Below are positions 1-64,000 of a stretch of DNA of 64,000 nt, piece by piece; within the stretch, counting starts at the first letter, position 1, and each line of letters begins with the position of its first letter. The stretch is from assembly GCF_026625705.1 (NCBI RefSeq), contig NZ_CP113059.1, forward strand, positions 3,968,001-4,032,000, read 5' to 3'. The position numbers were made by a program, and so were the translations under genes. This stretch comes from Pedobacter sp. SL55. Lineage in GTDB: Bacteria; Bacteroidota; Bacteroidia; Sphingobacteriales; Sphingobacteriaceae. Below the pieces are notes generated by a model. That model saw nothing but the letters and a program-made list of their open reading frames with translations. It made no database searches and was not told the origin of the DNA.

Positions 1-2
1 AT

Positions 3-1208
3 AGAAGAGGGCTAAATACCTTTTATGGCATGAGAAGAGCAAGAAAAGAAGGCAGATGGCCTGGTCTTGCTCCTGTTGGCTACGTTAACCTGACATCGGA
101 AAACGGAAGAAAATATATCGCTCCAGATGGCGAACAGGCAAAATTGATGGAGTGGGCGTTCAAGGAAATTGCCAAGGAAAAATATTCTAGCGAACAGATA
201 TTCAATAAAGCAGTTGAAAATGGCTTGATTTGTAGTAAGAATAATTTTCTTCGTTGTATTCGAAACCCAATCTATTGCGGAGAGATTCTTGTCCCCAAAT
301 ATAAAGATGAAGAAGTCCGATTGGTAAGAGGGCTACATCAACCTATAATTTCGGCTTCGTTATTCTTTGATGTACAAGATATACTAGATGGTAAAAAAAG
401 AACCATCAAGACGAAGATTCTTTCTGATGATAATCTTCCATTAAAAGGTTTTCTCGCATGTTCCCGTTGTGATCGAACACTCTGTGGAAGTGCTTCCAAA
501 GGAAGGAACAATTACTATTATTATTACCACTGCTCATCTAAATGTGGATGCAGGTACAAAGCAGAATTAGTCAATAAACAGTTTGTTCAATTTTTGGATG
601 ACTATAGCTTAAATGCAAAAACTGCCGAGTTATTCAAAATGGTTATTTTGGATGAATACGCAAGTGATACCTTGGAAAACAAAGAATATAAAACCTATCT
701 GGCCAAACAGCTTACAGAAAACAACAATAAGCTTACAAGGGCAAGAGAACTATTGTTATTAGGTGATATTGATGGAAACGATTACAAAACCTTAAAACTG
801 GAATGTGAGGAGAATATCGTAAGAACGGAGGCAAAATTAGAAGAAATCACGAAAATGAAATATACAATAGCACAGTTAGAGCCAATCCTAAATGACGCGA
901 TTTTCACGTTAACTCGGTTATTTCCAATTTTCACCAAATCGGCCATTAATGATAAGAGAAGGCTGATTGGTTCGATGTTCCCCGAAAAATTCGATTTTGA
1001 AAGCCTACAACATCGAACCGCTTTAGTGAGTGAAACATTTCAACGTATCTACTTGATAAACAAGAAATTAGAAGGCAATAAAAAAGGGCAAAAGACTGTT
1101 AAAAATCTTTTGCCCCGTTACGGGTGGCTGATGGGGCTCGAACCCACGACCCTCGGCACCACAAACCAATACTCTAACCAACTGAGCTACAGCCACCGTG
1201 TTTTTTAG
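3..1208 (+). CDS. Large serine recombinase, C-terminal part (5' end outside window)
   Basis: This is the C-terminal part of a large serine recombinase, the integrase class of mobile elements. The frame is open to the first base of the window, so the gene starts upstream and the catalytic N-terminal resolvase domain with its nucleophilic serine is not visible. What is seen is the linker motif GRWPGLAPVGY (about residues 8-18 counted from the Met at 30), a Recombinase domain, a zinc-ribbon-like Cys cluster (CSRCDRTLC...CSSKCGC, about residues 143-175) and a Lys/Glu-rich coiled coil (about 225-275). The last 30 or so residues are unusual: they are read from the terminator and the antisense strand of a tRNA-His gene (LEPTTLGTTNQ is antisense tRNA). 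The native C-terminus was probably shorter, before the element joined the host sequence near 1075-1086. Family assignment is firm; activity is unknown. Confidence 0.85.
   Translation, partial: RRGLNTFYGMRRARKEGRWPGLAPVGYVNLTSENGRKYIAPDGEQAKLMEWAFKEIAKEKYSSEQIFNKAVENGLICSKNNFLRCIRNPIYCGEILVPKYKDEEVRLVRGLHQPIISASLFFDVQDILDGKKRTIKTKILSDDNLPLKGFLACSRCDRTLCGSASKGRNNYYYYYHCSSKCGCRYKAELVNKQFVQFLDDYSLNAKTAELFKMVILDEYASDTLENKEYKTYLAKQLTENNNKLTRARELLLLGDIDGNDYKTLKLECEENIVRTEAKLEEITKMKYTIAQLEPILNDAIFTLTRLFPIFTKSAINDKRRLIGSMFPEKFDFESLQHRTALVSETFQRIYLINKKLEGNKKGQKTVKNLLPRYGWLMGLEPTTLGTTNQYSNQLSYSHRVF
1081..1115 (-). terminator. Intrinsic terminator of tRNA-His
   Basis: A perfect 10-base-pair stem (GGGCAAAAGA at 1086-1095 with TCTTTTGCCC at 1106-1115) has a 10-base loop. 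On the minus strand it is followed by a T run (complement of 1081-1085). It lies 7 bases beyond the tRNA-His 3' end and inside the recombinase reading frame. Confidence 0.85.
1123..1197 (-). tRNA. tRNA-His (anticodon GTG)
   Basis: Read on the minus strand, the sequence folds into a complete cloverleaf. It has acceptor arm GTGGCTG/CAGCCAC with the extra G-1 paired to C73 that marks histidine tRNAs, D arm GCTC/GAGT, anticodon arm TTGGT/GCCGA with loop TTGTGGT (anticodon GTG), and T arm GTGGG/CCCAT with loop TTCGAGC. CCA is not encoded. The 3' end faces the recombinase gene, so the tRNA lies at the boundary of the integrated element. Confidence 0.95.
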
Positions 1209-1213
1209 TGTCA

Positions 1214-1244
1214 CAAAAGTACAACTTTATATATTCAAATCAAA
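1214..1244 (-). promoter_or_regulatory. Bacteroidetes-type promoter of tRNA-His
   Basis: The minus strand reads TTTG, 19 bases, TACTTTTG, an exact match to the Bacteroidetes -33/-7 consensus (TTTG, N19-21, TAnnTTTG). The -7 element ends 16 bases before the tRNA 5' end. Confidence 0.8.
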
Positions 1245-1776
1245 TATTTTTGAGATTGCTCTAATAAAAAATATGCAATTCGTTATTTTTCAAATATTTA
1301 ATTTTAAAAAAATATGCTCTGAAGTTTATCGACAATTATTGTTAAACACTTCATTTCTGTTTTTGCTTTCATTTTTAGCTTGCATTAATGACAAGTTATT
1401 TCAGAACAAGACGGCTTTTTTATTCCTATTTTCTATAGCATTTTAAAATTAGGGAAGTTGAAAGAGGATTTTGACACTGCCATACCTATGACGTGATAGA
1501 ACCATAACCAAATTATCTCCTTATTACATGACAAACAGCTCCGCATGATAAACTACAATCTATGAACCTTTCTCAACCAAAAGAGCACCACGTATATTGA
1601 ACGCAGCATCAAAGAACTTACCATTTCTCATTTAGACTTCGAGCTTCTTGTTGTCGGCAATTTTGGCATACAGAAAAAAAAGTAGCAAAAGGTAGTAATA
1701 AAATGTTTGGTTGTCTTTATCACTTTAAAGTGCCGCAATGCATTATTAACATTAAAACCTAAACCAACCAAACACG
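1245..1776. other. AT-rich intergenic region, no supported gene
   Basis: About 530 bases lie between the tRNA promoter and the beta-helix gene. I see no open frame with protein-like composition. A short stretch around 1560-1690 reads as disrupted protein fragments in several frames and may be a decayed gene, but I cannot assign it. The last 30 bases form an A/C-rich leader before the ATG at 1777. Confidence 0.4.
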
Positions 1777-3939
1777 ATGAGAAAAATTTTACCTTTTTTT
1801 ATTACTTGTCTCTTATTAATTTCCGGCCAAATTAAAGCCGAAATCTGGTATGTTAGCCCAGGTGGCTCGGGTAACGGGAAAACCAGCTGGGCAAATGCCT
1901 CAGGAAACCTTCAAAACGTAATCGATGCAGCTCAAAGTGGCGACGAGATATGGGTAGCACAAGGCACTTATATACCGACAATAAAGGCTGGAAACGGAAC
2001 TGAAGACAGAGATGTTTCTTTTGTTTTGAAAAGTGGCGTGGCTATTTACGGTGGTTTTTTTGGAAATGAAGCAACTAGGGCAGCAAGAAACCCTACGCTT
2101 TACTTAACCACCCTTAATGGCGATATCAACAATACGCCAACAGACAATACAGATGACGCCTACCATGTTGTAATCTCTGTGGCTAATAACAGCGACACCA
2201 TTTTAGATGGATTTACTATTGAAAAAGGCCATGCCAATGGTACAACGGGTAATATAACTGTTTCTAGTACAGTTGTACCAAGAAACTCCGGTGGTGGTAT
2301 CATGTCCAGATCAAGCGATGCAAAATTTGCAAACCTGATTATCCAGAAAAACTTCTGCTATGGTGGCAATGGTGGGGGCGTCTATTCTTCACCAGGAAAT
2401 CTCACGATAGCCAACACAAAAATCCTTCAGAATGAATCTAGTGTTGCCACAGGTGGCAACGGCACATCGGGCGCTATCTGGATTTCTGGAGCTTCAGGCT
2501 CGATCAACAAAATGACCTTAACTGATGTCACCATAAGTAACAATACTGCAAAGAACAACGGCGGTGCAATCTACATCAACACCTACAGTAACATTACCTT
2601 CAACAACGTGATTTTTGAGAACAACACCACCACAGCCGGACTTGGTGGTGCAATCTACATTACAGGTCTAGCAACGGCCATCAATAACGTAGATTTTAGC
2701 AAAGTGGTTTTCAAAGGCAATACTGCCACAGCAGGATCTGGAGGAGCAATATATATGGGTGCCAACTCAAACTATGTATTCAACGATGCCAGTTTTATCA
2801 AGAACGAAGCTAGACTGTCGGCTGGCGCCCTATTTCTTTTAAAAGGAGCCACAGATGCTGCTTTAACAAATCCTTTGATACGGAACACCATTTTTTACGG
2901 AAATAAAGCACAGAACACTGCTAACGGCGGCGGTGCGGCAGCAATCAGCGGTGCTAACACCAATTTAGTGAATTGTACTTTTTATGAAAATTATGCCAAA
3001 TTTAGAGGAGGAGCAATTAACGTATACAGCGGTGCCTCGGTAGCAATTTATAATTCTATCCTGTTCGCTAATGTAGCTGATGATACCGGAGTTGACATCT
3101 ACAATACAATTGCAGCTGGCACATTGACCAACATAGACCTTAAAAACTCGCTTACACAAGTGGCCGGAACAAATGCCCTTAACGGCAATGTAGTTGGCGC
3201 AAACCCCAACTTTTTTAACCTAGATGAAAATCATCCGTTTTTTCTTCAGCTGGATTATACAACAAGTCCAGCTGTAAATACTGGTTTAAATGCACACTTT
3301 ACCGATGCGCTAACCAGTAAAGATAGAGCTGGTTACGACCGTATCTATGGAGGCACTATAGACATGGGCGCTTACGAAAGCAACCCTGTGGTTTTGCCAG
3401 TTACCCTAGACAGATACGAAGCAAAGCTACTGGATGGCGTAGTGAAACTTACCTGGACTACCCTTTCTGAACGACATAACGATTATTTTTTGATCGAAAA
3501 AAGTGCCGATGGAAAAACATTTGAGACCCTACAAAAAATACCTGCAAAAGGCAACGGCGCAAGTACACAACTATACACCGCACAAGACACGAAACCTTAT
3601 AGCCCTTATACCTATTACCAACTTAAACAGGTAGATTTAGACGGCACTACGAAAAATTATGATGTGCTACGTGTGAAAACACCGATATTGACAAGTAACA
3701 AAGTGAATGTTTATCCAAATCCGGTTACAGCCAACCAACTTAACTTCGCTACCGCCAACAAATCTTTCACAAATGCTAAAATTGTAAACCTATATGGGCA
3801 GGTTGTGAAAGAGTTTACCATCAATACCCAAAACAACAGCAGCGTGGCGCTGGATATTACGGGTCTTTCGCCAAACATTTATTTCTTGCAGTTGCTAGGA
3901 AACAGCCAAAAAGAAACGGTAAAATTTCAAAAACTATAA
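1777..3939 (+). CDS. Secreted right-handed beta-helix protein with T9SS sorting domain
   Basis: This 720-residue exported protein has an N-terminal signal peptide (about residues 1-21, ending IKA). Next comes a DUF1565-like start (WYVSPGGSGNGKTSWANA) and a long parallel beta-helix (about 40-530) rich in GGA-Y/I-N turns, as in polymorphic outer-membrane protein and pectate-lyase-like repeats (for example NNGGAIYIN, GLGGAIYIT, GSGGAIYMG). A beta-sandwich region follows (about 545-640). The C-terminus (about 640-720, VYPNPVTANQ ... NIYFLQLLG) is a type A type IX secretion sorting domain, so the protein should leave the cell through the T9SS and be anchored or released. Substrate is unknown; such folds occur in polysaccharide lyases and in adhesins. 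It stands alone and its link to the nutrient-uptake genes downstream is not shown. Confidence 0.85.
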   Translation: MRKILPFFITCLLLISGQIKAEIWYVSPGGSGNGKTSWANASGNLQNVIDAAQSGDEIWVAQGTYIPTIKAGNGTEDRDVSFVLKSGVAIYGGFFGNEATRAARNPTLYLTTLNGDINNTPTDNTDDAYHVVISVANNSDTILDGFTIEKGHANGTTGNITVSSTVVPRNSGGGIMSRSSDAKFANLIIQKNFCYGGNGGGVYSSPGNLTIANTKILQNESSVATGGNGTSGAIWISGASGSINKMTLTDVTISNNTAKNNGGAIYINTYSNITFNNVIFENNTTTAGLGGAIYITGLATAINNVDFSKVVFKGNTATAGSGGAIYMGANSNYVFNDASFIKNEARLSAGALFLLKGATDAALTNPLIRNTIFYGNKAQNTANGGGAAAISGANTNLVNCTFYENYAKFRGGAINVYSGASVAIYNSILFANVADDTGVDIYNTIAAGTLTNIDLKNSLTQVAGTNALNGNVVGANPNFFNLDENHPFFLQLDYTTSPAVNTGLNAHFTDALTSKDRAGYDRIYGGTIDMGAYESNPVVLPVTLDRYEAKLLDGVVKLTWTTLSERHNDYFLIEKSADGKTFETLQKIPAKGNGASTQLYTAQDTKPYSPYTYYQLKQVDLDGTTKNYDVLRVKTPILTSNKVNVYPNPVTANQLNFATANKSFTNAKIVNLYGQVVKEFTINTQNNSSVALDITGLSPNIYFLQLLGNSQKETVKFQKL

Positions 3940-4037
3940 GCATAACAAAAAAATGACATGATAAATATGCCCTTAAATAATATTTTAAGGCATATTTTAT
4001 CTTATTTTCACAATACATTCTTCCCAAAAAATTTGAA

Positions 4038-4642
4038 ATGAGCCACATGATACAAGAATCAGAAATATGGGAAAAGTTTAAATCGGGGCATACCAGTTCT
4101 TTTGAATGGATTTACGATCGTTATTCTAAAGAGTTGTTTAAATACGGTTGTGGTTTTTCGTTCGATCAGGATCTGGTAGAAGACTGCATTCAAGAGCTTT
4201 TTACCAGCTTATGGCAAAAGAGAAAGGGTTTAGGCCCAACTACTTCTATCAAATTCTATTTGCTTGGCAGCCTGCGTAGAATGTTGGTAAGAAAAACATC
4301 TCAAAGCAAAAAGAGAGCACTCAACGAAATCGAATTTTACGACGCTTTTCAGCATCAGTCATCTCCAGAAAGTATTTTTATACTCGAAGAGGAAGACGGA
4401 ATCTGCAATATTTGCTGATAACGGCCCTAAATAGTCTTTCTTTTAGGCAACGTGAAGTAATGTACCTACGCTACTATCAAGACATGTCTTTCGATGAGAT
4501 TTCACAAATCATGGAAATTCCAAAGAAAACAGCCTATAATATTGTATTTATTGCTTTAGATGTGCTAAAGAAAAAACTGAACCTTTCTTCTGCAAAACTG
4601 CTCTCGCTTTTGGCTACCCTATTACTAAACCACACAAATTAA
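4038..4642 (+). pseudogene. ECF RNA polymerase sigma factor, frameshifted
   Basis: This is an extracytoplasmic-function sigma-70 factor of about 200 residues in two frames. The first frame (4038 to about 4410) holds region 2 (FEWIYDRYSKELFKYG ... EDCIQELFTSLWQ). The second (from about 4409) holds region 4 with its helix-turn-helix (LNSLSFRQREVMYLRYYQDMSFDEISQIMEIPKKTAYN). One base is missing near 4409, between ...DGICN and LLITALNS; one added base restores a normal-length protein. In Bacteroidetes such factors pair with a FecR anti-sigma and a SusC receptor, and both follow here (8263, 9384), so this gene probably controls the uptake island. Whether the break is real or a base-calling error cannot be told from this window; other genes here are broken in the same way. 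ATG at 4047 is an alternative start. Confidence 0.8.
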
Positions 4643-4745
4643 CGGTTGATATTTTAATCTGCTAAACAAACCCACAAACTATTAAAACGTACCAGCTCAT
4701 TCAACTTTGCTAGACGCTAAAACAATTTACAATATACACACTTCA

Positions 4746-5759
4746 ATGAAACTTAGTTTTAAGAACTTAGAACTGTCGCTCGAATATCCTTTCGGAATAG
4801 CGAGTTACACCCGTACTTCGCACCCCATAGTGAGCATAAGCATCACACAAAACGGAATGGTTGGCTACGGAGAGGCATCAATGGCCAAGTACCTTGGCGA
4901 AACGCAGGAAAGCGTGGGCAACTTCCTTAAAAAAGTAGATCTTTCAAATTTCTGCGCTCAAAACTCGATAGAATCGATAATGACTTATGTAGAAGAACTT
5001 GCGCCCAATAATACTGCGGCTAAAACCGCAATAGATATTGCACTTCACGACCTAAGAGGAAAACTTCTGGGTGTACCATGCTACCAGTTCGTCCAAGCCG
5101 ACCCCAAAAACATGCCTGTTACCTCGCTAACCATTGGTATTGATAACCTAGATATGATTAGAAAAAAGGTAAGGGGCGCAGCAGGTTTCAAGGCGCTAAA
5201 AATCAAATTGGGCAGCCATCAGGATAAAGAAATCATCAATACGGTAAGAGAAGAAACAGAGGTACCCTTGTACATAGATGCAAACCAAGGCTGGACAGAC
5301 AAACATGAGGCTTTAGAAATGATCCACTGGTTGGCAGAGAAAGGCACTGAATTTATAGAACAGCCAATGGATAGGAATAATCGTGACGACAATGCCTGGA
5401 TTACAGCTCATAGCCCCATCCCCATCATTGCCGATGAAGCAATGCAACGTTTATCCGATCTTGAAAATCTCAAAGGCCTGTACCATGGCATCAACATTAA
5501 GCTAATGAAATGTACAGGTTTATTGGAAGCCTCAAAAATCATCAGCAGCGCTAGAGCCCTAGACCTCAAAATCATGGTGGGCTGTATGTCAGAAACTTCC
5601 TGTGGTATTATGGCTGGAGCGGCAATTGCGCCACTTTGCGACTGGGCAGACCTAGACGGCCCGTGGTTAATTACCAATAATCCATTTGAAAAACCAATGC
5701 TGGTAGACGGCAAAATACAACTTAAAAATCAAGCTGGCTTAGGCCTTACACTCCTATAA
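4746..5759 (+). CDS. Dipeptide epimerase (L-Ala-D/L-Glu epimerase type)
   Basis: An enolase-superfamily enzyme of 337 residues. Visible active-site motifs are the KxK pair (ALKIKLGS, about residue 150), the metal ligands Asp (YIDANQGW), Glu (FIEQPMD) and Asp/Glu (IIADEAM), a later catalytic Lys (NIKLMKCTG) and the substrate-specificity motif DLDGPW near the C-terminus. These match the muconate-lactonizing subgroup that epimerizes dipeptides, classically L-Ala-D-Glu from murein to L-Ala-L-Glu. I chose ATG 4746 because family members begin MKLSFKNL; the upstream extension from a TTG at 4707 has no family features. It lies 10 bases before the DUF819 permease and is probably cotranscribed with it. 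The exact dipeptide cannot be read from sequence; the cytoplasmic site and the epimerase class are well supported. Confidence 0.87.
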   Translation: MKLSFKNLELSLEYPFGIASYTRTSHPIVSISITQNGMVGYGEASMAKYLGETQESVGNFLKKVDLSNFCAQNSIESIMTYVEELAPNNTAAKTAIDIALHDLRGKLLGVPCYQFVQADPKNMPVTSLTIGIDNLDMIRKKVRGAAGFKALKIKLGSHQDKEIINTVREETEVPLYIDANQGWTDKHEALEMIHWLAEKGTEFIEQPMDRNNRDDNAWITAHSPIPIIADEAMQRLSDLENLKGLYHGINIKLMKCTGLLEASKIISSARALDLKIMVGCMSETSCGIMAGAAIAPLCDWADLDGPWLITNNPFEKPMLVDGKIQLKNQAGLGLTLL

Positions 5760-5769
5760 ACCTTTATTT

Positions 5770-7014
5770 ATGTCTGAACCAATGATAACCAATGACGCAG
5801 TAGTTTTAGGAATTTTAGTGGTAATTATTGCCTTTGTATTTACCACTTCTTCTGGAAACAGCAGCTTTTTTAAAAAATTCTACACCGTTATTCCTTCAGT
5901 TTTACTTTGTTATTTTATACCAGGATTACTGAACACTTTCGGTGTGATTTCTGGCGAACAATCTAAGCTATATAGCGTAATGTCGCGTTATTTACTGCCA
6001 GCCAGTTTGGTGTTATTTACCATTAGCCTTGATTTTAAGGAAATTTGGAAACTGAGAAACAAAGCTGGAGTGATATTCCTCACGGCATGTATCAGCGTTA
6101 TTATTGGCGGCCCCATCTCTATGTGGATTTTTTCGTTGATCTCTCCAGACACCTTAAAAGGCGAAGGCAGTGATGAGGTTTGGCGAGGATTGTCTACCAT
6201 TGCCGGCTCTTGGATTGGCGGCGGAGCTAACCAGGCTGCCATGTACGAAACCTTTAAACCTAGTGCCAAACTTTATTCTTCGATGATTACCATCGACGTG
6301 ATCATTGCGAACATTTGGATGGCAGTATTATTATATGGAGCCACAATAACCAAAAAGATAGATCGGTTTTTAAAGTCCGACAACTCGGCAATAGACGAAC
6401 TGAAACTAAAGATAGAGCGGTACCAGCTAGATAACATGCGTATACCAAGCACAACCGATATCGTGCTTATTTTAGCCGTAGGCCTAGGTGTAACGGGTTT
6501 TGCTCATTTTCTGTCAGAGCTAATTGTACCGTGGGTAAAACTAAATGCGCCTTATTTAGAAAAATTCAGTTTAACCTCAGATTTCTTTTGGATGGTTGCC
6601 TTGGCCACCATGATGGGTATTTTATTATCGTTTACCAAATTAAGAAACCTGGAGGGAGCTGGAGCATCTCGCATCGCAACGGTTTTCCTTTACATTTTAA
6701 TTGCCAGCATTGGTATGCGTATGGATGTTTTCTCCATATTCGACAGTCCGGGGCTATTGTTTTTATGCTTCATCTGGATCATTATTCATGGAATATGCTT
6801 ATTGGTTATCGCCAAGTTAACCAAAACCCCATTTTTCTTTGTAGCCGTGAATAGTCAGGCTGTAATTGGCGGGGCTGCCTCTGCCCCTATTGTTGCTAGC
6901 GCATTTTACCCATCATTAGCTCCTGTAGGTGTATTAATGGCGATTTTAGGCTATGCCACTGGCACTTACGGTGCCTACCTATGTGGGCTATTGATGCAAA
7001 TGATTCCTCATTAA
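5770..7014 (+). CDS. DUF819 family integral membrane protein (putative transporter)
   Basis: A 414-residue protein with about ten hydrophobic helices, of the DUF819 (YjcL-like) family. Seen are a hydrophobic N-terminus, conserved glycine-rich motifs (STIAGSWIGGGANQAAM about 140-156; SQAVIGGAASAPIVASAFYPSLAPVGVLMAILGYATGTY near the end, divided here across residues 362-400) and a charged cytoplasmic loop (about 195-225). The function of this family is not established; gene context with dipeptide epimerases suggests an inner-membrane carrier for peptides or amino acids. It follows the epimerase by 10 bases and is followed after 5 bases by the beta-lactamase-fold lipoprotein, which fits one operon. 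Confidence 0.82.
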   Translation: MSEPMITNDAVVLGILVVIIAFVFTTSSGNSSFFKKFYTVIPSVLLCYFIPGLLNTFGVISGEQSKLYSVMSRYLLPASLVLFTISLDFKEIWKLRNKAGVIFLTACISVIIGGPISMWIFSLISPDTLKGEGSDEVWRGLSTIAGSWIGGGANQAAMYETFKPSAKLYSSMITIDVIIANIWMAVLLYGATITKKIDRFLKSDNSAIDELKLKIERYQLDNMRIPSTTDIVLILAVGLGVTGFAHFLSELIVPWVKLNAPYLEKFSLTSDFFWMVALATMMGILLSFTKLRNLEGAGASRIATVFLYILIASIGMRMDVFSIFDSPGLLFLCFIWIIIHGICLLVIAKLTKTPFFFVAVNSQAVIGGAASAPIVASAFYPSLAPVGVLMAILGYATGTYGAYLCGLLMQMIPH

Positions 7015-7019
7015 CAAAT

Positions 7020-8196
7020 ATGATGTATAGCATTGGAAGATTTCTGAACTTAAAACTGCTATTCGCTATTACGATGGCTATGGCAGTTTTTACGTCTTGC
7101 AGCAAAAAAAACACTGCTATCAAAGAAACAGTAGTGATTGAGCCTGTGCCAAGCACTCAGTTTTCGAACAATGCCTTAGCGTCTGATTTAGATAGGCTAA
7201 TTGATTCTATTTTTAGGCCGCTGATGCTCAAAAGTAGCAGCGTAGGTTTAAGTATCGGAATTTTAAAAAATGGTACAGCTTCTTTTTATGGCTACGGCAC
7301 CATCGCAAAAAACAGCAAACAATTGCCAAACGAAAACACCGCATTCGAAATTGGATCTATCTCTAAAACTTTTACGGCAGCCATGATTGTTAAATTTCTT
7401 CAAGAAAAAGGATTGACGATAGAAGCACCCATTGGCAGGTTTTTACCAAAAGATATACCAGTGCTTCAATTAAATGGCGAAGAAATAAAGTTTAAGCATT
7501 TGCTCAACCACACTTCTGGGATACCACGCCTACCTGACGATATTGGTGTTGGCACCAACGCAGTGGATCCATACGCTATTTATGATACCTTAAGGCTTTA
7601 CAGTTACTTAAAAACAGCCATACCATTAAGCACACCAGGACGAACCTATCTATACTCTAATTTGGGATTTGGCATACTCAGTACCATTTTGGAGAGAAAC
7701 ACGCAGATATCATTCGCAGAAAAATTGATTACCGACCTGAGCGAACCCTTAGCTTTATCGAGAACCAGATCTAAAATAACAGAATACAGCAGTAACCTCT
7801 CTTACGGCTATGACGACAGGGGCTACCAAACTCCCTATTGGGACGGAAATGATAAAGGTGCATTTAAAGGTGCCGGATCTATCTACTCAACTGCTTATGA
7901 TTTAATTAGATACGCTAAAGAATATATAGCACCAACCAACAGTAACATTACGCCATTATTTACACAATGCGAGCAACAGACTTTCATATCTGGCAACACA
8001 CGTGTAGGCCTGGCATGGAACCTAAAAAAACTATAACAATATCCCCTGTCTTTATCACAATGGTGCAACCAGCGGCTACGGAGCTTACTTAGTAATTAGC
8101 AAGGCCAAAGGAATTGCCATTATTACGCTGATGAACAATACAGACGAAGACATTTACCGAAGAACAGAATTTTTAGCACTGAGACTGATCAGATAA
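7020..8196 (+). pseudogene. Beta-lactamase-fold serine hydrolase lipoprotein, frameshifted near its end
   Basis: A class C beta-lactamase/DD-peptidase-fold hydrolase of about 390 residues. The Met at 7020 (or 7023) gives a lipoprotein signal (MAVFTSC, lipid-bearing Cys). The catalytic SxxK is seen as GSISKTFTAAM and the Tyr motif as YLYSNLGFG. The first frame stops at 8036 just after GLAWNLK. The second frame continues N-Y-N-N-I-P-C-L then YHNGATSGYGAYLVISKAKG to a stop at 8194-8196, supplying the third motif (HNG in place of KTG). The break is at a run of seven A (8024-8030); six A would keep one frame, which is typical of a homopolymer error. It may cleave peptides containing D-amino acids, in keeping with the epimerase and permease just upstream. 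Confidence 0.82.
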
Positions 8197-8262
8197 ATAA
8201 AATGAGAAATTGGGTAGTAATTTAACAACCGGCTGCCTTTTAATATTTAAAACGCCATCAAC

Positions 8263-9303
8263 ATGGATTACAGAGATTATAAAACTTTAGATTTTGCAAC
8301 AGATGATTATTTCATTACCTGGGTTAAAACCCCAGATGAACAGAATAATGATTTCTGGAACAGCTTTTTAAAGGAAAACGAACATAAAGCCGCAGAAGTG
8401 AAACAAGCCAAGCGCCTTATCTTAGCAATGAACACCAAGCCTATTACCTGGGACCTGAACAGACAGGCCATGCTTAAAAAAAGGGTAATGGCCAATGTGA
8501 ATGCGCAGACTAACCGGAGCAATTTTTCTTTAAAACGAACCATTTTAAGAAGAGTAGCTATCGTTGCTTCTGCTTGTACAGCTGTAGCCGCTTGTTTTTT
8601 GATAAGTATTCCAGTATTTTCTGAACAGGCAACCTTTAAAACTGGAAAAAACCAAACTAAAGAAATTGTACTTCCAGATGGTTCTAGCGTGGTAATGAAT
8701 GCGAATACTAGTTTATCGTACCAAAGAAATTGGTGGAGCAGCAAAAGAAACACAGAATTGAACGGCGAAGCATTTTTTAAGGTTAAACACGATGACCACT
8801 CGGTTTTTACAGTACATTATGGCAAGCTATACGCAAAGGTTTTGGGTACTTCTTTCAATATTAAAGCATATAACGATTTGAGCGAAGCTCGTGTGACAGT
8901 AATTAGTGGAAAGGTGGAAGTTGGCGATATGAATGGAAAATTTGACCTGATTACTCCTAATAAAGAGAATATCTATCAGAAGAAAACAGACAAACATTTA
9001 ACAAGACTGGTAGATGCCCAAAAAGTAGCCAACTGGAGCAGCAACGAAATTAACCTCTTTGATGTGCCTTTCTCTGAAATGATTTTTACCTTGGAAAATT
9101 TATATAACGTAAAAATCGATTGTCCGCAAAGTATTTTGGATGCAGCAGACCATACAACAATCCACTTCAAAAAAACCGACAAGATTGAAAATGCGCTGGG
9201 CATCATCTGCCTCATCCACAATCTCGATTACAAAATCAATAAACCAAACCATATTACCCTATCGGTATTTAAACCAAAACAACAACCATCTCCTTTACCT
9301 TAA
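8263..9303 (+). CDS. FecR-type anti-sigma factor
   Basis: A 346-residue inner-membrane anti-sigma factor. It has a cytoplasmic N-terminal part (about 1-85) that would bind the sigma factor, one transmembrane helix (about 92-112, VAIVASACTAVAACFLISIP), a periplasmic FecR domain (about 120-225, KEIVLPDGSSVVMNANTSL ... RVTVISGKVEVG) and a C-terminal DUF4974-like region (about 255-335). In Bacteroidetes this protein senses the loaded SusC receptor through the receptor's STN domain and frees the ECF sigma factor. The receptor with an STN domain starts 80 bases downstream and the sigma gene is 3.6 kb upstream; several enzyme genes stand between sigma and anti-sigma, which is an uncommon order. Confidence 0.9.
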   Translation: MDYRDYKTLDFATDDYFITWVKTPDEQNNDFWNSFLKENEHKAAEVKQAKRLILAMNTKPITWDLNRQAMLKKRVMANVNAQTNRSNFSLKRTILRRVAIVASACTAVAACFLISIPVFSEQATFKTGKNQTKEIVLPDGSSVVMNANTSLSYQRNWWSSKRNTELNGEAFFKVKHDDHSVFTVHYGKLYAKVLGTSFNIKAYNDLSEARVTVISGKVEVGDMNGKFDLITPNKENIYQKKTDKHLTRLVDAQKVANWSSNEINLFDVPFSEMIFTLENLYNVKIDCPQSILDAADHTTIHFKKTDKIENALGIICLIHNLDYKINKPNHITLSVFKPKQQPSPLP

Positions 9304-9383
9304 ATTATAAACGATGAAAAATTACTAGCACAAATAAGCAGAAACAATTTCCAACTTACATTAACCACCAAGCAAGCCTAAAC

Positions 9384-12300
9384 ATGTTTATTCGTAAAAC
9401 AGGTAAAGAAAACTACTTTACCAGCTCATTTATTGTCCTTTTTTTTGCCATACTTGTTCTTAGTAATATGTTACTGGCCAATTTAGCCAAAGCTCAGGGG
9501 CTAGAAACCAGATTAAATATTACCATAAAGAAAAGTTAGCTGAAAGAAGCACTCGCTAGTATAGCGCAAACTGCCGGCGTAAAGTTTTCGTACAATTCTA
9601 CCGATTTGAACAAATACAATACGGTAGCAAAAACGTACGCCAATCAAACCCTTAATCAGATCTTGAACCAATTGTTAGCTAATACCGATCTGATCCATCA
9701 GCAAACCAAAAGCTCTATTGTGATCTTTAAAAAAGGCAACAAAACGGTTTCTTTGTTACCCAACACCCAAGACCAGATAGTGGTAAATGGAAAAGTTTCT
9801 GACAGAGCAGGTCCAATGCAAAGTGTAATGGTAAAAGAAGAGGGCCTTTCCAATGCAGTTGCCACAAATGCCGAAGGTGGGTTTAGCATAAAAACTAGAC
9901 CTAACGCTACGCTAGTATTTACTTTTATTGGCTATGTAACACAAAGAATAAAGGTTGTAGAAGGCAAATTTCTTGACATTAAAATGCTTGCCGATAGCAA
10001 AGTGCTTGATGAAGTGATGGTGGTAGGCTATGGCACTAAAAAGAAAGCTGCTTTTACTGGAGCGGCCACAACCTTAGATACCAATGTGCTGTCTAACTCG
10101 CCAAGGGCAAGTTTCGCAGAAAGCTTTCAGGGTAATGTACCTGGCGTAATGAGCGTGAGCGGCGACGGTGTCTTGGGGAGCGCATCAGACGTAACGATTA
10201 GAGGTTTGGGCTCATATTCTGCAAGCAATGCCCCTTTGTATGTGATAGATGGTGTACCTATTATCAACGCTGATGTGTCTGGCTATAATACCAGCACTTT
10301 ATCTGCGGTAAACAGTGAAGATATCGAATCTATAACCATATTAAAAGATGCCTCTGCTACTTCTATCTATGGATCAAGGGGTGCCAACGGTGTTATCATT
10401 ATTACCACTAAACAAGGCAGACCTGGCAAAACTACATTTACAGCAACAGCACAGGGTGGGGTAAACCAATATACTATCCCTGAAAGTTCTAGACCGCTAA
10501 ATACCACCGAAATGTTGCAGCTATTAAGGGAAGGATGGAACAATAGCGGACGTAATCCGGGCGGATTTGCCCAAGCAGTAGCCGATGCTGGAATAGATTA
10601 CACTGTTAGCACCGATTGGTTAAAACAGGTCATGCAAATTGGAAATTTCCAACGCTATAACATTTCGGTAAATGGCGGTAACGACCGAACCAAGTTTTTT
10701 TCCTCCTTTGGTCTATACAATTCTGAAGGTGCGCAGAAAGGTGTAGACTATAATCGTTTTAACGGCCGTTTAAATATTGAAAACAAGGCAACCGATAAAT
10801 TAACCTTTACAGGCAGTATTTCTGGCGCTTATCAAGTAACTAACTCTACATTGAGAAGTGGTTTGGCCGCCAACCCTACCCGTTCTTCGTTTAGGTTGCA
10901 ACCTTGGTTAAAAGTAAGGAATGATGATGACTCCTACGATCTTAGCTATTATATCTCTGGTTTCAATCCTGTGGCCATTATCGAAAACAACATTTACAGG
11001 GCCAACACACTTTCTGCGCTAGGAAGTGTTGGCGCAACTTATAAGATTATCCCCGAGCTTACCTTCGAAAGCAAGGCATCTGCCGAATTTATCTACTCGG
11101 ACCGGAAGCTTTTTTATGCTCCTGGTTTCGGCGATGGATTAAATGTAAACGGACGAGGCGTTTTTGGCACAACCAAACATATCAATTGGTCGGCTACTAA
11201 TATTTTAAGGTATACAAAGAGGTTTAATCAAAAACATGACCTTAATGCTTATGTAGGTTACGAGGCGCAGAAAGTATCGAGAACATTTGGAGACGCAACT
11301 GCCACTAATTTTTTACCGAACACCAATACACTGGCCAACGCTTCGGTATTAACTTCTATCACTTCTGGCGAAGCTGAAAATGCTTTAAACTCAGTTTTTC
11401 TAAACTCCAGCTATTCTTTCGATAACAAATATTATATCGATGCATCGGTAAGAAGGGATGGTTCTTCTAGATTTGGCAGGCAAAACAGATTCTCTAATTT
11501 CTGGTCTGCAGGTTTAGCCTGGAACATTTTACAAGAAAAATTTCTGCGTAATTCTAGACTATTTAACCAGTTAAAAATACGTAGCAGCTACGGCACTAGC
11601 GGGAACCAAGAAATTGGCGATTTTGTAGCCCTACCCCTATACACCTCAGGCAATGATTACAACGGCCAGCCAGGCTACGCATTTTCGCAATATGAAAACC
11701 CAATGCTTACTTGGGAATCGGCCAAACAATTTGATGTGGGAATGGAGTTTAAGATCTTAAAAAGCAGAATCTCGGGTACCATAGATTATTTTGTAAGGCG
11801 AACTGATGGTCTTTTGTATAATCTTCCGATTTCTTCTACCAATGGCACCACCACGTTTACGGATAACCTTGGCGAAATTAAAAACTCGGGTTTTGAAGTG
11901 GACTTGAACTTCTTGAACATCAAACCAGCTAATGCTAATGGACTTTCTTGGCGTACCAATGTCAATTTTACCACCTTTAAAAATAGGATTTTAAGGTTAG
12001 AAACCTCTTTCGAAGATCAGGAACTGGCTCTAAATTCTTTTACATTGGCAACCTATGCAGGTGTAGATCCACTAAATGGAGAATCTTTATGGTACACCAA
12101 TTCGAGCAGAACCGCTACCACTAACGATTGGTCTAGGGCAGGTAGATCTGTACAAGGCACAGCACTTCCAAAATTTTATGGTGGCCTTACCAATACATTT
12201 TCTCTTAAGCGTTTTACTTTTAGTTTCTTAATTTATTACAATTTTGGCAATAAAGTACTAGAAACCTACGGACCAACCATCAATACAGATGGCTCTGTAG

Positions 12301-12677
12301 GTTTTGGCGATGTAGGCGCAATGACCCGTTATACCTACAACAACCGCTGGCAAAAACCCGGCGATGTTACCGATGTACCTAAAATAGTGTTCTTAGGTAG
12401 CCAAAGTGGTCTCTCGAACCAAACCTCCACACGTTTTCTATACAATGGTGGATTTGTGAGGCTAAGGGACGTGCAGTTCAGTTATCTCTTTCCAACCGAC
12501 CTTAGCAAAAAACTGAAAGTATCAAGAATTAGCACCTTTATTAAAGCCAACAATCTGCTTACCTGGAAAGAAGATAAGCGCCTACAGTTTGACCCACAGG
12601 TTTCTACTTCGGGACAGTTGGATTTTAAGCCACCGGTATTCAGAACCTTAACTTTAGGCATTACCATACAACCTTAA
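9384..12677 (+). pseudogene. SusC/RagA-type TonB-dependent outer-membrane receptor with STN domain, in-frame amber codon
   Basis: A SusC-family receptor of 1097 residues if one internal stop is read through. From ATG 9384 the order is a signal peptide (ending NLAKAQG), an STN (secretin/TonB N-terminal) domain for signalling to FecR, a carboxypeptidase-regulatory-like beta-sandwich (VVNGKVSDRAGPMQSVMVKEEG), a plug domain (TTLDTNVLSNSPRASFAESFQG ... LYVIDGVPI ... TSIYGSRGANGVIIITTK) and a 22-strand barrel. A TAG at 9537-9539 interrupts the STN domain between ITIKKS and LKEALASIAQ; family members usually have Gln there, so a C-to-T change from CAG is likely. An alternative start beyond the stop would lack signal peptide and STN, so it could not be exported. 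Normally susD follows directly; here four repeat lipoproteins come between. Confidence 0.88.
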
Positions 12678-12686
12678 ATTTTTGAG

Positions 12687-13256
12687 ATGAAAAGAGCTTT
12701 TAATTATATCATGATCTTAGTTACATTGCTTTCATTTGGCTGCACTAAGAACGAAAACAAGCCGTGTTGCGAAGACATCCCACTATATTACCAAATGGGT
12801 GCTGTACCTAAAATGTACAACAAAATGGCCGTTACCCCAGAAACACAGCAAGCCATGTCTACAGAATTTAAAACAAAATGGGACAAAGCAGTGGCTGATC
12901 TAGAATTGATAGGTGGGAGAAGATTAAGAAGTTTTGACCTTAATTTTATTAGCGACAACCAACTTACCATTACCTACAGCTATACCCTTACTACTGGTGG
13001 ACTTGCAAGAGCCGTGGTTTATTATAATTACGTGGTAGATAATAGAGGTTATCTTCAAATTTCTTATGCCAGCAGAGATGCAAACGGAAGGGTAATTGCA
13101 CCCGGCATCTTCCCTATTCAAGAAGATTATCTAGAAAGGTACAAATTCCGAATAGATTGGATTGAAGATAAAATACCTGGTTCTACAGGCAAAACCGCTG
13201 CATATTATAAAGACGGCGATGCAACATCTTATTTCTACGGTTCAATAATAAATTAA
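12687..13256 (+). CDS. Lipoprotein with one copy of an unknown repeat domain
   Basis: A 189-residue lipoprotein (LLSFGC, lipid-bearing Cys about residue 19). After a short linker it consists of a single domain of about 165 residues. Landmarks shared with its three neighbours are Q-M-G near the start, VTPET, F-x-x-KW-x-x-A, GGRRLRSF, LTI-x-YxYxLTTGG, YxYVVDxxGYL, DYLERYKFRIDWIEDKIPGS, and SYFYGSI at the end. I do not recognise the domain. It starts 9 bases after the SusC stop and ends 2 bases before the next paralogue, so it is surely part of the receptor operon. Being surface- or periplasm-anchored and next to SusC/SusD, it may be an accessory ligand-binding lipoprotein; that is inference. 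Confidence 0.85.
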   Translation: MKRAFNYIMILVTLLSFGCTKNENKPCCEDIPLYYQMGAVPKMYNKMAVTPETQQAMSTEFKTKWDKAVADLELIGGRRLRSFDLNFISDNQLTITYSYTLTTGGLARAVVYYNYVVDNRGYLQISYASRDANGRVIAPGIFPIQEDYLERYKFRIDWIEDKIPGSTGKTAAYYKDGDATSYFYGSIIN

Positions 13257-13258
13257 AC

Positions 13259-14799
13259 ATGAAAAAGATTTTAACCAACATCATTATATTGCTACTACTA
13301 TTAGGTACTAGTTGTAAAAAGGAAGTGAAGACCGAATTAGAAATGGTACCCTTGGCACCACAAATGGGTGCATTACCCTTTAAATATACGTCGATTAATG
13401 TAACGCCCGCCAAGGCTACAAAGGCGGCATCTGCCGATTTCCAACAACGCTGGAATACTGCAAAATCCGAGCTATCCAAAATAGGTGGTCGCTCTTTGGA
13501 GCGTTTTTTCATCAAATATGTAGACGAAACTACGCTATCCATCACTTTTTATTACCTCACTACCGGAGGCGACCTTACCGCAGCTACCTTCAAATACAAC
13601 TATACCCTTAATGCAGAAAGGGCATTTAAACTTGCGCTTATTGGTAGCGATGAAAATGCCAAGACCATTAAAAATTCGTTGTCCTCTTTAACTACCGACT
13701 ATCTAGAAAAGTATGAATTTAAACCTACTTGGATAGAAGATAAAATCAAAGGCTCTTACGAACTATTAGGAGCTTTCTATCGTACAGACGATACTGCATC
13801 GTATTTCTACGGCTTAGTGGGGGTATTAGACCAAGCAAACGATACCAGTGACGATGCTCCGCTATATACCCAGATCGGTGTATCAAAGAAATTTCAGAGC
13901 ATAGAGATCACCCCAGAAACTACCTTAGATCTTCAATCTTCGGATTTTAAAGCGAGATGGCTATTAGCGAAAGAAAGACTATTACTTAACGGCGGCAGAC
14001 AACTTAAAAGCTATGCCATCAATATCATTTCGGGCACCCAGCTTACTATTGTAGTCACTTACCTTACCAGCGCCGGGGCTACCGTTTCGGGTACGTTTAC
14101 CTACAATTACCAGTTCTCCGATAGAGGCTACCTTACCTTGAGCCTGTTTTCCAAAAATGCCAATGCCAATGCTATCGAACCTTCTTTAGTAAGCGTTTTA
14201 GATGAATATATCCATGCACATCCTTTTAGGATAGATTGGTTTGATAATGTGATACCAGGCTCTAAAGGCAACATCGCGGTACTTTACAATAACAACGATC
14301 CAACTTCTTATTTCTACGGAAACCTAATTGCCATACCTTTATATACAGAAATAGGTTTTGGCAAAAAGTATACTACGTTAACCGTACTCCCTGAAACCGA
14401 TAATGCCGCCCTTTCTTCAGATTTTCTTACCCGTTGGAATTTGGCAAAAAATACACTTTACAACAACGGTGGAAGTAGGCAATTAAGAAGCTTTGCCATG
14501 AGATTTACCAGCGCAAGCCAACTTACCTTAACCTTTACCTATCTTACTTCTACGGGTTCCAATACTACGGGTGTGTTCAATTATACCTATACGATAAGTA
14601 ATCAGGGGTTACTTAAATTAACCTTTGTGATACTAACGCCAATGGTGGTGCTTTGGCTCCTCATATAGGCAGCATTACCACCGATTACTTGAACAATTAC
14701 CAGTTTAGTGTAGATTGGTTTAGGGGATCTTCTACACAGGCAGCTTATACCGTTGCAAATGACCCAACTTCTTATTTTTATGGCACTTTAAGTAATTAA
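13259..14799 (+). pseudogene. Lipoprotein with three copies of the unknown repeat domain, frameshifted in the third
   Basis: A lipoprotein (LLGTSC signal) of about 513 residues once a single frameshift is repaired. It holds three tandem copies of the domain of the preceding gene: residues about 30-185, 200-360 and 362-513, each opening with P-L-x-x-Q/E-I/M-G and closing with SYFYG. The first frame runs to 14668. Near 14626 one base is lost (acctttgtgat, possibly a fourth T), after which a second frame gives DTNANGGALAPHIGSITTD, then DYLNNYQFSVDWF, and ends SYFYGTLSN at 14799, 3 bases before the next gene. The repaired end is convincing because it restores every landmark of the repeat. Internal duplication of the domain, as well as gene duplication, shows the family expanding in place. 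Function unknown. Confidence 0.83.
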
Positions 14800-14802
14800 A
14801 CG

Positions 14803-15372
14803 ATGAAAATTAAATTAAACATCCTTCTCCTAGTTACTTGTTGTTGGTTATTTACAGCTTGTAAGAAAAAACAAGAAACTGAGCCAGAAGACAACTCCCC
14901 AGTTGCACAACAAATGGGATTTAACAAAAAGTATACAAGCTTAACGGTAACGCCGCTAAGTGCAACCGAGTCAGCTTCACAAGATTTCCTCAATCGTTGG
15001 TATACAGCAAGAAGTAACACTTATACCAATGCAGCAGGTAGGCAAATAGATAGCTTTGTAATTCGTTTCATTAGCGAAAACCAGCTTACAATGACTTTAT
15101 CTTACCGTTTTGATACAGGTATAGCAACGGCATTATTCACTTATGATTATGTGAGAGATGCCGATGGCAACATCACAATGTCTTTATCGGCAACCAATAC
15201 CAATGCCGATACCTTGGCACCTTACCTCACAACGTTAACCACAGACTATCTTTCTAAATACAAGTTTAAGATAGATTGGATAACAGACAAACTCCCCAAT
15301 TCAAAGCCCCTCATTGCGGCATTTTACCGCACCGACAATGTGGATTCTTATTTCTATGGTACTATTAATTAA
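14803..15372 (+). CDS. Lipoprotein with one copy of the unknown repeat domain
   Basis: A 189-residue lipoprotein (CCWLFTAC signal) with one copy of the repeat domain: QQMGFNKKYTSLTVTPLS, FLNRWYTARS, GRQIDSF, LTMTLSYRFDTG, YDYVRDADGNI, DYLSKYKFKIDWITDKLP, SYFYGTIN. It is the same length as the first member of the cluster. A Glu/Pro-rich linker (KKKQETEPEDN) follows the lipid-bearing Cys. It starts 3 bases after the repaired end of the three-domain paralogue and is followed after 6 bases by the fourth. Function unknown; the same inference about ligand handling applies. Confidence 0.85.
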   Translation: MKIKLNILLLVTCCWLFTACKKKQETEPEDNSPVAQQMGFNKKYTSLTVTPLSATESASQDFLNRWYTARSNTYTNAAGRQIDSFVIRFISENQLTMTLSYRFDTGIATALFTYDYVRDADGNITMSLSATNTNADTLAPYLTTLTTDYLSKYKFKIDWITDKLPNSKPLIAAFYRTDNVDSYFYGTIN

Positions 15373-15378
15373 ACAAGC

Positions 15379-15924
15379 ATGAAGATCAACTATTTTTATA
15401 TCATTTTATCAGCATTCATCATTGGCTTCAATTCTTGTTCGAGTGTTAAAACAAGTATGGTAGATCAATTTGGACCGAACAAGAGTTACTCTTCTATTAC
15501 TTTAGAGGGAAGCGAGCTTAATGGTTTTTCTACCGACGTTGCGCCCAAATGGGTGGCCGCAGAAAAAGAAGTTTTTAAAACCGGCAGCCGAAAATTGAAC
15601 AGACTGGTTATAAAATTTACCAAACCAGACGAATTGGATCTCATTTTCATTTACTCGCCACCAACGGGTGGAAACGCAACGGCCACTTTTACCTATACCT
15701 TTACCAAAGACGAGAAAGGAAATATCAGTTTAAGCTTGGCCAATAAAAATGCCAATGCCAAATTGCTCTCTGCAGCTGTTAGCGGCCTAACGGTAGATTA
15801 TTTTGAGAAATATAAATTTAAACTTGATTGGGCTACCAAGATTGTACCTGGCTCGTACGGAACTTTAGCAGGTTTGTTTAATGCCGAAAATCCGACTTCG
15901 TATGTCTATGGTAAAATCAATTAA
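15379..15924 (+). CDS. Lipoprotein with a diverged copy of the unknown repeat domain
   Basis: A 181-residue lipoprotein (FNSC signal) and the most diverged member of the cluster. It keeps FGPNKSYSSITLEG, VAPKWVAAEKE, GSRKLNRL, LDLIFIYSPPTGG, TFTYTFTKDEKGNISLSLANKNANAK, DYFEKYKFKLDWATKIVPGSYG and SYVYGKIN, but replaces the Q-x-G opening with DQFGPN, GGR by GSR and SYFYG by SYVYG. It ends 23 bases before the SusD start. The divergence suggests an older duplication with its own ligand or role. Function unknown. Confidence 0.83.
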   Translation: MKINYFYIILSAFIIGFNSCSSVKTSMVDQFGPNKSYSSITLEGSELNGFSTDVAPKWVAAEKEVFKTGSRKLNRLVIKFTKPDELDLIFIYSPPTGGNATATFTYTFTKDEKGNISLSLANKNANAKLLSAAVSGLTVDYFEKYKFKLDWATKIVPGSYGTLAGLFNAENPTSYVYGKIN

Positions 15925-15947
15925 CAGCTAAATTTAACCTATTGTAC

Positions 15948-17390
15948 ATGAAAACTTCATTCAACATAGCTAGACTTAAATTCGCATTAGTAGCCACTAT
16001 CTTTTTGGCTTCCTGTTCTAAAAACTTTTTAGAAATCGACCCAAAACAAGACACCAATGCCAACATAGCTGTAGTAGATCTTCCTACCATGAAGGCCGCC
16101 CTTAACGGGATCTACAGCCAACTGCAAAGCGAAGATTACTACGGAAGAACATTTATTGTGGCTCCAGAATTGCTTTCCAATAATGGCATGCTTAGCGTGA
16201 TCAACTCGGCACGCTATACCAACATTAACCTAAATACTGTGGTTTCTACCGATACGCATATTACCGGGCTTTGGAACGTACTTTACTGTACGGCCATTAA
16301 CGCAAACCTTTTGATTTCGAATGGAGAGCAGCTTAGCTTCTCTGGGGCAAACCTCACAACAAGCCGCCAGTATTTGGGCGAGGCTTATGCTTTAAGGGCC
16401 TTGGCCTATTTTGATTTGGTTAGGGCTTTTGCGCAACCTTATGATCAAACTGCAGATGCATCGCATTTAGGCGTTCCGTTAGTATTAGAAAGTGGCATTT
16501 CAAAAGAAGACATTGCCAAACCAGCCCGAAACACCGTGGCCGAAGTATACAAAAGTATCATCGATGATTTAGAAAAGGCAATTATGCTATTTGCGTCTCA
16601 AAGTCCGCAAAGTCCGTCATATTTGGGTTTAAATGGCGCCAAGGCCTTACTATCAAGAGTATATCTTTACCAAGGCGACTGGCCTAATGCAGAGCGATTG
16701 GCTACTGAAGTGATTGGCAGTGGAAAGTATCAATTACTGAGCAACACCAGCTTATTGAGCAACTTTAAAGTAAAAGCCAACCCAGAAGTGATTTTTGAAG
16801 TAGCCAACAATACTGCAGATAACGCCGGAACAGGGTCTTTAGCCTATTTCTGTATGCAAGCTGGTTACGGCGATATGATTGGTACCGAAGATTTGTATAA
16901 CAACTACAGCGCAACTGATGTAAGAAGAGCTTTTGTAACCAAAGCAAAAAGAGATCGCGTAGGTGGCGAGAACCCAGCTTACGTGATTAGTAAATACACC
17001 GAAATTAGCACCTACGAAGAAAATATCAAAGTAATTAGGTTAGCGGAAGTTTACCTCATTAGAGCCGAAGCAAGAGCTAGGCAAATTGGAAAAGAGAGCT
17101 TAGCGCAAGACGATCTATTTTTGGTTGCTTCTAGGGGCGATATAAATGCCATTAGGTCTACTTCGTCAGGCACCTTATTGATCAACGAAATTTTGAAAGA
17201 AAGAAGAAAGGAATTAGCTTTCGAAGGTCATCAGCTTTTTGACCTGAACAGAACACGTACCAACTGGACCAAATTCCGTTCTAATGATGGCACCACAGCA
17301 TATACAGCCCGCTCTAACAGAACAATTTTCCCTATTCCAAGACGCGAGACCAGTCTTAACCCAAACATCAGACAAAATACTGGATACTAA
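15948..17390 (+). CDS. SusD/RagB-type outer-membrane nutrient-binding lipoprotein
   Basis: A 480-residue SusD-family lipoprotein (ATIFLASC signal). It has the typical start CSKNFLEIDPKQD, the N-terminal TPR-like helices (MKAALNGIYSQLQSEDYYG ... YLGEAYALRALAYFDLVRAFAQPY), and the C-terminal RagB motif (ILKERRKELAFEGHQLFDLNRT ... IFPIPRRETSLNPNIRQN). It caps the SusC barrel on the cell surface and binds the substrate. I chose ATG 15948; a TTG two codons earlier gives no benefit. The separation from susC by four lipoprotein genes (3.3 kb) is unusual. The following hydrolase starts 12 bases downstream. Confidence 0.92.
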   Translation: MKTSFNIARLKFALVATIFLASCSKNFLEIDPKQDTNANIAVVDLPTMKAALNGIYSQLQSEDYYGRTFIVAPELLSNNGMLSVINSARYTNINLNTVVSTDTHITGLWNVLYCTAINANLLISNGEQLSFSGANLTTSRQYLGEAYALRALAYFDLVRAFAQPYDQTADASHLGVPLVLESGISKEDIAKPARNTVAEVYKSIIDDLEKAIMLFASQSPQSPSYLGLNGAKALLSRVYLYQGDWPNAERLATEVIGSGKYQLLSNTSLLSNFKVKANPEVIFEVANNTADNAGTGSLAYFCMQAGYGDMIGTEDLYNNYSATDVRRAFVTKAKRDRVGGENPAYVISKYTEISTYEENIKVIRLAEVYLIRAEARARQIGKESLAQDDLFLVASRGDINAIRSTSSGTLLINEILKERRKELAFEGHQLFDLNRTRTNWTKFRSNDGTTAYTARSNRTIFPIPRRETSLNPNIRQNTGY

Positions 17391-17401
17391 ATCAATAAAC
17401 C

Positions 17402-19012
17402 ATGCCAAACACTTTAAAATCATATTTCATTGCTGCATTATTTATTGTCTATTTACCCATTGCAGCTTCGGCACAAACGGCTACCGAGCTAAAAGAACTG
17501 GATAACATTTTTCAAAATTTCAATAGCGGTTCGCGTGCCCCTGGTGGAGTAATTACCGTTGGCAAAAATGGCAATGTCTTTTTTAACAAAGCTGCTGGAT
17601 CTGCTGATTTAGAACACGAAATTGCTAATACACCCGAAACCAGGTTCGAGGCTGGATCTGTTTCTAAGCAATTTACATCTACTGCGGTATTATTGCTCAT
17701 TGAATCTAACAAGGTAGGTTTAGAAGATGAGGTAAGAAAATACATTCCAGAGTTACCAGACTACGGTAAGCCACTTTTGGTTAAACACCTCTTGCTCCAC
17801 ACCAGCGGTTTAAAAGATTGGGGCTCTATTTACGCCATCACAGGATGGCCAAGAGGCACCAAAGCATATACACAAGACGATGCAAGGGCAATGATCTTTA
17901 AACAAAAGACCTTGAATTTTTTGCCAGGGGAAGCCTATTCCTACAGCAATTCTAACTTTACCTTATTGGCAACGTTGGTAGAAAAAGTGAGTGGCATGTC
18001 ATTCAACGAATTTACCAAGCAAAACATCTTTATTCCTATCGGGATGAATGATACCCAGTGGCGTGATAACTTTAGGGCAATCGTTAAAAATAGAGCCATA
18101 GGTTACCAAGCCAGCGGCAAAGATTATCTACAGGATATGCCCTTCGAAAATACACATGGCCATGGCGGATTAATCACTACAACCACAGATATGCAGAAGT
18201 GGTTAAACTACTGGAACGAAAACAAGTTCGGCAAGAAACTGACTGAACTGCGCAATACCCAAGGTATCCTTAACAATGGACAACAGATTGAATATGCCCT
18301 AGGTGGTGTTTTTGTAAAAAAATTTAATGGCCTCACAGAAATATCACATAGTGGCCTTACTGCCGGTTACAGGGGATGGATGGCTTGGTATCCGGAAAAA
18401 GGCATTACCGTTACCTGCTTAAGCAATGGCGCCACACTACCATCTAGCCAAATCAAAGATGTTTTTTTGGGAAAAGAGGCTAGCAAAACAGGAAAGAGAG
18501 GCTCAGCGCTACCACAAAACTTAATAGACCAACTACCCGGTCTTTACAAGAGTGTTAGGGGCTACAGCACCTTAGAAATAGTAAAAAAAGAAAACAGGAT
18601 CTTTATGAAAACTGGCGCAGAGGTACTTGCGCTAAACGGCGATACCCTTACTACCGGATCAAGGAAAATATATCCTGAAAGAGATGCCAGAAAGTTTCTT
18701 TCTATCATTGGTACCGATACACTAAGCTTTGTTAAGATAGAGCGGAAAGATCTTAACGCTGCAGAACTAAACAAATACATCGGTAATTACTACAGCCGCG
18801 AATGTGACACCAAAATAGAAGGGGTTCTAAAAGGCCAACAGCTTTTTGCCCTGCGTAATGCGGAACCTCCAATTAAACTTCAGCCAGTATACAATGGCGT
18901 TTTCAATATGGCGGGCATATTACTCGACTTCAATTCCCCAACAAATAACAGCGGTTTTAGTGCTAATGTAGATCGGGCGCAACAGGTTATTTTTGATAAA
19001 ACCAAACCTTAA
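17402..19012 (+). CDS. Secreted beta-lactamase-fold serine hydrolase
   Basis: A 536-residue exported hydrolase (signal peptide ending AASAQT). The class C beta-lactamase/D-aminopeptidase catalytic domain spans about residues 30-360 with SxxK in GSVSKQFTSTAV, the Tyr motif in YSYSNSNFTLL, and HSG in EISHSGLTAGYRGW taking the place of KTG. A C-terminal beta-rich region (about 385-530) resembles the lipocalin-like tails of D-aminopeptidases. Substrates of this fold include beta-lactams, D-Ala-D-Ala peptides, D-amino-acid amides and esters. Twelve bases after SusD, it is most likely the last gene of the uptake island and acts in the periplasm or on the surface. It is distinct from the lipoprotein homologue at 7020 (different length and anchor). 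Confidence 0.85.
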   Translation: MPNTLKSYFIAALFIVYLPIAASAQTATELKELDNIFQNFNSGSRAPGGVITVGKNGNVFFNKAAGSADLEHEIANTPETRFEAGSVSKQFTSTAVLLLIESNKVGLEDEVRKYIPELPDYGKPLLVKHLLLHTSGLKDWGSIYAITGWPRGTKAYTQDDARAMIFKQKTLNFLPGEAYSYSNSNFTLLATLVEKVSGMSFNEFTKQNIFIPIGMNDTQWRDNFRAIVKNRAIGYQASGKDYLQDMPFENTHGHGGLITTTTDMQKWLNYWNENKFGKKLTELRNTQGILNNGQQIEYALGGVFVKKFNGLTEISHSGLTAGYRGWMAWYPEKGITVTCLSNGATLPSSQIKDVFLGKEASKTGKRGSALPQNLIDQLPGLYKSVRGYSTLEIVKKENRIFMKTGAEVLALNGDTLTTGSRKIYPERDARKFLSIIGTDTLSFVKIERKDLNAAELNKYIGNYYSRECDTKIEGVLKGQQLFALRNAEPPIKLQPVYNGVFNMAGILLDFNSPTNNSGFSANVDRAQQVIFDKTKP

Positions 19013-19522
19013 GAAGTTACGTGTTTTAAATGGTCATTTTTTTTCCAGCTTCTGCGGAAGCTGGAAAAAGCCCTTGGTTGCTAATAATTGTAAATGATCT
19101 AACTTTTGGCATACAACTATTAATAGTTTAAACACTATGTAATTGGCACAATATTTAATCAAAAAACAATCACTCATGCCAATCCAAGTCAGCAGCCCAT
19201 TGCCAATAAAATTACAAATCAAAATAAGTTAAAGTCCGAAGAGTCTACTCCAATTATCGGAGACTGGTACTATGATAGAAATATGGATGGAGATAATTAT
19301 TAAATCGCAAAGCGTTAACATTATTTCATTTCGATCGTAAAGTAAATAAGATTCCGAATATCTCTAATTCCAAATCCTTAAATACAAATTCCAGATTGCA
19401 AATATACAATAGCATAATGTTGCTTGTCATATATGCCTATGTTAATCCATCTACAAAGGTAGCAACTCCATTTTTAGCCATAATAATGGCTTGCAACTTA
19501 ACCGCTTATTAGCACAAAATAC
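19013..19522. other. Intergenic region, no supported gene
   Basis: About 500 AT-rich bases follow the hydrolase. An inverted repeat (CCAGCTTCTGCGG with GAAGCTGG at about 19047-19067) could end the island transcript. Around 19190-19303 an open frame without a start reads ESTPIIGDWYYDRNMDGDNY before a stop, which looks like a fragment of a small exported protein, but I cannot support a gene. Confidence 0.35.
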
Positions 19523-19523
19523 A

Positions 19524-19553
19524 AACAGCCCGGTAATGTTTTACCGGGCTGTT
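19524..19553 (-). terminator. Strong hairpin terminator after the YceI gene
   Basis: A perfect 13-base-pair stem (AACAGCCCGGTAA at 19524-19536 with TTACCGGGCTGTT at 19541-19553) with a 4-base loop lies 18 bases downstream of the YceI stop. The T run on the minus strand is weak, and the symmetric stem could stop transcription from both sides. Confidence 0.75.
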
Positions 19554-19571
19554 TCGTTATCATCACTATGA

Positions 19572-20240
19572 TTAATTCTTTTTTGCGTTAAGGTTTAGGC
19601 CAATCTCTACATCTTTAGAAATCATCCAGTTTTCGGCACTACCTTCTGTTTTATAATTAATGCCCCAAGCGCTTCTGTCTATTACAAATTTTGCCGATGC
19701 AGTAACCACGTCTGAAGTAACCTGAACTTTAGCAGGAAAAGTTACATTTAAGGTTTTATCTTTAAGTGTTAAATTTCCACTGATCAGGTAATTTGGATCA
19801 GCAATTAAGCTAGCTTCCGCTGTTGCGGTATAAGGTTCTACTTTGGTAATTACAAATTTTGCGGTTGGCGCTTTAGCTACATCAAAGAAATCTGCACTTT
19901 TTAAATGGCCTTCCAAATCGGTTGCTTTTTTACCTTCTTCTGTTACCGATGCTGGATCTACCTTAAGTGAAGCCATATTTACAATAAACTCGCCACCGCT
20001 TATCGAATCGTTTTGCACTGATATAGAGCCTAAGTTTACACCAATTTTACCCCAACGCGGTGCCAAACCGCCTTTATGTGCGCCCTTCCAGTCTACTGTA
20101 GTCGTCAACGTGTCAATCAAATAAGTTTGCCCTGTTTGCTCGGCAGCAGTTTGTTCTGTTGTTGTTGCTGCTGTATTGCTAGAGCCACCGCAAGAGGCCA
20201 GTAAAACAAGCGCCGGAAGCGCAAAAAGTAGTTTTCTCAT
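19572..20240 (-). CDS. YceI-family lipoprotein
   Basis: A 222-residue YceI-like protein. It has a lipoprotein signal (LVLLASCGGSS), a Thr/Ala/Glu-rich linker (about 22-38) and the YceI lipocalin-like barrel (about 40-220: DTLTTTVDWKGAH ... SGGEFIVNMASLKVD ... HLKSADFFDVAKAPTAKFVIT ... LTLKDKTLNVTFPAKV ... FVIDRSAWGINYKTEG). YceI domains bind polyisoprenoid lipids or act in stress-related lipid transport; the ligand here is unknown. The gene stands alone with its own promoter and terminator. Confidence 0.9.
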   Translation of the reverse strand: MRKLLFALPALVLLASCGGSSNTAATTTEQTAAEQTGQTYLIDTLTTTVDWKGAHKGGLAPRWGKIGVNLGSISVQNDSISGGEFIVNMASLKVDPASVTEEGKKATDLEGHLKSADFFDVAKAPTAKFVITKVEPYTATAEASLIADPNYLISGNLTLKDKTLNVTFPAKVQVTSDVVTASAKFVIDRSAWGINYKTEGSAENWMISKDVEIGLNLNAKKN

Positions 20241-20288
20241 GTTTATTTTTTTAATGATTAAGTTAATTCAATTTATTAATTAATGACG

Positions 20289-20296
20289 CAAAGCTA
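20289..20296 (-). promoter_or_regulatory. -7 promoter element of the YceI gene
   Basis: The minus strand reads TAGCTTTG, an exact match to TAnnTTTG, 48 bases before the ATG. No clear -33 TTTG was found at the expected distance. Confidence 0.5.
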
Positions 20297-20435
20297 AATC
20301 TATTTTAACCATACACTCTTGATCTATGTTAATAATTTTAAAAAACATAAAATTTTATTTAAACTGGCTACCAACGAGTTAAAATTAATACTAAAAAAAA
20401 ATAACTAGACAACACTCAAAATCAAATTTAATTTA

Positions 20436-20506
20436 TACATTTGTCTCGAGAGCGTTAATTTAGATGATGGGGATAGGACTTCGGGACTATCTCCATTTCT
20501 TTTTTA
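20436..20506 (+). ncRNA. Candidate small RNA: promoter plus terminator only about 50 bases apart
   Basis: An exact -7 element TACATTTG (20436-20443) is followed by about 25 bases and then a stem ATGGGGATAG (20467-20476) / CTATCTCCAT (20487-20496), nine Watson-Crick pairs and one G-U, with loop GACTTCGGGA. A T-rich tract (TTTCTTTTTT, 20496-20505) follows. The arrangement would make a transcript of about 55 bases. No -33 element is obvious. The alternative is a lone terminator for a plus-strand transcript, but no plus-strand gene lies upstream. The rest of 20241-20658 shows nothing else. Confidence 0.4.
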
Positions 20507-20658
20507 TACCAGTTAAATTGCATCTTTTCTTATTTGCAAATCCATCATCATCGTTTTTAAATGCGATTTGCTGGTTTTGCATATTTCAACAAACCTACTA
20601 GCCACAACTTACAAATTGATTACGACATCATTTTTATGTGGTTTTGTAAATCTAACAA

Positions 20659-21294
20659 CTAGCTTCTCTTTTTAACCAGTTTACTTACCTTTTTTACAAT
20701 ATATCCGTTTGTAAAATAGCTGTAAATATCATCACCGGGACAAGTAGTTTGGGTGCTATGGTCGCGGTGGGTAGAAATTTCTTTCGGAGATATATTGTAT
20801 TTAATGCATTGATCTGCGAATAAACGCACCAACACCTCTAACAAATGATCATCTAGCTTTTGTTGGTTATAGTTACCTAAGAAACAAACTAGCAAGTGTC
20901 CTGTAGGGTCGTACTCGGTATTGGTTTCGCCAACAGTTAGCGGGTTTCTACCTTCTAAAACTGTTCCATCTGGCGCTATCAATAAATGATAAGGCACATC
21001 GGCCCATTTACGATCGGGCCCCATTCCCCAAGTTTGGATATTCTTTAATCGTTGGCGGGCATCATCATTTTTAGTCAACAACTTACCACCCTCATGATGC
21101 ACCGTAATTTTAACAGGTACATGTTGTTTGTAAGGCCTTCCCAGCACACCTTTCCACTCGCTTTTGGGCAAAATCTTAACGGTATCAATATTTTTTCTAT
21201 TGTTAGATTGAGCTATACTCTGTTTAGGAATAAACACTATAAAGAGACCTATAAAAAGCAACAATAAAGTAAATTGGATTTTAGATTTTAGCAT
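20659..21294 (-). CDS. N-acetylmuramoyl-L-alanine amidase (amidase_2/PGRP type)
   Basis: A 211-residue exported zinc amidase (signal peptide ending SIAQS). The T7-lysozyme/PGRP fold is seen with zinc ligands His in ITVHHEGG (about residue 64) and His/Cys in STHRDHSTQTTCPGDDIY near the end, plus WADVPYHLLIAPDGTVLEGR and GHLLVCFLGNYN. It cuts the bond between MurNAc and L-Ala of peptidoglycan, releasing stem peptides whose first dipeptide is L-Ala-D-Glu. That is the classical substrate class of the dipeptide epimerase at 4746, although this gene is on the other strand and in its own unit. Confidence 0.9.
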   Translation of the reverse strand: MLKSKIQFTLLLLFIGLFIVFIPKQSIAQSNNRKNIDTVKILPKSEWKGVLGRPYKQHVPVKITVHHEGGKLLTKNDDARQRLKNIQTWGMGPDRKWADVPYHLLIAPDGTVLEGRNPLTVGETNTEYDPTGHLLVCFLGNYNQQKLDDHLLEVLVRLFADQCIKYNISPKEISTHRDHSTQTTCPGDDIYSYFTNGYIVKKVSKLVKKRS

Positions 21295-21402
21295 AACTCA
21301 AAATAAATAATGACTAATTTAACTGATATTTTATCGATGTAATGTTGTATATCATAAAAATTTCGATCCGCACTATAATTCTTAACATCTTGGCTTTGAT
21401 CT

Positions 21403-21432
21403 TTTGTAGCAATTCTAATTAGTTTATATTTG
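21403..21432 (+). promoter_or_regulatory. Promoter of the small membrane protein/DUF3667 operon
   Basis: TTTG (21403-21406), 18 bases, TATATTTG (21425-21432) closely fits the Bacteroidetes promoter consensus. It lies 43 bases before the ATG at 21476. Confidence 0.65.
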
Positions 21433-21475
21433 TACAAACTAACATTCATTTATAATTTTCGCACTTTAAACCTAA

Positions 21476-21727
21476 ATGGCCAACAATAACAGTTTAGCAG
21501 CACTAAGTACAGAAAAACTTACCAAAAGAAGAGATTTAATTAAAAGCGTATTGATTTCTTTTAGCATAATGTGGCTTTTATTACTATGCTTAGCTACCTA
21601 CTTATTAGTTACTAAATCTACAGCAAAATTATTCATGCCTTTGGCAGCATTCCCTATTACGTTATTGCCTTTGTTTTTACAACTGAAGCCTTTAAACACA
21701 GAATTGAAAAACCGCGAACAGAAATGA
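21476..21727 (+). CDS. Small two-helix membrane protein of unknown function
   Basis: An 83-residue protein with a charged N-terminus (STEKLTKRRDLIKS), two hydrophobic helices (about 26-46 and 51-68) and a short charged tail. No family is recognised. Its stop overlaps the start of the DUF3667 gene by four bases (ATGA), so the two are translationally coupled and may work together in the inner membrane. Confidence 0.75.
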   Translation: MANNNSLAALSTEKLTKRRDLIKSVLISFSIMWLLLLCLATYLLVTKSTAKLFMPLAAFPITLLPLFLQLKPLNTELKNREQK

Positions 21728-22551
21728 GCGAATTGACGAACAGTAAAATAGAGCAGCCGTGTCTAAACTGCGATTATACCATTGATGAGAATTTTTGCCG
21801 TCATTGCGGTCAGAAAAGATTTAAACGTATAGATAAGAAGTACGTTATAGACGAGATACAATACTTACTTATCCATACCAATAAAGGGTTTCTTTACACC
21901 ATTAAGAAATTGGTTAAAAACCCAGGAAAGACCGCTAGAGAGTTTATTGATGGCAACAGGGTAAATCACTATAAGCCACTTTTATTAATGTTTGTATTAA
22001 GTGGTATTTCTGCATTTGTTTCATACAAGATTGTTGGTTTAAATAAAATAGCTGAAGAGTTTTACACCAAACAAGAGGTAAATTCTCAGTTTATGAACGA
22101 TGTAAGTTCATTTACTGCAAGCTATAATTCATTATTGATGTTGTTATTAGTGCCTATTTTTGCTTTCTGCTCTTGGCTATCTTTCAAGAAATGGGGCAAT
22201 AACTATTATGAACATGTGGTTATGAACTCCTATGTTCTATCGCTACAAAATATTATTGCCATCATTGTTGTATCACCAATACTCTTCGCATTTAGGCATC
22301 ATCCTGATGATTTTGTAGTTGCATTAAGCTTTTCTCCGCTTATTACTTCAATTATACTTATTTGGTTTTTCAAAGATTTTTACCCTAATAAACCATTTAA
22401 ATCTGTGTTATTAAGAGTGCTAGGTACTTTAGCGCTAGTTGTCGCTATTTACATTATTCTTATGATTTTAATTACTATTGCTGGTGTGGTTTATGCTATG
22501 ATTAAAGGACCTGAGCAATTAAAATATTTCTTGCCGCCAAATAAAATTTAA
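21724..22551 (+). CDS. DUF3667 membrane protein with N-terminal zinc ribbon
   Basis: A 275-residue DUF3667 protein. Its N-terminus is a zinc ribbon (CLNCDYTIDENFCRHCGQK, residues about 13-31). Next comes a conserved segment (LLIHTNKGFLYTIKKLVKNPGKTAREFIDGNRVNHYKPL) and then about five transmembrane helices. The family is common in Bacteroidetes; its function is not known. It is coupled to the small membrane protein before it. A hairpin lacking a T run (22606-22645) lies downstream. Confidence 0.87.
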   Translation: MSELTNSKIEQPCLNCDYTIDENFCRHCGQKRFKRIDKKYVIDEIQYLLIHTNKGFLYTIKKLVKNPGKTAREFIDGNRVNHYKPLLLMFVLSGISAFVSYKIVGLNKIAEEFYTKQEVNSQFMNDVSSFTASYNSLLMLLLVPIFAFCSWLSFKKWGNNYYEHVVMNSYVLSLQNIIAIIVVSPILFAFRHHPDDFVVALSFSPLITSIILIWFFKDFYPNKPFKSVLLRVLGTLALVVAIYIILMILITIAGVVYAMIKGPEQLKYFLPPNKI

Positions 22552-22726
22552 CTTATTTAGAATGGCCTCTTTGATCTGAGGCAAATAGTTTAAAGTTCGC
22601 TTCATTAGGGTTGGGTTGGTTGAAGATTCAATGAGCCTAACCCTATGAAATATCCAGAAAATCCGTCAACTGTAGCCAATTCGATGTTATCTAAAAAAAG
22701 ACCATACTTCTATGGCATTGGATATT

Positions 22727-23734
22727 TTATCCTTTCAAAGCCTCCGCCACCAATTCATAAGACCTTAATCTAGCCTGATGATCGTAGATATGTGAGGTTA
22801 CCATTAACTCATCTACTTTAGTGTGGTTTAAGAAAGATTGAAGTTGTTCCTTTAGCTTATCTGGGCCAGCAATAAAAGTAAAATCTAACATTTGCTCTAC
22901 AGCGGCCTCTTCCATATCAGACCATACGCCTTCCATACTATCTATTGGCGGCTGCAACAATCTACGCTGATTGGTTACAATACCCGAAAACAAGATTTTT
23001 AACGAGGTTGATAATCGCTCTGCTTCTGCATCTGTATCTGCCGCTACCACATTTACACAAGAAAGCACATAGGGTTCTTTTAACACGTTAGACGGGCGGA
23101 AGTTTTTTCTGTAAATCTCAATAGCCTCAAAGAAATAATTAGGTGCAAAATGACTGGCAAAAGCATAAGGCAAGCCATAAGATGCTGCTAAATGTGCACT
23201 TTCGGTACTCGATCCCAAAATCCAAATGGGCACATTGGTTCCTTCGCCCGGTATCGCTCTTACTTTGTTATCATAGTTATCATCGCCAAGATATTGTTGT
23301 AGTTTGCGTACATCTTGCGGAAAATGCTGTGGCGAGTGGAAACGCTCTCCCCTAATTTCGTAGGCAGTCAGTTGGTCGGTACCAGGCGCTCTACCCAAGC
23401 CTAAATCAATTCTATTAGGATATAAAGTAGCTAACGTACCAAACTGCTCGGCAATAATTAACGGGGTATGGTTTGGCAACATAATACCTCCAGAACCTAC
23501 ACGAATAGCATTGGTATGCCCCGCAATGTGACCAATTAGTGCTGAAGTAGCCGAACTAGCCACGCTAATCATATTATGGTGCTCAGCCAACCAATAACGA
23601 TTGTAACCTAATTTTTCTGCGTGTTGCGCTAAGGAAACGCTGTTTTTAAAAGCATCAGCAATATCGTATCCGTGTCTAACGCCCGCCAAATCTAGTACCG
23701 AATAAGGTACGCTTGATGATTTATTTTCACTCAT
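22727..23734 (-). CDS. Luciferase-like flavin-dependent monooxygenase (LLM class)
   Basis: A 335-residue protein of the bacterial-luciferase-like TIM-barrel family that uses reduced FMN or F420. Landmarks are [10 protein letters not shown] at the start, [59 protein letters not shown] (residues about 75-116) and the C-terminal substrate-loop region. It matches the MsnO8-like subgroup in general form, but the substrate is unknown. It follows the ArsR regulator by 10 bases and is presumably controlled by it. Confidence 0.9.
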
Positions 23735-23744
23735 AGTCTTCTAA

Positions 23745-24047
23745 TTATAAAGTAAAGATCAAGTTTCCCAATGCGGCAATAGTTTCTTCCTTGCGCTTGT
23801 AGTAAGTCCACTGCCCTACGCGAGTGGCAGATACTAGGCCTACCCGATGCAGTACCGCCAAATACTCGGAAATGGTAGATTGCGTTAAGCCCGATTTTTT
23901 TTGAATATGGCCTACACAAACGCCTACATCGGCATCGCCACAGGCTGGCACATAATCTACAAAGTGCTCTTCTGGCGATTTAAGCCAGATTAATATCTGC
24001 AACCTATTCTTATTCCCTAAGGCTTTAAAAACCTCTACTTGATCCAT
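23745..24047 (-). CDS. ArsR-family winged-helix repressor
   Basis: A 100-residue ArsR-type regulator starting MDQVEVFKALGNKNRLQIL (ATG 24047). The frame extends 12 codons further upstream, but that extension runs through the operator palindrome. The winged helix is seen (SGLTQSTISEYLAVLHRVGLVSATRVGQWTYYK). Three Cys residues in the central part (VPACGDADVGVCVGHI) could sense metal or redox state. It is the first gene of a two-gene operon with the flavin monooxygenase. Confidence 0.88.
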   Translation of the reverse strand: MDQVEVFKALGNKNRLQILIWLKSPEEHFVDYVPACGDADVGVCVGHIQKKSGLTQSTISEYLAVLHRVGLVSATRVGQWTYYKRKEETIAALGNLIFTL

Positions 24048-24055
24048 AGCGCAAA

Positions 24056-24081
24056 GATATATCGGAATTTTCCGATATATC
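24056..24081. promoter_or_regulatory. Perfect palindromic operator before the ArsR gene
   Basis: Two 12-base arms (GATATATCGGAA and TTCCGATATATC) are separated by TT, giving a 26-base perfect dyad that ends 9 bases before the ArsR ATG. Its position and symmetry fit an autoregulatory ArsR binding site. Confidence 0.75.
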
Positions 24082-24139
24082 AATATTTAAGGTAGAGATG
24101 ACATGAATGTGAAAAATTGACTAGAAATAATCAATAAAA

Positions 24140-24165
24140 AAGGCTGTCTTTAAGAAAACAGCCTT
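24140..24165 (-). terminator. Intrinsic terminator after the glutamate-synthase-like gene
   Basis: An 8-base-pair stem (AAGGCTGT at 24140-24147 with ACAGCCTT at 24158-24165) is followed on the minus strand by a T run (TTTTTTA). It lies 12 bases after the stop of the minus-strand gene. Confidence 0.8.
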
Positions 24166-24176
24166 GAAAGAATTAT

Positions 24177-25818
24177 TTATTCGTGATAAGGATTGGCATT
24201 TTGGTAATCTACTTCGGTTACCATGTAATCTGTAGGCAAAAAGCTATCTGGTGTGCTTAACGCCATGCCCAGCTCGAAACGAGAAGGATAAGGGGTTTTC
24301 AATAAGGCTCCTGCGGGCACATAAGGATAAGTTTCTCGATAGTTCTGTATCACATTTGCGCTTACCCTTCTATTGATATAAGCTCTAGTAAGCTGACTAA
24401 ACTCTTTCAGTCCGGCGGCCCCCAGCAGTTCTACCGCACTTGCTACAGTTTGGTTATGAAAGTTTTTTACTCTTACTTTTTTGTCTTCGACCACCAAGCC
24501 TTTCATTAAACTTGGGTCTTGCGTAGCCACGCCAGTTGGACAGGTGTTACTGTTACATTCTAAAGCCTGTATGCAACCTAAGGCAAACATCATTCCTCTG
24601 GCGGCACTACACATATCAGCACCTAAGGCAATGTTTTTAACAATATCAAAACCGGTAGAAACTTTTCCAGAGGCGATAATTTTGATGTGCTTTTTCAAAT
24701 CAAAACCTAGCAAAACATCGTAAACAAAGGCTACTCCATCTCTTAATGGCATACCTACCGAGTTAGAAAATTCTTGCGGAGCAGCTCCTGTACCACCCTC
24801 TCCTCCATCAATAGTAATAAAATCTGGGTAAATATTGGTTGCTATCATCGCTTTGCAGATGGCAAAAAATTCACTTTTTCTGCCAATACAAAGCTTAAAA
24901 CCCACCGGCTTTCCATCAGAGAGGTCTCTTAATTTTTTTACAAAATGCATTAACTCAACAGGTGTAGAAAAAGCAGAATGTGCTTAGGGGCGATAATACG
25001 TCTTTACCTTCGGGCACCAAGCGTATACGAGCAACTTCTGGAGTTACCTTTTTGCCTGGCAACATACCACCGTGACCTGGTTTTGCTCCTTGCGAAAGTT
25101 TGATTTCAATCATCTTAACTTGATCGGTTCTTGCCCTTTCGCCAAAGGCTTCGCCGTTAAAGGTCCCGTCCATATTTCTACAGCCGAAATATCCTGTACC
25201 AATTTGCCAGATTAAATCGCCGCCCATTTCGCGGTGGTAATCGCTAATTCCACCCTCTCCCGTATTGTGTGCAAACTCGCCTAATTTAGCGCCGCCGTTA
25301 AGCGCTAATACTGCGTTTTGACTTAAAGAGCCAAAACTCATGGCAGATATATTATAAATACTGGCAGAATAGGGCTGCTTACAATCTGGGCCACCTACTA
25401 AAATTCTAGGTTTCAAGTTTAAATCATCATGTCCAATAGCCATAATGCTATGACTTAACCATTCGTACCCGTTTTCGTACACATTTAACTGCGTACCAAA
25501 AGGTATCGTATCTAACTCTTTTTTAGCCCTTTGGTAAATTAACGAACGATTTAAACGATTATATGGCGTACCGTTGGTATCACTTTCTACAAAGTATTGA
25601 TACACTTTCGGACGCATATCCTCCATAAAATACCTCAACCTCCCTACAACCGGAAAGTTTCTAACAATACTATGTTTCGGCTGGATCATATCGTAAATAC
25701 CCAACAAAACTATTGGCCCTGTAAAAATAAAAGTCCACCATAAAAAGGGATGATAAAACCCCAACATTACCGTAAATGCAACCAAAAAAAGCGCAATTGC
25801 TACAAATGCTTTTCTCAT
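24177..25818 (-). pseudogene. FMN-binding glutamate synthase family protein, frameshifted
   Basis: A membrane-anchored glutamate-synthase-like FMN protein of about 546 residues in two frames. The first frame (25818 to about 24990) has two N-terminal transmembrane helices, then MSFGSLSQNAVLALNGGAKLGEFAHNTGEGGIS, GTGYFGCR and KLSQGAKPGHGGMLPGKKV. The second (to 24177) holds the FMN/iron-sulfur part: FITIDGGEGGTGAAPQEF, and CIQALECNSNTCPTGVATQD with its Cys cluster. The join is at about 24984: removing one A from CTAAGCA joins DVLSPL to AHSAFSTPVEL in a single frame. It lacks the amidotransferase domain of GltB, so it is of the stand-alone (YerD-like) type. Real mutation or base-calling error is undecided; nothing else in the gene looks decayed. 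Confidence 0.85.
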
Positions 25819-25971
25819 ATTCTAAATTAAGGTTTAAGGCGTAAGCTATGAAGACGATTAATCTTTTAGCTGTAAACTGCCAACTAAAAACTGTAAACTC
25901 AATTACTGCTAATGTAGCAATATAAAGGTCGATACTGAAACAAGTACGGCATGATTTTGTTATTTTTACAA

Positions 25972-26592
25972 ATGCTTATTAAAATATACCCAGAAAACCC
26001 AAACCCAAAAGCCATTGAGCAGGCCGCAGAAGTGCTTAAAAAAGGTGGAATTATCATTTATCCCACCGACACCGTCTATGGATTAGGCTGTGACATTACC
26101 AACCACAGAGCTATAGAAAAGATTTGCAAAATACGCGGCATTAAACCCGAAAAAGCTAATTTTTCCTTCATCTGCTCTGATTTGAGGCACATTTCGGATT
26201 ATATTAAACCGATAGACACCACTGTTTTTAGAGTTTTAAAAAAGGCTTTACCAGGGCCATTTACTTTCATTTTTAACGCAAACAACAACGTACCCAAATT
26301 ACTTAGTTCTAATAAAAAAACCGTTGGTATACGTGTGCCAGATAATAATATTGCTAGAGAAATTGTAGCGGCGCTAGGTAATCCTATTATTTCTACCTCT
26401 ATTAAAGATGATGACGAAGTGATTGAATACTCTACCGACCCAGAATTGATACACGAAAAGTATGAGGACTTAGTAGATCTAGTGATTGATGGCGGTTATG
26501 GCGACAACGAAGCTTCTACAGTTATTGATTGTACCAATGGAGATTTTGAAGTGATACGGGAAGGTAAAGGCGATATTGAAGCCTATTTGTAG
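25972..26592 (+). CDS. L-threonylcarbamoyladenylate synthase (TsaC/Sua5/YwlC type)
   Basis: A 206-residue Sua5/YciO/YrdC-family enzyme that makes threonylcarbamoyl-AMP for the t6A modification of tRNAs reading ANN codons. Seen are GGIIIYPTDTVYGLGCD (about 25-41), KIRGIKPEKANFSFICSDL, KKALPGPFTFIF and VGIRVPDNNIAREIV, with STSIK for nucleotide binding. I chose ATG 25972 (MLIKIYPENPNP) since the upstream seven codons are only hydrophobic filler. It is the short form without the C-terminal Sua5 domain. Confidence 0.9.
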   Translation: MLIKIYPENPNPKAIEQAAEVLKKGGIIIYPTDTVYGLGCDITNHRAIEKICKIRGIKPEKANFSFICSDLRHISDYIKPIDTTVFRVLKKALPGPFTFIFNANNNVPKLLSSNKKTVGIRVPDNNIAREIVAALGNPIISTSIKDDDEVIEYSTDPELIHEKYEDLVDLVIDGGYGDNEASTVIDCTNGDFEVIREGKGDIEAYL

Positions 26593-26671
26593 GCTTTTAA
26601 TTTTAGCATAAAAACCTAAATTTTGGCGTTTTCGCTTCCCATAACGTCCTAAAAATGGTATTTTCGCAACA

Positions 26672-27844
26672 ATGAAAAGAATAAACACAAGTGTTTTCAA
26701 GCAGTTTTTTAACTCAAAAAAGCTTGGCGGAATTTTATTGTTGATTTGCGTAGTCTTATCTTTGTTCATCGCCAACTCTGGTTACGGAGAAAGTTTTTCG
26801 AATTTTTTGGCTACAACCAAAGGTTTTAACGTCGGGCCTTTTCATTTAAATTATACCATTTCTGTTTGGATTAACGATGGTTTAATGGCAATATTTTTCC
26901 TCTTAGTTGGCTTAGAAATTAAACGAGAACTGATAGAAGGAGAACTATCTTCTGCCAAAAAAGCAACACTGCCTGTAATGGCGGCAATTGGCGGTATGAT
27001 GATACCCGCATTTATCTACTTTATCTTTAACAAAAACGAGCCTACAGCTAGTGGCTGGGGCATACCTATGGCAACTGACATTGCCTTTGCCTTGGCAATT
27101 TTAGCTTTACTGGGCAAAAATGTACCTAGCTCGTTAAAAATATTCTTAGCTGCTTTAGCCATTGTAGACGACCTAGGTGCCATTTTGGTCATCGCTATAT
27201 TTTACACCGATCAAATTCATTGGCAAGAAATGTTAATTGCCTGCGGGATATTCGCATTCTTATTAGCGCTTAACTACTTTAAGGTTAAATCGCTTTGGTT
27301 TTATTTAATTCCAGGTATTTTTTTGTGGTATTTTGTACACCACTCGGGTATACATGCCACTATAGCGGGGGTTTTGTTGGCCTTTACTATCCCAACCAAT
27401 GAAACCGATGAACTTTCGCCATTAGAAAAGTTAGAACATTTTCTTACCAAGCCGGTAGCTTTGCTAATTATGCCAATTTTTGCACTAGCCAATACCAATA
27501 TTACTTTTGTTGAGGGAATGGTTGAAGGCTTAATTTCGCCTTTGGGTCTAGGTATCATATTTGGCTTATTTATAGGAAAAACAATAGGCATTACGCTACT
27601 CTCTTTTATTGCTGTAAAAATGAAATGGGCCAAACTACCTACTGCGGCCAATTGGAAGCATATTGTAGGTATGGGTATGCTGGCTGGTATTGGTTTTACC
27701 ATGTCGATATTTATCTCCATGCTATCTTTTAGTGATGCCTTACATATCATCGAAGCAAAGTTTTCAATCTTGTGTGCCTCAGTTTTTTCTGGCACAGTTG
27801 GATTTATTTTTTTAAAATCGTTAAGTAAAAAGAAAGCCGAATGA
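26672..27844 (+). CDS. nhaA: Na+/H+ antiporter NhaA
   Basis: A 390-residue NhaA-type antiporter with about 12 transmembrane helices. The catalytic Asp pair is in ALAIVDDLGAILVIAIF (about residues 160-176). Other family motifs are INDGLMAIFFLLVGLEIKREL (about 70-88), GIPMATDIAFALAILALLG and HSGIHATIAGVLLAF. It exports sodium in exchange for protons across the inner membrane. The gene ends in an overlap (ATGA) with the acetyltransferase. Confidence 0.95.
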   Translation: MKRINTSVFKQFFNSKKLGGILLLICVVLSLFIANSGYGESFSNFLATTKGFNVGPFHLNYTISVWINDGLMAIFFLLVGLEIKRELIEGELSSAKKATLPVMAAIGGMMIPAFIYFIFNKNEPTASGWGIPMATDIAFALAILALLGKNVPSSLKIFLAALAIVDDLGAILVIAIFYTDQIHWQEMLIACGIFAFLLALNYFKVKSLWFYLIPGIFLWYFVHHSGIHATIAGVLLAFTIPTNETDELSPLEKLEHFLTKPVALLIMPIFALANTNITFVEGMVEGLISPLGLGIIFGLFIGKTIGITLLSFIAVKMKWAKLPTAANWKHIVGMGMLAGIGFTMSIFISMLSFSDALHIIEAKFSILCASVFSGTVGFIFLKSLSKKKAE

Positions 27845-28383
27845 TGGGTTTTATGATTGAAACCGAACGCTGCTACATTAGACCCTTAAATGCCAGTGAT
27901 GCAGCAGGTATATTTGAGCTAGATAGCAACCCGAACGTGCACAAATATTTGGGTAATACACCTATTAAAACTTTAACAGAAGCTGAAAATGTAATTGGAC
28001 TAATTACACAGCAATACAAAGATTTAGGCATTGGCCGATGGGCAATTATAGAAAAAAGCACTGGCAACTTTGTAGGTTGGACTGGCTTTAAATACATTAT
28101 AGAACCCATTAACAATCATGTAAATTACTACGATTTGGGCTACCGCTTAATAGAAGGCTATTGGGACAAAGGAATTGCTACCGAAACAGCCAAAGCTTGC
28201 TTAAGATATGGTTTCGAGGTATTAAAATTTAATGAAGTTTACGGCATTTGCGATGTAGAGAACACTAGTTCTAAAAATGTTTTACAAAAATGTGGGTTGC
28301 AATTGATTGAAACTTTTGATTATGATGGAGTTTCGCACTATTGGATGAAAATTAAGTTAGAGGACTGGAAAAATCTGAAATAA
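27841..28383 (+). CDS. GNAT-family N-acetyltransferase (RimJ/RimL-like)
   Basis: A protein of up to 180 residues with a GNAT fold: IETERCYIRPLNASDAAGIFEL at the start, a beta-bulge region (YDLGYRLIEGYWDKGIATE, about 100-118, with the acetyl-CoA loop) and NTSSKNVLQKCGL (about 142-154). It resembles the RimJ/RimL branch that acetylates N-terminal amines or small molecules; the substrate is unknown. The first ATG overlaps the nhaA stop; ATG 27853 is an equally good start by homology. Confidence 0.88.
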   Translation: MMGFMIETERCYIRPLNASDAAGIFELDSNPNVHKYLGNTPIKTLTEAENVIGLITQQYKDLGIGRWAIIEKSTGNFVGWTGFKYIIEPINNHVNYYDLGYRLIEGYWDKGIATETAKACLRYGFEVLKFNEVYGICDVENTSSKNVLQKCGLQLIETFDYDGVSHYWMKIKLEDWKNLK

Positions 28384-28396
28384 GACAAAATCAACT

Positions 28397-28462
28397 TGTC
28401 ATTCCGAGACACGGGGAATCTATTATAATATTTATTGATTCTTCGTTAGCCTCAGAATGACA
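28397..28462. repeat. REP-like palindromic element, copy 1
   Basis: The arms TGTCATTCCGAG (28397-28408) and CTCAGAATGACA (28451-28462) match in 11 of 12 positions as an inverted repeat. Inner GGGAATC/GATTCTTC pairs extend the fold. It lies between the convergent acetyltransferase and trpA genes and may also serve as a terminator. Confidence 0.65.
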
Positions 28463-28483
28463 CGGGGGCAACTAAATAAAAAC

Positions 28484-29251
28484 CTACCTAAATTGCTTCA
28501 TAAAACTTTTAATACTTTCTTCTAAGTTAGCTGCATCCATGTTTTTCACAAAAGCACTGCCTATAATGGCACCACTTGCGTACTGGGTAGCCGCATCGAA
28601 AGTTTTTTTATCAGAAATTCCAAAACCTATTACAAAAGGATTTTTTAACTGCATATCCACTACGCGTTTAAAATAAGCTGCCGAACGCTCTGAAACTGAC
28701 AAATTACCGCCAGTTGTTGCCGCAGAAGATACCAAGTAAATGAAGGAATTGCTCAATCCATCAATTTTACGAATGCGTTCTTCCGAAGTTTGCGGTGTTA
28801 CCAAAAAGATATTGCTCAATCCGTATTTTTCGAAAGTAGGCTGATACATTTCTTCGTATTCATACATCGGTAAATCTGGAATAATACAACCATCTATCCC
28901 TACTTCTTGGCACTTTTTACAAAACTCTTCTACACCATATTGCAGCACCACATTTACGTAGCCCATCAACAAAATTGGAATAGTTACTTTTTGGCGCAGT
29001 TCTTTTAATTGTTCAAATAAAACTGGCAAAGTCATGCCATTATCTAATGCTTCCTTGCTGCTTGCTTGTATTACTGGCCCATCGGCTACTGGATCTGAGT
29101 ATGGAAAACCAATTTCCAAAAAATCAGCTCCGCATTGCTGTAAAGTTTCAGCTATTTTTAAGGTATCTCCCAAATTAGGATAACCGGCTGTATAATATAT
29201 TGAAAGTAAACCTTTCTTTTGTTTTTCAAATAATTGTTGAAGTCTGTTCAT
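28484..29251 (-). CDS. trpA: Tryptophan synthase alpha subunit
   Basis: A 255-residue TIM-barrel enzyme that cleaves indole-3-glycerol phosphate to indole and glyceraldehyde 3-phosphate. The catalytic Glu is in DFLEIGFPYSDPVADGPVIQ (about residue 42) and the catalytic Asp in CIIPDLPMYEYEEM. The phosphate-binding part (FVIGFGISDKKTF ... GAIIGSAFV) is intact. It is the last gene of the trp unit, 75 bases after trpB, with which it forms the alpha2-beta2 complex. Confidence 0.96.
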   Translation of the reverse strand: MNRLQQLFEKQKKGLLSIYYTAGYPNLGDTLKIAETLQQCGADFLEIGFPYSDPVADGPVIQASSKEALDNGMTLPVLFEQLKELRQKVTIPILLMGYVNVVLQYGVEEFCKKCQEVGIDGCIIPDLPMYEYEEMYQPTFEKYGLSNIFLVTPQTSEERIRKIDGLSNSFIYLVSSAATTGGNLSVSERSAAYFKRVVDMQLKNPFVIGFGISDKKTFDAATQYASGAIIGSAFVKNMDAANLEESIKSFMKQFR

Positions 29252-29326
29252 TTTGTGCGTATTGCGTTAAGCGTATTGCGTTGAGCGTTTTTTCTGGTCG
29301 CCAAACGCTGTACGCTTTTCTCTCCA

Positions 29327-30508
29327 CTATAAATTAAAATATTTCATATAAGTTTCCATGTCTTTATCACCCCTACCCGAAAGACAAACCACCACATTTT
29401 CGCCACCTTTAAATTCCATTTTTTCTAGATAAGCCAAAGCGTGGGCACTTTCTATAGCCGGAATAATGCCTTCGTACTGCGTTAAAAGCAAACCTGCTTG
29501 CAAAGCTTCATCATCTGTTATGGAAGCATACAAACCTCTACCTGTTTTAAACAAATGTGCATGTTGCGGACCAATACCCGGGTAATCTAGCCCAGCAGAA
29601 ACCGAATGAGGTTCTACCACTTGTCCGTCTAAGGTTTGCATTAAAATGCTACGGCTACCGTGCAACACGCCTTCTTTGCCCAAAGTAGTGGTTGCTGCCG
29701 AAAACCCACTGCTTACTCCCTTACCCGCAGCTTCGATAGCGATTAGCTTTACGCTTTCATCGTTTATAAAATGATAGAACATGCCCATGGCATTGCTACC
29801 TCCGCCCACACAAGCCAATATATAATCCGCCAGTTCGTTGCCCGTTTGTTCTTTCAGTTGTTTTTTAGTTTCGAACGAGATGATGGATTGAAATTGCGCC
29901 ACCATATCTGGATAAGGATGCGGTCCAACCACCGAACCAATGATATAATGCGTATCTACTGGATTAGCGATCCAATCTCTCATGGCCTCGTTAGTAGCAT
30001 CTTTTAAGGTTTTACTACCCGATGTTGCAGGAACCACCTTTGCGCCTAGCATTTTCATACGGGCAACGTTTGGCGCTTGTCGTTTAATATCTACTTCGCC
30101 CATGTAAACTACGCATTCTAAGCCACGTAAGGCACAAACTGTAGCGGTTGCCACACCATGCTGACCAGCACCAGTTTCGGCAATGATGCGCTTTTTACCT
30201 AATTTCTCTGCCAGTAAAATTTGTCCGATGGTATTGTTGATTTTATGCGCACCGGTATGATTAAGATCTTCCCTTTTTAGGAAAATATTAGCTCCATATT
30301 TTTCTGATAACCGCTTAGCCAAATACAGCGGCGATGGACGACCAACATAATCTTTTAACAGTGCTTTAAACTCTTGCTGAAAAGCATCATCATCAATTAC
30401 TGCCTGATATTTTTGGCGCAGTTCTTCTACATTTGGATATAGCATTTCGGGAATGTAAGCACCACCAAAATCTCCGTAATAACCTCTTTCGTCTACAAAA
30501 TAATTCAT
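29327..30508 (-). CDS. trpB: Tryptophan synthase beta subunit
   Basis: A 393-residue PLP enzyme that joins indole and serine to make tryptophan. The PLP lysine is in [15 protein letters not shown] (about residue 83) and the phosphate-binding loop in [13 protein letters not shown] (about 230). The C-terminal cation-site segment ([12 protein letters not shown]) is present. Its length is normal for TrpB1. It is preceded by trpF and followed by trpA. Confidence 0.96.
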
Positions 30509-30536
30509 GTTTTATTTATTTCTCATCGCCTTTGGC

Positions 30537-31175
30537 TTAAGCCAACGATAATGAATTCAATTCTTTAAAAAACGCTTTCAATTTATCTACATCTTTCAAG
30601 CCTGGTTCTATTTCAAACTTACTATTGATGTCAACAGCATACAAACGCTCATCATTAATATCTTTGATTTGTTCGGCATGTTGCAAATCTATCCCTCCAC
30701 TTAAAAAGTAAGGCTTAACTAATGTGTAATTTTTCAATAATGTCCAATCGAAAACTTTGCCCGAACCACCGTGTGCAGGCGTTTGCGTATCGAACAAGAA
30801 ATAATTTACCACAGGTTCATAAGCTTGTAAAATGCTAAAATCAAAGCCAGTATGAACTCCAAAGGCTTTAATAACCTCAACCCCTGTTTGTTTTACTTGC
30901 TTACAAAAATCAACGGTTTCGTTTCCGTGCAACTGCACTGCTTTTAAATGATGTTTAGCCGCTAAAGCTTTCACGGTTTCCAAATCTTCATCTACAAAAA
31001 CACCAACTGTTTTAATTTGTTGCGGTACGTATTTAATCAGTTCGGCAGAAACTTCGCTAATGTATCTCGGCGAATTTTCGTAGAAGATGAAGCCCAAATA
31101 GTTGGGATGTAGATCGGCTACCGCAGCAATGTTAGCCGCCTGTTTCATTCCACAAACTTTGATTTTTAATTTCAT
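30537..31175 (-). CDS. trpF: Phosphoribosylanthranilate isomerase
   Basis: A 212-residue TIM-barrel isomerase of the tryptophan pathway. Seen are the catalytic Cys in LKIKVCGMKQAANI, the segment YLGFIFYENSPRYIS, VQLHGNETVDFCKQV, the catalytic Asp in FLFDTQTPAHGGSGKVFDW and the phosphate site FLSGGIDLQHAEQI. It is 28 bases upstream of trpB. In most relatives trpC precedes trpF; here a palindromic repeat and trpD come first. Confidence 0.94.
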   Translation of the reverse strand: MKLKIKVCGMKQAANIAAVADLHPNYLGFIFYENSPRYISEVSAELIKYVPQQIKTVGVFVDEDLETVKALAAKHHLKAVQLHGNETVDFCKQVKQTGVEVIKAFGVHTGFDFSILQAYEPVVNYFLFDTQTPAHGGSGKVFDWTLLKNYTLVKPYFLSGGIDLQHAEQIKDINDERLYAVDINSKFEIEPGLKDVDKLKAFFKELNSLSLA

Positions 31176-31189
31176 TTTATTTTTCTTGC

Positions 31190-31254
31190 CGTCATTGTGA
31201 GGTACGAAGCAATCTCCTTTTAGCTTTAAGATTGCTTCGTACCTCGCAATGACG
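31190..31254. repeat. REP-like palindromic element between trpD and trpF, copy 2
   Basis: Near-perfect 26-base arms (31190-31215 and 31229-31254; 25 of 26 positions pair) with a 13-base loop. The outer bases CGTCATTGTGAGG/CCTCGCAATGACG share the GTCATTnnGAG core of the other copies in this window. It starts 14 bases upstream of the trpF ATG and ends 2 bases from the trpD stop, so it will be transcribed within the operon and may affect relative expression. Confidence 0.8.
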
Positions 31255-31256
31255 AG

Positions 31257-32246
31257 TTAAACACTTACCAAATTCTTAAAACTTCCCAATGCTCTTTTGC
31301 TCGTCAATGATTCTTCTGCTTCGTAATAACAGTCTGCAAAACTTGCTTCTTGTTTAATAGTTTGTATGGCCAGAGCAGCATTACACAACACTACATTGTT
31401 TTGCGCATCGGTTGCCTTGCCTTGCAGTACATCCATAAATATTTTTGCTGATGACTCTATCGTATCTCCACCCTGTATTTCGCTCTCTTGCAATTGCTCA
31501 AAACCTAAATCAGCGACTTTTAGCAACGCTTCGCCTTTCTTAGTAAAAGTTTTAAAATCACAGGTTAAAGAAACTTCGTCAAAACCATCCACAGCATGCA
31601 CAATGCTATAATTTTTATCGGTTTGTTGATACAAATAAGCATAAATACGAGCCAGTTCTAAACTAAATACACCCACCATTTGGTTTTTCGGCTTCGCCGG
31701 ATTACACATTGGCCCCAACATATTAAAAAACGTTTTTACTCCTAATGCTTTACGTATAGGCGCAACGGTTTTCATTGCTGGGTTAAACAGAGGGGCGTGC
31801 AAGAAACAAATGCCTGCTTTATCTAAGCTTCGTTTCAATGCTGTCTCATCATTGGTAAAAGTATAACCCAAATACTCCATCACATTACTAGAACCACAAC
31901 CCGAAGACACCCCATAGTTACCATGTTTTGCCACTTGATAACCCGCCCCGGCCACCACAAAAGAGGCTAGCGTAGAAATATTGAAAGTATCCTTTCCATC
32001 GCCACCTGTACCGCAGAGGTCTATCAGTTCAAAATCAGAAAAATCTACTTTTAAGGCCAATTCCAACATCGCATCGCGAAAACCCTGCAACTCTTCTACA
32101 GTAATATTTCGCATACCATAAGCAGTAATAAAGGCTGCAATTTGCGTGGGGTTAAATCCTCCCAAAGCTATAGAAGTGAGTATTTTTTGAGCTTCGGCTC
32201 TGCTAAAAGTTTTATTTTCGAATAAATGGTTAAGTATCTTCTTCAT
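31257..32246 (-). CDS. trpD: Anthranilate phosphoribosyltransferase
   Basis: A 329-residue enzyme that transfers phosphoribose from PRPP to anthranilate. Seen are the PRPP-binding GTGGDGKDTFNIST (about residues 80-93), KHGNYGVSSGCGSSNVMEYLGY, and the anthranilate-channel segment LHAPLFNPAMKTVAPIRKALGVKTFFNMLGPMCNPA (divided here at about 175-210). It is the first structural gene behind the trp leader; the start lies 54 bases after the attenuator hairpin. No trpG fusion is present. Confidence 0.95.
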   Translation of the reverse strand: MKKILNHLFENKTFSRAEAQKILTSIALGGFNPTQIAAFITAYGMRNITVEELQGFRDAMLELALKVDFSDFELIDLCGTGGDGKDTFNISTLASFVVAGAGYQVAKHGNYGVSSGCGSSNVMEYLGYTFTNDETALKRSLDKAGICFLHAPLFNPAMKTVAPIRKALGVKTFFNMLGPMCNPAKPKNQMVGVFSLELARIYAYLYQQTDKNYSIVHAVDGFDEVSLTCDFKTFTKKGEALLKVADLGFEQLQESEIQGGDTIESSAKIFMDVLQGKATDAQNNVVLCNAALAIQTIKQEASFADCYYEAEESLTSKRALGSFKNLVSV

Positions 32247-32299
32247 TTATTTAATTATTCTTAAAGGTTTTTTCTAGGTAAGTTGGCTATAATGTATAA

Positions 32300-32326
32300 C
32301 AAAAAAGGTTGCCTCATCAGCAACCT
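32300..32326 (-). terminator. trp attenuator terminator
   Basis: On the minus strand the stem AGGTTGC (32326-32320), loop TGATGAG, stem GCAACCT (32312-32306) is followed by T5-6 (32305-32300). It lies between the leader peptide and trpD. A competing 8-pair helix, AACCTTTT (32364-32357) with AAGAGGTT (32329-32322), shares the terminator's first arm, so the two folds exclude each other. Confidence 0.88.
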
Positions 32327-32367
32327 CTTCAAATATTTTTAAAAAAATAAACGTACAAAAGGTTACA

Positions 32368-32421
32368 TCACGCTATTGCGTTATGCCACCACCAAATTGT
32401 ATTTACGTTTAATGTTCTCAT
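32368..32421 (-). CDS. trpL: trp operon leader peptide with three tandem Trp codons
   Basis: A 17-residue minus-strand reading frame, MRTLNVNTIWWWHNAIA, with three successive TGG codons (32394-32386) and a TGA stop at 32370-32368. It starts 9 bases after a good promoter and is followed by the antiterminator and terminator segments. Ribosomes stalling at the Trp codons when charged tRNA-Trp is scarce would favour the antiterminator and let transcription continue into trpD. Leaders of this kind are known in Bacteroidetes (the Rfam class called Bacteroid-trp, from memory); I have not searched for a match. Confidence 0.9.
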   Translation of the reverse strand: MRTLNVNTIWWWHNAIA

Positions 32422-32429
32422 TCCGTTAG

Positions 32430-32460
32430 CAAATATGTAATTGTTTTTTTTTAAATGCAA
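32430..32460 (-). promoter_or_regulatory. Promoter of the trp leader
   Basis: The minus strand reads TTG (32460-32458), 20 bases, CATATTTG (32437-32430), one mismatch from TAnnTTTG. Transcription would begin about at the leader ATG, so the leader mRNA has almost no 5' untranslated part. Confidence 0.6.
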
Positions 32461-32530
32461 CACTGATTTTATTTTTTATGTAATCTTTTTCTCAAAAAAA
32501 TAATTTTCGAGCAGAAAAAATGCGCAAAAA

Positions 32531-34507
32531 TTAAATCTTTTCTATAAATCCCTTCATAGTAAAAGAAAATGTGGTACCATTGCCCACTGTACTATCTATA
32601 GTTAATTCGCCACCATTAGCTAAAATAAATTCTCTACAAATAATTAACCCCAAGCTTGTCCCTTCCTCCGAAGAAGTACCTTTGGTACCAGTAGCAGACA
32701 ATTTAAAGAGTTCTTTAATTCGCTCTTCGCTAATTCCAACTCCATTATCTTTTACACTAAATTTAACCATGCCATCATTAAGCATTTTAGCTTTTAGCAC
32801 TACTGTTCCTTCGTTCTCGGTAAATTTAATGGCATTGGCCACCAAGTTTCTAATGATAAAATCAAAATGATCAGAATCTGCTTTAAGTATCAAATTTGGT
32901 GGTACTTCAACTGCTACCTGTATGTGTTTCTGTTCTGCCGCCCCCTTTAGCAACGCTATATTTTTATGAATGTTGGTGATGGGATGAAATTCTGAAATAT
33001 TTAATCGAACGCCTTTAATTTGCATCTGTCCCCACTTCAAAAGCTTGTCTAAAACTTCTAAACTGCTTCCGCAATGCGCTAACAACCTGCTTACCATTTG
33101 GTATTGCGTTTTATCATCTAACTCATTGTCTCCAATTAGCTTTAAAATACTGATGGTAGATACCAATGGCGAACGAATATCATGTGCTACGATAGAAAAA
33201 AACTTATCTTTTAATTCGTTGCTTTCTGCCAGCCCGCTATTTGCCTTGGTTAACAGCTTATTGAGATGCTTAGAACGTAAATAAAAAACTAGCGTAACAA
33301 CGAGTACCAAAAAAATAACGATAGCCACTAAAACTAGGATATTTCTAAGGAGACGTTGTTCTTTATCTTTTATGGTAAGTTCATTTAACTGGGCTTTAGA
33401 CTTTTCGAGCTCAAAAGCAAATTCTAAACTAGCAACCTGCTTCATCATATCGGTATAAAACACCTTATCGGCAAGTTCGTTACGCTGCTCTCTGTAAGCA
33501 AGGGCTTGTGATAAATTTCCTTTACTTTTGTATAAATCTCCGAGTTTATCTAAAGCAGTAATTTGCTGGCGATACATTTTATGTTTTTCGGCAATTGCCA
33601 AAGCTTTTTGCAGCAAAATTATTGCACTATCTGGTTTGGTTTTAACATACACCTCCGAAAGCTCTATTAACGTAAATTGCTCCCTAAGTACGTTTTTAAT
33701 TTGTTTGGTAAACTCCAATGCCTTATGATAAACGCTAATGGCATCTTTAGTTCTACCGCTTTTAAAATAGGTTGCCGCCAATTGCACCAACAAACTTATT
33801 TTTAAGCCATTAAACTCTACCCTGTTACTCTTAGAAAGCCCCTTGTTGATATAATTTATGGCTTTATTGTAATCTCCTTTTTTAGTATAAACTTGGCCAT
33901 AATTGATATACATATTTAAGGATAAATTAGATAAAGGAATTTGCTTATCTATAGCCTCTGCCATACGGAGGTTACTCAGGGCATTCTCATATTCGCCTAA
34001 ATTGTAATAGGTTTCGGCAAATACCACCCTACCTTCTAACATCCCCGGTTTATGGTTATTTTTTTCGCTGATGTTAAGAGCGTCCATAAAGTAAGCCAGT
34101 GCCTTGTCGTAATTGCCTTTGCGTTTTTCTACCACACCCAGCCTAACCAACGTAGCGGCAAGCCCTATGTCATCGTTATTATCCCGGTAAATTGCTTCTG
34201 CTTGCAGGTATTTCTCTCTAGATTCTCGATATCGGGTGGCATTATCATCTATCATTCCGTATTGGTTCAGCAAAGCTGCCTTTCCCAATTCGTCTTTTTG
34301 TGCATCGGCTTTTTTTAAACCTTGCTTTACATAAAAAAGTGCAGAATCTGGATTAAGATACCTATAGTATTTTATAACGCGGATGTAATCTTCGCTAGTA
34401 TTTAATGCTTTTGATGGCCTTTGGCCAAAAACGCTAAATGAGAAAAGCAGATTTATTGACCAAATAGTAAGCAAAACGAAAAGCGTGTTGTGCCTATATT
34501 TTCTCAT
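32531..34507 (-). CDS. TPR-containing sensor histidine kinase
   Basis: A 658-residue membrane kinase. Order: signal peptide (ending SVFGQ), six or more tetratricopeptide repeats in the periplasm (about 40-350: for example GNYDKALAYFMDALNIS, GEYENALSNLRMAEAI, GDYNKAINYINKGLS), a coiled coil, one transmembrane helix (about 388-408, NILVLVAIVIFLVLVVTLVFYL), HisKA with the phospho-acceptor His in FFSIVAHDIRSPLVS (about residue 444), and HATPase (NLVANAIKFTENEG; VKDNGVGISEERI; GTSLGLIICREFI). The response regulator partner is not next to it. It begins at the last base of the SDR gene upstream, so the two are probably cotranscribed. Confidence 0.93.
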   Translation of the reverse strand: MRKYRHNTLFVLLTIWSINLLFSFSVFGQRPSKALNTSEDYIRVIKYYRYLNPDSALFYVKQGLKKADAQKDELGKAALLNQYGMIDDNATRYRESREKYLQAEAIYRDNNDDIGLAATLVRLGVVEKRKGNYDKALAYFMDALNISEKNNHKPGMLEGRVVFAETYYNLGEYENALSNLRMAEAIDKQIPLSNLSLNMYINYGQVYTKKGDYNKAINYINKGLSKSNRVEFNGLKISLLVQLAATYFKSGRTKDAISVYHKALEFTKQIKNVLREQFTLIELSEVYVKTKPDSAIILLQKALAIAEKHKMYRQQITALDKLGDLYKSKGNLSQALAYREQRNELADKVFYTDMMKQVASLEFAFELEKSKAQLNELTIKDKEQRLLRNILVLVAIVIFLVLVVTLVFYLRSKHLNKLLTKANSGLAESNELKDKFFSIVAHDIRSPLVSTISILKLIGDNELDDKTQYQMVSRLLAHCGSSLEVLDKLLKWGQMQIKGVRLNISEFHPITNIHKNIALLKGAAEQKHIQVAVEVPPNLILKADSDHFDFIIRNLVANAIKFTENEGTVVLKAKMLNDGMVKFSVKDNGVGISEERIKELFKLSATGTKGTSSEEGTSLGLIICREFILANGGELTIDSTVGNGTTFSFTMKGFIEKI

Positions 34508-35322
34508 TACCTAATTAATGGGTTCTTTTCTTTTGTAAACAAGTCAAAAACCTTTTTGTCGGCAAATGCCGGAAATAATTTATTTACCCAAACGGCAAGC
34601 TTACCTTGACGGGTCATAATTAATGTTCTTTTTCGCTGTGTTATACCGTCGCAAATTCTTGCTGCCACTTCTTCGGCGCTCATCATTTTTCCTTCCTCCA
34701 TACTGGTTTCGCCATGCGCTTGCCCATCTTTAGAAAGGGCCGCAACGCGGATGTTGGAAGTAGTAAACCCAGGGCAGGCCACCATTACATGAACACCTGT
34801 TTTTAGCAATTCGGTACGTAGGCATTCCATAAAACCGTTCATCGCAAATTTAGAAGAAGAATAACCTGTACGACCTGGCAAACCTCGATAACCCGCTATA
34901 GAAGAAACAGAAACGATGCTTCCAGTAGTTTTTAAAATTTCGGGCAAGGCGTACTTGGTACAGTACACGGTTCCCCAAAAATTCACATCCATTAGGTTTT
35001 TAAGCACCGAAAGCTCTACATCCTTAAATAAAGCCCGCATAGATAAACCTGCGTTGTTTATTAATATGTCTATTTTGCCAAAAGTTAAAGTAGCTTGGTC
35101 AATCAGCGCTTTACAATCTGCCTCGCTGCTAACATCTGCTTGTACTGCTAAAGCACTAATATTGTATTTTTGTTGCAGTTCGGCTGTAATTTCGCATAGG
35201 GTTACGTATTGCCTTGCCCCCAAAACCACATTGGCTCCCCTTTTTGCCATTTCTTCGGCAAGCGCCTTACCAATACCAGACGATGCACCCGTAATTACAA
35301 CAACTTTATCTTTCAAACTCAT
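34507..35322 (-). CDS. Short-chain dehydrogenase/reductase
   Basis: A 271-residue classical SDR with the NAD(P) loop VVITGASSGIGKALAEEMAKRG (cut here: TGASSGIGKAL at about 10-20), NNAGLSMRALF, the catalytic Ser in VSVSSIAGYRGLPG and the YxxxK pair in GYSSSKFAMNGF. The Arg-rich 'GARQ' segment after strand 2 suggests NADP preference. A C-terminal tail of about 40 residues resembles the DHRS7-like branch. Substrate unknown. It directly precedes the histidine kinase (one-base overlap). Confidence 0.92.
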   Translation of the reverse strand: MSLKDKVVVITGASSGIGKALAEEMAKRGANVVLGARQYVTLCEITAELQQKYNISALAVQADVSSEADCKALIDQATLTFGKIDILINNAGLSMRALFKDVELSVLKNLMDVNFWGTVYCTKYALPEILKTTGSIVSVSSIAGYRGLPGRTGYSSSKFAMNGFMECLRTELLKTGVHVMVACPGFTTSNIRVAALSKDGQAHGETSMEEGKMMSAEEVAARICDGITQRKRTLIMTRQGKLAVWVNKLFPAFADKKVFDLFTKEKNPLIR

Positions 35323-35402
35323 AATTTACTTTATTAAAGTGTTTTCATTTGTGTTTGTTATGTTTTTAGTGGGCAAATGGAGCTTAATATAATTAAATTT
35401 GG

Positions 35403-36020
35403 TCATTTAATCATAGACGGTTCATAGGGTACACGAGTAATAATAGATCTTCCTAAAGTTACCTCATCGGCATATTCCAGTTCTCCACCAAAGGCAATGC
35501 CTCTGGCAATAGTGGTAATAGGAATGTTAAAATCTTTTAGTTTTTTATGGAGATAGAATAAGGTAGTATCGCCTTCCATATTAGCGCTCAAAGCTAAGAT
35601 TATTTCTTTAACCTCGCCTTCTTTTACTCGCTCTACAAGAGTTCCTATATGCAAATCTGACGGGCCTATACCATCCATTGGCGAAATTAGCCCACCCAAA
35701 ACGTGGTAAACCCCAAAATATTGATTGGTGTTTTCAATAGCCATTACATCGCGGGTATCTTCTACCACACAAATCACTTCTTTCTCCCTTTTTATGGCTG
35801 CGCAAATACTACAGGTATCAAAATCTGATATGTTATGGCAAACTACGCAGTTTTTGATTTCGCTTTTTAGCTTTATCAAGGTGTTTCCAAATTGCGCTAC
35901 TTCGCTTTGCTCTTTGTTTAAGAGATACAGAACCAGTCGTAAAGCAGTTTTTTGGCCAATACCCGGCAGTTTACCAAATTCGTTAACTGCATCTTCGAGC
36001 AGCTTGGAAGAAAAATTCAT
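35403..36020 (-). CDS. recR: Recombination mediator RecR
   Basis: A 205-residue RecR. It has the helix-hairpin-helix ([20 protein letters not shown]), the four-Cys zinc finger ([16 protein letters not shown], about 57-72) and the Toprim domain ([20 protein letters not shown] ... [15 protein letters not shown]). With RecO and RecF it loads RecA on gapped DNA. Single gene, divergent from the sodium/solute symporter. Confidence 0.96.
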
Positions 36021-36242
36021 GGTACAAATTTATTAGTTATTTGCCACAGATGCACGGATTATTTAAATCTCTTACCATAGAACTTAACTATCTAAAAATC
36101 AACAACAAATTAATTAAACACTATAACTAACCACCTTAATTAAGTGAGCTTTGAACAAAACCGAACGTGTAGCCTTAAAAAATTGCACTCAATTACAGTT
36201 GCAACTCAAACACTTTTACTTATTTTCATTAAATTTTATTCT

Positions 36243-36293
36243 TTTTAGCAAGCAATTTGCAAGTTTTAGCAAGTTTTTGCTACTTTTAGCAAC
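36243..36293. repeat. Tandem 10-11-base repeats before the symporter gene
   Basis: Five adjoining units about one helical turn long: TTTTAGCAAG (36243-36252), then a CAATTTGCAAG unit, TTTTAGCAAG (36264-36273), TTTTTGCTAC and TTTTAGCAAC (36284-36293). The unit TTTTAGCAA recurs every 20-21 bases. The block ends 18 bases before the symporter ATG at 36312 and includes a weak -7 element (TACTTTTA at 36281). The remaining part of 36021-36242 is AT-rich and shows nothing else. Confidence 0.6.
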
Positions 36294-36311
36294 AAATCAA
36301 ATCAAACTACT

Positions 36312-37820
36312 ATGAGTCCATCCATTCTATTGTGTTTTTTAATAGGTTATTTTGCCGTCCTCATCATCATTGCATTTGCAACTTCAAGAAAGTCATCAGA
36401 TAATTCCACTTTCTTTTTAGCTAACAAAAACTCTAAATGGTATTTGGTAGCTTTTGGTATGATTGGTACAGCTTTGTCTGGAGTAACTTTTATCTCCGTT
36501 CCTGGCGAAGTTGGTGCCCCCGCAGGCAACCAATTTCAGTATTTTCAGTTTGTTTTAGGAAATGCTGTTGGTTTTATCATTATTGCAACGGTACTGTTAC
36601 CGCTGTATTATAGAATGAATTTAACATCCATTTATAGCTACATAGAGCAGCGATTAGGCTATTACAGCTACAAAACATCGGCATTTATATTTCTAGTTAG
36701 CAGAACCTTGGGCTCTGCCACAAGATTATATCTGGTAGTTATTGTATTGCAACGTTTTATTTTCGATAATTATGGTGTACCCTTTTGGGCAACAGTATTG
36801 ATCTCTTTGGGCTTAATTTGGTCGTACACTTTTAAAGGAGGATTAAAAACCATCATCATTACCGATACGCTGCAAACGTTTTTCTTAGTGCTTTCGGTAT
36901 TCTTAACACTATATTTTGTAACTGATAGCCTAAATTTGAGTATCGGGCAAGCATTCGAAACCATCAAAAACAGCAGTTATTCTAAAATCTTTTTCTTCGA
37001 AGATTTCTTGTCGAGCAAGTTCTATTTCAGTAAACAATTTATTGGAGGTGTTTTTGTAACCATTGCCATGACCGGGCTAGATCAAGATTTGATGCAGAAA
37101 AACCTGAGCATGAAAACCATTGGCGAAGCACAAAAGAACATGTTTACCTTTACTGGTATATTTGTGGTGCTAAATATTTTCTTTTTAAGCGTAGGTGCTT
37201 TACTTTACATTTTTGCTACTAAAAACGGCATCGCAATTCCTTTAGATCATGTTACAGGCAATCCTAGAACCGACCTTTTGTTCCCTGAAATTGCATTAAA
37301 CCACTTAACCACCATACCGGCAATTGTATTTATGCTGGGTCTAACAGCGGCAACATTTGCCACAACAGACAGTGCCTTAACTGCCTTAACAACTTCTTTC
37401 TGTGTAGATTTTTTAGGCATGAATAAGAAAGAAAATGCAGAGAAACCAGATGCCGTTAAGAAAAGACATACCGTGCACATTGCTTTCTCCATATTAATGT
37501 TTTTGGTAATTTTAATGATCAATGCACTAAACAGCTCATCGGTAGTGAGTTTAATTTTCTTAATTGCTTCTTATACCTACGGACCATTGTTGGGGCTGTA
37601 TTCGTTTGGCTTATTTGTAAAATCGCGTGGCCTACACGATAAGTTGGTTCCAATTGTTTGTATTGTGGCTCCTGTTATTTGTTATTTAGTTGCCAGCAAT
37701 GCGGAAAAGCTTTTAGGAGGATATGTTTTTAGTGTAGAACTGATTTTAATAAACGGATTCATTACTTTTATGGGATTATTGCTGATTTCAAAGAAAACAG
37801 ATCAGCAAACTAGATTTTAA
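36312..37820 (+). CDS. Sodium:solute symporter (SSS family)
   Basis: A 502-residue transporter with 13 or so transmembrane helices, of the SSS family. Landmarks are FFLANKNSKWYLVAFGMIGTALSGVTFISVPG (residues about 37-67), NLTSIYSYIEQRLGYYS, GGLKTIIITDTLQTFF, TGLDQDLMQKNLSMKT and AATFATTDSALTALTTSFCVDFLG, the sodium-site helix. The solute is unknown; this branch is often annotated as sialic-acid or nucleoside-related without proof. It is followed after 15 bases by the LOG-family gene. Confidence 0.92.
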   Translation: MSPSILLCFLIGYFAVLIIIAFATSRKSSDNSTFFLANKNSKWYLVAFGMIGTALSGVTFISVPGEVGAPAGNQFQYFQFVLGNAVGFIIIATVLLPLYYRMNLTSIYSYIEQRLGYYSYKTSAFIFLVSRTLGSATRLYLVVIVLQRFIFDNYGVPFWATVLISLGLIWSYTFKGGLKTIIITDTLQTFFLVLSVFLTLYFVTDSLNLSIGQAFETIKNSSYSKIFFFEDFLSSKFYFSKQFIGGVFVTIAMTGLDQDLMQKNLSMKTIGEAQKNMFTFTGIFVVLNIFFLSVGALLYIFATKNGIAIPLDHVTGNPRTDLLFPEIALNHLTTIPAIVFMLGLTAATFATTDSALTALTTSFCVDFLGMNKKENAEKPDAVKKRHTVHIAFSILMFLVILMINALNSSSVVSLIFLIASYTYGPLLGLYSFGLFVKSRGLHDKLVPIVCIVAPVICYLVASNAEKLLGGYVFSVELILINGFITFMGLLLISKKTDQQTRF

Positions 37821-37835
37821 TCCTAATATTAATCT

Positions 37836-38543
37836 ATGAATAGTGAAGAAAAGATAAGAAGTGCATTTGCCAATAAAGATTGGCAAGAAATTAAAGTAAC
37901 CGATAGCTGGCAGATTTTTAAAATCATGGCCGAGTTTGTGGATGGATTTGAAAAACTATCTAAAATTGGACCCTGCGTAAGTATTTTTGGTTCGGCCAGA
38001 ACGGCAGAAACCAACCCGTACTACCAATTAGCTGTGCAATGCGGGCAATTACTAACCGAACGTGGTTATGGTGTAATTACTGGCGGCGGCCCAGGTATCA
38101 TGGAAGCTGGTAACAAAGGTGCCCACATGAATGGTGGTAAATCTGTAGGTTTAAATATCGACCTACCTTTCGAACAGTTCCACAACAAATACATTGAACC
38201 TAGTCGCTTGTTAACTTTCGATTATTTCTTTGTACGCAAGGTAATGTTCATGAAGTATTCGCAAGGTTTTATTGTATTACCGGGCGGCATGGGTACTATG
38301 GATGAGCTTTTTGAAGCCCTAACTTTAATTCAAACTGGTAAAATTGCTCGTTTCCCCATTGTGTTGGTAGGTACCGATTACTGGGGCGGATTGGTTGATT
38401 GGATCAAAAACACGATGCTGGAGAAAGAACACAACATCCACGCAGAAGATTTGAATTTATTTAGATTGGTTGATACGGCAGAAGAAGCCGCAGAACATAT
38501 CTTTAGGTTCTACGACAAATATGTATTGAAACCGAACTTCTAA
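37836..38543 (+). CDS. LOG-family protein (TIGR00730-type Rossmann fold)
   Basis: A 235-residue lysine-decarboxylase-like Rossmann protein. The diagnostic PGGMGTMDELFEALT motif (about 148-162) and the early GSART and ITGGGPGIMEAGNKGA segments are present. Relatives are cytokinin-nucleotide phosphoribohydrolases (LOG) or nucleotide 5'-monophosphate nucleosidases (PpnN). The physiological substrate here is not known. It is likely in an operon with the symporter and is closed by a terminator. Confidence 0.92.
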   Translation: MNSEEKIRSAFANKDWQEIKVTDSWQIFKIMAEFVDGFEKLSKIGPCVSIFGSARTAETNPYYQLAVQCGQLLTERGYGVITGGGPGIMEAGNKGAHMNGGKSVGLNIDLPFEQFHNKYIEPSRLLTFDYFFVRKVMFMKYSQGFIVLPGGMGTMDELFEALTLIQTGKIARFPIVLVGTDYWGGLVDWIKNTMLEKEHNIHAEDLNLFRLVDTAEEAAEHIFRFYDKYVLKPNF

Positions 38544-38563
38544 CAATGTTAGTCTTACTTATT

Positions 38564-38597
38564 AAGGAGTGTAAGTTATTCTTGCACTCCTTTTTTA
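38564..38597 (+). terminator. Intrinsic terminator after the LOG gene
   Basis: Stem AAGGAGTGTAAG (38564-38575) with CTTGCACTCCTT (38581-38592), one internal mismatch, loop TTATT, followed by a T run. Confidence 0.85.
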
Positions 38598-38685
38598 TGC
38601 GCCAAAAAAATCTGACAAAAGGTAGACAAAGAATTTTCATCAACTATAAAAAAAATTAAAACCTTATTTTACTTTTGACGCCATA

Positions 38686-39084
38686 ATGAGAGCCGCAATC
38701 ATATTTTGTTTATCCTTATTTTTTCTTCTATTGAAGGGAAATGAAGGTGCGCATGCTGTAGCTCCACGTATATCGCAAGGTTATGAGTTTTTTACAGAGA
38801 ACCCTCATACCAAACAACAACACACACCTTTTCATAAAAACGCTAACGTTCACATCCAAAAAAGTTCTTCTGCTAGAGAAATAAACTACATTGAAGAAAC
38901 TCAAGATGATGAGGAAAGCATTACTAGAAAAGGAATTATAGCGCTAAAACAAGCAGCTTATTTCTGCTATGCTTTATTAGTTGGAAACCTGCAAACCATT
39001 AGAAAACTTGCCTTGCCTTATTGCGAGCACCTTTCTTATACTGCAAGTTTCAGATATCTTCTGCTAAGAGTTTTTAGAATTTGA
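38686..39084 (+). CDS. Hypothetical exported protein, 132 residues
   Basis: I do not recognise this protein. It has a probable signal peptide (MRAAIIFCLSLFFLLLKGNEGAHA), a His/Gln-rich middle (PHTKQQHTPFHKNANVHIQKSS), a short acidic stretch (EETQDDEESIT) and an amphipathic C-terminal half (ALKQAAYFCYALLVGNLQTIRKLALPYCEH). Codon use is like that of its neighbours, and it has its own space between the LOG terminator and the efflux operon, which supports a real gene. Confidence 0.6.
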   Translation: MRAAIIFCLSLFFLLLKGNEGAHAVAPRISQGYEFFTENPHTKQQHTPFHKNANVHIQKSSSAREINYIEETQDDEESITRKGIIALKQAAYFCYALLVGNLQTIRKLALPYCEHLSYTASFRYLLLRVFRI

Positions 39085-39314
39085 TACCCTTCTTTAATTA
39101 ATAGAATACTCATTTAAACAATTTGTCGGCACTTTATTAAACGGCATTGTTGTGCGTATTCATTTCATTTCTAGTAAGCAAAACAGAGAATTGTTACGAT
39201 CTCTATATAGATCATTACGCATTCTCATTCTAAACAATTAAAAACCAACAATGAAACCATCCTAGTTATATCGGGATAGCTTCATCATCTTTAAAACACA
39301 TTTTTTATATACAG

Positions 39315-40391
39315 ATGAGAAATATTATAATGCTCGCAAGTGTATGTGCTGTGCTATTTGCTAGCTGCGCAACCAAAAACGAAGAAAAAGAAGAAGAAAC
39401 CAACTACACGGCAACTAGTCCAGTAACTATCGATACTTCTTTTACCAAAGAATATGTATCGCAAATTCGATCGGTGCGTAACATAGAAATTAGAGCGCAA
39501 GAAAAAGGCTTTTTAGAGCGTATTTATGTAGATGAAGGCCAAACGGTAAAAGCCGGACAATTGCTTTTTAAAATTATGCCTAAAATGTACGAAGCAGAAG
39601 TTTTAAAGGCCGAAGCAGAAGTTAAAGCTGCTGAAATAGAGTTAGCTAACACCAAATTACTGGCTGATAAAAACGTAGTTGCGCAAAACGAACTGGCTAT
39701 GGCAAAAGCAAAACTAGCACAAGCTAAAGCAAGCTCATCCTTGGCAAAACTACATTTATCATTTACCGAAATTAGAGCACCGTTTAGCGGCACTATCGAC
39801 CGCCTACCTAAAAAACTAGGAAGTTTAATTGACGAAGGCGAATTATTGACCACCTTATCTGATAACAGCGAGATGTTTGCATATTTTAATGTATCGGAAC
39901 CTGAATATTTAAACTTCCAACAGGCAAAATCTGAGCATAATAAATCGGTAAGCTTAATGTTAGCCAATGGCGAAACTTTAAATGGCAAAGGTAAAGTAGA
40001 AACCATAGAAGGCGAGTTTGATTCAGAAACGGGCAACATCGCTTTTAGGGCAAAATTCCCAAATCCAAATCAGTTATTAAGAAATGGCGAAACTGGAAAA
40101 GTACAAATGGTAATTCCTTTGAAAAATGCTTTGATCATCCCTCAAAAAGCTACTTACGAATTGCAAGACAAAAATTACGTGTTTGTAATTGAGAAAAATG
40201 GCACCGTAAAATCTAAAGAAATTAAGATTGCAGGCGAACTACCAGACATTTATGTGCTAGCAAGCGGTTTACAACAGGGCGATAAAATTGTGCTAGATGG
40301 GGTGCAAAAAGTGAAAGATGACGAAAAAATCAAGTTCACTTTCATGGAACCCAAACAAGTGTTGAGCCAATTACAATTAAAAGCAGAATAG
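39315..40391 (+). CDS. RND efflux periplasmic adaptor (membrane fusion protein)
   Basis: A 358-residue lipoprotein adaptor (AVLFASC signal). It has a lipoyl half-motif (IRAQEKGFLERIYVDEGQTVKAGQLLFKI, residues about 57-85), a short alpha-hairpin (EAEVKAAEIELANTKLL ... LAQAKASSSLAKLHL), the second lipoyl half (FTEIRAPFSGTIDRLPKKLGSLIDEG) and beta-barrel plus membrane-proximal domains (IPQKATYELQDKNYVFVI). It links the RND pump to the outer-membrane channel. The next gene, the pump, begins 19 bases downstream. Confidence 0.93.
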   Translation: MRNIIMLASVCAVLFASCATKNEEKEEETNYTATSPVTIDTSFTKEYVSQIRSVRNIEIRAQEKGFLERIYVDEGQTVKAGQLLFKIMPKMYEAEVLKAEAEVKAAEIELANTKLLADKNVVAQNELAMAKAKLAQAKASSSLAKLHLSFTEIRAPFSGTIDRLPKKLGSLIDEGELLTTLSDNSEMFAYFNVSEPEYLNFQQAKSEHNKSVSLMLANGETLNGKGKVETIEGEFDSETGNIAFRAKFPNPNQLLRNGETGKVQMVIPLKNALIIPQKATYELQDKNYVFVIEKNGTVKSKEIKIAGELPDIYVLASGLQQGDKIVLDGVQKVKDDEKIKFTFMEPKQVLSQLQLKAE

Positions 40392-40410
40392 GTTATTATC
40401 CCGTAAAATT

Positions 40411-43400
40411 ATGTTTAGTAAATTCATAAAAAGACCAGTGCTATCCATTGTGATATCGCTAGTTATTGTATTTATGGGCGTGCTGGCTTTGATTGGCCTA
40501 CCCGTAACACAATTACCAAATATATCGCCACCTATGGTAAACATTGTGGCAGAATACCCAGGAGCAAACAACGAGTTATTAATTAAAGCCGTAGTTATTC
40601 CGCTGGAAAGAGCTTTAAATGGTATTCCAGGAATGAAATACATGACCTCGTATGCGGGTAACGATGGTGAATGTTCGATACAACTGGTGTTTAATTTAGG
40701 TACCGACGCAGACCAAGCCACCTTAAACGTACAAAACCGAGTGGCTGCTGTAACCAACAAGCTACCTCCTTTGGTTATTCGCGAAGGTATCAAAATTAGC
40801 AGGCAACAGCCAAATATGCTGATGTACGTGAACGTGTTCAGTAAAGATCCGCACATGAACGAAAACTTTTTGTTCAACTATGCAGATATCAATGTAATTC
40901 CAGAGCTGAAACGTGTAGATGGTGTAGGTTTTGCCGATATTTTAGGTAACCGAGAATATGCCATGCGTATTTGGTTAAAGCCAGATAAAATGTTGGCCTA
41001 CAAAATCTCGTCAGAAGAAGTTTTGGAAGCATTAAATAATCAAAGTTTCGAAGCATCGCCCGGCAAAACTGGGGAAGCATCAGGTAAGCGCTCCGAGTCG
41101 TTTGAGTATGTATTGAAATATCCTGGACGTTTTACCAAAGAGGCCGACTATAAAAACATCGTTTTACGAGCAAGTGCCAATGGCGAATTGTTAAGGCTAA
41201 AAGATGTTGCCGATGTTGAATTTGGTAGCGCCATGTACGATTTATATTCGCACATTAATGGCAAACCTTCGGCAGCAATTGTATTAAAGCAGTCTTACGG
41301 CAGTAACGCACAAGAGGTAATTGAAAATGTAAAGAAACGCCTAGAAGAAATTAAGGCAGAAAACTTCCCCAAGGGGATGGATTACGAAATTAGTTATGAC
41401 GTTTCTAAATTTTTAGATGCCTCGATTGAAAAAGTAGTTCACACTTTAATTGAAGCTTTCATTCTTGTAGGTTTAGTTGTATTCATTTTCTTGGGCGATT
41501 GGCGTTCTACTTTAATTCCCGCCATTGCAGTACCAGTTTCGCTGATAGGCTCCTTTATTTTCATGCAGTTTTTTGGCATTACCTTAAATCTCATCACGCT
41601 TTTTGCCTTGGTATTGGCCATTGGTATTGTAGTGGATGATGCCATTGTTGTAATAGAAGCCGTACATGCCAAAATGGAAGCAGACAAACGTTTATCGGTA
41701 TTAAAAGCAACGCAATTAGCCCTTACCGACATTGGCGGTGCCATTATAGCCATCACATTTTTAATGGCTTCGGTGTTTATTCCGGTGGCATTTATGTCTG
41801 GGCCGGTAGGTGTATTTTATCGCCAGTTCTCCATCACAATGGCTACTTCCATCATCCTTTCTGGTGTGGTGGCGTTAACCTTAACACCTGCGCTATGTGC
41901 TATCATGTTAAAGAAACACAGCGCAAATCACGAGAAGAAAAAATCAATTATTGATAAAGGATTAGATGCTTTTAACAACTGGTTTTTCAAATTAACTGGT
42001 CGTTATCAAAAAGTAATGAACAAGGTGGTTACACGCAAATTAGCCATTTTTGGTACTCTTGGTCTATTTTGCGTGGCTACCTATTTCCTAAGCAATTCTG
42101 TACCATCGGGATTTATACCTAACGAAGACCAAGGGATGATTTACGCCATCATCCAAACACCTCCGGGTTCCACTTTAGAAAGAACTAATCAGATTTCTGA
42201 AAAACTAGAGAAAATTTGTGAGGAAATTGAGGGTGTAAGTTCGGTTTCTGCATTAGCAGGATACGAGGTCTTAACCGAAGGTACTGGCGCCAACTCGGGT
42301 ACTTGTTTAATCAACTTAAAAGATTGGAAAGATCGTAAAAACACTGCTCAAGATATCATCAAAGAGTTAGAAGAAAAATCTAAAGATATGCCAGGGGCGA
42401 TGGTAGAATTTTTCCAGCCGCCTGCGGTACCAGGTTACGGCGCTGCTGGTGGTTTCGAGTTGCGTTTGTTAGATAAAGCTGGTAGAAACAATTATGTAGA
42501 GATGGAAAAAGTGAGTAAAGATTTCGTGAAAGAGTTGAATAAACGTCCCGAATTGCAGTCTGTATTTACTTTCTACAGCGCCAGTTTCCCTCAATACATG
42601 CTCAATATCGATAACGATAAAGCACAGCAAAAGGGTGTTACCCCAGAAAAAGCTTTGGAAACGCTGTCGGATTTGATTGGTAGTAATTACGAAACCAATT
42701 TCATCAAATTTGGTCGCCAGTATAAGGTAATTGTTCAATCATTACCACAATACCGAGCTTTACCCGCCGATGTGATGAAGCTGTATGTGAAAAATAACAG
42801 AGAAGAAATGGTTCCTTTCTCCGCATTTATGACCATGCAAAAAGTGTACGGACTTTCGGAAATTACACGCCATAACCTCTACAACTCTGCCGAAATTAAT
42901 GGTTCGCCTGCTGCTGGTTACAGTTCTGGTGTAGCCTTAAAAGTGGTAGAAGAAGTAGCTAAAAAAACATTACCAAGAGGTTACGGAATAGATTGGGCTG
43001 GTATTTCTAAAGACGAAAGCAGTAGAGGTAACGAAGCGATTTATATCTTCCTTATTTGTTTAGGCTTTGTGTATTTGGTGCTTGCCGCACAATACGAAAG
43101 TTTCATTTTACCGCTAGCAGTTATCGTTTCCTTACCTGCCGGGATACTTGGTGCTTTTCTATTTTTGAAATTATTTGGCCTAGAAAACAACATTTATGCC
43201 CAAGTTTCTATGGTCATGTTAATAGGCTTGCTGGGTAAAAATGCCGTGTTAATTGTAGAATTTGCTGCACAAAAACATGCCGAAGGCAAAACCATTTTAG
43301 CCGCTGCTATGGAAGGTGCCGTAGTAAGGTTTCGCCCTATTTTAATGACCTCATTTGCCTTTATTGCAGGCCTACTTCCTTTAGTATTTGCAAGTGGCCC

Positions 43401-43584
43401 AGGTGCTATTGGTAACCGTACTATTGGTTCGGCGGCGGCCGGCGGCATGTTACTCGGAACGGTGTTCGGCGTGATAATTATCCCGGGCTTATACTATGTT
43501 TTTGGCACCATTGCCAGCAAACGTAAACTCATTAAAATTGAAGACGAACATCCATTAACCGAAGAAATTGAAGGCAATGTTTAA
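40411..43584 (+). CDS. RND (AcrB-type, HAE1) multidrug efflux permease
   Basis: A 1057-residue proton-driven pump with the standard two repeats of six helices and large periplasmic loops. The proton-relay Asp pair is in LVLAIGIVVDDAIVVIEAVHA (cut: GIVVDDAIVVIE, about 400). Also seen are FIKRPVLSIVISLVIVFMG at the start, LPVTQLPNISPPMVNIVAEYPGA, and the second-half motif LIGLLGKNAVLIVEFA with the relay Lys. Likely substrates are drugs, dyes or bile-salt-like molecules; none can be inferred. It overlaps the start of the outer-membrane channel gene by 8 bases. Confidence 0.95.
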   Translation: MFSKFIKRPVLSIVISLVIVFMGVLALIGLPVTQLPNISPPMVNIVAEYPGANNELLIKAVVIPLERALNGIPGMKYMTSYAGNDGECSIQLVFNLGTDADQATLNVQNRVAAVTNKLPPLVIREGIKISRQQPNMLMYVNVFSKDPHMNENFLFNYADINVIPELKRVDGVGFADILGNREYAMRIWLKPDKMLAYKISSEEVLEALNNQSFEASPGKTGEASGKRSESFEYVLKYPGRFTKEADYKNIVLRASANGELLRLKDVADVEFGSAMYDLYSHINGKPSAAIVLKQSYGSNAQEVIENVKKRLEEIKAENFPKGMDYEISYDVSKFLDASIEKVVHTLIEAFILVGLVVFIFLGDWRSTLIPAIAVPVSLIGSFIFMQFFGITLNLITLFALVLAIGIVVDDAIVVIEAVHAKMEADKRLSVLKATQLALTDIGGAIIAITFLMASVFIPVAFMSGPVGVFYRQFSITMATSIILSGVVALTLTPALCAIMLKKHSANHEKKKSIIDKGLDAFNNWFFKLTGRYQKVMNKVVTRKLAIFGTLGLFCVATYFLSNSVPSGFIPNEDQGMIYAIIQTPPGSTLERTNQISEKLEKICEEIEGVSSVSALAGYEVLTEGTGANSGTCLINLKDWKDRKNTAQDIIKELEEKSKDMPGAMVEFFQPPAVPGYGAAGGFELRLLDKAGRNNYVEMEKVSKDFVKELNKRPELQSVFTFYSASFPQYMLNIDNDKAQQKGVTPEKALETLSDLIGSNYETNFIKFGRQYKVIVQSLPQYRALPADVMKLYVKNNREEMVPFSAFMTMQKVYGLSEITRHNLYNSAEINGSPAAGYSSGVALKVVEEVAKKTLPRGYGIDWAGISKDESSRGNEAIYIFLICLGFVYLVLAAQYESFILPLAVIVSLPAGILGAFLFLKLFGLENNIYAQVSMVMLIGLLGKNAVLIVEFAAQKHAEGKTILAAAMEGAVVRFRPILMTSFAFIAGLLPLVFASGPGAIGNRTIGSAAAGGMLLGTVFGVIIIPGLYYVFGTIASKRKLIKIEDEHPLTEEIEGNV

Positions 43585-45013
43585 TAAAAATCATCACAAA
43601 ATATGGGGATTAGCATTGTTAAGCTTAGCTTATGCAAGCTGTAAAATCCCTGCTCTTGTTCAAAAAACTGAAAACAAAAGCACTCCAGATACCTACGCCA
43701 ACGGTAATGGAGATACAACCAATGTAGCCAACATCAAATGGAAAGACTACTTTAAAGACCAATATTTAACCAACCTAATTGATACTGCTTTGTACAACAA
43801 TCAGGAGTTAAACATCACTTTACAGGAAATTGAAATTGCCAGAAACGAAGTAAGAGCAAGAAAAGGCGAATTACTACCGAGCGTTGGTTTAAAAGCTGGC
43901 GCAGGTTTAGAGAAAGTTGGTAGATACACCAGTCAAGGCGCCGGCGATGCCAGTACAGAAATTAAACCGGGCAAGGAAATGCCAGAACCCCTACCCGATT
44001 ATATGGTTGGTTTGTACGCCAATTGGGAAGTAGATGTTTGGCACAAATTGCGTAATTCGAAAAAATCGGCTTACACTAAATACCTGTCATCTGTAGAAGG
44101 CAAAAACTTTGTGGTTACCAGTTTGGTGGCAGAAGTTGCGAACTCTTACTACGAATTATTGGCTTTGGATAATCAGTTGGACATGGTTCGAAAAAATATC
44201 GAATTACAAACTAACGCCCTTGCTGTGGTAAAAATCCAAAAAGAAGCGACTAGAGTTACCGAACTGGCTGTTCGTAAATTCGAAGCAGAAGTATTAAGCT
44301 CTAGAAGTTTGGAGTACGAAATACTACAAAGTATCACCGAAACCGAAAATAAAATCAATTTCTTATTAGGTAGATACCCACAACACATTGCTAGAGATAA
44401 AAATAGTTTCGAAACTGGCTTGGCAAATCATCTGAGCACAGGCATTCCTTCTCAGTTATTGGCCAATAGACCAGATGTTAAACAAGCCGAGCTAGATTTA
44501 ATTACAGCAAAGCTGGATGTTAAAGTGGCAAAAGCACAGTTTTATCCATCGCTAGGTATTTCTGCAGGTGTAGGTTTTCAGGCCTTTAATCCTTCTTATT
44601 TGGTAAAAATGCCAGAGTCTATGTTATATTCTATTGTTGGAGACATAGCTGCACCTTTAATCAACAGAAATGCAATTAAAGCCACTTACTTTACCGCAAA
44701 TGCAAAACAAATTCAGGCAGTTTATCAGTACGAGAGAAGCATTTTAAATGGATATATAGAAGTAGCCAATCAGTTAGCGAGTATCAATAACCTAAGCAAA
44801 AGCTACGAGTTAAAGGCTAAACAGGTACAGGCGCTAACACAATCTATCGAAATTTCTAACGATTTGTTTAAATCTACCAGAGCAGATTACTTGGAAGTGT
44901 TAATGACACAACGTGATGCTTTGGAAGCAAAATTAGAGTTAATAGAAACAAAGAAGCAGCAACTGAATGCCATGGTAAAAGTTTATCAGGCATTAGGTGG
45001 CGGATGGAATTAG
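43577..45013 (+). CDS. TolC-family outer-membrane efflux lipoprotein
   Basis: A 478-residue outer-membrane factor with a lipoprotein signal (LSLAYASC) and two OEP repeats (LIDTALYNNQELNITLQEIEIARNEVRARKG; LLANRPDVKQAELDLITAKLDVKVAKAQFYPSLGIS). ATG 43577 was preferred to a TTG three codons earlier. It completes the tripartite efflux operon, which ends at a strong terminator. Confidence 0.93.
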   Translation: MFNKNHHKIWGLALLSLAYASCKIPALVQKTENKSTPDTYANGNGDTTNVANIKWKDYFKDQYLTNLIDTALYNNQELNITLQEIEIARNEVRARKGELLPSVGLKAGAGLEKVGRYTSQGAGDASTEIKPGKEMPEPLPDYMVGLYANWEVDVWHKLRNSKKSAYTKYLSSVEGKNFVVTSLVAEVANSYYELLALDNQLDMVRKNIELQTNALAVVKIQKEATRVTELAVRKFEAEVLSSRSLEYEILQSITETENKINFLLGRYPQHIARDKNSFETGLANHLSTGIPSQLLANRPDVKQAELDLITAKLDVKVAKAQFYPSLGISAGVGFQAFNPSYLVKMPESMLYSIVGDIAAPLINRNAIKATYFTANAKQIQAVYQYERSILNGYIEVANQLASINNLSKSYELKAKQVQALTQSIEISNDLFKSTRADYLEVLMTQRDALEAKLELIETKKQQLNAMVKVYQALGGGWN

Positions 45014-45053
45014 TTAGTTTATAGGTTTTGGCTAATTAATGTTTACTAGTTGC

Positions 45054-45082
45054 AAAGTCCCAGTTAATCTGGGACTTTTTTT
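45054..45082 (+). terminator. Intrinsic terminator of the RND efflux operon
   Basis: A 10-base-pair perfect stem (AAAGTCCCAG at 45054-45063 with CTGGGACTTT at 45069-45078), loop TTAAT, T run after. Confidence 0.92.
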
Positions 45083-45212
45083 AATACTTTAGCTTACACC
45101 ATTTAACAACTATTTATGTTAGTTAAGCTCATGCTTGTTACCTCTTTTGTTAAAATTTGTTAAGTATTTTAAAGCGCAACGGCGTTTAGCTAGTTTAGCC
45201 TTTATTATTTAA

Positions 45213-45243
45213 TTGACGTTGTCGTATTATTACCTTATCTTTG
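45213..45243 (+). promoter_or_regulatory. Promoter of bamD, placed for a near-leaderless transcript
   Basis: TTG (45213-45215), 20 bases, TATCTTTG (45236-45243), an exact -7 match. The ATG of bamD is only 4 bases after the -7 element, so transcription should start at or just beyond the start codon. Confidence 0.65.
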
Positions 45244-45247
45244 TAAA

Positions 45248-46194
45248 ATGTTTAAAATTAAACACCTTATTATTTCTTGCTTCGCCATTGCACTTTTAAG
45301 CTTCGGTGCGTGTAAAAGTCGTTTCGAAAAACTTCGTTTAAGTAATGATGTAGCTAAAAAATATCAAGAAGGAATTAGACTATACAATAAAAAAGATTAC
45401 TCTAAAGCTTTGATCTTATTTGAAGGTTTGGTGCAGAAATATAGAGGTACTGCCGAAGCAGAAGATTTGAACTACTACTACGCATACACCTTATATCGCT
45501 TAAAAGATTACACTACGGCACGTTATAAGTTCAAAGAATTTGCCGACACTTACCCGGCCAGTAAAAATGCCGAAGAGTGTAGATACATGGGGGCTTATTG
45601 CTACTATTTAGATTCTCCAAAATCGTCTTTAGATCAGGAGAACACTTATAAAGCAATTGATGCTTTGCAGTTATTCATTAACCTTTACCCAAAAAGTGAT
45701 AGAGCTACGCAAGCTGCTCAATACATCGCTAACTTGAGAGATAAGCTAGAAACAAAGGCTTTTGATAATGCTAAGCTTTATTATAATTTGGGAGGATATG
45801 ATGTAACCAACTATAAATCGGCAGTAGTGGCATTAAAAAATGCACAAACAGAATTTCCAGATATTAAGTATGCTGAAGAAATGAACTTATTGATTGTTAA
45901 ATCTCAGTTCATGTATGCAAAAAACAGTTATCCTCATAGACAGGAAGACCGTTTTAACGAGGCTATCGATACTATAACGAATTTATAGAGGCTTATCCAA
46001 ATAGTAAATTTGCAAAAGAAGCTAAACAGCTAAAAGACGACAGCGAAGCTGGAATTGCAAATGCTAAAAAAATAATTGCTGAAGAGCAAGCAATGATTGC
46101 TAAATACAAAGCACTTGAAGAAAGTGACAAAGCAGGCAGCAAAAAGCAAAAAGATACGACTAACAACAATTCAGATAATAAAACACAAAAATAA
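45248..46194 (+). pseudogene. bamD: Outer-membrane assembly lipoprotein BamD, frameshifted
   Basis: A BamD of about 315 residues in two frames. The first (to 45988) has the lipoprotein signal (LLSFGAC) and TPR repeats (YQEGIRLYNKKDYSKALILFEGLVQKY; ARYKFKEFADTYPASKNAEE; IDALQLFINLYPKSDRATQAAQYIANL). The second (to 46194) completes the last repeat (FIEAYPNSKFAKEAKQL) and a charged tail. One T is missing near 45973 (GATACTATAAC for GATACTTATAAC). BamD is essential in studied Gram-negative bacteria as part of the Bam complex that inserts outer-membrane proteins, so a base-calling error is the likelier reading. Two bases separate it from rpoZ. Confidence 0.9.
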
Positions 46195-46195
46195 A

Positions 46196-46525
46196 ATGAG
46201 TACTACTCCAAAACCAGCTATTCCAAATACTACGGTTACTAGAAATGTTCATGATTTGGATAGATCTACTGATAACATTTATGAGTCTTTAGTAATTATT
46301 GCCAAGAGAGCTAATCAAATCTCTAACAATATGAAAGAAGAACTACATGGCAAGTTAGCAGAGTTTGCTTCGTCTAACGACAACTTAGAAGAGGTTTTTG
46401 AAAACAGGGAGCAAATTGAAATTAGCAAACACTATGAGCGTTTGCCTAAGCCAACTTTAATTGCTATGGATGAGTTTTTAAACGATAAAGTTTACAGCAG
46501 AAACCCTAGTAAAGAGCAACAATAA
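46196..46525 (+). CDS. rpoZ: DNA-directed RNA polymerase omega subunit (Bacteroidetes type)
   Basis: A 109-residue omega subunit of the Bacteroidetes form. Landmarks are TRNVHDLDRSTDNIYESLVIIAKRANQI (residues about 15-42) and the acidic tail with KHYERLPKPTLIAMDEFLNDKVY. I chose ATG 46196 because upstream residues in the same frame belong to the BamD tail. The bamD-rpoZ-coaBC order is conserved in the phylum and supports the call. A hairpin follows. Confidence 0.92.
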   Translation: MSTTPKPAIPNTTVTRNVHDLDRSTDNIYESLVIIAKRANQISNNMKEELHGKLAEFASSNDNLEEVFENREQIEISKHYERLPKPTLIAMDEFLNDKVYSRNPSKEQQ

Positions 46526-46558
46526 TTGCTTTAACACTAAGCAATTTAACTTATAATT

Positions 46559-46597
46559 AGCCACAGGTACATTGATTTAATCTTTGCACCTGTGGCT
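46559..46597 (+). terminator. Hairpin after rpoZ
   Basis: A 10-base-pair perfect stem (AGCCACAGGT at 46559-46568 with ACCTGTGGCT at 46588-46597) has a 19-base loop. The T-rich stretch after it is imperfect, so it may be a weak terminator. Confidence 0.55.
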
Positions 46598-46687
46598 TAA
46601 ATGCTTTTTAAGCAATAAGCTTTTCTTTACAGCGAATCTATCATTAAATTATCCATAGCAATTCATAAAAATGATGATGTTCTTGGT

Positions 46688-46695
46688 TATATTTG
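46688..46695 (+). promoter_or_regulatory. -7 element before coaBC, near-leaderless
   Basis: TATATTTG exactly matches TAnnTTTG, and the ATG follows after 7 bases. No -33 TTTG at the usual distance. Confidence 0.5.
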
Positions 46696-46702
46696 TCTAT
46701 AG

Positions 46703-47905
46703 ATGCTAAATAACAAAAACATTATACTGGGGGTTTGCGGTAGTATTGCAGCCTATAAATCTGCTTTAGTGGTTAGGTTACTGGTAAAAGCTGGTGCAAA
46801 TGTTAAAGTTATTCTTACTGCTGATGCAAGTAACTTTATCACACCACTTACCCTAGCTACACTTTCTAAAAATCCTGTTTACACCCAATATTTCGAAGCC
46901 GAAACTGGCGTTTGGAGCAACCACGTAGAGCTTGGTTTGTGGGCCGATTATATGATTATAGCCCCAGTTAGCGCTAACACATTAGGCAAAATGGCTAACG
47001 GACTTTGCGATAATTTATTGAGTGCCGTTTACCTATCTGCTAAATGTCCAGTATTTTTTGCTCCCGCTATGGATTTGGATATGTGGAAACACGAAAGCAC
47101 CCAAAACAATATCGCTAAACTGCAAAATTTTGGCAACGTAATGATTGCTCCCGGTAGTGGCGAACTCGCAAGTGGCCTACACGGCGAAGGCAGAATGGCC
47201 GAACCAGAAGAAATTGTAGCTTTCCTAGAAACACAAATCCGTAGTGGACTTCCCTTTTTAGGTAAAAAAGTAATGGTTACTGCTGGCCCAACGTATGAAG
47301 CGATTGACCCAGTTCGTTTTATTGGCAACCACTCTTCGGGTAAAATGGGTTTTGCCATTGCCGAAGAAATGTACAAGCTAGGTGCCGAAGTTACATTGAT
47401 TGCTGGTCCAACGGCTTTGAAAAGCGACACCAATATCAATCGTATTGATGTGGTTAGTGCCCAACAAATGCTGGATGCCTGTCTCACTCACTTTAACAAT
47501 AATGACATTACAGTAATGAGTGCAGCGGTTGCCGATTATACGCCGGTAGTAGTAGCAGACCAAAAAATCAAGAAAAAAGAAGACCACTTTAACATTGAGC
47601 TAAAAAAAACTACTGATATTTTAGCTACGTTAGGTGCGCAAAAAACCGATGAACAAATCTTAGTAGGTTTCGCACTAGAAACTGCCGATGAAGAAAATTA
47701 CGCTAAAGAAAAATTAAAAAAGAAGAATCTAGATCTCATCGTTCTTAATTCTTTAAATGATAAAGGTGCGGGTTTTAAAACCGAAACCAACAAAATCACT
47801 ATATTTAACAAAGATCTGGCTAAAACAGCTTTTGAAATGAAATCGAAAACCGAAGTAGCTAAAGACATTTGTACTGAAATACTAAAACTAATGAAAGTTA
47901 GTTAA
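46703..47905 (+). CDS. coaBC: Bifunctional phosphopantothenoylcysteine decarboxylase/phosphopantothenate-cysteine ligase
   Basis: A 400-residue two-domain coenzyme A enzyme. The N-terminal CoaC flavoprotein domain (about 1-180) has GVCGSIAAYKSALVVRLLVKAG, the catalytic His in WSNHVELGLWADYMIIAPVSANTLGKMANGLCDNLL (divided, about 70-110) and PAMDLDMW. The C-terminal CoaB ligase (about 185-400) has MVTAGPTYEAIDPVRFIGNHSSGKMG, AAVADYTP, and KIKKKEDHFNIELKKTTDIL. It converts 4'-phosphopantothenate and cysteine to 4'-phosphopantetheine using CTP. 14 bases separate it from the PorD gene. Confidence 0.96.
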   Translation: MLNNKNIILGVCGSIAAYKSALVVRLLVKAGANVKVILTADASNFITPLTLATLSKNPVYTQYFEAETGVWSNHVELGLWADYMIIAPVSANTLGKMANGLCDNLLSAVYLSAKCPVFFAPAMDLDMWKHESTQNNIAKLQNFGNVMIAPGSGELASGLHGEGRMAEPEEIVAFLETQIRSGLPFLGKKVMVTAGPTYEAIDPVRFIGNHSSGKMGFAIAEEMYKLGAEVTLIAGPTALKSDTNINRIDVVSAQQMLDACLTHFNNNDITVMSAAVADYTPVVVADQKIKKKEDHFNIELKKTTDILATLGAQKTDEQILVGFALETADEENYAKEKLKKKNLDLIVLNSLNDKGAGFKTETNKITIFNKDLAKTAFEMKSKTEVAKDICTEILKLMKVS

Positions 47906-47919
47906 TACCTATAAACCTG

Positions 47920-48816
47920 ATGAAAAGAACTTTTGGATTACTGCTTTTATGCCTTGTTAGTTTAATTACAAATGCTCAAGAACTGAATACTCGTGTTCAA
48001 ATTTTAGCACCTACAATTAATAATGCCAACAAAAGAAGCCTAGAGGTTCTACAAAATACCATCAGAGATTTTCTGAATAACAATAAATGGACTAACGAAA
48101 CCTATTTGCCACAAGAACGGATAGATTGTAACTTGGTTATTAATATTACTGCTTGGGATGGAAATGCAAGTTACACCGCAGAAGCGCAGATACAATCTAG
48201 CAGACCAGTGTATGGCAGCTCCTACTCTACCACCCTGTTAAACATGAGCGATAAAGATTTCAGCTTTTCTTTTAACGAAGGACAGGCGCTAGATTTCTCA
48301 GATCAAAATTTTATTGGCAACCTCAATTCACTATTAGGATTTTATGCTTACACCATTATCGGGTTAGATAAGGATAGTTTCGGTAAATTAGGTGGCACAC
48401 CCTATTACCAAAAAGCCTTAAACCTTATTAATCTTGCACAAACTGGAGGCGGCAGAGGTTGGCGACCGGTAGATGGATTAAGAAACCGGTATTGGTTAAA
48501 CGAAAATCTATTAAACAACTCCTTTAAAGCATTGCGTACTTTCATTTACGAGTACCACTTAAACGGCCTAGACAAATTGCAGGAGAACGCCAATAGCGGA
48601 ACAAAAAACATCTTATCTTCCCTATCAGACCTTAAACAATTCGATAAGCAGAAACTGGGTTCTATTTTTCCAAATGTTTATTTTGCAGCAAAAGCTGATG
48701 AAATTACCAATGTGCTCTCTCTAGCCGAGCCACAAGACAAAGCCAAAGCCTACAACCTATTGGTAGACATTGATGCTGCAAACACGGCCAAGTACGATGG
48801 CTTAAAGAAAAGATAA
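47920..48816 (+). CDS. PorD-type protein (DUF4835), type IX secretion associated
   Basis: A 298-residue exported protein (signal peptide ending TNAQ). It matches the DUF4835 family, whose members include Porphyromonas PorD: LNTRVQILAPTINNANKRSLEVLQNTIRDFLNNNKWT at the start, IDCNLVINITAWDG, SRPVYGSSYSTTLLN and FLIGLDKDSF-like segments (IIGLDKDSFGKLGGTPYYQKA). The family is linked to the type IX secretion system, consistent with a T9SS sorting domain on the protein at 1777. It normally precedes recN; here three other genes come between. Confidence 0.85.
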   Translation: MKRTFGLLLLCLVSLITNAQELNTRVQILAPTINNANKRSLEVLQNTIRDFLNNNKWTNETYLPQERIDCNLVINITAWDGNASYTAEAQIQSSRPVYGSSYSTTLLNMSDKDFSFSFNEGQALDFSDQNFIGNLNSLLGFYAYTIIGLDKDSFGKLGGTPYYQKALNLINLAQTGGGRGWRPVDGLRNRYWLNENLLNNSFKALRTFIYEYHLNGLDKLQENANSGTKNILSSLSDLKQFDKQKLGSIFPNVYFAAKADEITNVLSLAEPQDKAKAYNLLVDIDAANTAKYDGLKKR

Positions 48817-48870
48817 TCACCTCACTTCTTTATACTTAACACCAAATTCGTTAAAAATTTGTTAAAATAT

Positions 48871-48918
48871 TTTGTTTATACGAATATGTTCGTACATTTG
48901 AATACGAAAAAATTCGTA
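48871..48918 (+). promoter_or_regulatory. BlaI-type promoter with two palindromic operators
   Basis: TTTG (48871-48874), 18 bases, TACATTTG (48893-48900) forms a promoter. Two dyads TACGAA-N4-TTCGTA (48879-48894 and 48903-48918) lie, respectively, inside the promoter spacer and just after the -7 element. Their centres are 24 bases apart. Such paired dyads are the usual form of BlaI/MecI/CopY operators, and a BlaI gene starts at 48929. Confidence 0.82.
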
Positions 48919-48928
48919 CATTTAACAA

Positions 48929-49306
48929 ATGAGCAACAACAACATCAAACCTACTGAGGGAGAAATGGAGATATTACAAGTGCTTTGGGCCAAAGGCAAT
49001 TGTACCGTTAGAGAAGTTCACGAAGCTTTAGACAAGAAAGATTCGGGCTATACCACTACACTTAAACTCATGCAAATTATGCATGAAAAAGGCTTGGTAG
49101 ATAGAGATACGAGTTCGAAAACTCACATCTACAGCGCACTGATTAACCAAGAAACCACTCAACAACATTTGGTTAAAAAAATGATCGACAATGTATTTAA
49201 CGGATCGGCAGCAAGGTTAGTAATGCAAGCATTAGGCAACAAAAGTGCCAGCAAGGAGGAGATAGATTTAATTAAAGATTATCTAGACAAACTTGAAAAC
49301 AAATAA
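48929..49306 (+). CDS. BlaI/MecI/CopY-family repressor
   Basis: A 125-residue winged-helix repressor: KPTEGEMEILQVLWAKGNCTVREVHEALDK (about 6-36), the recognition segment GYTTTLKLMQIMHEKGLVDRD and a C-terminal dimer helix (LVMQALGNKSASKEEIDLIKDYLDKL). It should bind the two dyads just upstream and be cleaved or released on a signal from the peptidase encoded 3 bases downstream. Confidence 0.92.
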   Translation: MSNNNIKPTEGEMEILQVLWAKGNCTVREVHEALDKKDSGYTTTLKLMQIMHEKGLVDRDTSSKTHIYSALINQETTQQHLVKKMIDNVFNGSAARLVMQALGNKSASKEEIDLIKDYLDKLENK

Positions 49307-49308
49307 TT

Positions 49309-51186
49309 ATGGAAGCCATCATCAACAATCTTATTAAAGCCATTGGGTGGAGCATTTTACATTCTTTATGGCAAGGAGCTATCATTTTTGCCCTATTGTT
49401 TATTGCCTTAGCTGTAAAACCTAAAATGAGTGCCAAACTAAAGCACAACCTATCTATGAGTGCTTTGGTATTGATATTTGTTAGTTTCTGCCTAACTTTT
49501 GCATCGTTGTTTAATTTGCCTAGCAAAGCTGCAGCTAGTACGGCAAGCGTAGCATTAAACGACGCTGCTTTACAGCAATTATATAGTTTTACCCAAAGTT
49601 GGAGCTTTAAAACAGAAAGCTATTTTCCTTTTATTGTTGCCTTTTATGTGTTAGGTATCGGCTTTCAGTTGGTGGTACTAATTTCTGGTTATATTAAGCT
49701 TAAAAAGTTAAAGCAACTACATATTTCTGCGTTACCTAATGAGTGGTTAGGTGTTGCAGAAAAAACTTTGCAAAAACTTGGTATCACTAAAAAAGTACAG
49801 TTTTTTCTATCAGAAAAGGTTAACGTTCCCTTAGCTGTAGGTTTTTTAAAACCTGTGGTACTTTTTCCTGTAGCTCTAGTTGCGCAGCTAGATATGAAAC
49901 AGGTAGAGGCCATATTAATTCACGAACTATCTCACATTCGCAGAAATGATTACATCTTAAACTTGATCAAAACGGGTATAGAAACATTATTGTTCTTTAA
50001 TCCTTTTGTTTGGTTAACTACCAGGTTTATTCATATCGAAAGAGAACATGCTTGTGATGATTTAGTGGTAAAATTTACTAATTCGCCCATTACTTATGCT
50101 CATGCTTTGTTGAAGTTAGAACTCATTAAAGACAAAACACAACCAGCCTTTAGTTTGGCCGCTACGGGCAAAAACCAACATTTGTATCAACGTATTAAAA
50201 GAATTACAGACATGAAAACAAATTATATGAACGCTAATCAAAAAATATTAGCGCTTTGCTTAACCTTAGCCACCGTAGTTTCTTTAGCATGGATTAATCC
50301 CACAAAAACAGAAGCTACCAAAGCCAAACAAAAGAAATCAACTACGATAGCATCTATTATTGAGAGTGCTACGCAGCGAAAAGAAAAGTTTAACCTACCT
50401 GCAGATAGCGATACCGTTAAACGAAAAACTAAAAGAGAAATTATCATTAGAAATAAAGATGGTAAGAAAACTGTTTACAATTCGATTGATGAAATGCCAG
50501 ATAGCTTAAAAGTTAAATTAGCTGATTTAGAGAACATGATTAATTCTCCAGAATGGCAAGATAAATTAGCTAAAATCGAATTTAACGGCGAAAAAATGGC
50601 AAAGATATTTAACTCTCCAGAATGGAAAGACAAGATGGCTAAAATAGAATTTCATTCAAAAGATTTAGATAAAAAGTTTAACTCTCCAGAGTGGAAAGAA
50701 CAAATGGCTAAAATAGAACTCCATTCGAAAGAATTGGAGAAAAAATTTAATTCTCCAGAATGGAAAGAAAAAATAGCAAAGATAGAATTGAATGGCGAAA
50801 AAATGGCAAAGATGTTTGAGTCGAAAGAGTGGAAAGATAACATAGCCAAAATTGAGCTTAGTGGAAAAGAGTTAGCAAAAAAATTCAACTCGCCAGAATG
50901 GAAGAAAAAAATGAAAGAGTTCGAAGAGTTGCAAAAATCGCCAGAATACAAAGAACTGCGTGAGAAATATGAAAAAGATATAGAAGAATTAAAAAAGAAA
51001 AAAGGAATTTCTAGCGATAAGGCTTTCTTAATTTTTGATGGTTCCAATCCAATGCAAATAGCCAACTTACCGCTTACTGCTGTTGATGCCATTGCCAAAG
51101 TATTTGTAAATGCACCAAAAGTTAAAGTAGAGCGTTATACAGAGCCTGTAGATAAAAACACAAAAGAAAATTTTGCATTAAACTAA
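49309..51186 (+). CDS. BlaR1-type M56 membrane metallopeptidase with periplasmic 23-residue repeats
   Basis: A 625-residue M56 peptidase. It has four transmembrane helices in the N-terminal 350 residues (about 12-30, 38-60, 100-125, 305-325) and the zinc site HELSHIRRNDY (about 204) with the third ligand in EREHACDDLVVKF. In place of the penicillin-binding sensor domain of true BlaR1, the C-terminal part has a linker and six copies of a 23-residue unit (FNSPEWKxKMAKIE..., residues about 411-535), strongly helical and charged. A final segment follows (LIFDGSNPMQIANLPLTAVDAI). The signal it senses is therefore probably not a beta-lactam. It pairs with the BlaI repressor. Confidence 0.87.
   Translation: MEAIINNLIKAIGWSILHSLWQGAIIFALLFIALAVKPKMSAKLKHNLSMSALVLIFVSFCLTFASLFNLPSKAAASTASVALNDAALQQLYSFTQSWSFKTESYFPFIVAFYVLGIGFQLVVLISGYIKLKKLKQLHISALPNEWLGVAEKTLQKLGITKKVQFFLSEKVNVPLAVGFLKPVVLFPVALVAQLDMKQVEAILIHELSHIRRNDYILNLIKTGIETLLFFNPFVWLTTRFIHIEREHACDDLVVKFTNSPITYAHALLKLELIKDKTQPAFSLAATGKNQHLYQRIKRITDMKTNYMNANQKILALCLTLATVVSLAWINPTKTEATKAKQKKSTTIASIIESATQRKEKFNLPADSDTVKRKTKREIIIRNKDGKKTVYNSIDEMPDSLKVKLADLENMINSPEWQDKLAKIEFNGEKMAKIFNSPEWKDKMAKIEFHSKDLDKKFNSPEWKEQMAKIELHSKELEKKFNSPEWKEKIAKIELNGEKMAKMFESKEWKDNIAKIELSGKELAKKFNSPEWKKKMKEFEELQKSPEYKELREKYEKDIEELKKKKGISSDKAFLIFDGSNPMQIANLPLTAVDAIAKVFVNAPKVKVERYTEPVDKNTKENFALN
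50539..50910 (+). repeat. 69-base tandem repeat inside the M56 peptidase gene
   Basis: Units begin at 50539, 50608, 50677, 50746, 50815 and 50884 (last one partial). Each encodes a 23-residue unit starting F/I-N-S-P-E-W. The units are similar but not identical in bases, which suggests an expansion that has since diverged. Confidence 0.9.
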
Positions 51187-51208
51187 TAAACCACACAGAT
51201 AAAGCGTA

Positions 51209-51237
51209 AGGGCGGGAATTTATTCCTGCCCTTTTTT
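51209..51237 (+). terminator. Intrinsic terminator after the BlaI/M56 pair
   Basis: Stem AGGGCGGGAA (51209-51218) with TTCCTGCCCT (51223-51232), one G-U pair, loop TTTA, then a T run. Confidence 0.9.
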
Positions 51238-51247
51238 GTTTGCCTAT

Positions 51248-51324
51248 GGTTGGTGTTTAAAAGACATTTACCTCTGGCTAATATTATTTTGCATATAAGC
51301 TAAGGTGGATTGGTAATAACACCA
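51248..51324. repeat. Inverted-repeat element, copy A
   Basis: It begins GGTTGGTGTT (51248-51257) and ends AATAACACCA (51315-51324), with an inner ATAAGCTAAGGTGG. A related element (copy B at 51820) shares both ends and the inner segment in the same order. A half-copy, GATAACACCAAAC, lies near 51457. Confidence 0.6.
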
Positions 51325-51819
51325 CAAGTGTTCGAAACAATTTATATCTATTGATTTAGGGTATTAATTAATAACGACCATCTCTTGATGAATAAACAAA
51401 ACCTAAAGCTCTGTGTCTTTGTGATTAATTAACTACGTTATCTTCAGAACATTTGTGGAGATAACACCAAACAAAGGCCTAAGGCGTTTAGCTTTCACTC
51501 CCGTTAGGCTTTAGCCTACGGACTAAAAAACATGATATTGGCTTTAGCCACAACTACTGCGGCAGATGCGGCTAAAGCCTCTTTAAATACACCTACGATT
51601 CGTATGCTAAAGCAGACGGCAATAAAATATTAGCAACAATAGCTGTTTGGCATGAACAGCTGTTTTACATTTGCAATATCAAACTAACTATGGAGTGATT
51701 TTTATTTCCATTTTTACAACATAGAAAAATAGTTCGGATAAAATTTCCGTAGTAAGATATCTTTCGGAGTTGTAAAATGGGTAGAACAATAGATAAGGCG
51801 TAACAATCTTTTTGCCGCT
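51325..51819. other. Intergenic region with GGCTTTAGCC palindromes
   Basis: About 500 bases without a supported gene. Three copies of GGCTTTAGCC or its complement occur at 51507-51516, 51540-51549 and 51570-51579; the first and third face each other and can form a stem-loop. A further AACAGCTGTT-type palindrome lies near 51641-51663. The region looks like a nest of intergenic repeats between convergent genes. Confidence 0.5.
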
Positions 51820-51881
51820 GGTTGGTGTTATCACTGACCAGTTTATCTATAAGTTAAGGTGGCTTCGTGATAACATCAACC
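51820..51881. repeat. Inverted-repeat element, copy B
   Basis: Ends GGTTGGTGTTATCAC (51820-51834) and GTGATAACATCAACC (51867-51881) pair at 14 of 15 positions, with inner ATAAGTTAAGGTGG shared with copy A. The 62-base element resembles a REP or miniature inverted-repeat unit. Confidence 0.7.
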
Positions 51882-51904
51882 ACACGCTAATAGCTCTAAA
51901 CTAA

Positions 51905-51938
51905 AAAGCCGAACTACTAATATTAGCAGTTCGGCTTT
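51905..51938 (-). terminator. Intrinsic terminator of the TonB-type receptor gene
   Basis: Perfect 11-base-pair stem (AAAGCCGAACT at 51905-51915 with AGTTCGGCTTT at 51928-51938). On the minus strand a T run follows. It is 18 bases after the receptor stop. Confidence 0.9.
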
Positions 51939-51955
51939 GAGTATATACAAAACAA

Positions 51956-54378
51956 TTAATTACTCGATTTTTTGGTATCGTCGTTGTTGATACTACGCTC
52001 GCTCTTTTTGATAGAACCTTCTAGCTTACCGAATTTCCAGTTTAAGCTGCAGAAAATACGTCTGAAATAGTTCTCTCTAATACGCTCTTGCGTAAAGTTT
52101 GGCCCTTCGGTATAGCTTCTAAACGCCCTAAACTTTTGGAACGGATTAGCTACCGAAGCAGAGAAAGTCAATTTATCTTTAATGATATCTTTACTGCCAC
52201 CAAAACCTAGATAGTAATAATTATTCGATTGACCTTGCAACATCACATCTGGCGCACCATAATTTCCCGAGATGGTAGCTTTCCAAGTTTTTTCGAATTT
52301 GTAGCTACTGTTAAAACTTGCATAACCAGTTACGCCACTGTTTTTAGTTAGCACACCATTAATCATTCCTTCTAACCAGATATAATTTAAATTGCCGCTT
52401 AAGCTCAAATTCCATTTTGGAGTAATGGGATAATTGAAGTTAACATTAGTACCCAACAATTTATCCTTACCAATATTTAGTGAGGTAATTCTGGTTAAAT
52501 TTTCTGCTTCGATAAACTGAAAAACACGTTGCTGCGTATTATTTGCAAAGTTGTAAGTTAAGCTTACGTTCAGCGAACCTTTCTTAAAATTGCTATAAGT
52601 TAACTCAAAGTTGTTGCTTAAAACCGCTTCTAAATCTGGGTTACCCACATATTCAAAACCAGGTCTAGAGCTATCTACGAAAGGGTTTAAATCCCAGATA
52701 CCTGGACGTTGGATACGCTGCGTAAAACCCAAACTTACACTTTGGCTATTCTTTAAAGTTCTGTTAAAAGAAACAGACGGAATTAAATTGAAATAATCGG
52801 TCTTCACTTTCGAATTTGTACTTTCAAATACGCCAGTAACATAGGTTCCTTCTAACCGAGCGCCAGCTTTAAAAGTCCAATCTTTCATTTTAAGCGTATA
52901 AGTATTGTAAACACCATAAATATTTTGGTTATTACTGTACACATTACTTTGCTGCGGATCTAACACATAAGCATTAGCGGCATCGTCAAATAAAAATGAT
53001 TGAAAATTGCTCTCTCCGCTCCTAAAAATTGCTTTCACACCCGCCTCAACCGTAATTTTATTGAAAGGATTGATATAATCCAACTGTGCGGTTTGCTCTT
53101 GAGATTTGCTAATGTTATTTTGTCTATAGTTTGGATCGGTAAAATTACTCGAGCGATTAAAGAAATTGACGTTATTCAGCTGAGGTTCTTCGTTATCGAA
53201 AAACTTGTAAGAAAAAGTCACTAAATGTTCCTTCTTATCCTTGAAGCCTTTTTGATAATTTACCGTGTAATCTGTTCCACGCCATTCGTAACGTGTACTA
53301 CTGTTCATGTTATAAGCAATTACATCCGCACCATTTGTGATATCATAACGCTGACCCAAATCTTGCTGATTATAGCCGCCATAAGGATTGATTTCTGCGG
53401 TTATTAAGTTTAGCGAATCAATCTCGTAACTTAACTCGCCACCACCCCAAGCCCAAAAATTATCTGTTTTTTGATGACCTATATTATAAAGGCTTGATAG
53501 CGGATACCCAGGTTTACTATTTCTAATATCGGTAACTCTTACTCCATCTACCCTCCACACACCAGTACCACCGTATAAATTTGCACCAAAATCGCCTTGC
53601 TTAATGGTTAAATTAGCATTTAAACCCGGACTGAAAGGTTGTTGCATACGAGCATTTACATTACCATTGTAACCATTTGCTACCTTTTTAGAGGTAATGA
53701 TATTGATGATACCCGATAAACCTTCGCTCTCATATTTTGATGGCGGTGTGGTAATTACCTCAATTTTTTGTACACCATTTGCGGGCATACTTCTTAAATA
53801 CTCTTTGGGATCTCTGGTTAAAACGCCAGATGGTTTGCCGTTGATGAGGATACGATAATTACCTGTACCTTTCAACTTTACGTTATCATCTGCATCTACA
53901 GACAATAAAGGCACTTTACGCATCATATCAAGCACCGATAGCATACTTTACTCTCAGGATCAGCCTGCGTATCATAAACTATTCTATCTGGTTCTTGCTT
54001 AATAATGGGCTTACTGGCTACAATAGCTACTTCATTTAAGTCGTTGCCTTGAGGTTTCATTGCAATTTTACCTAAATCATTATCCTTGGTTATTTTAACA
54101 GGAATTTGTTTAGATTGATATCCAATAGAACCTATAATTAAATTGTATTGACCTTCTTTAATCGCCGAAAGTGTAAACTTACCCTGTTCATCAGAAACTA
54201 CAGTTTTTATTACTGTTGAATCCTTCTTTAAGGCTATGGTAAAATATTCTCCGGGCTTTTGTGTTAGACTATCGATAATTACACCTTTAATTTGGAAGGA
54301 TTTATCTTGTGCCCTAGAACTTAAAGACGTAAAAACACACAAAACGAAAATTGAAAGAGTTAAAAAGTATCTGCTCAT
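51956..54378 (-). pseudogene. TonB-dependent-receptor-like outer-membrane beta-barrel protein, frameshifted
   Basis: A barrel protein of about 807 residues in two frames. The first (54378 to about 53945) has a signal peptide (ending SSRAQ), a carboxypeptidase-regulatory beta-sandwich (FQIKGVIIDSLTQKPGEYFTIALKKD ... GKFTLSAIKEGQYNLIIGSIGYQ) and the start of the plug (DRIVYDTQADPESKV). The second (to 51956) continues LSVLDMMRKVPLLSVDADDNVKLKG ... NYRILINGKPS and the OMP_b-brl_3 barrel. One base is lost near 53944. This family lacks a SusD partner; ligands are unknown. It is inserted, opposite in direction, between porD and recN. Base-calling error or real loss is undecided. Confidence 0.86.
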
Positions 54379-54554
54379 TATAAATTTGTTTGGTATGCAA
54401 ATTAATTTTGCATTTCACTCTAACAGACGCAGAAGATGTAGTAACGTTGCACCGAGTTAAAAATAAATTCGGAAGTACCTAGCAACCAGCAGTATATTTT
54501 ATCTTTTGCCTTTAGTTTTTTAAAGCTATCGGTTTTCTTAATTTAGCGGTAGAT

Positions 54555-56207
54555 ATGCTACAAAAACTTTCTATACGCAACTACGCTTTAATTGATACTT
54601 TAGAGATCGATTTCAACAAAGGACTGAACATCATTACCGGAGAAACCGGTGCTGGTAAATCAATCATTTTGGGTGCACTATCGCTAATTTTAGGCCAGCG
54701 AGCAGAAAGCAAATACTTTTTTAACCAAGAAAAAAAGTGCGTAATAGAGGGCAGTTTTCTACTGGCGGATGAACTGTTGAAACCATTATTTGATGGCAGT
54801 GATTTAGATTTTCAAGCGGAAACATTACTACGTAGAGAAATTGCGATTGACGGGAAATCGAGGGCATTTATAAACGACACGCCTGTAAATTTGGGCACTT
54901 TAAAATTGATTGGCGAAAACCTGATCGCTATCCACTCGCAACACGCCACCCAAGAAATTAGCAATACCGATTTTCAATTACTTATTTTAGACGCCCTGGC
55001 AAATCATCAGCTTTTGCTAAAAAATTACAAGCAAGAGTTTAAGCAACTAAAACAAGTTGAGCAGCAGCTTAAAGATTTGCAGCAAAAAACTGACGAAGCG
55101 AAGAATAAGCAAGATTACGAGCAATTTTTGTTTAATGAACTAGAACAAGCGGCATTAAAAGATGGCGAGCAGGAAGAACTAGAGCAAGAATTGGAAAAAT
55201 TAACCCATGCCGAAAGCATCAAACGATCTTTATTGGCGGGTGTAAGTTTAATTAGCGAAAGTGAAACCGCAGCCATTAATTTGTTAAAAGAAGCCAGTTC
55301 GCAATTAAATACGGTTGAAAAATTTGATCCTGCCATTGCAGAGTTGAACGAAAGGTTAAAATCGGCTTTAATTGAATTGAAAGATATTGCAGCCGAAATT
55401 ACTGCGATTGAAGAAAATACGGAACATAATGCACAGCGTTTAGAAACTATTCAAGAACGTTTGGATTTGTTTTACAACTTGCAACAGAAACACCGTGTAA
55501 GCAGTAATGCAGAATTATTGGCTATACAAGAGCAGCTTTCGGAAAACTTAAATGCCATTTTAAATAGCGATGAGCAATTAGAAAAACTGCAAAAAGAGAT
55601 TGATATACTAAAGGCAAACTTGTTTAAACAAGCTTCAGAATTAGACGCTAACAGAAGAAAAGCTATGGCTACCGTAGAAAAAGAAGTAGGTACTGCGCTA
55701 AAACAAATGAGTATGCCAAATGCTGCCATTAGTTTTAACTTGGCTAAACAAACCCAATTAAATAGCAACGGGTTTAACGAAGTACAATTACTGTTTACTG
55801 CAAATGCTGGCCAGCAGGCGGCGCCAGTTGGCAAAGTAGCTTCTGGTGGCGAGCTAAGCAGGTTAATGTTAGCAGTAAAAGCATTGCTGGCAAAACATAC
55901 CTCCTTACCTACCTTAATTTTCGATGAAATTGATACGGGCATTTCTGGCGAAACGGCATTACGTGTAGGCGAAGTGATTGATGATTTGGCTAAGAATATG
56001 CAAATTATGGCTATTACGCACTTGCCTCAAATTGCGGCTAAAGGCAACTCGCACTATTTTGTTTACAAGCACGAAAAAGATGATAAAACCACCACTGGAA
56101 TTAAAAAATTAGCGAAAGATGAACGTGTTAGCGCCATTGCAGAAATGTTAAGCGGAAAAAATCCTGGGGCATCGGCATTGCAAAATGCGAAGGAGTTGTT
56201 GGGCTAA
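54555..56207 (+). CDS. recN: DNA repair protein RecN
   Basis: A 550-residue SMC-like ATPase for double-strand-break repair. Walker A is in IITGETGAGKSIILGALSL (about 29-47), a long coiled coil fills about 155-380, the signature is ASGGELSRLMLAVKALL and Walker B is LIFDEIDTGISGETALRVG. In related genomes recN follows porD directly; here 5.7 kb with three genes comes between. Confidence 0.95.
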   Translation: MLQKLSIRNYALIDTLEIDFNKGLNIITGETGAGKSIILGALSLILGQRAESKYFFNQEKKCVIEGSFLLADELLKPLFDGSDLDFQAETLLRREIAIDGKSRAFINDTPVNLGTLKLIGENLIAIHSQHATQEISNTDFQLLILDALANHQLLLKNYKQEFKQLKQVEQQLKDLQQKTDEAKNKQDYEQFLFNELEQAALKDGEQEELEQELEKLTHAESIKRSLLAGVSLISESETAAINLLKEASSQLNTVEKFDPAIAELNERLKSALIELKDIAAEITAIEENTEHNAQRLETIQERLDLFYNLQQKHRVSSNAELLAIQEQLSENLNAILNSDEQLEKLQKEIDILKANLFKQASELDANRRKAMATVEKEVGTALKQMSMPNAAISFNLAKQTQLNSNGFNEVQLLFTANAGQQAAPVGKVASGGELSRLMLAVKALLAKHTSLPTLIFDEIDTGISGETALRVGEVIDDLAKNMQIMAITHLPQIAAKGNSHYFVYKHEKDDKTTTGIKKLAKDERVSAIAEMLSGKNPGASALQNAKELLG

Positions 56208-56275
56208 CCAATAACAATCTACGAAATTTTCGTAAAAAATTCTTCTACAAACTAATATATTAGTTAACTTAGGGC

Positions 56276-57505
56276 ATGAGATTAAAATCTGTAGCCCTTG
56301 TTTTCCTATTACTACTTTTTAAGCTTGCCGTTTTTGCGCAAGGTAATTTCGTGATTAGTGGTACAGTTAGAGACGACAAAGAAACCATTCCAGGTGCGGC
56401 TATTTATTTAAGTGGCACTAAAATATCTACCATTACCAATAACGAAGGCAAATTTAGTATTGGCAAACTTCCGGCAGGAAATTATGATGTTTTGATACAG
56501 GTAGTTGGCTACCTACCCTATTCTAAAAGTGTTACCATTTCAGATAAAAACATTTATATTGATGCGACTATAAAAGCCAACACAGTGACCTTGCAAGAAG
56601 TTGTGATTAAACCCGACCCTAACAGATTGGCGTATTTAAATCTATTTAAAGAATACTTTATTGGCAGAACTCCAAACGCCAAAGAATGCAAGATTTTAAA
56701 TAGTGAGGTGCTAAACATTGATTACGACAAACAAGCTAGAGTATTATCGGTAAACAGCAGAGAGTTTTTAATTATAGAAAACAAGGCCTTGGGTTATAGA
56801 ATTAAATATCTACTGCAAAACTTCGAATATGACTACCGAAGTCGTATTGTCTATTTCGCAGGCTTTCCATTTTTTGAAGAGATGAAGGGTTCTAAATCTA
56901 AAATTAACAGATGGAACAAAAAGCGTAACACGGCTTACTATGGCTCATCGCAACATTTTTTTCAATCCCTTTACGAAGGGAAAGTAGAACAAGAAGGTTT
57001 TGTGTTACATAAATTGGCTACTATTGGCAACAAAAACAGACAGCCAGATAGCGTAATTAATGCAAATATCAAGAGGCTTTCTAGTGGTTCTAGGGCTATA
57101 AACATGCTTACATTCACTAAAGATGATTCGCTTAACTTTTGGTTAAAAGAACGTAGTAAACCTAAAGCCATGGCAGTTTTAAATAAAGCTCAGGTACTTA
57201 CAGATACTTTGGTGAAAACATATAACCAGGATGTTAAATCTATCAACTTTACCGACGAGCTTTTTGTAATGTACACTAAGGAGAGGGAAACCGAAGAGTA
57301 CAGCAATTTAGGATTTCAGGTGAGTAGAGCGCCAGATATGGGAAATTTTCAGGTTTCGCTCATTAACTTATTAGAACCTCCAATCTTATTTTACAAAAAT
57401 GGAAGTATTGCCAACCCCAGAAGCTATCTAAACAAAGGTTTTTGGGCTTACGAAAAAATGGCCGATGCTGTTCCCATAGAGTTTAAACCTGTTAGTATTA
57501 AATAA
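56276..57505 (+). CDS. Exported protein with carboxypeptidase-regulatory-like domain
   Basis: A 409-residue exported protein (signal peptide ending VFAQG). The N-terminal beta-sandwich (about 25-105: ISGTVRDDKETIPGAAIYLSGTKISTITNNEGKFSIGKLPAGNYDVLIQVVGY) is the CarboxypepD_reg-like fold common before TonB receptors. The rest (about 110-409) is an unknown domain that is not a barrel of receptor length. It probably stays in the periplasm or outer membrane. It follows recN by 68 bases, with no clear shared role. Confidence 0.82.
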   Translation: MRLKSVALVFLLLLFKLAVFAQGNFVISGTVRDDKETIPGAAIYLSGTKISTITNNEGKFSIGKLPAGNYDVLIQVVGYLPYSKSVTISDKNIYIDATIKANTVTLQEVVIKPDPNRLAYLNLFKEYFIGRTPNAKECKILNSEVLNIDYDKQARVLSVNSREFLIIENKALGYRIKYLLQNFEYDYRSRIVYFAGFPFFEEMKGSKSKINRWNKKRNTAYYGSSQHFFQSLYEGKVEQEGFVLHKLATIGNKNRQPDSVINANIKRLSSGSRAINMLTFTKDDSLNFWLKERSKPKAMAVLNKAQVLTDTLVKTYNQDVKSINFTDELFVMYTKERETEEYSNLGFQVSRAPDMGNFQVSLINLLEPPILFYKNGSIANPRSYLNKGFWAYEKMADAVPIEFKPVSIK

Positions 57506-57558
57506 ACAAAGACATTAAATCTTTATCTTTTTACTAAAAAAATTAGTAATTTTATCCA

Positions 57559-58629
57559 ATGGATTTGGATGAAAAGAAAAGTGAATACCTAAATGGCAGA
57601 GGCGCACAGTTAAACACAGAGAACAGGTTTTTAAAAAATAGTTTCAGCAAAGAACATGTAGAAGCTATTGACGATTGGGAAATTGCGAACGAAAAGACAT
57701 CCTTCGTATTCAGCAATGCAAAATCTATTGTAAACAAAGTAGAAAGTCCCGATGTAAATATGGTTTATTCGCTTAATCCGTATCAAGGTTGCGAACATGG
57801 CTGCATTTATTGCTACGCCCGCAACTCTCACGAGTATTGGGGCTACAGTGCTGGGCTAGATTTCGAGCGTAAAATCATCGTAAAAAAAGATGCTCCAGAG
57901 CTTTTCAAGAAATTTATAGAGAAAAAAGGATGGAACGCCCTGCCCATTTCTATTTCTGGCAACACCGATTGTTATCAGCCTTGCGAAAGGAAGTTTCAAC
58001 TTACGCGACAAATTTTAAAAATTGCGTTAACATACAAGCAGCCCATCTCCATGATTACAAAAAACTCGCTCATTATTAGAGATTTGGATATCATAAAAGA
58101 GATGGCCAAGCATAAGTTAATTAGTGTTTATGTTTCTATTACTTCTTTAAATGAAGAGTTAAGACAAAAACTAGAGCCAAGAACTACCACAGCCAAACAA
58201 CGCTTAAAAGTAATAGAGCAGTTAAGCAAAGCTGATGTACCTATGGGTGTTATGGCTGCACCAATGATACCCGGGTTAAATAACCACGAAATTCCAGCTA
58301 TTTTAAAGGCAAGTGCCGAAGCGGGAGCTATAGGAGCTGGTTATACCGTGGTTAGGCTTAACGGTGCCATCAGCAAAATATTTGAAGACTGGCTGGCTAA
58401 AAACTTTCCTGATAGATTTGACAAGGTGTGGCACCAGATACAAGATTGCCACAATGGAAACGTTAATGACAGCAGATTTGGAGCTAGAATGCGTGGCGAA
58501 GGAAATTTTGCCCAACTAATGAGCAGCACTTTTAAACTACACTGCAAGTTAAATGGCTTGAACGTTAAAAAAATTGAATTGAATAGTTCTGCTTTTAAAG
58601 TGCCGCAAGCTCAATTAAACTTATTTTAA
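57559..58629 (+). CDS. PA0069-family radical SAM protein
   Basis: A 356-residue radical SAM protein. The 4Fe-4S motif is CxxxCxYC-like in NPYQGCEHGCIYCYARNSHEYWG (Cys about residues 79, 83, 86). Further family segments are ISGNTDCYQPCERKFQLTR, ISMITKNSLIIRDLDIIKEM and GVMAAPMIPGLNNHEIPAILKASAEAGA. It resembles spore photoproduct lyase in sequence, but the reaction of the PA0069 branch is not known. Its last nine bases (TTATTTTAA) are repeated at 58885 and may mark the target of an inserted element. Confidence 0.92.
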   Translation: MDLDEKKSEYLNGRGAQLNTENRFLKNSFSKEHVEAIDDWEIANEKTSFVFSNAKSIVNKVESPDVNMVYSLNPYQGCEHGCIYCYARNSHEYWGYSAGLDFERKIIVKKDAPELFKKFIEKKGWNALPISISGNTDCYQPCERKFQLTRQILKIALTYKQPISMITKNSLIIRDLDIIKEMAKHKLISVYVSITSLNEELRQKLEPRTTTAKQRLKVIEQLSKADVPMGVMAAPMIPGLNNHEIPAILKASAEAGAIGAGYTVVRLNGAISKIFEDWLAKNFPDRFDKVWHQIQDCHNGNVNDSRFGARMRGEGNFAQLMSSTFKLHCKLNGLNVKKIELNSSAFKVPQAQLNLF

Positions 58630-58893
58630 TGCGAGTTCGGGATAAGAAAATTATGCTATTTGCTAGCGATAGCGCTTCAAATCTTCGTTCAGCTAATTTT
58701 CGGTCTCTTATTTTTCGGGCCGCACCAATAAGCCAAGGCACATTCTTTGAAAGAAAAATAAGCAACCGAGAGTTTTTGTTACTTTTTGCGGTCAAAAAGT
58801 AAGAGCCCAGCGGCGGCGAGCTAAAAAAAATACGTTCAATGCGAATTTCTAAAGAATTGTAAAAATACTTAACCCGAACTCACGTTATTTTAA
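58621..58893. mobile_element. Putative MITE or IS remnant with 9-base direct repeats
   Basis: A 255-base segment (58630-58884) is bounded by near-matching inverted ends (GAGTTCGGGATAAG at the left, CTTAACCCGAACTC at the right, 13 of 14 positions) and flanked by direct repeats TTATTTTAA (58621-58629 and 58885-58893). The left copy is the end of the radical SAM gene. No intact frame lies inside. A third similar right-end segment, ACCCTAACTTACCTTATTTTAA, lies at about 59071-59092. It is too short for a functional transposase. Confidence 0.55.
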
Positions 58894-58969
58894 CATGATT
58901 TTTGTATGTTTTTGATTGTTTCAAGGCCTAAGTTAAAAATAAGAATTTAAAAAAGGCTCTTACCAGCCG

Positions 58970-59053
58970 ATGCTGAAATAAATTCAGCATGACGAACTGC
59001 CCATACCGTTACCCTGACCACACAGTAGCTGCGAAGCGAATTTATCTCAGGGT
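58970..59053. repeat. REP-like palindromes, copy 3
   Basis: Two hairpins lie next to each other: ATGCTGAA/TTCAGCAT (58970-58977, 58983-58990) with GAC after it, and ACCCTGA/TCAGGGT (59011-59017, 59047-59053). They recall the ends (GTCATnCTGAG/CTCAGnATGAC) of the other palindromic units. They sit between the convergent radical SAM and RlpA-like genes. Confidence 0.5.
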
Positions 59054-59093
59054 CAGTTAGACTAATTAAGACCCTAACTTACCTTATTTTAAT

Positions 59094-59444
59094 CTATCTA
59101 TTTTTCTTATATTCAATTTTCACATTCCCTACCCCTTGATTTACTAATCCGATTTTTTTAGCAGATTTTTTAGACAAATCTATAATCCTACCCGCCACAA
59201 AAGGCCCCCTATCTTGAATTACCACTTTGGTGCTTTTTCCGTTAGATAAATTGGTTACCTTAACTTTAGTGCCAAAGGGCAAAGTTTTATGCGCTGCAAT
59301 TTTCTTAGAATTTCTAAAAGTAACACCACTGGCCGTTTTTCTGCCATTAAATTTATCGGCATAATAAGATGCTTTTCCGGTTTGGCTAGTTTTAGGACTG
59401 CAAGCAAACAACAAGGCTATGGCAACAAGTAATAAAGTGTTTCT
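59094..59444 (-). CDS. RlpA-like double-psi beta-barrel lipoprotein
   Basis: A 116-residue lipoprotein (ALLFACS signal) starting at ATG 59444. The double-psi barrel is nearly the whole protein: GKASYYADKFNGRKTASGVTF, LPFGTKVKVTNL, VVIQDRGPFVAGRIIDLSKKSAKKIGL (the catalytic-type Asp in QDRGP). RlpA relatives cut or bind denuded glycan strands of peptidoglycan. It lacks a SPOR domain. Frame extension upstream of 59444 is a 12-codon filler. Confidence 0.88.
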   Translation of the reverse strand, partial: RNTLLLVAIALLFACSPKTSQTGKASYYADKFNGRKTASGVTFRNSKKIAAHKTLPFGTKVKVTNLSNGKSTKVVIQDRGPFVAGRIIDLSKKSAKKIGLVNQGVGNVKIEYKKNR

Positions 59445-59596
59445 CATTAAATATAAATTGTAAGTTTTTTGAATATCCATTTTTAAAAAGTTTTAACCGA
59501 GAAGAAATCTACGATTGATTTTACAAAACTGAACATGTCTAATGTTAGATTTCTCAGGCGTGCCTTCTTCGAATGATGCAGCCTTGTAAAATAAAA

Positions 59597-59619
59597 AGTC
59601 CCGAAATTAATTCGGGACT
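59597..59619 (-). terminator. Intrinsic terminator of clpC
   Basis: A 9-base-pair perfect stem (AGTCCCGAA at 59597-59605 with TTCGGGACT at 59611-59619) lies 9 bases downstream of the clpC stop, with a T run on the minus strand. Confidence 0.9.
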
Positions 59620-59628
59620 ATATCAGGA

Positions 59629-62164
59629 TTATGCTCCTTCTTCTTTCTTTTTCTTCTTGCTACTTCCTTTCGGAGCAATTACGATTTCCTCTTTTTCCTT
59701 ATCGTAATTTATTTCAAGCGTATCGCCCTCGGCAATTTCTCCTTTTAAAATTTCCTCGGCAATAGGATCTTCCAAGTATTTCTGAATAGCACGTTTTAAC
59801 GGACGGGCACCAAAAGCACTATCGTAACCTTTCTCTGCAATGAAGTTCTTCGCTTCGTCAGTCAACTTAATTTCGTAACCTAGAGAAAGCTTACTCTTCC
59901 AAACAAACCTCTTAATTCGATATCGATAATTTTGAAGATTTCTTCTTTACCAAGAGAGTTAAATACCACAACATCATCAATTCTATTTAAGAACTCTGGT
60001 GCAAAAGCACGTTTCAAAGCACTCTCAATTACACCTCTGCTGTGTGCTTCTGTTTGACTAGTTTTTGCAGTAGTAGAGAAACCAACACCAGCACCAAAAT
60101 CTTTCAATTGGCGGGCGCCAATGTTAGACGTCATGATGATAATCGTATTTCTAAAATCAACTTTTCTACCCAAACTGTCAGTCAATTGTCCTTCATCCAA
60201 TACTTGTAACAAGATATTAAATACATCAGGATGTGCTTTTTCAATCTCGTCTAACAATACTACCGAGTAAGGTTTGCGACGAACTTTCTCCGTTAACTGA
60301 CCACCTTCTTCGTAACCAACATATCCCGGAGGCGCTCCTACTAAACGAGAAACAGCAAACTTCTCCATGTATTCGCTCATGTCAATTTGGATCAACGAGT
60401 CTTCAGCATCGAACATGAAACGAGCCAATTCTTTAGCTAACTCGGTTTTACCAACACCCGTTGGACCTAAGAAAATAAATGAACCAATTGGCTTTTTAGG
60501 ATCTTTTAATCCAGCTCTGGTACGTTGTATTGCTTTGGTTAATTTCTTAATGGCATCATCCTGACCAATAATTTTATCGGCCACGGTATCGTACATATTT
60601 AACAGCTTGGTACTATCTGTTTGTCCAACACGTTGCAACGGTATACCAGTCATCATAGATACTACTTCTGCTACACTGTCTTCAGAAACTTCGTAACGCT
60701 TAGTTTTAGTATCTGCTTCCCACTCAGCTTTAGCTTTATCTAATTCTTCAAGCAAGTTTTTCTCCGTATCACGTAGTTTAGCGGCCTCTTCATACTTTTG
60801 GCTTTTCACTACACGGTTTTTCTCTAACTTGATATCTTCGATTTTACTTTCGATAGCGATAATGTTATCAGGAACGTGAATGTTGGTTAAGTGAACTCTA
60901 GAACCAGCTTCGTCCAAAGCATCAATCGCCTTATCAGGTAAAAACCTATCGGTAATGTATCTCGATGTTAAAGCCACACAAGCATTAATTGCAGCTTCGG
61001 TGTAGGTTACACCGTGGTGGTCTTCATATTTTTCTTTGATACGATTTAAGATTTCGATAGTTTCATCTGGAGTTGCCGGCTCAATCATCACTTTTTGGAA
61101 ACGACGATCCAAAGCACCATCTTTCTCAATGTACTGACGATATTCGTCTAAAGTAGTAGCACCAATACATTGTATTTCGCCTCTAGCCAACGCTGGCTTA
61201 AACATATTCGAAGCATCTAACGAGCCCGAAGCACCACCCGCACCTACAATGGTATGAATTTCATCGATAAATAAAATCACGTCGGTAGATTTCTCCAACT
61301 CGTTCATTACCGCTTTCATACGTTCTTCGAACTGGCCACGGTATTTGGTACCAGCCACCAGCGAAGCTAAATCTAACGTAACTACACGCTTGCCAAACAA
61401 CACCCTTGATACCTTGCGTTGTACAATTCGTAAAGCTAACCCTTCGGCAATGGCACTTTTACCCACACCAGGCTCGCCAATTAAAATTGGGTTGTTTTTC
61501 TTTCTACGCGATAAAATTTGCGACACACGCTCAATCTCTTTCTCACGACCAACAATTGGGTCTAACCTTCCCTCCTCTGCAGCGCGTGTTAAATCTCTAC
61601 CGAAATTATCTAGAACAGGAGTTTTCGATTTAATATCCGAAACTTTTTTAGGAGCAGTGAAGCTTTCTTCTTCTTGATAATCGTCATCGCCACCTGCAGT
61701 GCCGCCACCTTGTGCTTCGTCTCTAAATCCGTTCTTATTAACTTCTACTTCTTGTTTAAAAATCTCGTAGTTAATACCATATTGCAATAAAATTTGTGAT
61801 GCAATGTTATCATCGTCTCTTAAAATAGACAATAATAAATGCTCTGTGCCAATTAAATCGCTTTTAAATATTTTTGCCTCTAAATAAGTAATCTTTAAAA
61901 CTTTTTCGGCTTGTTTGGTTAAAGGGATGTTGCCCAAATTAACCGTAACGCTCGAAGTGCCTCTTACAGCCTCCTCAATAGAGCGGCGAAGTTTCAATGT
62001 ATCAACACTTAATGATTTTAAAATCTTAATTGCCATACCATCTCCTTCGCGAATAAGGCCCAACAACAAGTGCTCAGCTCCTATATAATCGTGTCCTAAC
62101 CTCAGGGCTTCTTCCCTGCTGAAAGAAATCACATCTTTAACTTGTGGTAAAATTTAGCTTCCAT
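59629..62164 (-). pseudogene. clpC: ClpC-type AAA+ chaperone/ATPase, with two frameshifts
   Basis: A ClpC of about 845 residues whose frame is broken twice. The start ATG (62164) gives MEAKF, but one base (a C on the coding strand, expected TTTTCACCA) is missing near 62148, so the normal sequence [13 protein letters not shown] cannot be read without repair. The main frame (62132-59880) has two Clp_N repeats, Walker A of D1 ([18 protein letters not shown]), the UVR motif ([18 protein letters not shown]), Walker A of D2 ([17 protein letters not shown]) and Walker B ([13 protein letters not shown]). A second break near 59885 shifts into the final frame (59865-59629), DSAFGARPLKRAIQKYLEDP, with a Lys-rich tail. 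Both breaks fit base-calling errors. It feeds ClpP in protein quality control. Confidence 0.9.
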
Positions 62165-62561
62165 AATCTGTATGTTATCGGGGACGACACTAAACTATAA
62201 ATTTGTTTTATAAATACGGCGTCTCGATTTTTATATTTTATCAACAATTACGCCATATTGGTGGAATAAGCTACATAACGCAACATATTTATAACAACCT
62301 TTTATTGTAAATATGTTTTTAATGATGCTTTTGTTACCCTATTTGAATAAAATTTTTACAATTAAATATACGCAAAACGCCTATTGTCGGTTTTTTGTAA
62401 GCTTTTACATCGTTTCATTTACTGACAAAAAATGTAAAGTCTAGCTGCAAAGTAGAAGTTTTGGCAGTTATTTTTTTTGAAAAGCTAAACCAGTGGTTCT
62501 TCGGTTCCATTAGTCCCGCTTTTCGTTATCATCTTTTTGCTGGCACTGCCCTTAAATAATG
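62165..62561. other. AT-rich region upstream of clpC
   Basis: About 400 bases. The minus strand near clpC has a near match to the -7 element (TAGTTTAG about 62189-62196). I see no gene here and no conserved stress-operator that I recognise. Confidence 0.4.
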
Positions 62562-62622
62562 GTCATGCTAAGTTTATCGAAGCATCTATTACGTCACAAT
62601 CCTTCGACAAGCTCAGGATGAC
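62562..62622. repeat. REP-like palindromic element, copy 4
   Basis: Arms GTCATGCTAAG (62562-62572) and CTCAGGATGAC (62612-62622) pair at 9 of 11 positions, with inner ATCGAAGC and CTTCGACAAGC segments resembling the other copies. Confidence 0.6.
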
Positions 62623-62679
62623 ACCCGCAAAAAGTATTACCACTACAATCGGGTTTGATTAACAAAAGCCTTTGCAACT

Positions 62680-62727
62680 AACTTTGTCAATCTTCCTATA
62701 CTATTACGCATTAAGATTGACAAAGTT
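62680..62727. repeat. Perfect inverted repeat
   Basis: Arms AACTTTGTCAATCT (62680-62693) and AGATTGACAAAGTT (62714-62727) are perfect complements, 14 pairs, with a 20-base loop. A further stretch, GCACTTTGCGTTCTTTGCG and CCGCAAAGT/GCGCAAAG, follows to 62800. It belongs to a different family from the REP-like units. Confidence 0.75.
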
Positions 62728-62815
62728 TAAGGCACTTTGCGTTCTTTGCGTTTAATTAACCGCAAAGTAAACGAAGAAAATCGCAAAGTTGCGCAAAGAC
62801 AAATCTCATTAACAT

Positions 62816-63439
62816 CTAATCAGCAAATACGTCATCAATCTTTAATACAAAACCTGGCAATACAGTAGAGCCAACTTCTTCGCTCAACGTAAATAATTTA
62901 GAAGGCTGGAATTTTCCCGTATCATCTAAGGTGTAAATCATCAAGGTCTGCTCAGTTGGACTAACCACCCAATATTCTTTTACGCCAAACTCCTCGTAAA
63001 CATTATACTTATTTAGGAGTTCTTTCTTATTATTTCCGGGCGATAGAATTTCTACCACCAAATCTGGAGCCCCTAAACAACCTTTATCATCTAACTTACT
63101 TTTATCGCAAATTACGCAAAGGTCGGGCTGCAAAACAGTGTAAATATCTTTATCAGCTTTGCTACCTTTCGGAAAACGGACATCAAACGGAGCAACATAA
63201 ACCTTACAAGGCATTCCATCCAGAAAATTAGCAATTGGCTTAAATAGATTGGTTAACACTTGTTGGTGCAATCTTGCTGGCCCAGGGCTCATCTTATAGA
63301 TTTTCCCTTTAATTAGCTCTAGCCTTTCATCGAAAAGCCAGTTCAAATAATTGGCATAACTGTACGTTAGCGACTCATCTAATTCGTCAAACGAATAAAC
63401 TTTTTCATCAGGCAAAGGATATGTTTTTGTTGTAGGCAT
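62816..63439 (-). CDS. Uma2-family endonuclease-like protein (DUF820)
   Basis: A 207-residue restriction-endonuclease-fold protein. Start ATG 63439 (MPTTKTYPLPD) was preferred to a TTG two codons earlier. The nuclease core shows RLELIKGKIYKMSPGPARLHQQV (Glu), VLQPDLCVICDKSKLDDKG and the D/E-x-L segment GAPDLVVEILSPGNNKKEL. Uma2 proteins are abundant in cyanobacteria and Bacteroidetes; their role is not clear. It stands alone. Confidence 0.87.
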   Translation of the reverse strand: MPTTKTYPLPDEKVYSFDELDESLTYSYANYLNWLFDERLELIKGKIYKMSPGPARLHQQVLTNLFKPIANFLDGMPCKVYVAPFDVRFPKGSKADKDIYTVLQPDLCVICDKSKLDDKGCLGAPDLVVEILSPGNNKKELLNKYNVYEEFGVKEYWVVSPTEQTLMIYTLDDTGKFQPSKLFTLSEEVGSTVLPGFVLKIDDVFAD

Positions 63440-63562
63440 ATCCAAATATAAAAAAACACAAACATTTAAAATATACTAACTCCTTCAAAAATTAGATTAT
63501 TTACAACATTGCACAATAAAAAGTGTTAAAGAATGTTAAATACATTATAAAACAAAATCAGC

Positions 63563-63649
63563 ATGAAAGCTTTCAGATTGTCTTCTTTCACTAATGAAGT
63601 TCTCCGTAAAATAGGATTAATTAAACTTTACGATTGGTTTAATAAGTAA
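63563..63649 (+). CDS. Possible 28-residue small protein
   Basis: An open frame with ATG at 63563 and TAA at 63647-63649. The peptide starts MKAFRLSSFTNEVLRKIGL and ends LYDWFNK. It is basic and amphipathic, in codons like those of neighbouring genes. No promoter or family is recognised and such short frames arise by chance, so this is only a candidate. The rest of 63440-63718 shows nothing. Confidence 0.3.
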   Translation: MKAFRLSSFTNEVLRKIGLIKLYDWFNK

Positions 63650-63718
63650 AATTTCTATTAGAAATAGTAATAAAGCTTACTTTTTCTATAACTTCATCTT
63701 TCTAATTTATTATAAAAG

Positions 63719-64000
63719 ATGAATATCAATCAGTTTAAAACCTTTTTTGCTGCACTTGGCGTAGTTTCGGTAAGTGTTGCGAGCGCCCAACAAGCTCCTA
63801 AAAAGTTTATCGACCCTGCAAATATGGATCTTTCCGTTAAGCCAGGAGATGATTTCTATGCTTATGCAAGTGGTGTTTGGGTAAAAAACAATCCTGTGCC
63901 AGCTAAAGAGACACGTTGGGGATCTTTTAATGAGCTTCGTGATTTTAACGTAAATGCTGTACGTGGCTTGGTAGAAGCTGCTGCTGCCAACAAAACTGCT
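63719..64000 (+). CDS. M13-family metallopeptidase (PepO/neprilysin type), N-terminal part (3' end outside window)
   Basis: The first 94 residues of an exported M13 peptidase. The signal peptide ends VSVASAQQ. The N-terminal domain signature is FIDPANMDLSVKPGDDFYAYASGVWVKNNPVPAKETRWGSF (split here at about residues 30-70), which is nearly diagnostic of the family. The zinc motif HExxH and ExxxD lie beyond the window. M13 enzymes cut small peptides in the periplasm. Confidence 0.9.
   Translation, partial: MNINQFKTFFAALGVVSVSVASAQQAPKKFIDPANMDLSVKPGDDFYAYASGVWVKNNPVPAKETRWGSFNELRDFNVNAVRGLVEAAAANKTA

Follow-up and report, generated by a model that had tools for sequence, protein, structure and literature searches.

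Four lipoprotein genes of Pedobacter sp. SL55, inserted on one strand between a susC and a susD gene, each encode a signal peptide followed by one to three copies of a single domain and nothing else. This domain is also the unannotated C-terminal part, about 160 residues long, of Mx1 (TIGR04549/PF15890) and DUF4302 (PF14135) lipoproteins. The four proteins may form an array of predicted lipocalin-like barrels by which ligands are picked up on the outside of the cell for delivery to the SusCD importer, a reading to which we assign a probability of about one half. All coordinates refer to the window, which is the whole stretch of 64,000 nucleotides analyzed.

Gene Order at the susC-susD Locus

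All genes of the locus are encoded on the forward strand. It includes an ECF sigma factor (4038..4642) whose regions 2 and 4 lie in different frames, an enolase-superfamily enzyme (4707..5759) for which the nearest models stay below cut-off (DgcA, 216 bits for a cut-off of 400; L-Ala-D/L-Glu epimerase, 129 for 500), a DUF819 membrane protein that is a possible inner-membrane transporter (5770..7014; PF05684, 277 bits), the second of two PF00144-family serine hydrolases (6981..8036; 131 bits), and a FecR-type anti-sigma factor (8263..9303; PF04773 and PF16344). The SusC-type TonB-linked outer-membrane transporter (9606..12677) is assigned by TIGR04056 (699 bits), by plug and barrel Pfam models and by its clade. 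Lipoprotein gene 1 (12687..13256) carries one domain copy (about 12774-13253), gene 2 (13259..14799) three (about 13343-13822, 13859-14332, and 14333-14799), and gene 3 (14803..15372) one (about 14896-15369), while gene 4 (15379..15924) holds a single copy (about 15448-15921) that is the most divergent, with 29% identity to gene 1. The SusD-type lid lipoprotein follows (15942..17390; PF07980, 83 bits; PF14322, 79 bits), and then a serine hydrolase of the beta-lactamase/penicillin-binding family (17402..19012; PF00144, 200 bits), whose nearest NCBIfam model is a D-aminopeptidase, at 140 bits for a cut-off of 443.

Such an insertion is unusual, as the initial annotation had held: for 37 of the 38 SusD profile matches in the genome the end lies 1.2-2.1 kb behind that of a SusC, and here the distance is 4.7 kb. 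This survey starts from the SusD matches, all 38 of which were used, so that SusC genes with no SusD match fall outside its scope; 45 of the 57 SusC rows entered it, 12 fragments being left out.

Several reading frames at the locus are broken. The third copy of gene 2 leaves its frame about 100 residues in, the open reading frame ending at 14668, and its C-terminal half, with the motif SYFYG, lies in another frame that closes with a stop codon at 14797-14799. The SusC reading frame is called from an internal TTG, with an in-frame TAG upstream at 9537-9539, and the C-terminal end of the hydrolase at 6981..8036 appears by eye to run on in another frame. With the sigma factor, one hydrolase, the SusC N-terminus and gene 2 all broken in the assembly, and with short, isolated, remnant-like copies of the domain in three other genomes, the region might be decaying or mis-assembled and the array a relic that no longer has a function. 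We consider this improbable, given that genes 1, 3, and 4 have open frames, that the relatives P0002, P0007, and P0008 described below are intact, and that a Clp ATPase gene and an outer-membrane barrel gene far off in the window are frame-split in the same way. Since so many window genes are affected, the ECF sigma factor and the distant Clp ATPase among them, the breaks in gene 2 and its neighbors point to assembly error rather than decay, as the likeliest cause if not a proved one.

A Domain Unrecognized by Profile Libraries

When gene 1 is searched against its own genome, the other copies are recovered at E 2e-38, 5e-37, 3e-33, 2e-23, and 5e-16, along with the split tail of the third copy of gene 2 at E 1e-8, and nothing beyond the window copies appears at E <= 1. 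Because only sister copies are picked up, chance is excluded. This bears out the earlier count of six copies in four lipoprotein genes (1, 3, 1, and 1), with the correction that the third copy of gene 2 is frame-split. A profile into which the window copies were taken gives them E 2e-13 to 2e-42. Judged by eye, the N-termini of the four proteins are lipobox-like. The motifs first proposed for the domain are right on average, but gene 4 reads LDW...SYVYG.

The domain had been described as unrecognized, and no Pfam or NCBIfam model matches it significantly, the best E-value being 0.016, well below cut-off. That value belongs to the NCBIfam model Riean_0653, whose matches (spans 1-118, 1-56, and 1-116; E 0.016-0.064; 14-16 bits for a cut-off of 57) were dropped as not significant. 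The four window proteins have no match to PF15890, TIGR04549, PF14135, or an enzyme profile, and DUF4302 finds no match at E 0.001 in the Pedobacter sp. SL55 genome. Among PDB chains, the domain profile reaches at best E 0.045 by sequence, and a PDB sequence search with DUF4302 proteins reaches E 0.095.

The Same Domain in Mx1 and DUF4302 Lipoproteins

Sequence comparison shows that the window copies resemble the C-terminal domain of Mx1 and DUF4302 lipoproteins, both of them SusCD partners, over its full length. At the loci examined, the domain is present in 58 of 78 Mx1 proteins and in 64 of 84 DUF4302 genes or pieces. It is thus neither private to the Pedobacter sp. SL55 genome nor special to the place between SusC and SusD. 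The two families differ from the window proteins in that the domain is fused behind another one, a zinc metallohydrolase domain in Mx1 and the DUF4302 domain in the other family, and in that their genes come after SusD, the DUF4302 gene following that of Mx1. Homologues do sit in SusCD operons, as anticipated, save the three apparent remnants, but the Mx1 and DUF4302 carriers lie after SusD and not between the two genes. SusCD operons of the Mx1-DUF4302 type occur widely among Bacteroidota, with at least 545 relatives. In the SusC clade comparison, the label “phosphoesterase” comes from a Pfam scan of locus L085, and elsewhere from similar gene length. The accessible parts of the literature naming these proteins contain no statement of the operon's cargo, and nothing usable turned up on muropeptides with SusCD, on lipocalin-like proteins with SusCD, or on genes between susC and susD.

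What could one domain be doing in two partner proteins that belong to the same type of operon but are otherwise unlike? A common dock would be shared in this way, and the domain could anchor such lipoproteins at the SusC lip, the free copies serving as assembly scaffolds or occupying the same dock sites; the levan utilisome does have extra lipoproteins on the SusC lip, according to the available part of PMC7618045. This explanation seems to us rather unlikely, as 20 of the 78 Mx1 proteins of the same operon type have no match to the domain, and a three-copy protein found in several lineages, together with two-copy proteins, would fit ligand avidity more easily.

Orthologues and Age of the Array

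Relatives of the free-standing proteins were reached only with an alignment or the three-copy gene as query: gene 1 alone, searched against 5.8 billion proteins, matched only itself, a search of genome contigs with gene 1 (a set that possibly leaves out the window's own genome) gave no relative, and a plasmid search gave no match. The relatives include P0002 (190 aa), an intact orthologue of gene 1 with 57-58% identity; P0007 (529 aa) and P0008 (517 aa), intact orthologues of gene 2 with three complete copies each; and P0006, a partial orthologue of gene 2 with 81% identity. The related two-copy lipoproteins come from SusCD operons with beta-lactamase-family serine hydrolases, and one of these operons also has an epimerase-type enzyme; both kinds of gene are present in the window too.

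Altogether, 123 domains were detected, 13 of which were dropped as open-ended or below 45 bits, and four more (in L110, L149, L169, and L175) were removed by hand with no recorded reason. The resulting set A4 combines 106 detected domains with five window copies and P0002. The tree used to pair copies by position contains 34 of those 106 domains plus 27 others. The free-standing domains group as one clade, and the gene 1 copy and the first two copies of gene 2 pair position by position with orthologues of other lineages, which argues for an old array; the tree settles no such pairing between the third copy and position 3 of P0007 and P0008. A recent expansion is thereby rejected, the multiplication being older and common to other lineages. 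Relative to the Mx1 and DUF4302 branches, the clade is placed only weakly (65/74 in one tree, no placement in the other).

The copies share 29-42% identity with that of gene 1, so that 58-71% of positions differ, as might be expected of decoys or variable surface antigens directed against phage or competitors. We hold that to be very improbable: nothing was found in support of the decoys once suggested, the copy of gene 1 and the first two of gene 2 are stable and each have an orthologue at the matching position in other lineages, and the proteins related to the domain are partners of importers.

Predicted Fold and Proposed Role

Structure prediction, recommended at the outset, gave an AlphaFold 2 model of gene 1 with a pLDDT of 96.5, and moderate structural matches suggest a lipocalin-like barrel. 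The matches to the domain model are 4qrl (BACUNI_01346), ToxS, and fibrillin 5, from which it differs by an identity of just 7-13% and by two long helices.

The four genes would then encode outer-membrane lipoproteins whose barrel catches ligands on the cell exterior and delivers them to the SusCD importer. The gene order, the homology of the domain, the conservation of a multi-copy protein and the fold prediction are shown, whereas surface exposure, binding and substrate class are what we infer; the accessory binding role suggested earlier fits this picture. What the domain catches is probably small molecules or peptides. In most relatives, the barrel would be the C-terminal binding module of an Mx1 metallohydrolase or of a lipoprotein with DUF4302, in the way that enzymes are followed by carbohydrate-binding modules. 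In the window, with no partner domain, the barrels would make up an array of one, three, one, and one beads, comparable to the proteins with which polysaccharide loci bind their substrates at the surface. SusE/SusF and the levan SGBP are likewise non-catalytic lipoproteins with domains in series and genes within a SusCD operon, and the capture role would be common to them and the window proteins. The levan SGBP is built of Ig-like domains and a sugar-binding domain, as stated in the part of PMC7618045 available, whereas the window proteins repeat one lipocalin-like barrel. Unlike the genes for surface glycan-binding proteins, those of the window are placed between SusC and SusD.

The cargo of the importer is perhaps peptides, including ones with D-residues such as cell-wall peptides, a suggestion prompted by the nearby serine hydrolases and epimerase-type enzyme. 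RagAB and BT2261-64 are peptide-importing SusCD systems, while for the window system such cargo is a guess; BT2261-64 also has extra lipoproteins of unknown role, and the PDB sequence search (best E 0.045) revealed no relation of the domain to those extra lipoproteins. Taken as a whole, the proposal that the shared Mx1/DUF4302 tail is a peptide-capture barrel, set free here as a multi-bead array between the SusC and the SusD of a system that imports D-residue or cell-wall peptides, is possible but doubtful.

A pair of ECF sigma factor and FecR genes is general for Bacteroidota SusCD loci, so its presence here says little for a metal-related cargo. The idea that the ligand is haem, a metallophore or another metal-related compound rather than a peptide draws on that same pair, on the predicted lipocalin-like fold, and on an Mx1-SusCD cluster of Riemerella anatipestifer that is listed with a positive change in a table of an iron-limitation study, in the part of PMC5429918 available. 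It remains a long shot for the window, where the locus has hydrolases and an epimerase-type enzyme and no scanned protein looks metal-related.

One domain that stands behind two partner proteins, and that stands free in many copies in one lineage, offers a small, confidently folded handle on the question of cargo. If the importer works, susC and susD genes can function when they are not adjacent, and a lipocalin-like module would join the known kinds of surface capture protein.

Layout of the array

Four lipoprotein genes lie on one strand between SusC (9606-12677) and SusD (15942-17390): gene 1 (12687-13256), gene 2 (13259-14668), gene 3 (14803-15372) and gene 4 (15379-15924). They carry 1, 3, 1 and 1 copies of a domain with a predicted lipocalin-like barrel fold, the counts of the initial annotation being recovered by sequence searches, and all four ORFs have, by eye, a lipobox-like N-terminus. 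The gaps from SusC through genes 1-4 to SusD are 9, 2, 3, 6 and about 20 bases (the 3-base gap counts the gene 2 tail in its other frame, with its stop at 14797-14799), small enough to make a single operon likely. Around this SusCD pair are found an epimerase-type enzyme, DUF819, two PF00144 serine hydrolases and FecR. The hydrolases were rejected as resistance genes, since they score far below the resistance-enzyme cut-offs. A 720-aa beta-helix protein with a type IX secretion tail (PF18962; 1777-3939, +) adjoins the locus, and the edge of the window encodes a serine-recombinase-type protein (PF07508, with its zinc ribbon below cut-off; 30-1208, +), raising the possibility of a mobile element flanking the locus.

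Several reading frames are broken. A frame break interrupts the third domain copy of gene 2, and ahead of the called start of SusC there is an in-frame TAG. The ECF sigma factor (4038-4642, +), which precedes the epimerase-type gene and FecR, has regions 2 and 4 in different frames, and the first serine hydrolase also appears split by eye. The housekeeping Clp ATPase (59629-62132, -) is divided into a 750-aa main part and a D2-small tail in the other frame, which suggests residual indel errors in the assembly, and a break parts the outer-membrane barrel protein PF14905 (51956-54378, -) from its CarboxypepD_reg N-terminus. Since these two genes, located at 51.9-62.1 kb, show splits of the same kind, most of the breaks are probably assembly errors.

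That genes should separate SusC from SusD had been called unusual, and within this genome it is: for 37 of 38 SusD profile matches (two being pieces of one gene) the distance from the end of a SusC to the end of the match is 1.2-2.1 kb, as expected of neighbouring genes, the window pair, at 4.7 kb, being the sole exception. Another 19 genomes of the genus contain orthologues of the window SusC (804-866 bits, 42-45% identity, five candidates scored per genome). All 12 loci fetched have SusD immediately after SusC, and a six-frame search of them at E 0.1 did not detect the domain; relative to them the array looks like an insertion. In L085, L086-L091, L094 and L095, as often with these SusC orthologues, a gene of 366-386 aa comes next after SusD; the only one scanned (L085:12549-13667) encodes a calcineurin-like phosphoesterase, so that the related transporter has other company there.

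The domain and its usual operon

The domain had been described as unrecognised, and neither Pfam nor NCBIfam gave a significant match for the four array proteins. A protein search found it in 19 of 59 genomes (the window genome itself, 18 of its 35 congeners and 0 of 23 from outside the genus), where, outside the window genome, it lies within the C-terminal third of open frames of 439-483 aa. The ten such frames compared with Pfam contain DUF4302 (five) or Peptidase_Mx1 (five), Pfam domains ending at residue 258-301, N-terminal to the shared domain; the tested Mx1 protein falls under TIGR04549, 'substrate import-associated zinc metallohydrolase lipoprotein'. The solved Mx1 structures 4l7a and 9urd align to query residue 276-279 at most, ahead of the domain, and a PDB sequence search with the domain gave no chain better than E 0.045. 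Our literature search found no description of a C-terminal domain common to Mx1 and DUF4302 lipoproteins, nor the terms PF15890, PF14135, TIGR04549 or Peptidase_Mx1. A 20-row profile that included the window copies matched 84 of the 145 genomes examined in the genus and 120 of the 399 in the family (about 62 of these 120 from the same genus). Among the matches listed outside the window genome, which are the stronger ones, frames measure 435-532 aa, except three that look like remnants (G088, 144 aa; G312, 129 aa; G326, 211 aa).

An Mx1-plus-domain alignment was then used as query, Mx1 being present by construction, and the best 80 of 545 relatives were kept (Pedobacter, Chitinophaga, Niastella, Niabella, Pontibacter, Sphingobacterium and others). 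Among these, 75 loci have the order SusC-SusD-Mx1-DUF4302; the exceptions have SusC and SusD in pieces (L124), SusC in pieces at the locus end (L163), no called DUF4302 (L146) or an antisense ORF called over Mx1 (L157, L159). The domain was detected in 58 Mx1 and 64 DUF4302 proteins of this set and gave no match in 20 Mx1 and 20 DUF4302 frames; one domain-only frame runs off the end of L121. SusD stands directly 3' of SusC for 77 of the 80 SusC genes, the other three being one broken gene and two for which the locus stops within the next gene. Regions fetched around domain matches themselves give the same picture: six of seven in the genus are Mx1-DUF4302 operons, the seventh being a remnant (L103), and all seven in the family are SusCD operons, four of a two-copy kind.

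The window genome yields no DUF4302 at E 0.001, and its sole Mx1 match is weak (26.6 bits, in a 149-aa frame without the domain, behind another SusCD pair). Behind the pair at that locus (L184:8960-12426) come a 248-aa ORF with no Pfam match, a short overlapping frame that holds the weak Mx1 match, and a DUF4953 met-zincin; the domain was not found there.

Age of the array

Free-standing relatives of the array domains are rare: P0002 is a single-copy lipoprotein of 190 aa, P0006 a partial sequence, and P0007 and P0008 are three-copy lipoproteins. A single clade (98/98) unites the 15 free-standing domains; in it gene 1 is sister to P0002 (100/99), and the first and second copies of gene 2 group with positions 1 (96/92) and 2 (96/95) of P0006-P0008; the tree gives its third copy no supported place. 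This clade and the position-wise pairing with orthologues indicate that the multiplication predates the split of these lineages, and the three-copy protein has been retained since. The trees allow an origin of the clade from either Mx1 or DUF4302 tails.

Possible cargo and function

The two-copy kind comes from other genera of the family. L195, L196 and L198 have a DUF4843-like N-terminal stretch (25-29 bits, cut-off 34.5) before two domain copies, and L197 has the two copies without it. All four genes lie directly 3' of SusD and are followed by genes resembling the window serine hydrolases (PF00144 by a Pfam run on L195); an epimerase-type gene is also present in L195, and an M81/MlrC-like peptidase in L196. 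Two Mx1 lipoproteins (L200:5392-7377, L201:9107-11122) also carry two C-terminal copies rather than one, and their genes have DUF4302 and a serine hydrolase downstream. The window SusC falls in a 10-row clade (100/99) with L197 and with L092, whose order is epimerase-type gene, SusC, SusD, hydrolase, M19 dipeptidase, hydrolase, OPT oligopeptide transporter, hydrolase. Among the best 80 of 545 Mx1 loci, such a hydrolase above 80 bits occurs in six, always upstream and in Chitinophaga or kin, and the epimerase in none. These hydrolase and epimerase-type neighbours, named after nearest models below cut-off, make peptides, perhaps with D-residues, the putative cargo. Counting against this link, the window SusC groups weakly (85/72) within its clade with phosphoesterase-type loci, apart from L092 and L197. 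Of other SusCD systems, RagAB and BT2261-64 bind oligopeptides, according to the available part of one report (PMC7782687).

Iron may be involved in Mx1 operons. Available portions of two studies list Riemerella anatipestifer B739_0096-0103, among them the genes for the zinc metallohydrolase, for RagB and for SusC, at roughly +3 to +3.8 in a table of changes from an iron-limitation study, the column meaning being unconfirmed (PMC5429918), and BT3958-59 and BT3961 (DUF4302) in an iron-responsive table with a negative change of unconfirmed sign convention (PMC10434189).

The barrels may be surface ligand-capture modules beside the importer, a reading to which we give a probability of about one half (0.52), lowered because the SusC tree sets the window weakly with phosphoesterase-type loci. 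The analysis shows homology, gene order, a predicted fold and the conservation of a multi-copy protein; ligand binding, cargo and exposure at the surface are inferred. The main alternative, though rather doubtful, is that the domain docks onto SusC, an arrangement for which the levan system, with extra lipoproteins on the SusC lip in the accessible part of its description (PMC7618045), offers a precedent. In the usual operon the barrel comes after Mx1 or DUF4302, in the way that binding modules trail enzymes; in the window the barrels stand alone and would form a capture array next to the SusCD importer.
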